Below, piece after piece: positions 1 to 20,949 of a stretch of 20,949 nt of DNA. The stretch comes from a virus. The translations under genes and the position numbers were made by a program. The notes under the pieces were generated by a model. It was given only the letters and a program-made list of their open reading frames with translations, was not told the origin of the DNA and searched no databases. How positions within the stretch are numbered: position 1 is the first letter of the stretch; the number at the start of each line of letters is the position of its first letter. Location of the stretch: positions 1 through 20,949 of the IMG/VR virus record IMGVR_UViG_3300010883_000632. One strand, given 5' to 3'.

Positions 1-561
1 ACGCCAATAAAGACCGGCACATGGTCCACGCACAGCAAGACAGAATTTTACGACCTATTTAAGGCTATTAAGGAAGATACCCGAATGAGCGATAAAGTAG
101 AAGAGGATATCAAAGAGATGAACGATGTGACTATTGACAAAGAAGATGATGAAATTTCAACGTCTTCATCTTCTTCTTCGGGCGATGACTCTTCATCTTC
201 TTCGGATACAGACTTTCTTTCAGACATCAAAAAAAAGCTGTCACTTCTTTCCCCTCTCGGTTCTCAGTGGGTCGGAGAACTCAACCAGAAACACAAACAA
301 AAGTTCTTTGTAAAAATCTTCAATGTGAAAAACCAGAAAGATCGTGGTTTTATAATCTACGAAGCAATTGATCGTGACAATAACATGATCATGTTTTTCG
401 CAGGAGACATTCTTCTTGAAACAGACGGCACTCAGGTAGATATCGGGCAGTGTGTTTTAATCGAAGGATTTGTGGACAAACACCAATACGATAAGTACAT
501 CGTGAGAAGAATGAGAATTGAATGCACGAAGCTGAATAAAGTTTCTACTCTAAAAAGATGA
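1..561 (+). CDS. Unknown protein with Ser/Asp-rich linker and C-terminal OB-fold-like domain (5' partial)
   Basis: The reading frame is open from base 1, so the ATG at 85 is probably internal and the gene starts outside the window. Three parts are visible: an N-terminal stretch (TKTGTWSTHSKTEFYDLFK...), a low-complexity linker of Ser and Asp/Glu at about bases 157-210, and a C-terminal part from about base 290 with alternating beta-strand pattern (FFVKIFNV, GFIIYEAIDRD, VLIEGFVDKH). That pattern resembles OB-fold domains found at the ends of phage nucleic-acid proteins, but this is inference from pattern only. The stop overlaps the next start as ATGA, so the next gene is probably translationally coupled. 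I do not recognise the whole protein. The serine linker resembles those in the virion genes at the other end of the window. Confidence 0.75.
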   Translation, partial: TPIKTGTWSTHSKTEFYDLFKAIKEDTRMSDKVEEDIKEMNDVTIDKEDDEISTSSSSSSGDDSSSSSDTDFLSDIKKKLSLLSPLGSQWVGELNQKHKQKFFVKIFNVKNQKDRGFIIYEAIDRDNNMIMFFAGDILLETDGTQVDIGQCVLIEGFVDKHQYDKYIVRRMRIECTKLNKVSTLKR

Positions 562-953
562 TCATCACAATCCCCAAAGCAGTAAATGTGGCACTCGTCA
601 GCAAGAATCCATACACCAATGAAATGATGTTTCTGCGGTTGGTTAAATGTACTGCTTTGCGAAATGAAACCATACTTCGATTTGTAGATAGATCGGGTCA
701 TCGATTGGTTTGTCTCAGACATCCAGAAAAGGCAGATGCAGATTACTGGAAGGGTCGAACGGGAAATTACTTTCTCATGACTGTGTTTATCAAAGGTCAG
801 CAAACCACAGTAGAATCTAATTATGATGGCAATTTACCCAATACGAATCATGGCGATGTTGATATCATTGCGACACGAATCACAGACATAACAGTCCTTA
901 AGGAAGTAAAAGCCAGCAAAAGGAGCCTAACCAATGGCAAAAAGACGAAATAA
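558..953 (+). CDS. Unknown protein, 131 aa
   Basis: The start codon overlaps the previous stop (ATGA at 558-561), and the 3' end overlaps the next gene by 20 bases, so the three + strand genes form one compact operon. The protein is soluble, with no membrane segment or signal peptide. The C-terminus is basic (KASKRSLTNGKKTK). Hydrophobic blocks alternate with charged ones (MMFLRLVKCTALRNETILRFVDR), suggesting a small beta-rich fold. No catalytic motif is visible and I do not recognise a family. Its place between an OB-fold-like protein and a basic protein hints at a nucleic-acid role, but nothing in the sequence proves that. Confidence 0.7.
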   Translation: MIITIPKAVNVALVSKNPYTNEMMFLRLVKCTALRNETILRFVDRSGHRLVCLRHPEKADADYWKGRTGNYFLMTVFIKGQQTTVESNYDGNLPNTNHGDVDIIATRITDITVLKEVKASKRSLTNGKKTK

Positions 954-2049
954 ACACAGAATTGACATGAACGCAATATGGAACAACGAGCCATGTTGGG
1001 ACAATCCAGAAACAAGTCCTGACTTTGCGGATGGAGTGTCGTGGTATCATACCATCGCCCATAAGAAAGACAAGAAGAAATGGATTCTTGATTACATGAA
1101 ACAAGAGAAGATGTCAAAGGATGATATCAGACATGTAAAGGCGACGAACACAAAACTGTTCGGAGCAGAATACGGGGGATACGGAATCGTGGCGCGTCTT
1201 CTGACACGCGGATGCACGATTGTTCCTGAAGTACGACTTACTACACTTCAGGGTGCTGTCATGTACCTGATTCTTGCGGGTAAAGACGAACTCAATAAGA
1301 AGAGTAAGGAAACCACAACACCAAAGAAGACGATTCAGGAATACACGAAGGATAAGATCAACGCGATCATCTCTTTTATCGAACCGCGAATCGATGATAT
1401 ATTCTCTGGAGAAATGAAGAAAGCCGAACTAACTCCGTACAAGTGGTATGAAGAACTGAAAATCAAATCAGTCCATTGTCCTGCGATCATCGGATACATT
1501 CAATCACAACTGGATGAAGTAACTGAAGCAGAAGATGACGAACAACTTGCAGAAGGATATTCATTCCTGACAGCCAAGGAGTTGACAAAAATCCAAGACT
1601 CGTTGAGTCTTATGGTATCCGATTGTAAAAGATGGGCGGACAACAACAAGACATCCAAGAAGCCCCGCAAGAAGAAGATTGTACCTCTCACCAAATTGGT
1701 CAAGGGTATGAAATACAAAGTGTCTGATGAGACATGGAAACTGAAAAGTGTTGATCCAACGCGGATCATCGGGTCAGATATTCTCTACGTGTTCAACACA
1801 AAAGATAGATTCTTGTCCATCTTTATTGCAGATGGAGTAGATGGATTGTCTGTGAAGGGGAGTGCGATACGGGGATTTGATAAAACCAAATCCACACAAA
1901 GGAAACTACGAAAGCCAGAAGCAGTCCTTCCGGTGATCATCTCGTCTGGTAAGCGAGCGATCAACAATGCAATAAAAACATGTACCACAAAAGAACAGCC
2001 TGTAACAGGACGAATTAACAACCACATGATTATTATGAAAGCGATCTAA
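934..2049 (+). CDS. Unknown phage protein, 371 aa, basic C-terminal half
   Basis: The start ATG is supported by an AGGAG ribosome binding site at about 921-925. The N-terminus reads MAKRRNKHRIDMNAIWNNEP, followed by a block with WYHTIAHKKDKKKWILDYMK. Residues about 235-250 are strongly basic (KKPRKKKIVP). The C-terminal 120 residues contain LYVFNTKDRFLSIFIA, LSVKGSAIRGFD and KLRKPEAVLPVI. From memory, a similar C-terminal block occurs in uncharacterised proteins of marine T4-like phages; I could not check this. No enzyme motif is visible. The stop codon overlaps that of the convergent methyltransferase gene by 4 bases, leaving no room for a terminator between them. Confidence 0.8.
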   Translation: MAKRRNKHRIDMNAIWNNEPCWDNPETSPDFADGVSWYHTIAHKKDKKKWILDYMKQEKMSKDDIRHVKATNTKLFGAEYGGYGIVARLLTRGCTIVPEVRLTTLQGAVMYLILAGKDELNKKSKETTTPKKTIQEYTKDKINAIISFIEPRIDDIFSGEMKKAELTPYKWYEELKIKSVHCPAIIGYIQSQLDEVTEAEDDEQLAEGYSFLTAKELTKIQDSLSLMVSDCKRWADNNKTSKKPRKKKIVPLTKLVKGMKYKVSDETWKLKSVDPTRIIGSDILYVFNTKDRFLSIFIADGVDGLSVKGSAIRGFDKTKSTQRKLRKPEAVLPVIISSGKRAINNAIKTCTTKEQPVTGRINNHMIIMKAI

Positions 2050-3611
2050 GCTTTATACCACACAAATATCGGCTCGTAGCGATGCCACTTGCCGGCGACC
2101 AGAACGGAGTTCTTTGCACAAGGGACTCCGTTTTCGTCTATCCTACCAGAGCCAGGCATAGATTCCAAGATCATTTTAATGGTATGCTTGTATTCCATTC
2201 CCAGTGATTCTAAAATGTCTGAAGAATCTTTCTCTAATGGCAAGAAGCCTTTGCCATATTTCACATCTGATATATTCCATAACAGATATCTGTCAGACTT
2301 GAGCCACTCCACACATGTTTTCAGCGTGCCTTGGAGAAATCCATCACGCCATGATTCATATGCTGCGAATTTGTTGCATGATTGATCTTTGTCAGCCGAA
2401 TATACTTCGCGATTAAAGTACGGCGGGGACGTAAATATCATATCAATCTTACCCTTGTATTTCTGAAACTCAGGATTGTTCTTTATGTTCTCTGATCCCT
2501 CTTTGAACATATGGAACGTGTTTGTCTTTCCGAAAAATGGATTGCCCCGAAACGATTCGGTGTTGAAGAATTTAGCCAGATTGGCATGTCTGCTTTCAGA
2601 ACCATCCCACAACTCAGGATTCGGATCAGTTCCCACGTAATGAATCTTCCTATCCTCTCGGACAGTCATCGCCCCTAAGATTCTCCCACCCCAACCTGCT
2701 GATGGATCATACACAACAATCTTGTCCTGTTTATCCACAAGATGCTGTGTGTACTTCTCCCACAACAGCTTTGATGTAAGCGGTGGAAAGTTGGACGCTA
2801 TCTGTGAGAATGATGTGCGGAATGCCCGGTATGCAATAGGAAATAACTTCTGCCCCTTCTTATACAACCTGATCGAATATTCAAAATCATCTTTGGGATC
2901 ATCATCACGAAGATTGACCAAACACTGCTTTGGTATTTTAGCTATCATGCTGGACAATTCTGCATTGCTCATAGAAAGAAACTCGACAGACTTCAACAAC
3001 TCGTTGTATCCTGTATACGACATTTCCATCTTTGTTCCGTGAATCCAATAGTCCCACTCTGGATACTTCTCTCGATCTTTCTCAAATTGTGTTATCCATT
3101 CGATGGCTGTCTCGGCTGGGAAAAGAGAATCCTTCATGTCGTTGGCGCGAAGGTGAGATGAAAAGATGTAATACGAATCTCTCTGGAAATGTCGAGACGA
3201 ATACTTAATCATCCTCTCAAACAAATCATCATCTGCAAAGAAGTCATAGATGGACAGTGGTGGTGATGTAAGACTGTACGTTATCTTTGTCTTCATCATC
3301 GTAGGGAACCACTGAGAACACGCTGAACCGAGTCGCGAAGTGTTTCGGACACACAACGATTCATCCGCACCTTCTTCCCGCTTCATGAACTTCTTGACAT
3401 CGAAGTTGGTCATCTTGTTGAACTGATCTAATATATCTTTTCGGGAGGCTCCACCGCGCGGCGGTGTTCCATGCGTATCCCAAAGATGAACCACAAGTTT
3501 TCGAAAGTCCCAAAGCCATTGGCGGAACTCGGCTTTGGTCATCAACAAAATCTCATCGAATGGTTTGTTCAATTCTGATTCTAACAATAGTGTGTTTTGT
3601 GTATAGAACAT
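2046..3611 (-). CDS. DNA methyltransferase (N6-adenine or N4-cytosine type)
   Basis: It probably transfers a methyl group from S-adenosylmethionine to an amino group of adenine or cytosine in DNA. Motif I, the SAM-binding loop DPSAGWGGR, lies at residues 302-310 and is followed by GTDPNPELW. The catalytic motif IV TSPPY is at 394-398. Motif I precedes motif IV by about 90 residues. The first 280 residues show no motif I recognise and may hold target recognition or an extra domain, making this larger (521 aa) than many phage methyltransferases. No restriction endonuclease lies beside it, so it looks like an orphan enzyme for protecting or marking phage DNA. It is the last gene of the gp47-gp46-nucleotidyltransferase run, 6 bases after the preceding gene, with no clear Shine-Dalgarno site. 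The recognised base and sequence cannot be read from the protein. Confidence 0.88.
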   Translation of the reverse strand: MFYTQNTLLLESELNKPFDEILLMTKAEFRQWLWDFRKLVVHLWDTHGTPPRGGASRKDILDQFNKMTNFDVKKFMKREEGADESLCVRNTSRLGSACSQWFPTMMKTKITYSLTSPPLSIYDFFADDDLFERMIKYSSRHFQRDSYYIFSSHLRANDMKDSLFPAETAIEWITQFEKDREKYPEWDYWIHGTKMEMSYTGYNELLKSVEFLSMSNAELSSMIAKIPKQCLVNLRDDDPKDDFEYSIRLYKKGQKLFPIAYRAFRTSFSQIASNFPPLTSKLLWEKYTQHLVDKQDKIVVYDPSAGWGGRILGAMTVREDRKIHYVGTDPNPELWDGSESRHANLAKFFNTESFRGNPFFGKTNTFHMFKEGSENIKNNPEFQKYKGKIDMIFTSPPYFNREVYSADKDQSCNKFAAYESWRDGFLQGTLKTCVEWLKSDRYLLWNISDVKYGKGFLPLEKDSSDILESLGMEYKHTIKMILESMPGSGRIDENGVPCAKNSVLVAGKWHRYEPIFVWYKA

Positions 3612-3617
3612 ATGATT

Positions 3618-4496
3618 TTATACGTTAAGAGGATGAGACCTTCTTCTCATTGTTTCGGCGATGTCGTGTTTGTTGATGATCAACTGCTGACGGCTGCAAT
3701 GTTGAATAAGATTCTCGGAGTTCAGCCATACAACAGGTCGGGATGTTATTAATGAATTATGAAGCCGTGGAACCCCAAAATGTTTGTGATATTCAAATCC
3801 TTCCGGGCTGCAAGTGATCTGCCCGGTGGCGATGTTAATTGCAATTCCATCTGCTGCTGTAGGAACAGAATACACATACGAAACGGGAGCAGAAAACCAA
3901 ACATCCATTCTATGAACAGAATCATTGCAGTCATTGGTGACTTTAATCTTCTTGCCATTTGCACCGGGATATATTGCAGCAAGGTCTCTCAGGCACTTAA
4001 ATGTGACTGTTTCACTCTTATCGGTTATTGCATTCCTTACTCTCCTGACCCACTTGCCCCGCCGACTTGTAGAAGCAGAATAAGAACATCGAAAAATATT
4101 ATCAATGAAAGGCCGGTCGTTGATAATAAAATCAAAATCTTTGGGAACATTTATAAATCGGTCAATAAGGTCTTGGGTTTTGTGGGAGTTCCGGGCGTTC
4201 CGGGCGTTGAACAGCAAGTCTCTCGCGGCGCCGCCGACCAAATATACATCAGACATATTGGTTCCAATTACGTCAGAATCTTGTTTGAAAAGATGAGTGA
4301 TATACTCCAAGCATGTACTGATTCCATTCGGGTCTAAGACATAATCCAACACAGCCGCGCTGGGAAGTGGTAGTGGCGGTGCAGGCGATGGCAATTGGTT
4401 CGCCCTGTATTTCTGACCTGAGGTGGTGGTCATCTGTGCATGGGGCGGCGGATGAAGTTGATCTTCATAACCACCATTTGTATTTACTGTTGCCAT
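3618..4496 (-). CDS. Nucleotidyltransferase of the CCA-adding / poly(A) polymerase head-domain type
   Basis: The family adds nucleotides to RNA 3' ends, most often CCA to tRNA. The signature is clear: YLVGGAARDLL at residues 85-95 (consensus LVGGxVRD), the metal-binding pair in KDFDFII at 119-125 (DxD), and a likely third carboxylate in RMDVWFS (D198). A later block, GIAINIATGQITCSPEGFEYH, fits the position where family members read 'TINALA...G.I.D'. The first 48 residues are proline-rich and probably disordered (HPPPH, PSPAPPLPLP). At 292 residues it lacks the long helical C-terminal part of bacterial CCA enzymes, so it may be a reduced enzyme with another RNA substrate. It starts 2 bases after the gp46 stop and so shares the recombination-nuclease operon. 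Family is confident; substrate unknown. Confidence 0.82.
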   Translation of the reverse strand: MATVNTNGGYEDQLHPPPHAQMTTTSGQKYRANQLPSPAPPLPLPSAAVLDYVLDPNGISTCLEYITHLFKQDSDVIGTNMSDVYLVGGAARDLLFNARNARNSHKTQDLIDRFINVPKDFDFIINDRPFIDNIFRCSYSASTSRRGKWVRRVRNAITDKSETVTFKCLRDLAAIYPGANGKKIKVTNDCNDSVHRMDVWFSAPVSYVYSVPTAADGIAINIATGQITCSPEGFEYHKHFGVPRLHNSLITSRPVVWLNSENLIQHCSRQQLIINKHDIAETMRRRSHPLNV

Positions 4497-4498
4497 AT

Positions 4499-6211
4499 CT
4501 AACTCGCAATCATTCGTGTAAAACCCTTAACCTTTTGAAACTCTAGCACATTGGGAAATTTGTCCATCAGAGAATCTGCCTTATGGCTGATTATAAAACA
4601 ATTTGTTCCTTCTGACAATCCCTGAATTAATTTAAGAAAATCATCTGTTCCCGATGGATCAAGACTACTATCGAATACTTCATCCATGATCAGCAAATTG
4701 GTAGACATACTGTTTTTCTGTCGTGCTATCTCTCTCCATGCAAACAACAACGCAATATCCAAACGAAACTTCTCACCCTCTGAGAAAGAGAAGTAACTAA
4801 ACTCATCTCGGAAACGACTCTTTATCGTCTCATTAAATTGGTCGTCCAGCGTGAAATTAACAAAGAAGTCCATATCTGCCAGATACTTGTTGATCAGCTT
4901 GTTCATGATCGGAAGATACTTCTGGATAATCTTTGTCTTGATTCCGCTGTCCTTTAGCATTGCATGAGAAACATCATACAATTGATTCAGCTTTCCCTGC
5001 CCTTCTTGCTCACTGGACATCTGCTTCAACTGATTATCCAGTGAATCATCCGGCTCTGCTACCTCTTCCGATGAATTCTCAGAAGATGTAATTTCTTCCT
5101 GCATCGATGCAATGTATTTTTGCATGGCAGCCACAGAGTTCTGCTTCTCCTGCATGACAACAGACAAGTCAAGAATCTTCTCTTGTGTTTCGGCTATCAC
5201 GGTTTGCCGGTCGTCCACCAGTTTTATCTGCTTGTTCAATTCCTCGGTAGTCTCGTTTATCTTGTTTTCTTTTTCGTCATGCTCTATCTTCTTTTTCTGC
5301 TTGACATCATCATCTATTTCTTGGTCGCATGACGGACACGTATCATTGTCATCGAAAAACGACTGTGTGTTTTTCAATCGCTTCAAGTTATTCTGAAGAC
5401 TGTTATACACCTTACGAAAACGAGCGACCGTTTGCTCCGTCTTTGTTTTGTCGGTTATATCAGACTGCAACTTGTCCATCTGTTCCTGTATACTACCAGA
5501 CGAAGCCATGTCCACTTCGATGGCATCTTGATTTTCCTGTATCCTGTCACGTATATCATCCAAGCGTTCTTTTGTTTTTCCTTTTATCTTTTCCAGATGA
5601 TCTTTGTGCATCTTGATTTTCTCATTCAGCAATTCAATATGGCGCTCTGTTTCTTGAATACTTGACTTGAGCGTCCCCACCCTCTCTTTGAGAATAGTAT
5701 TCATACACGAGAAAATCTGAATGTCCAGCAACTCTTCGATGATCTCTCGCCTGTCGGCTGCCTTGAGTTGCATGAATGGAGTGAAAGTAGAACTACCCAA
5801 AATTACAACTTGGGTGAACGCATTATAATTGAACTTCAGCACATGTTGTTCGAGATGCTTCTGATAATCTTTATTGTTGGCTGATTGATCGATCAACTCT
5901 CCATCGCAAAACACTTCAAATACATTTGGCTTCAATCCTCGGCGGATTATATAAAATCGATTGCCGATGGAAAATTCCAATTCCACAATACAATCTCGCT
6001 CGTTGATACTGTTGACCAACTGTGGTTTGTTTATCTTTCGGAATGATCTACCAAACAACGCAAAGGTAAGAGTGTCAAGAAGCATAGAACTCTTTCCTGA
6101 TCCATTCTTCCCTACTACCAGCACATGAGAATGTGTGTCCAGTGGTATCTCAATAAACTGATTACCCGACGAAAGAAAGTTCTTCGCACGTATTTTTTTG
6201 AAGATAATCAT
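4499..6211 (-). CDS. 46: Recombination endonuclease large subunit gp46 (SbcC/Rad50-like ATPase)
   Basis: With gp47 it forms the phage Mre11-Rad50 complex that resects double-strand DNA ends for recombination-dependent replication and host DNA breakdown. Walker A GKNGSGKSS is at residues 34-42. A long coiled coil of about 175-415 is interrupted by a zinc-hook CPSC at 292-295. The ABC signature FSEGEKFRLD begins at 476 and Walker B LLIMDE covers 506-511, followed by an ISHK switch histidine at 541-544. The length of 570 aa is normal for T4 gp46. It begins 2 bases after the gene 47 stop, so the two subunits are coupled. All key residues are present. Confidence 0.97.
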   Translation of the reverse strand: MIIFKKIRAKNFLSSGNQFIEIPLDTHSHVLVVGKNGSGKSSMLLDTLTFALFGRSFRKINKPQLVNSINERDCIVELEFSIGNRFYIIRRGLKPNVFEVFCDGELIDQSANNKDYQKHLEQHVLKFNYNAFTQVVILGSSTFTPFMQLKAADRREIIEELLDIQIFSCMNTILKERVGTLKSSIQETERHIELLNEKIKMHKDHLEKIKGKTKERLDDIRDRIQENQDAIEVDMASSGSIQEQMDKLQSDITDKTKTEQTVARFRKVYNSLQNNLKRLKNTQSFFDDNDTCPSCDQEIDDDVKQKKKIEHDEKENKINETTEELNKQIKLVDDRQTVIAETQEKILDLSVVMQEKQNSVAAMQKYIASMQEEITSSENSSEEVAEPDDSLDNQLKQMSSEQEGQGKLNQLYDVSHAMLKDSGIKTKIIQKYLPIMNKLINKYLADMDFFVNFTLDDQFNETIKSRFRDEFSYFSFSEGEKFRLDIALLFAWREIARQKNSMSTNLLIMDEVFDSSLDPSGTDDFLKLIQGLSEGTNCFIISHKADSLMDKFPNVLEFQKVKGFTRMIAS

Positions 6212-6213
6212 GG

Positions 6214-7284
6214 CTACTCTATATTAGATGCTTCCACATATAAGTTGTGCATCAGTTGTTTCAGTTCATCTTTGCTGACATCAAGGTTCATGGAGTCGAT
6301 ATGGTTGTTCAATACAGTCATCGTATCTTCTCCCAAATCTACTGTGACATCTTCGGTGTCAGCCGCAGACTGATCCTCAATCACACTCACATCATATGGC
6401 TTATTGGCATACAACGCATCGAGATACTTGTCAAACATATAGTAATCGGTTTTGTTCTCCACGATTACCTTGACAAAACATCCTTCATATTTCTCAAGAC
6501 CCGTATCACTGGACAGATATTTACTATAATCATGTCTCTTATCATCATACACGATTTTATGGAAAATGCTATAGGGATTCCGGATAAACTCCAACTCCCG
6601 CGTTTCCGTGTCAAACACATGGAACCCCTTAGCATCGTCGTGGTCGCTCCACGTTAGCTCGTAAGGCGTTCCAAGGTAGAATACATGTCCATCGTCGTGC
6701 CTGTGGTGGAAATGTCCGGAAAACACCACATCAAATTTATCAAATACACTTCGATCCATTCCGGTTTGCTGGCGTATGCCCCGCATCACCTGAAACCCCT
6801 TAATCTCGAAATGACCAAATAGAATCTGTGCTTTGGTAGTCTTTAGATACTCGGTGGATTCATCGTAGTTTTCCTGATTGATCCACGGAACAATGCCAAA
6901 CGTAGTTCCATCAAAGACCACATCAGTAGGATTCGTGTATATCCATGGCTCTTCTTTTCCATCGAACGTGGAAAATAATTCCTGTATGGCATTTACCTTG
7001 CTGGTCTGCTTGAAATTAATATCATGGTTGCCTAGTAGGATATGAGTATCAATACCTTCATTCCATAGCTTGAAGATGATATTGTTTTTCATCTCCTGTA
7101 GTGTCTGGAAGTTGATATACTTTCGGCGATCAACAACATCACCGAGAACAAGGCAAGTATCGATGTTGTTCTTTTTCATATGCGGGAAGAATATCTTATC
7201 GAAAAACTTCCGCTGATACTGAATAAAATGTGTGGAATCTTGGCGCACACCCAAATGCAGGTCTGCGAGCAGGGCTATTTTCAT
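6214..7284 (-). CDS. 47: Recombination endonuclease small subunit gp47 (SbcD/Mre11-like nuclease)
   Basis: This is the metallophosphoesterase nuclease subunit of the gp46/gp47 complex. Metal-binding motifs appear in order: DLH at residues 8-10, GDVVDRR at 48-54, GNHD at 85-88, GHFE at 157-160 and SGHFHHR at 189-195, followed by GTPYEL at 205-210. The acidic C-terminal tail (about 308-325) may contact gp46. At 356 aa the length suits the family. No Shine-Dalgarno site precedes the ATG; instead a TATAAT box ends 7 bases before it, which suggests a leaderless message. Gene 46 follows after 2 bases. Confidence 0.97.
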   Translation of the reverse strand: MKIALLADLHLGVRQDSTHFIQYQRKFFDKIFFPHMKKNNIDTCLVLGDVVDRRKYINFQTLQEMKNNIIFKLWNEGIDTHILLGNHDINFKQTSKVNAIQELFSTFDGKEEPWIYTNPTDVVFDGTTFGIVPWINQENYDESTEYLKTTKAQILFGHFEIKGFQVMRGIRQQTGMDRSVFDKFDVVFSGHFHHRHDDGHVFYLGTPYELTWSDHDDAKGFHVFDTETRELEFIRNPYSIFHKIVYDDKRHDYSKYLSSDTGLEKYEGCFVKVIVENKTDYYMFDKYLDALYANKPYDVSVIEDQSAADTEDVTVDLGEDTMTVLNNHIDSMNLDVSKDELKQLMHNLYVEASNIE

Positions 7285-7291
7285 ACTGTAT

Positions 7292-7319
7292 ATTATAGCT
7301 TATTTTGACTCAATTGCAA
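7292..7319 (-). promoter_or_regulatory. Sigma70-like promoter directly before gene 47
   Basis: Read on the - strand, the -35 box is TTGCAA (7314-7319), the spacer is 16 bases and the -10 box is TATAAT (7292-7297), a perfect match. Only 7 bases separate the -10 box from the gene 47 ATG, so transcription would start at or next to the start codon. The box overlaps the gap after the small basic gene (stop at 7300). It would drive genes 47, 46, the nucleotidyltransferase and the methyltransferase. Confidence 0.6.
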
Positions 7320-7518
7320 TGTTTTTTTCTGATATTTCACGTTTCACCGTATCAACAAGCTTCTGCCATGACTGCTTGTGTGCGACTCGTGTAGCCACAA
7401 CAGCAGGACTTCGTGGCTTCTTTCGCTGAGTAATACCATGCTCACGCTTGAACTCACCCATGGCTGTACGTCTCTGGTTTCTGTTCTGCTTGGGTTTCTT
7501 TTCTTCTAGTGGTTTCAT
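7300..7518 (-). CDS. Small basic protein, 72 aa, unknown
   Basis: The ORF starts 3 bases after the gp55 stop, and an AAAGG sequence in the gp55 tail can act as its ribosome binding site. It is rich in Lys and Arg (KPLEEKKPKQNRNQRR, TQRKKPRS), which suggests nucleic-acid or RNA-polymerase contact, and the last 30 residues could form one helix (QKLVDTVKREISEK). Because it follows the late sigma factor gene directly, a transcription accessory role is conceivable, but it shows no similarity I can see to T4 gp33. Function unknown. Confidence 0.65.
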   Translation of the reverse strand: MKPLEEKKPKQNRNQRRTAMGEFKREHGITQRKKPRSPAVVATRVAHKQSWQKLVDTVKREISEKNIAIESK

Positions 7519-7521
7519 AAT

Positions 7522-8049
7522 CTATTTCTTACCTTTCTTTGGCTTTTTCTTTGTCTCTTCATTAAACGAGTCGATGTCTTTTTCGCTAATCCCGATGTGC
7601 TTCCTGTAGTGGTTCTCAGCAGCGTCAGGATCACCGTACATGTCTTTCACATCGGAATACATGTTATGGATACCATGTTTCTCATATGCTTTAAATTTGA
7701 TATAAGTCTGCTTTTTTTCCTTCTTGATTCTTCGAAGAAACGCATAGTATATAATCTGTGTGACATATGCAAACGCATTGGTGGATTTGGCAGTATCAAA
7801 ATTCGTGATATAGGTCAGGCAGTTTTCCACGCCGTCGAGTATCATCTCATCACGATAACTATAGTTTATGAAATTTGGTCTGTATGCAAAGCGTGTTGCA
7901 ATTTCAAGGATCATTGAACCCAGCGCGTCCGTCATTTGTGGCTTTGGTTCTTCTTTTTCGTCTGCTTCCGCACATCGCGCCTTGTGCGACATGATTTCTT
8001 TGACTAACTCTTCATTATCTACGTAATGAGTTGATTTTTTCTTTGGCAT
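7522..8049 (-). CDS. 55: Late-transcription sigma factor gp55
   Basis: gp55 replaces the host sigma factor and directs RNA polymerase to the TATAAATA boxes of late promoters. The conserved region-2-like core spans residues about 57-112, with RPNFINYSYRDEMILDGVEN and AFAYVTQIIYYAFLRRIKKE, the typical hallmark of phage gp55 proteins. Length (175 aa) is close to T4 gp55. The tail is poly-lysine (KKKPKKGKK), and I see no short hydrophobic C-terminal motif of the kind T4 gp55 uses to bind the sliding clamp. Matching TATAAATA boxes occur at four places in this window, which supports the assignment. GGAG about 11 bases upstream is a plausible ribosome binding site. Confidence 0.93.
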   Translation of the reverse strand: MPKKKSTHYVDNEELVKEIMSHKARCAEADEKEEPKPQMTDALGSMILEIATRFAYRPNFINYSYRDEMILDGVENCLTYITNFDTAKSTNAFAYVTQIIYYAFLRRIKKEKKQTYIKFKAYEKHGIHNMYSDVKDMYGDPDAAENHYRKHIGISEKDIDSFNEETKKKPKKGKK

Positions 8050-8086
8050 CTCTTCACTTCTCCATTTCTAAAAAATATTATTTTTT

Positions 8087-8212
8087 TCAAAGATTTATTC
8101 GTGGCTTTCGTACACCTGTGATATACATATTAATGTAGTTTGCAGATTGGAAATTAAAGTTCTTTAAGTTTCTGATACCCTTTTCTACATTAATGGTTCT
8201 TTCTGATACCAT
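8087..8212 (-). CDS. Small unknown protein, 41 aa
   Basis: This short frame fills most of the gap between gp55 and the 110-aa gene. Its ATG overlaps the stop of the upstream gene as TAATG (8210-8214), a typical coupling arrangement. The product begins MVSERTINVEKGIRNLKNF and ends TGVRKPRINL; it is basic with no Cys and no membrane segment. The evidence is position, coupling and a peptide of natural composition; there is no homology I recognise. A chance open frame cannot be excluded. Confidence 0.5.
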   Translation of the reverse strand: MVSERTINVEKGIRNLKNFNFQSANYINMYITGVRKPRINL

Positions 8213-8544
8213 TATAACTCATATCCACCATTACAATCATCATATTTAACATAGATTCGACGTATTTCTTTTTTAGTTAATCCTATAAACATTGCATCAA
8301 GATCATTCTCATTACCAATTAATGTTGCTTCTACAATCCCAGCAACCTTTATAACAATTGCTGGTTTGTGTCCGGGCGAGATATGTGTTCTTAAAAAGCT
8401 GCTGATGTGTTCTATATTGATGCAATGTTTATCACCGATACAGAGATAATTGTATACTCCGGTTATCGGCGGTGTAAATGTCAGCGGCGGTGTTCGGGTT
8501 TGTGTGATGGATGGTAGCTTGTTTTGGTTTTTAGTATTATTCAT
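8212..8544 (-). CDS. Unknown protein, 110 aa, Thr/Pro-rich N-terminus
   Basis: It overlaps the upstream gene by 8 bases and shares one base with the next small gene, so it belongs to the uvsW-to-gp55 run. The first 28 residues are rich in Thr, Pro and Asn (TQTRTPPLTFTPPITGV) and probably disordered. A small folded part follows with YNYLCIGDKHCINIEHISSF and a C-terminal strand-rich piece ending DDCNGGYEL. The pattern 'CIGDKHCINIEHISSF' recalls small bacterial proteins that begin with a beta strand and the words 'INxxxI', but this is weak. No catalytic motif is seen; function unknown. Confidence 0.65.
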   Translation of the reverse strand: MNNTKNQNKLPSITQTRTPPLTFTPPITGVYNYLCIGDKHCINIEHISSFLRTHISPGHKPAIVIKVAGIVEATLIGNENDLDAMFIGLTKKEIRRIYVKYDDCNGGYEL

Positions 8545-9181
8545 CGAATGTAAACCGCGGTCCTCTGTCCACTATATCAGGCTGTGAGTTTGTCGAGTCA
8601 ATCTGAATATCACCAAGGGTATCAAATTCCGTTGAAAAATCTGGTTCTTCTATTTCCATTTCGTCGTTTTGGTCATACTGATCGTCGATGTATTCATCTT
8701 CTTCGTTACGAGACGCGGCGAAGTTTTCTCCGGCCATACCGGCTAATCCTTCGAGAAACTCTTGTTCATTTGGTCCGAGACGACTCGGATCGGGATCAGC
8801 TTCAACAGCATCTTCGTATTTCTTTACGTTATCAAGAAACTCTTGATGTGCTTTCTTGACGATGGCTTGTTGTAGCTCACCAGCTTTGAGGTTGCTTGTG
8901 TAGGTGGCGATGCCCATTTCATCAAGATCAGTCATTGAGACGATAGTGTCTATTGGGATTGTGACAGGATTTTTTCCTACCATTGGCATCCACGGTATCA
9001 TCATTCGTGATTCGGTCGGCCCGACTTGCGACATGATAATAGACGATTTGAAAAGCCGCGGCTCGATAATTTTGATGTATCTGTTATCATCTGCTAACTG
9101 GATTTGGGCGACAATAATGTCGTTGTTTTCCATCAGAAGACTTTTGTAGCTGGGGTGTGTCAGATCGCTTTGGGGTTTCAT
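8537..9181 (-). CDS. Conserved phage protein with Sm-like-looking N-terminus and acidic tail, 214 aa
   Basis: Residues 1-90 contain strand-like blocks (NDIIVAQIQLADDNRYIKIIEP, then PWMPMVGKNPVTIPIDTIVS) in the order seen in a phage family that, from memory, is annotated as Sm-like and lies near gp55 in marine T4-like phages; this recall is unverified. Residues 135-214 are strongly acidic (EEDEYIDDQYDQNDEMEIEE) and probably disordered. AAGGG about 9 bases upstream supports the ATG at 9181. The gene lies between uvsW and gp55. If the Sm-like reading is right, it may bind RNA; otherwise function is unknown. Confidence 0.75.
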   Translation of the reverse strand: MKPQSDLTHPSYKSLLMENNDIIVAQIQLADDNRYIKIIEPRLFKSSIIMSQVGPTESRMMIPWMPMVGKNPVTIPIDTIVSMTDLDEMGIATYTSNLKAGELQQAIVKKAHQEFLDNVKKYEDAVEADPDPSRLGPNEQEFLEGLAGMAGENFAASRNEEDEYIDDQYDQNDEMEIEEPDFSTEFDTLGDIQIDSTNSQPDIVDRGPRFTFDE

Positions 9182-9204
9182 GGTGGTTTCCCTTTCTTTT
9201 ATAT

Positions 9205-10710
9205 TTAGGACACGGAGACTCTATCGGTTTTGATGTTGAATCTTTCCTTGAGATACAGCTTCAGACGCGATATGTAGTGATTTTGGGTATAGTTCTTCTT
9301 TCCCCGCTTGGATGTCAGTATGTCTGCGATGTCGTATAATGTGGCGTCACATTTGGTTTCTGATTTCCTTAATCCTCTTCCTATCGACTGCAAGACCATA
9401 ATCTTCGATTTCCCCGGTGAGGCGAAGATGATATTATTCAGATTTGGTATGTTCACGCCCAATTGTGTTGTTCCATAGGATGCTACTATTATAGCATCTT
9501 TTCTGGAATTTACAAGCTTTCTGATTTCTTCTCGGTCTTCTCCCTTTACTCCGCCGTGAATAAAGAAAATTGGTCTGTCAGAGTACTTCTGTAGCTCTTC
9601 GTATAGTGGCTTGCCATGTTTCTCCACATACCGAAAAAGTATCAGATTGTTACCCGGAACGTGATCAGCCAATTTCTTGATGAATACATTTCTGGCTTTG
9701 TTGTTGCAAAGAAAATCTATTTCCTCTTGATACGACATGGTTCTGACAGACTCACAATCCTCGGCTGGGTATTGGAGTTCGACACACTTGATGTTGAGTG
9801 CTGCTATTTCACCTGCATCCATCAGTTCTTTCGTCGTGATGATTTTGTTTACAGGACCGATGAGACCCTCAAGTACCAGATGATGTACTTCGCATTCATC
9901 TAGCGTTCCGGTAGTTCCGAAACGATTGTGGCAGTTGTCTAGTTTGGTTAGGATTGTCTTTAGGCTCGCTGCCTTTGCTATGTGGCATTCGTCGATGATG
10001 AACATGTTGATGTTCTTGAAATAACTCTTGGGCTGCTTTGCGAGACTCTGCCATGTCGATATGATTACAGGTTTGTCTGTTGTCTTGTCTTTCCCTGCGT
10101 ATATTCGATGGGCGGAATCTTCCGCATTCCACGTTTCGTCGTGAGAAGAATAGTCTGCCATGTCGCTGTAGAATTGTTCTACTAGCTGAGTTGTTGGTAC
10201 GATGATTAGAATCTTTGGTTTGTCCAGTAACTCTTGATACCATCTCACAAGACAATAGTTGATCAGGCTTTTCCCTGATGCAGTCGGGCATAGTGCCGTC
10301 ATACGCTGTTGCATTATAGCGGCTGTGATAGCGGAAACCTGATGTGACTTTGCGTTTATCGTTTCTCCATTTACTCGAAGTTCTAGTGAGTCGATGAATG
10401 TTTTTATTTGTTCCTCCGACGCAGAGTTGTCGGAGTTTACTACATGAGAATCATATGTGTATCCGGCTTCTTTGAGAAACAGGATCACGCGATTGAGAAG
10501 TCCTCTGTATATTCTGTGGGTCGCCATGGAAAACAGGCGTATACTACCATCCCAATTTCCTTCTCGGTACGCTTTCCGATACTGGAAACCGGGAACTCGA
10601 AATTGAAAGTAGTCGTTTATCTCTTGTGCGATGTGTCTGTCACAAGCAACCTTGATCATAATTTCTCCGTCAGGAAAAATCTCTGCATCATATTGCTTCT
10701 CATCTGACAT
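9205..10710 (-). CDS. uvsW: DNA/RNA helicase UvsW
   Basis: UvsW is a superfamily 2 helicase (RecG-like in function) that unwinds R-loops and branched DNA and helps the phage switch to recombination-dependent replication. Motifs in order: substrate-binding N-terminal domain with YREGNWDGSIRLF (48-60), Walker A CPTASGKS (141-148), DECH box (240-243), motif III GTTGTLD (265-271) and motif VI QSIGRGLRK (441-449). The 501-residue length equals the usual size. It starts 6 bases after the uvsY stop, in the same operon, as in T4 where uvsW and uvsY are neighbours. The Shine-Dalgarno site (AAGG) is rather far from the ATG. Confidence 0.96.
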   Translation of the reverse strand: MSDEKQYDAEIFPDGEIMIKVACDRHIAQEINDYFQFRVPGFQYRKAYREGNWDGSIRLFSMATHRIYRGLLNRVILFLKEAGYTYDSHVVNSDNSASEEQIKTFIDSLELRVNGETINAKSHQVSAITAAIMQQRMTALCPTASGKSLINYCLVRWYQELLDKPKILIIVPTTQLVEQFYSDMADYSSHDETWNAEDSAHRIYAGKDKTTDKPVIISTWQSLAKQPKSYFKNINMFIIDECHIAKAASLKTILTKLDNCHNRFGTTGTLDECEVHHLVLEGLIGPVNKIITTKELMDAGEIAALNIKCVELQYPAEDCESVRTMSYQEEIDFLCNNKARNVFIKKLADHVPGNNLILFRYVEKHGKPLYEELQKYSDRPIFFIHGGVKGEDREEIRKLVNSRKDAIIVASYGTTQLGVNIPNLNNIIFASPGKSKIMVLQSIGRGLRKSETKCDATLYDIADILTSKRGKKNYTQNHYISRLKLYLKERFNIKTDRVSVS

Positions 10711-10716
10711 TAGAAT

Positions 10717-11142
10717 CTATATTCCTTGCTTGAATTTGAGAAACTCGATAGCATTCCGGATGATCCAGTTTCTATTGTTGATTTGTTTTATCACACTTTC
10801 CAAGTACTCCACAGTCGCTCGTTGCAATATGATTTTAGCATTGATCGCTTTGATATCTACGTCTGCTGCAAGGTACATAGGAATGTCTTGCCGGATAACC
10901 TTTAGATCGAACGGGTCTTTTTCGTATACATCTGGTGATGCATTACCGGAATAGTATTCCCACTTCTCTTTTGTTTTGGTCTTTAGCTCGCTCTCTGTTT
11001 TTCGGAGATTGAGACTATGGAGTGTGTACTCTTTGAAGTATTTGTTGTGGAGTTCAGGAGTGCGAATGCTCTCTATATCCAGTTCGGTTCGATCCAGCTT
11101 TAAGTCTGTGTCTACCGCATCCTGTATTTCTGACAACTTCAT
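10717..11142 (-). CDS. uvsY: Recombination mediator UvsY
   Basis: UvsY loads the recombinase UvsX onto single-stranded DNA covered by gp32. The 141-residue length and layout match T4 UvsY: MKLSEIQDAVDTDLKLDRTELD at the start, a central KTKEKWEYYSG that corresponds to the LKARLDYYSG segment of T4, then DIPMYLAADVDIKAINAKI and a helical C-terminus (NWIIRNAIEFLKFKQG). It is the first gene of the run with uvsW. No ribosome binding site precedes the ATG; a TATAAT box ends 6 bases before it, so the message may be leaderless. Confidence 0.92.
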   Translation of the reverse strand: MKLSEIQDAVDTDLKLDRTELDIESIRTPELHNKYFKEYTLHSLNLRKTESELKTKTKEKWEYYSGNASPDVYEKDPFDLKVIRQDIPMYLAADVDIKAINAKIILQRATVEYLESVIKQINNRNWIIRNAIEFLKFKQGI

Positions 11143-11148
11143 ATATAT

Positions 11149-11176
11149 ATTATACCGTAATATGCGTGAAAGTCAA
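11149..11176 (-). promoter_or_regulatory. Sigma70-like promoter directly before uvsY
   Basis: On the - strand TTGACT (11171-11176), a 16-base spacer and TATAAT (11149-11154) make a near-consensus sigma70 promoter. The -10 box ends only 6 bases before the uvsY ATG (11140-11142), which places the expected transcription start at the A of that ATG. It lies in the 39-base gap after the tail-tube-like gene and would drive uvsY, uvsW and probably the genes through gp55. Confidence 0.7.
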
Positions 11177-11181
11177 TGGTA

Positions 11182-11751
11182 TTATAATCTCTCGACTGTG
11201 TATGATGTGTAATTAAATGTGGCTGTGGCTGTTATTGCCTGAGTGTCTGCATCGGTACTTGTAAATTGTATTTCGGATAGAGAGATGGGAAATATGTTTT
11301 CAAACTTTACATGAATCTGTGCGTTCATGTTCGCTGTTAAAATGGTCATCGTGGCATCAGATTCGAGACCATATACACTACTTTTTATATTTGTGAAATC
11401 CTTAAACTCTCGCACAAATCCTAGCCCGGTCATCCAATCCCAAACCTCAAGCCAGTTTCTCATTTCTTCGTCTACGATAAACTGGACAACAAGCGGCTCG
11501 AATGTAACTTGGTCTCCCGGTTCGTTGACAACAGTAAATGGTGTATTGATTGCAATGTTCGCAAGAGATATTCCCGGCACAACACCGGAGTTGCAAAAAT
11601 ATGTTACCTTGGGTAGTCGGCGTATGGAGAATTTATACTGAGATTGTGTGAGTGGGCTGGTGTTCGTTGGTTGTCGGTCTAACGCTCTGTCGAATGGTAC
11701 GACAGGATCAGTACTGGATGATGATAAAGATGAAGATGAACTTGTTGGCAT
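11182..11751 (-). CDS. Tail-tube-fold virion protein (gp19/gp54-type)
   Basis: The 189-residue product starts with a serine-rich segment (MPTSSSSSLSSSSTD). The body follows the T4 tail-tube plan: YKFSIRRLPKVTYFCNSGVVPGI near residues 39-61, the 'GDQVTFEPLVVQFIVDE' strand pair at 79-95, then NWLEVWDWM (99-107), and a C-terminal pair VKFENIFPISLSEIQF...ITATATFNYTSY. T4 gp19 has the equivalent 'INVAGDRTFDDWTVTVMND' and 'IKGLWPTNVGELQLDW...FEVTLALDYW'. It is therefore a tail tube, tube-initiator or related structural protein; which one cannot be decided here. The ATG at 11751 is chosen because translation then begins at the poly-Ser head; an ATG at 11796 in the same frame would add 15 residues. 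Two late promoter boxes lie upstream. Confidence 0.75.
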   Translation of the reverse strand: MPTSSSSSLSSSSTDPVVPFDRALDRQPTNTSPLTQSQYKFSIRRLPKVTYFCNSGVVPGISLANIAINTPFTVVNEPGDQVTFEPLVVQFIVDEEMRNWLEVWDWMTGLGFVREFKDFTNIKSSVYGLESDATMTILTANMNAQIHVKFENIFPISLSEIQFTSTDADTQAITATATFNYTSYTVERL

Positions 11752-11759
11752 AGTATGTA

Positions 11760-11767
11760 TATTTATA
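11760..11767 (-). promoter_or_regulatory. Late promoter box TATAAATA (proximal)
   Basis: Exact T4-type late promoter -10 element on the - strand, the target of gp55. It ends 8 bases before the preferred start codon of the tail-tube-like gene, and no Shine-Dalgarno sequence lies between. A transcript from here would begin at or just before the ATG. If the upstream ATG at 11796 were used, this box would be internal to the gene. Confidence 0.6.
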
Positions 11768-11834
11768 CAAAAATACCCCACCGTGAGATGAGGCATTTCT
11801 GTGATACTATTCCGACCGTCGTTTTAGACTCTGT

Positions 11835-11842
11835 TATTTATA
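11835..11842 (-). promoter_or_regulatory. Late promoter box TATAAATA (distal)
   Basis: A second exact copy of the late element, 75 bases upstream of the first and 83 bases before the 11751 ATG. A transcript from here would have a normal leader that includes GGTGGGG, though that sequence is about 30 bases from the ATG. The tandem arrangement in front of a virion gene supports late expression. Confidence 0.6.
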
Positions 11843-11886
11843 CCATTTGGGCATCACCCATGAATCCACCACCATCATCATTTTCC

Positions 11887-12039
11887 TTATCGTACAATGT
11901 CTTCTTGATTTGCTTCTAGTATTCCCTGATCGGGATGTTTTGCTCGGTACTTGAGAAGCATATTGATAACTGGTTTCAGTTTAGCCTTGTCGGCATCACT
12001 CTTTTGTCTCACTAGAATTGTTTTTGTTTTGTCTTCCAT
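11887..12039 (-). CDS. Small unknown protein, 50 aa
   Basis: The frame extends upstream to a TTG at 12093, but the ATG at 12039 has a good AAGGAA site 5 bases before it, so this start is chosen. The product (MEDKTKTILVRQKSDADKAK ... EANQEDIVR) is charged and probably helical, with KPVINMLLKYRAKHP in the middle. No motif is recognised. Just past the TAA stop, the +1 frame continues for 16 codons and ends GGGFMGDAQMV, which may be a separate tiny ORF or a frameshifted tail (see findings). Confidence 0.6.
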   Translation of the reverse strand: MEDKTKTILVRQKSDADKAKLKPVINMLLKYRAKHPDQGILEANQEDIVR

Positions 12040-12083
12040 ATTTTCCTTATCTTGATTTTGTGATTCTTGGATGCTGGTGGTTA

Positions 12084-12401
12084 CTACCAACAAACATTAA
12101 CAATTAGAGTACCTTCTGGAAGAATACCTCTCTTGCATAGATCGTTCAATATAATACGAACCATCCCGCTGTTATCATGACCTTCGACCAACCATCGTGC
12201 CCACTCTTTAACATAATACTCACTCAACGCTTCGTCTTTAGGAACAGAAGTCAACTTGAACAAATGCACAGAATCGTTGCCGAAGACATTCACTTCTGTG
12301 AAATGCCAATGATCATGACCATATACTTCACTCACGATCCTATCTAGTTCGTTGAATTCGATGCGATGACATGGGGATATAGATTCTACACTTGTGTCCA
12401 T
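12084..12401 (-). CDS. Unknown protein, 105 aa
   Basis: An AAGGAA site about 9 bases upstream supports the ATG at 12401. The product has WHFTEVNVFGNDSVHLFKLTS and ends GTLIVNVCW, consistent with a small alpha/beta fold. There is no signal peptide, membrane segment or catalytic motif. It is one of a row of small accessory genes between the cREC gene and the tail-tube-like gene. The downstream gene's frame begins 44 bases after its stop. Function unknown. Confidence 0.65.
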   Translation of the reverse strand: MDTSVESISPCHRIEFNELDRIVSEVYGHDHWHFTEVNVFGNDSVHLFKLTSVPKDEALSEYYVKEWARWLVEGHDNSGMVRIILNDLCKRGILPEGTLIVNVCW

Positions 12402-12431
12402 ATTCTTATGTTCCTTCGTTTGCGATAGTCG

Positions 12432-12494
12432 CTAGTTGTTTTCGATATATGGAGTACAATGCATCAATAGGTTTTTATCTTCTTGTGTTAGCAT
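12432..12494 (-). CDS. Candidate 20-aa peptide
   Basis: In the 94-base gap between two small genes, ATG at 12492-12494 is preceded by GGGAG at a normal distance, inside the 3' end of the upstream gene. The peptide reads MLTQEDKNLLMHCTPYIENN and stops at TAG (12432-12434). The same frame continues after the TAG into the next gene (12401), so this could instead be the broken front of a longer gene. A good ribosome binding site is the main support. Confidence 0.35.
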   Translation of the reverse strand: MLTQEDKNLLMHCTPYIENN

Positions 12495-12495
12495 T

Positions 12496-12732
12496 CTATT
12501 CTCCCAATAATAGTTTTATTGATCGCTCGACAAGCAATGGCATTTCGACTTGTATATTAGCCAAGATGTCATTAAATCTCCAATGAAGTACAGCGTTTTT
12601 TACATTAGATTCTAATACTTCTTTCAGTTCTTTTTGATCAGGGATAGACTCGTTGAGTTTGTTGGTGTCAACAAAGTAATACCATATATCTTTGGAATAT
12701 GAATCTTCGTTTATTTGTGTGTGTATTATCAT
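12496..12732 (-). CDS. Unknown protein, 78 aa
   Basis: An ATG two bases after the upstream TGA (TGAATATG) with GGAAG about 10 bases before it gives MIIHTQINEDSYSKDIWYYF. A start at 12792 in the same frame would add 20 Arg-rich residues that lie inside the upstream gene, so the shorter form is preferred. The body is helical and acidic (QKELKEVLESNVKNAVLHWRF), with no known motif. Function unknown. Confidence 0.6.
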   Translation of the reverse strand: MIIHTQINEDSYSKDIWYYFVDTNKLNESIPDQKELKEVLESNVKNAVLHWRFNDILANIQVEMPLLVERSIKLLLGE

Positions 12733-12734
12733 AT

Positions 12735-13172
12735 TCAGCAATCTTCCGGACTTTCTGGTGCGCCGTTGAGTTCGTCGTATCGTTCTGCCCACTTGTTGTA
12801 TGTTTCATTATCAGTTCCCCCACATTCACGGACGGTGCTATCTTCTGTTTTTGTTTCACCGACAACCTTCCCGGTCCATCTATCTCTCCGCTTATTTCCC
12901 ATCAATTTTTCCTCTGATTCGAATAAGACAATCCCATCACTTCCAAGGTAATAGTTGTCACCTTCTAGTACATCAAATAGTACTGGTTCCTGTCCCCTCA
13001 AAAGAGACTCATATGCGGTATTTTCTAGTCCGGTGTATGTATATAATTCGTCCATGGGATCATACACAGGCATGGCTATAAGAGTTAACCCAATACCATC
13101 TACTTCTGTGGTTACAGTACCTTCGTCTTCTAATGCTTCAAGTAGGTGCGTGTAATAATTCTCATGTATCAT
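12735..13172 (-). CDS. Unknown protein, 145 aa, acidic
   Basis: The start at 13172 is chosen because AAAAGGAAC lies just upstream and an extended -10 promoter box (13200-13208) lies 27 bases away. The frame is open further upstream to an ATG at 13298, which would add 42 residues. The N-terminus is MIHENYYTHLLEALEDEGTV; later segments include MPVYDPMDELYTYTGLENTA, DVLEGDNYYLGSDGIVLFES and a charged tail. The composition is that of a soluble early phage protein. No motif is recognised. Confidence 0.65.
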   Translation of the reverse strand: MIHENYYTHLLEALEDEGTVTTEVDGIGLTLIAMPVYDPMDELYTYTGLENTAYESLLRGQEPVLFDVLEGDNYYLGSDGIVLFESEEKLMGNKRRDRWTGKVVGETKTEDSTVRECGGTDNETYNKWAERYDELNGAPESPEDC

Positions 13173-13199
13173 TGCTGTTGTTCCTTTTCTGGTCCTTTC

Positions 13200-13228
13200 A
13201 TTATACCATAAAAGGGAGAAAAATGCAA
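13200..13228 (-). promoter_or_regulatory. Extended -10 promoter for the small-gene run
   Basis: On the - strand TGGTATAAT (13200-13208) has a perfect TATAAT and the upstream TG of extended -10 promoters; TTGCAT (13223-13228) is a partial -35 at 17 bases. The same nine bases TGGTATAAT occur before the homing endonuclease gene (14941-14949). It would transcribe 13172 leftwards; a normal leader with AAGGAA follows. Confidence 0.7.
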
Positions 13229-13345
13229 CAGGAATATTAGGATACCTAATTGGGGATTCGGTCTGGTGATATTCGCCGAATTGGTCGCGAATCGCCATTT
13301 TACGTCCGATAACTAGCGCGGGAATTTTATGTGGAATGGCGAAGC

Positions 13346-13762
13346 CTAGTCGCCGTGGATGGCATCGGAGAATGACTCTAAGTTTAGATCGCCGAATGGG
13401 ATAGCCTCAGAATTAATGTTCATATCCTGTAACTTCAATACCATATTTTGTGCTGCTACCGGGTTGTGTGAATGCACCACAACCACTTCAATTTCTGGTA
13501 AGTCTTCTTGATTTGCTTCCATCCATCGGACAACTTCCATGCCGGTGTTGCTCTCGGAACTGTCTACGAACGTTTGTCCACCCAAGTCATGATCGAGAAA
13601 TATATAGTCTATCGGCTCATCAGAAGAATTGATCAGCCCAATCATACCCACTGCTGTCTCTGTGCAACGCGCAGAAGGAACAAAGGATTTGAATTTCTTT
13701 GTTCGTGCTTCCATGTCATCTAAGAATAATATGTTCATTTTGTTTGATATTGCAGGTGTCAT
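13346..13762 (-). CDS. Receiver-like protein of the cREC (cyclic-phosphate processing receiver) type
   Basis: The 138-residue product has the outline of a response-regulator receiver with its own signature: ILFLDDMEAR (11-20), YIFLDHDLGG (53-62) and VVVHSHNPVAAQNMV (94-108). I recall this LDD / LDHDLG / HSxN combination from the family Pfam calls cREC_REC, proposed from comparative genomics to act in RNA end processing; I could not verify the match. No histidine kinase or output domain is present, so classic two-component signalling is unlikely. The ATG overlaps the previous stop (ATGA at 13759-13762), so it is coupled to the 97-aa protein and the GIY-YIG endonuclease upstream. It ends the cassette. 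Confidence 0.72.
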   Translation of the reverse strand: MTPAISNKMNILFLDDMEARTKKFKSFVPSARCTETAVGMIGLINSSDEPIDYIFLDHDLGGQTFVDSSESNTGMEVVRWMEANQEDLPEIEVVVVHSHNPVAAQNMVLKLQDMNINSEAIPFGDLNLESFSDAIHGD

Positions 13763-14052
13763 TTTGAATCCTTTGTTCGTGCTGCAATGGCATCAGCAAT
13801 AACACCCACCGTTCCTGTGTCTACTGGGTATGTCGAAGAGTACACCTGATTACATGCGACCTGCTCACAGGCGGCCCTCTCTGCTTCTACAGCCTTTTTC
13901 AGTGCTGCATTGATAACCTCGTTGGTAATTATCCAGCACTCTTCGTTATGCTCTTTCTGATCGAGTCCCTCGGTCTCTAACTTCCGGACTCGTTGCCGAA
14001 TCTCAATCGCGGCATCTGATAATCGTATTTGATCTTTTTCTTCTGGTTTCAT
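13759..14052 (-). CDS. Small unknown phage protein, 97 aa
   Basis: It is joined to both neighbours by ATGA overlaps (14049-14052 and 13759-13762). The protein is helical and charged (SDAAIEIRQRVRKLETEG; AALKKAVEAERAACEQVA) and ends in AIAARTKDSK. The pattern 'AxxxERxACxxVA ... IxxAIxAR' is very common in small uncharacterised phage proteins. Function unknown. Confidence 0.75.
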   Translation of the reverse strand: MKPEEKDQIRLSDAAIEIRQRVRKLETEGLDQKEHNEECWIITNEVINAALKKAVEAERAACEQVACNQVYSSTYPVDTGTVGVIADAIAARTKDSK

Positions 14053-14897
14053 TTTGTTTCCATCTTGGTCACTTTGAATCCTTTGTGACTCTTGTATTTT
14101 CCGTTTGCTACTCTACTCATGTTACCCTGATCGAGCATATGTCCTTTACAGAACTCTCTTAGGTTCGTTGAGTTTATTATCGTCCCATCGGGAAATGTGA
14201 TTCGGTATCTAGTCTTCTGCATAGCAAGACTCTGCTTATTCTTGGTCTCTTCGCTGTGGGTTTTACCTAGCATCGGCCCTTTACCGAACTGATGATTATT
14301 CTCACCCGTCAATTTTCCTTTTCGAGACTCTGATATAAGAGCCTTAGATTTTTCACTATGTTTTCTTCCTGTCCATGGATGTGTTTTTCGTTTCTTTGCA
14401 GCATCGCTCATCCTTTTCCTAGACTCTTCTGAAAACACCTTGTCTTTATTGGCTCCCACTTTACCATACATGGGATTCTTTGACCCCATCATACCATCAC
14501 TCAGCTTTTTTCGATGTTCCTTAGTAAACGTTCTTCCAGTGTTGGCTTTCCGTATCAAATCCTTGGTTGCCTCTGTATGCTCCGTGATAGCGCCACCGCC
14601 CTTGTCTGTGTTGACAAGTGTTCCTGTGTTGATATTCTTCCTACCAATCTGAGCAATCCATTTTTCCTCTTGGTCATACGCATCTTCTGATGTTAGATCA
14701 CCTTCTATTATAACAGATATCGGCTTCATGTCAATGGATTTTAGTTTACCAATGATGTTTTTGCACCATTTGGTCCTAGTGGAGAAATCTTTGTATCTGT
14801 CTCCTGATCCTTTGCCGATGTAAAATGGCTCATGTGAGAACTCAGAGTTGGTCGTGGGTTTTCGCGGGTCCAAAAGTGCGTAGACATAGTGATTCAT
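14049..14897 (-). CDS. Free-standing GIY-YIG homing endonuclease (Seg-like) with NUMOD repeats
   Basis: Homing endonucleases cut phage DNA lacking the gene and spread by repair. The catalytic domain shows YVY (4-6), FYIGKGSGDR (25-34) with the conserved Arg, an acidic pair in DQEEKWIAQIG (75-85) that should include the catalytic Glu, and LVNTDKGGG (94-102). Next come several NUMOD3-like DNA-binding repeats: GSKNPMYGK, HPWTGRKHSEKSK, GENNHQFGKGPMLGKTHSEE. A C-terminal NUMOD1-like segment (LREFCKGHMLDQGNMSRV, then GKYKSHKGFKV) completes 282 residues. There is no intron around it. AAAGGAAC precedes the ATG, and the gene leads its own operon behind the gp23 terminator. T4 segD has the same position after gene 23. 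Confidence 0.9.
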   Translation of the reverse strand: MNHYVYALLDPRKPTTNSEFSHEPFYIGKGSGDRYKDFSTRTKWCKNIIGKLKSIDMKPISVIIEGDLTSEDAYDQEEKWIAQIGRKNINTGTLVNTDKGGGAITEHTEATKDLIRKANTGRTFTKEHRKKLSDGMMGSKNPMYGKVGANKDKVFSEESRKRMSDAAKKRKTHPWTGRKHSEKSKALISESRKGKLTGENNHQFGKGPMLGKTHSEETKNKQSLAMQKTRYRITFPDGTIINSTNLREFCKGHMLDQGNMSRVANGKYKSHKGFKVTKMETK

Positions 14898-14940
14898 AGT
14901 GTTCCTTTATTGTGTGTTTCCTCTAGTAATATATATGTCT

Positions 14941-14949
14941 ATTATACCA
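14941..14949 (-). promoter_or_regulatory. Extended -10 promoter of the homing endonuclease operon
   Basis: TGGTATAAT on the - strand matches the extended -10 consensus. It directly touches the T-run of the gp23 terminator, and any -35 contact would fall inside the terminator hairpin; no clear -35 box is visible. The leader to the ATG at 14897 is about 43 bases and carries AAAGGAAC. Confidence 0.6.
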
Positions 14950-14985
14950 AAAAACAAGAGGAATCGTTGAAAATTCCTCTTGTTT
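14949..14985 (-). terminator. Intrinsic terminator after gene 23
   Basis: A perfect 13-bp inverted repeat (14952-14964 and 14973-14985, arms AAACAAGAGGAAT / ATTCCTCTTGTTT) encloses an 8-base loop. Read on the - strand the hairpin ends in a run of six T (stem plus 14951-14949). It lies 38 bases after the gp23 stop, where a capsid transcript should end. Confidence 0.85.
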
Positions 14986-15022
14986 CTTTAAGATTTTCTT
15001 TCAATCCTACATAGGGTTTACC

Positions 15023-16273
15023 TCACATGAGATTCTCTACCCTAAAAATTCTGTAGTACTGATTTGTGTTGTTCGTAGGAGTAGGCGAGCTACTTACGAA
15101 TGGATTTGTTGCAACACCATATCGCGTTTTGAAGGCGATTTTTGGTTGAAAATTACTTTCACCAACGGCACGCACCAACTGTAACGGAACGTAAGGGCAA
15201 TAAAAGAAACCAGCGTCATACGGAGTGCTTCCCTTGTACCCAACGGTAACATATTCGTTACCAGCGGAACTTGAGAAATACGGATCAATGTAAACCTTCG
15301 TGCGACCATTCAGAGTACCAGCAAAGGTATTCCCAGTGTCATCAACGTTCAGGTTTGTATTCAGAGCAGGGTTGTAATCCAGAACACCAGCCATACTCAG
15401 AGCAGAAGCAACATCGGATGAGCAAAGGATTAGATTACCTTTACCCCTACGAGTTTCTTTTGCAATTTGATTGGCATCGCGTTCGATTTGGAAAATCAGT
15501 CCCTTGAATCGTTCGACAGACCATCGTCCGTTTGAGTCGGTATCGAGGTCAAAGCGTCCTGCGTTAGTCGTGTTAGTCTGTGCGCCTTTCTTGGAGATCG
15601 CATTGACAAGACGAATGATTTCACGATTGATTTCTGCAAGAATTTCAGCAGAAAGGATATTCGCAAGTTCGGCTTCGGTGTCAAGTCCATGAATCGCTTT
15701 CATGTCTTGGGCGAGTTCAGTTGAGTATTCGGCTTTCAAAGCACGAGTCTTTGCAGTTACCGTTACTTTGGAAATACCAACTGCCATTTCAGGAGTGACA
15801 TTACCTTCTTTGTTCGCAGTCGTGTCAGCAGAACCGATAACGGAAGCTTGAGTAGCATTACCGTATCGAGTTGCGTCTGTTGCGACTGAAGAAAGGGGAT
15901 CAGTACCAGCGTGAGTACCCGTACCTGTGAAGTCGGTATCGGCTTCGTCGAACAGAGCTTCAGTACCACCTTGCGATGTGTAATAACTCTTCAGTGCGAA
16001 GATAAGTCCTGTAGGACCGCTCATGGGCTGAACACCAACAAGGTCATACGCGATCAGATTCGGCATGGCTCTACGAACCAGACTGATCAGCACCGGGTCC
16101 CAGTTTGACACACCACCAGCAATGTTAGCTGGCTCGCCGGCTTCTGTCATGAACATTTCTTGGTTTTCAAGAATCTGTGCAGTACAGGCTCTTCGGTAGT
16201 GGTCTTTAATATCTGGAAGTTCTGGGTGATTCAGAAGTTCGGACCATTTTTCTGTTAGCATATCAGTTGACAT
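15023..16273 (-). CDS. 23: Major capsid protein gp23
   Basis: This is the T4-type hexamer-forming shell protein. Recognisable segments: ANIAGGVSNWDPVLISLVRR (49-68) and AMPNLIAYDLVGVQPMSGPT (69-88), which matches T4 gp23 'AIPNLIAFDICGVQPMNSPTG'. At 416 aa it is shorter than T4 gp23 (about 520). By alignment with T4 the gp21 cleavage site is probably MTE/AGEP after residue 44. A late promoter TATAAATA is 38 bases upstream and AAGGGAGAG (16282-16290) is the ribosome binding site. The terminator follows the stop. T4 gene 24 does not follow; the GIY-YIG cassette does. Confidence 0.97.
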   Translation of the reverse strand: MSTDMLTEKWSELLNHPELPDIKDHYRRACTAQILENQEMFMTEAGEPANIAGGVSNWDPVLISLVRRAMPNLIAYDLVGVQPMSGPTGLIFALKSYYTSQGGTEALFDEADTDFTGTGTHAGTDPLSSVATDATRYGNATQASVIGSADTTANKEGNVTPEMAVGISKVTVTAKTRALKAEYSTELAQDMKAIHGLDTEAELANILSAEILAEINREIIRLVNAISKKGAQTNTTNAGRFDLDTDSNGRWSVERFKGLIFQIERDANQIAKETRRGKGNLILCSSDVASALSMAGVLDYNPALNTNLNVDDTGNTFAGTLNGRTKVYIDPYFSSSAGNEYVTVGYKGSTPYDAGFFYCPYVPLQLVRAVGESNFQPKIAFKTRYGVATNPFVSSSPTPTNNTNQYYRIFRVENLM

Positions 16274-16311
16274 TGTTTTATCTCTCCCTTGGGGGTTTTA
16301 TAATTCACTTA

Positions 16312-16319
16312 TATTTATA
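16312..16319 (-). promoter_or_regulatory. Late promoter box TATAAATA of gene 23
   Basis: Exact T4 late element on the - strand in the gp22-gp23 gap. It stands 38 bases before the gp23 ATG, leaving room for a leader with a strong AAGGGAGAG site. This is the best formed late promoter in the window. Confidence 0.85.
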
Positions 16320-16332
16320 AAATATTGTTTTT

Positions 16333-17346
16333 CTAGACTTGGTTATGTGCGCGTGCCAGATTACCTGAAACCCGCATTGCAGCCTTCATGTTCTTGGACA
16401 TATTTGTAGTAACGTCTGAGTTGTGATCTTCTTCGTTGAGGTCTTGAAGTTCATCACCGGCATCGGTTGTAGAAGTGCTGCTTGATCCAAAGAACTTACC
16501 TTTGATGATGTCCATCTTTTCAACAAGCTGTGCTTCATTATCGTATGAGATACCTTCAACAAGCTTTGCAAACTTGAGTTTGTCTGTTTCGGTGAGTTCA
16601 CCAGCGTTTTCTTCGATAATATTGCTCATGCGGCATTTCGTGTATTTCTTTGAGATGCTGATGTTGTTGTTGAGAAGTTCTTTGACTTGCTCTTCGAGCG
16701 ATTCGTTTTTGGTCATTAGTTCACTGACGGCATCTACTTTTTCTTCCGGAATTTCGATGTAGTGATTTTCAAAGAGTTCTTTGAGTCCGTTGATGAAACT
16801 TTCAGTAACCTCTGTGCGGATACCAGCTTCGACAGCGACTTCATTTTCCTTCATCCACTCTTCGGTGACATAGCTTAGATAGTCATCTACACGCTCTGAG
16901 AGCGTATCTTTGATGTCTTCTGTTGCTTCTTCAAGAGCAGACTCGTACTGTTCTGCAATCTTGTTGACTTCTTCTTCGATTTTGTTTTTTACGACTACTT
17001 CGAAGATCGTGCCAGCACGTTGTTTGAATTCATCAGAGAAATCTTCTTCACCTTCGAAAAGGCTCTGGACATCAACGTCGATGTCGATGTCTTCTGATTT
17101 AACTTTCTTGACAACAGCTTTTTCACCGCCGTCTTTGTCTGCTGAACCACGTTTCTTGGTTTTCTTTACAGAATCCCCGGCTTCGTCACCTACGTCAAGG
17201 TTCTTTTGCTGTGCTTCAAAACTGGCTTCATCACCCGCTGATCCGCCGAGGTCGTCCTCTTTTTCTGCTGGATCATCCGAATCGATGCTATCAATTTTTT
17301 CGCCGCTTGCCTTGTCACCTTTTCGTTTAGTTGCTGTTTTTGGCAT
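16333..17346 (-). CDS. 22: Prohead core scaffolding protein gp22
   Basis: gp22 forms the inner core around which the prohead assembles and is then degraded by gp21. The assignment rests on position between protease and major capsid genes and on composition: highly acidic, Lys-rich and helical, with long coiled-coil stretches (about 105-225) and a C-terminal part with ENAGELTETDKLKFAKLVEG and MSKNMKAAMRVSGNLARA, which resembles the conserved end of T4-type gp22. Length is 337 aa versus about 270 in T4; the extra lies in the charged N-terminal 90 residues. LFE/GE at 96-100 fits the gp21 cleavage rule. A late promoter box precedes it. Confidence 0.88.
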   Translation of the reverse strand: MPKTATKRKGDKASGEKIDSIDSDDPAEKEDDLGGSAGDEASFEAQQKNLDVGDEAGDSVKKTKKRGSADKDGGEKAVVKKVKSEDIDIDVDVQSLFEGEEDFSDEFKQRAGTIFEVVVKNKIEEEVNKIAEQYESALEEATEDIKDTLSERVDDYLSYVTEEWMKENEVAVEAGIRTEVTESFINGLKELFENHYIEIPEEKVDAVSELMTKNESLEEQVKELLNNNISISKKYTKCRMSNIIEENAGELTETDKLKFAKLVEGISYDNEAQLVEKMDIIKGKFFGSSSTSTTDAGDELQDLNEEDHNSDVTTNMSKNMKAAMRVSGNLARAHNQV

Positions 17347-17401
17347 ATCTTATATGTCCTGTATATTAGTAGGAACTCTCTATTGTACTTGTAGTCATTG
17401 A

Positions 17402-17409
17402 TATTTATA
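17402..17409 (-). promoter_or_regulatory. Late promoter box TATAAATA of gene 22
   Basis: Exact late element on the - strand in the gp21-gp22 gap, 55 bases before the gp22 ATG. ACAGGAC in the leader is the likely ribosome binding site. Confidence 0.8.
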
Positions 17410-17420
17410 TAAAATTGTTT

Positions 17421-18077
17421 TTATAGACTCTTTAAGAAGTCCTCAAATACGGATATTTTTGCTTTATCCAAGTTTCTTTTTGGAGTTTTGGTGATTATGT
17501 TCTTCCAGTTGTCTATTTTTCGCTCGATCAACGCTCCGCCAGTTGTATAAACCCATTCCCGATCTTCCATAACGCCACGAACAAAGGCATCTGGTGCGGA
17601 AGGATCAGCCACGATGTCAGCAGGAGTAGCGAGAAAATAATCGTCTTGGACATAATTCACTCCCTGTTTTTCTTGAAGAGAACCCACGCCACGAGACGAT
17701 ACACCTAGTTTTGCACCTTCATCGATGAGTGTTTTGACAATCTCTCCATTTGGAGTACCGACAATTTTTGCTCTTCCGAGATAATCATTTCCTTCTGCCT
17801 TCAGGGAGACGATCATATGAGAAACAAGAGGAAGATTGACTGTCGGATTCTCAGGATGTCCTAGTTCTCCGAAGCCTCTTTTTTCGTTCATGTATTCCTT
17901 GACGTATCTGTTGACTTCTCGTTCGAGAATTCTCTTAGGATATACGCGACCATTGCGGTTTTTCTGTTCTGCTTGGAGAAAGATACCTTCGATGAAATAG
18001 TTTTTCTTTTCACCCGTCTTTGAGTCTTCCTCGACAAGTATACTTACGTCTTGGATTTGTTCTGTTATTAAATGCAT
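17421..18077 (-). CDS. 21: Prohead core protease gp21
   Basis: gp21 is the serine protease that matures the prohead by cutting the scaffold and capsid proteins. The conserved histidine lies in GFGELGHPENP (H74), the serine in GVSSRG (S127 or S128), and the following DIVADPSAPDAF (154-165) is the usual third region. FIEGIFLQAEQKNRNGRVYP (28-47) is also typical of T4-type proheads. The length of 218 aa equals the T4 enzyme. AAGGAA precedes the ATG. It stands directly before gene 22, the standard T4 order. Confidence 0.95.
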   Translation of the reverse strand: MHLITEQIQDVSILVEEDSKTGEKKNYFIEGIFLQAEQKNRNGRVYPKRILEREVNRYVKEYMNEKRGFGELGHPENPTVNLPLVSHMIVSLKAEGNDYLGRAKIVGTPNGEIVKTLIDEGAKLGVSSRGVGSLQEKQGVNYVQDDYFLATPADIVADPSAPDAFVRGVMEDREWVYTTGGALIERKIDNWKNIITKTPKRNLDKAKISVFEDFLKSL

Positions 18078-18086
18078 GTGCTTTCC

Positions 18087-18539
18087 TTATGTGCTACTAG
18101 AACTACTACTAGAGCTAACATATTCAAATCCAGAAACTTTGTGTACCTCAAGAAGTACGGTGTAGTTGTCTCCGGATACAAAGCCTGTTGTTGTCAGTAG
18201 GATATCCCCTGAAGGACTCGCAGCATTGTTGAGTAGTGGTGGCAGTCCCATTGTATTGAGATTCCATGTACCATTTCCATTTAACGTCATAATGGGTTCG
18301 TCTGGCGATCCATCCCAATATAACGTGATCGTTTTAGCCGCAGTAGGTCCACCCGATGTCCATATCACAGACACAATGGACAGTACTTCATCCCCGGTAC
18401 TTCCCGGCTCTGACAGCGCAGACGCATCGATAATCGTTACCGCCGCGTCATTACCAGCACCATCATTAAGCCGCAGGGCTTTCACCACGGCTCTTTTTGT
18501 TGCGTCTATAATGGTTTGAGTTTCTTGGACGTTTGCCAT
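18087..18539 (-). CDS. Small virion-type protein with poly-Ser tail, paralogue of the next gene's C-terminal domain
   Basis: The 150-residue protein is beta-rich and ends in nine serines and a Thr. Residues 30-137 align with residues 250-346 of the 350-aa protein upstream: DASALS/DASSLS, VIW/LIW, YWDGSPD/SWDGTPD, MTLNGNG/MTLNGGG, SGDILL/TGDLLV, VSGDNY/GSGDTY, HKVSG/RKVSG. I recall similar small proteins with an 'xWDxxxD...GxG...GDI' pattern beside structural genes of marine phages, without known function. Its place just before gp21 and its fold suggest a virion or capsid-decoration role (inference). AGAGGGA is the ribosome binding site; a near-late box TCTAAATA precedes it. Confidence 0.8.
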   Translation of the reverse strand: MANVQETQTIIDATKRAVVKALRLNDGAGNDAAVTIIDASALSEPGSTGDEVLSIVSVIWTSGGPTAAKTITLYWDGSPDEPIMTLNGNGTWNLNTMGLPPLLNNAASPSGDILLTTTGFVSGDNYTVLLEVHKVSGFEYVSSSSSSSST

Positions 18540-18558
18540 ATCGGGAATCCCTCTTATC

Positions 18559-18566
18559 TATTTAGA
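18559..18566 (-). promoter_or_regulatory. Near-consensus late promoter box TCTAAATA
   Basis: It differs from TATAAATA in one base and lies in the short gap before the 150-aa gene, 19 bases from its ATG, with AGAGGGA in between. A single-mismatch 8-mer can occur by chance; the intergenic position is the support. Confidence 0.4.
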
Positions 18567-18569
18567 AAA

Positions 18570-19622
18570 TTACGATTGTACGTATCCGGATACTTTCCGT
18601 AAATGGATCACAATCTCGTATGTATCACCAGAACCGAAGTTCTCTTTGGATACCAGAAGATCGCCGGTAGGCGAACTCGCATCATTTGGTATTGTAAACC
18701 CATTAAATGTGAATTTCCCTCCACCATTTAACGTCATTGATACTTTATCCGGTGTTCCGTCCCATGATAACTTCAGCGTTCCACTTCCACTAATATTCCA
18801 TATCAACTGAGTTATTGTCAGTCGTGGATCAACATCTGCTGAACTCAACGATGATGCATCGACCAAATCTACAGGAGAAGAGTCGGTTCCCTCAAAGAAC
18901 ACGATGGCATCTCTGAAGGTATCTCGCACCGTCTGAATGTCAACGACACTCTGGGACGAACTGGACGAACTGGATGAAGAGTTGTCTGATTGACTGGATG
19001 AAGAACTCTGAGATGAAGCTGAACTCTGAGATGAAGAACTTGAAGAACTTTGAGATGAACTGGATGAAGAATTTAAAGATGATGACGAACTCTCAGATGA
19101 GTCGGATGACGATGAAGAACTGTTATCCCCTGATGTATAGTGTACCTTTATCTGAACATGATCAACTTGTATAGAACCAAAGACGGCAATATCAAATCCA
19201 ACCGATACCCCAAATGTGCTTGCGTTTATGTCAGTGTCAGTCCATGTCTCTCCCCAGAGATCAGCCGCGCCACCAAAGTCGTATACAACATCGGAACCCG
19301 TAGTTGCCGTGGAGTTGTCGTTGGATGCGTCAGTGCTAATACTCCCACCCTTGACGATGCGAAGATACTTGAAAGCACCGGCACCCTTGCATTCGACTTT
19401 TACTTCGATTCCATTGATTGTTGCGCCACCGGGAACCGATGCACCAAAGGTCGTGCATTTAAGTCCGTGTGATTCGCTCGGCATCGGCGGCGCGTTAGCA
19501 TAATCATACGTGTCATTGGACGACCCGGCATTTCCTGTAGAGAATGATACCGAAGCACTACCATGCGGCGCATCTGTAACAGACGCTTCTGTACTCGGAG
19601 ATAACCAGCCAGTATCAGCCAT
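18570..19622 (-). CDS. Two-domain virion-type protein with long serine linker
   Basis: Three parts are visible. Residues 1-163 form a beta-sandwich-like domain with LKCTTFGASVPGGATINGIE (54-73), YDFGGAADLWGETWTDTDIN (114-133) and VDHVQIKVHYT (153-163); this 'GxxIPxxAxIxGIxV ... DLWG..WT..DIN...FGV' plan is common in phage and prophage virion proteins. Residues about 168-225 are almost only Ser with scattered Gln, Asp, Asn and Ala. Residues 228-350 are the domain shared with the 150-aa gene downstream. The serine codons are mixed. It probably decorates the head or forms a fibre-like appendage; no receptor-binding activity can be shown. It starts 3 bases after the previous stop, with AGGA 11 bases before the ATG. 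Confidence 0.8.
   Translation of the reverse strand: MADTGWLSPSTEASVTDAPHGSASVSFSTGNAGSSNDTYDYANAPPMPSESHGLKCTTFGASVPGGATINGIEVKVECKGAGAFKYLRIVKGGSISTDASNDNSTATTGSDVVYDFGGAADLWGETWTDTDINASTFGVSVGFDIAVFGSIQVDHVQIKVHYTSGDNSSSSSSDSSESSSSSLNSSSSSSQSSSSSSSQSSASSQSSSSSQSDNSSSSSSSSSQSVVDIQTVRDTFRDAIVFFEGTDSSPVDLVDASSLSSADVDPRLTITQLIWNISGSGTLKLSWDGTPDKVSMTLNGGGKFTFNGFTIPNDASSPTGDLLVSKENFGSGDTYEIVIHLRKVSGYVQS
18948..19121 (-). repeat. Serine-linker low-complexity repeat inside the 350-aa gene
   Basis: About 58 codons of degenerate tandem repeat, visible on the + strand as gaagaactctgagatgaa-like units of varying length. It encodes Ser blocks broken by Gln, Asp, Asn and Ala. TCA, TCT, TCC and AGT codons alternate, so the amino acid run is kept while the DNA copies have drifted. 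Such tracts can change length by slippage. Confidence 0.8.
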
Positions 19623-19625
19623 TAC

Positions 19626-20949
19626 TTATAGTCCTAGTTGCTTTCTTTTCTTCATAGCCTTTGATCGCTTCTTAGCCGCTTTCTTGGCTAGTCCGGGATT
19701 TGCTTTCTTTGTCAGTGCGGCTTTCTTTGCTCCGCGTATCCTTGCGAGTTTGGCTGCACCAGAAATTGCCTTGCATGATTTTGGTCCACTTCGTTTGAAT
19801 CCCTTCGGACACAGGACTTTCTTTGTGCGTTTTCCTTTTGAGTCAATTCTGATAACGGTGCGAGCCGCTTCCTTGATCGGTTTTCCTTTGTTCAGACGAT
19901 TGGCTGCGAGTTTCGAAAGAAACTTGACATCTCCACCGGCAAGTGCTTTGAGTTGTGACTTCGGCATCTTATCTAATATGGATATCATTTGCTTATAAAC
20001 AGGATCAGCCGGATCAATTTTGTCCAGAACATTAAATCTTGACTTTAGAGTCTTTATCATCTCCGGAGTAAAACTTTCATTGGGACCAAAACCTTTCGGT
20101 GTTCTGTCTGTGATCTTAAAGCCCTTTTTCTTATCGTCGTGCTTCTTGGCTAGTGCCATCAGTGTTTTAAGATGATCGGCTCTTTCTTTTCCTTTGAGTG
20201 TAGTCTTTCCTCTGTCTTTATCGACACCTTCGCTCTTCGTTGCGGTTTCGTATGCATCACACGTATAGCCTTTTTCAAATTCAAAGCTGAATTTAGAACA
20301 ATTCATCTCTCCGTCCTTGAATTTACATGCCATGCACTTTGTTCCGTCATCGGACTGCCTGTAATTGGGTGCGTCATCCTTGGATTCGACAATATCTGAG
20401 TTATTTGCAAACTCCAATACCTCTTCAATCCTTCCTTCATCAAGCATATGCATCATTTTCTCCTGCAAGTCAACTCGCAATTGAGAAAATAGAGATTCAA
20501 GCACCATGGCATGGTCTGCGTCATTAACATAAAGTGCGAACTTTTCCTCTGAAGTGTTTACTGCTTTGATGCGAATAGGATGATGCTTGGATGCAATCTT
20601 ATGATACTTGTCAACATCATCGACTGTTGATTTCACAACAAATTTTCCCTGTTCAGGAGAGACATTTCCCCCAACTTCGCTGGAAAATGTCTTGGCTTGT
20701 TTCTTTGTGTGAAAATCAGCGAACCACGTTCGTCCCTCTTCGAAGTCGTCTTCGTATATATGAACCTCAAGTTCTTCGTTGTTGTTATTGGGGTTTTGTG
20801 TTTTCCGTCTCGCATCCTTTTCCTTATCATCAAACTTTTTATCGTCTGATTTATTCTTGGCTTTGCGAATAAGATCGGAATATTTTCGTTCGTCTTTGAC
20901 CTTCTCTTGTTCTACGTCATCCTTGGCTCTCTGGGTGATTGGGTCTTCC
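19626..20949 (-). CDS. Unknown head-region protein, Cys motif and Lys-rich C-terminus (5' partial)
   Basis: The frame is open to the right edge; the GTG at 20636 is internal, since translation upstream gives natural sequence (EVHIYEDDFEEGRTWFADF). At least 440 residues are visible. The first ~60 are highly charged and coiled-coil-like, followed by a small folded domain and a four-cysteine motif CxxC-x8-C-x12-C (20259-20336; CMACKF, YTCDAY) that may bind zinc. The last 100 residues are very basic (LCPKGFKRSGPKSCK, KKAAKKRSKAMKKRKQLGL). In T4 the portal gene 20 and core genes 67 and 68 lie upstream of 21, so a prohead-core or portal-associated role is possible, but it is much larger than gp67 or gp68 and I do not recognise it. 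Confidence 0.75.
   Translation of the reverse strand, partial: EDPITQRAKDDVEQEKVKDERKYSDLIRKAKNKSDDKKFDDKEKDARRKTQNPNNNNEELEVHIYEDDFEEGRTWFADFHTKKQAKTFSSEVGGNVSPEQGKFVVKSTVDDVDKYHKIASKHHPIRIKAVNTSEEKFALYVNDADHAMVLESLFSQLRVDLQEKMMHMLDEGRIEEVLEFANNSDIVESKDDAPNYRQSDDGTKCMACKFKDGEMNCSKFSFEFEKGYTCDAYETATKSEGVDKDRGKTTLKGKERADHLKTLMALAKKHDDKKKGFKITDRTPKGFGPNESFTPEMIKTLKSRFNVLDKIDPADPVYKQMISILDKMPKSQLKALAGGDVKFLSKLAANRLNKGKPIKEAARTVIRIDSKGKRTKKVLCPKGFKRSGPKSCKAISGAAKLARIRGAKKAALTKKANPGLAKKAAKKRSKAMKKRKQLGL

Follow-up and report, generated by a model that had tools for sequence, protein, structure and literature searches.

Adjacent head-locus genes of a T4-like virus share a predicted jelly-roll domain and may encode decoration-type proteins, one of them with a Hoc-like display arm

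In bacteriophage T4, the C-terminal domain of Hoc anchors the protein to hexamers of gp23, and its N-terminal domains are variable; some phages, including PG7 and Muldoon, carry two Hoc genes (PMC10385173). Elsewhere in the T4 head locus, the interval between gp20 and gp21 is occupied by core genes 67 and 68. Here we describe a pair of genes from the same interval in a 20,949-base stretch of viral DNA (IMG/VR record IMGVR_UViG_3300010883_000632), which is referred to below as the window.

The minus strand of the window encodes, in order, a gp68-like prohead core protein, a 350-aa protein, a 150-aa protein, gp21, gp22 and gp23. The gp68-like gene (19626-20948; phrog_3503, E 1e-10; phrog_1049 at the C-terminus, E 7e-5; predicted pI 9.6) has its 5′ end past the contig. 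The 350-aa ORF (19622-18570) and the 150-aa ORF (18539-18087), both placed as in the preliminary description, are separated by 30 nt. Directly downstream lie the genes for the prohead protease gp21 (17421-18077; phrog_207, E 3e-77), the scaffold gp22 (16333-17346; phrog_237, PF25623) and the major capsid protein gp23 (15023-16273; phrog_138, E 1e-151), the last being closest to the capsid protein of Pelagibacter phage HTVC008M (65.6% identity). A homing endonuclease-like gene (14049-14897; phrog_314, phrog_2081) follows gp23. Exact copies of the late-promoter-like sequence TATAAATA occur four times on the minus strand against 0.69 expected (17402-17409, 16312-16319, 11835-11842 and 11760-11767), one lying 56 nt upstream of gp22, another 39 nt upstream of gp23 and the others in the vicinity of the tail tube gene; a late sigma factor gene is found at 7522-8049. 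A late promoter for the pair itself is a weak candidate: the sequence TCTAAATA that precedes the 150-aa gene has one mismatch, and 22 such sites occur where 21 are expected.

The preliminary description had proposed that the two proteins share a duplicated domain, present once as a fusion and once alone, and this proposal was borne out. BLASTP aligned the 350-aa and 150-aa proteins over 136 columns with 37.5% identity (E 4e-24), identity between the copies lying overall at 38-41%, and the BLOSUM62 local score of the two copies was 210, far above that of 1000 shuffles (mean 31, maximum 60). All seven motifs named at the outset occur in both proteins and in the same order (DASSLS/DASALS, LIW/VIW, WDGTPD/WDGSPD, MTLNGGG/MTLNGNG, GDLL/GDIL, SGDTY/SGDNY and KVSG). 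The stand-alone copy corresponds to residues 1-138 of the 150-aa protein (18126-18539, minus strand) and the fused copy to the C-terminal 125 residues of the 350-aa protein (226-350; 18573-18947, minus strand). A family HMM matches them with E-values of 4e-38 and 2e-35, respectively, and gene order places the domain immediately upstream of gp21. Judged from their sequences, the two domains are homologous, and a role in the head or virion is likely.

Homologous pairs of adjacent hypothetical proteins occupy this slot, directly ahead of gp21, in the Pelagibacter phages HTVC008M (AGE60420/AGE60421) and Mosig (Mosig_00040/Mosig_00039), the stand-alone window copy corresponding in position to AGE60421 and Mosig_00039. 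Unlike in the window, both copies in these phages are stand-alone, without a serine run and without an N-terminal module. Among loci in which both portal and gp21 are visible, most of them fetched via gp21, the domain lies between the two genes in 32 and is absent from 34; the median portal-gp21 interval measures 1,480 nt with the domain and 195 nt without it. One domain protein is present in 20 of the 32 positive loci, two in 11 and three in one. The domain was absent from the tested cyanophages S-RIM2, S-PM2, P-SSM2 and P-RSM4, and also from Melnitz and C48C1.

A second scan was keyed on the domain alone, using a closer family alignment and without conditioning on gp21. It returned at least 568 relatives among 600 stretches, from which 80 loci were kept. 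In 67 of these, gp21 follows downstream within 850 nt (within 150 nt in 54), and 44 loci encode two or three domain proteins (one in 36, two in 36, three in eight). Twelve of the remaining 13 loci belong to an unrelated head cluster, in which the portal is phrog_1216 and the capsid phrog_371; the thirteenth is truncated by a contig end. Wherever the contig reaches both genes, the domain in this second cluster lies between the capsid gene and what we read, from position and size, as the adaptor gene. The slot between capsid gene and adaptor is a usual place of decoration genes. In the public record ct2os315, a related capsid gene is likewise followed directly by a domain gene.

The profile search that the preliminary description had suggested as a check against phage virion proteins gave no such identification: none of 51 family members matched PHROGs, and only two isolated, marginal Pfam matches were obtained. 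Neither window protein had a sequence match in Pfam, PHROGs or the PDB, and neither did the 51-row family as a whole. Used alone as a protein query, the 150-aa sequence found no relative among viral contigs, the relatives having been reached via gp21, and a divergent family member found nothing among annotated phages. On sequence evidence, the domain family is widespread and has no name in the libraries searched. Several loci showed further peculiarities. Single proteins of about 252 aa (L084:1128-1886 and L087:2307-3062) each give two domain matches, perhaps from one domain with a large insert. One locus with the jelly-roll domain (L017:1717-4569) also encodes, between portal and a gp67-like gene, a collagen-like protein (498 aa, 54 G-x-y triplets) and a 303-aa protein without a PHROGs match. 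An apparently unrelated 82-aa protein fills the slot before gp21 in Methylophilales phage Melnitz-2 (L149:6696-6944), and a capsid gene is split over two overlapping frames at L209:1049-1950, possibly through a sequencing frameshift.

An AlphaFold2 (AF2) model of the 150-aa protein, built on the 51-row family alignment, is all-beta with nine strands (pLDDT 87.8, pTM 0.79), and its structural neighbours lead us to read the predicted fold as a single jelly roll; for the second copy (residues 226-350), the same fold is predicted by homology. Among viral predicted structures, the model most closely resembles uncharacterised proteins from uncultured phages (TM 0.78). Neighbours in the PDB are generic beta sandwiches and jelly rolls, weak matches to Ena subunits among them. 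They include two virus-head proteins, the HFTV1 turret (8qpg) and the PRD1 vertex protein P5 (1yq5), although these matches are weak (E 7e-3 to 8e-3, TMt 0.41-0.53) and express fold likeness only. Foldseek TM-scores on the query side stay under 0.5 against solved proteins (0.18-0.45 for the head domain), and fold similarity therefore does not settle function.

The remainder of the 350-aa protein consists of an N-terminal module (residues 1-164; 19131-19622, minus strand) and a 58-residue serine-rich linker (residues 168-225; 18948-19121, minus strand). The AF2 model of the module (pLDDT 93.7, pTM 0.89) is a jelly roll whose nearest PDB folds are CBM4, CBM22 and SGBP-B (E 2.6e-4 and up), and its top solved neighbours are mostly glycan-binding (CBM4, CBM22, CBM16, CBM35). 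Identity to CBM4, CBM22 and CBM35 is about 10-14%, with TM 0.37-0.47, and none of 45 members of the module family matched a Pfam profile, those of the CBM families included. About 50 loci in other phages encode relatives of the module, either by themselves or built into proteins as long as 1,900 residues; one forms the N-terminal part of a podovirus protein that carries the annotation tail tubular protein A. This distribution shows that the module is mobile among phage proteins. Across the loci of both scans, the window is the only gp21 locus that carries it, and the fusion of module, linker and head domain was seen in one contig only.

The serine run precedes the domain in the 350-aa protein and follows it in the 150-aa protein, where eight serines stand near the C-terminus (residues 142-149; 18093-18116, minus strand), as had been noticed at the outset. 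Serine codons in the long linker are mixed (TCA 15, AGT 11, TCT 11, TCC 6, TCG 4) and DNA-level repeats are weak (TRF scores up to 70), so that the run is probably maintained as protein rather than being a fresh repeat expansion. The head interval seems to be a recurrent site of poly-serine multi-domain proteins. On another T4-like contig (L090:1-3178), genes for proteins of 207 and 850 aa, in which long poly-serine linkers separate other domains, directly precede gp67/gp68-like genes and gp21.

The preliminary description had further pictured a tandem duplication that split at this locus into a fused and a stand-alone form. Nothing we found shows such an event; relatives carry one, two or three stand-alone copies in tandem, for which reason the fusion looks like a later capture of the mobile N-terminal module. 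The tree tends to group the 150-aa copy with those copies that adjoin gp21 in other phages (support 93/59) and leaves the 350-aa copy unplaced. Constraining the two window copies to group together cost 0.69 log units (AU p 0.28), and old and recent duplication are therefore both compatible with the data. The presence of pairs in the same slot of relatives favours an old duplication.

Genes placed between portal and protease need not encode decoration proteins; proteins of the neck, the vertex or the head interior could fit there too. The preliminary description had set the pair where T4 carries core genes 67 and 68. This holds for the interval, which is the same, but not as a replacement: the pair sits between the gp68-like gene and gp21 and so does not take the place of gene 68, while the place of gene 67 would fall beyond the contig end or inside the cut-off ORF. 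Pelagiphages likewise keep small gp67/68-like genes besides the domain pair. The prohead protease of T4 cleaves at I/L-x-E sites. The 350-aa protein has none and the 150-aa protein two, poorly placed, whereas the gp68-like protein has six such sites and gp22 has 16. Both proteins of the pair are acidic (pI 4.2; K+R 4-5%), which also sets them apart from the gp68-like and scaffold proteins, and predicted to be beta, and neither matches the gp67 or gp68 families in sequence, the gene at 19626-20948 doing so instead. Charge, composition and lack of protease sites disfavour internal core or scaffold-associated proteins like T4 gp67/gp68, as does the fact that phages with a different head type have the domain next to their capsid gene, and we regard such a role as improbable in spite of the shared interval.

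The location between portal and protease, together with the place of the domain directly ahead of the adaptor gene in the other phage group, would also fit proteins of the neck, portal vertex or head completion; the jelly roll would then bind at the collar or portal vertex, and the 350-aa form would be a collar adhesin or whisker. Searches gave no sequence match to known families of neck or completion proteins, however, and tandem copies together with absence from the tested cyanophages point to an accessory role rather than head completion; we consider this assignment rather unlikely. That the proteins are instead secreted or cytoplasmic adhesins that happen to be encoded in a head operon strikes us as very improbable. 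Such a role would agree with the lack of a match to any known virion family, and virion proteomics for family members were not found in the literature searched; against it stand the close and recurrent link to head genes, seen in two head clusters that are unrelated, and the occurrence of the N-terminal module within an annotated tail protein.

With moderate confidence, we favour the view that both are decoration-type head proteins built on one jelly-roll domain, the 350-aa form being a Hoc-like display arm. The link with gp21 in 67 of 80 loci, the capsid-adaptor slot elsewhere, the arrangement in ct2os315, the predicted jelly roll with its weak head-protein neighbours, the glycan-binding neighbours and wide occurrence of the N-terminal module, the acidic pI and the scarcity of I/L-x-E sites all support this view, in which presence in the virion and a site on the head are inferred. 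The 150-aa protein would be the plain form of a head-binding jelly-roll protein, and in the 350-aa protein the same domain would act as a C-terminal anchor on the head, from which the long, flexible serine-rich linker would hold the N-terminal module away, displayed outwards. As the module resembles sugar-binding modules, it may let the virus stick to cells or surfaces; its targets could be glycans on the host, on other cells or on marine particles. More tentatively, this unnamed head protein, common to two unrelated head lineages of aquatic phages, might serve generally as an anchor, its copies multiplying in tandem, and T4-like phages might add glycan-binding modules to it to build capsid display arms, independently of Hoc. 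If these readings are right, a common unannotated head protein would gain a name, and the cultured phages HTVC008M and Mosig would offer a target for structural work.

Decoration proteins with a display module are a known kind; the family and the architecture described here appear undescribed in the searchable libraries and papers, which leave out most subscription journals. The proposed 350-aa form resembles T4 Hoc, which binds at the centre of gp23 hexamers, in combining a conserved C-terminal anchor with variable N-terminal domains, and the two-gene pair of the window recalls the phages with two Hoc genes. It differs in that the presumed anchor is predicted to be a jelly roll and gave no sequence match in Pfam, PHROGs or the PDB. 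In place of a string of Ig domains, the 350-aa protein carries one CBM4/22-like module of 164 aa on a long serine linker. Together, these features could represent a second way in which evolution has arrived at capsid display of the Hoc kind.
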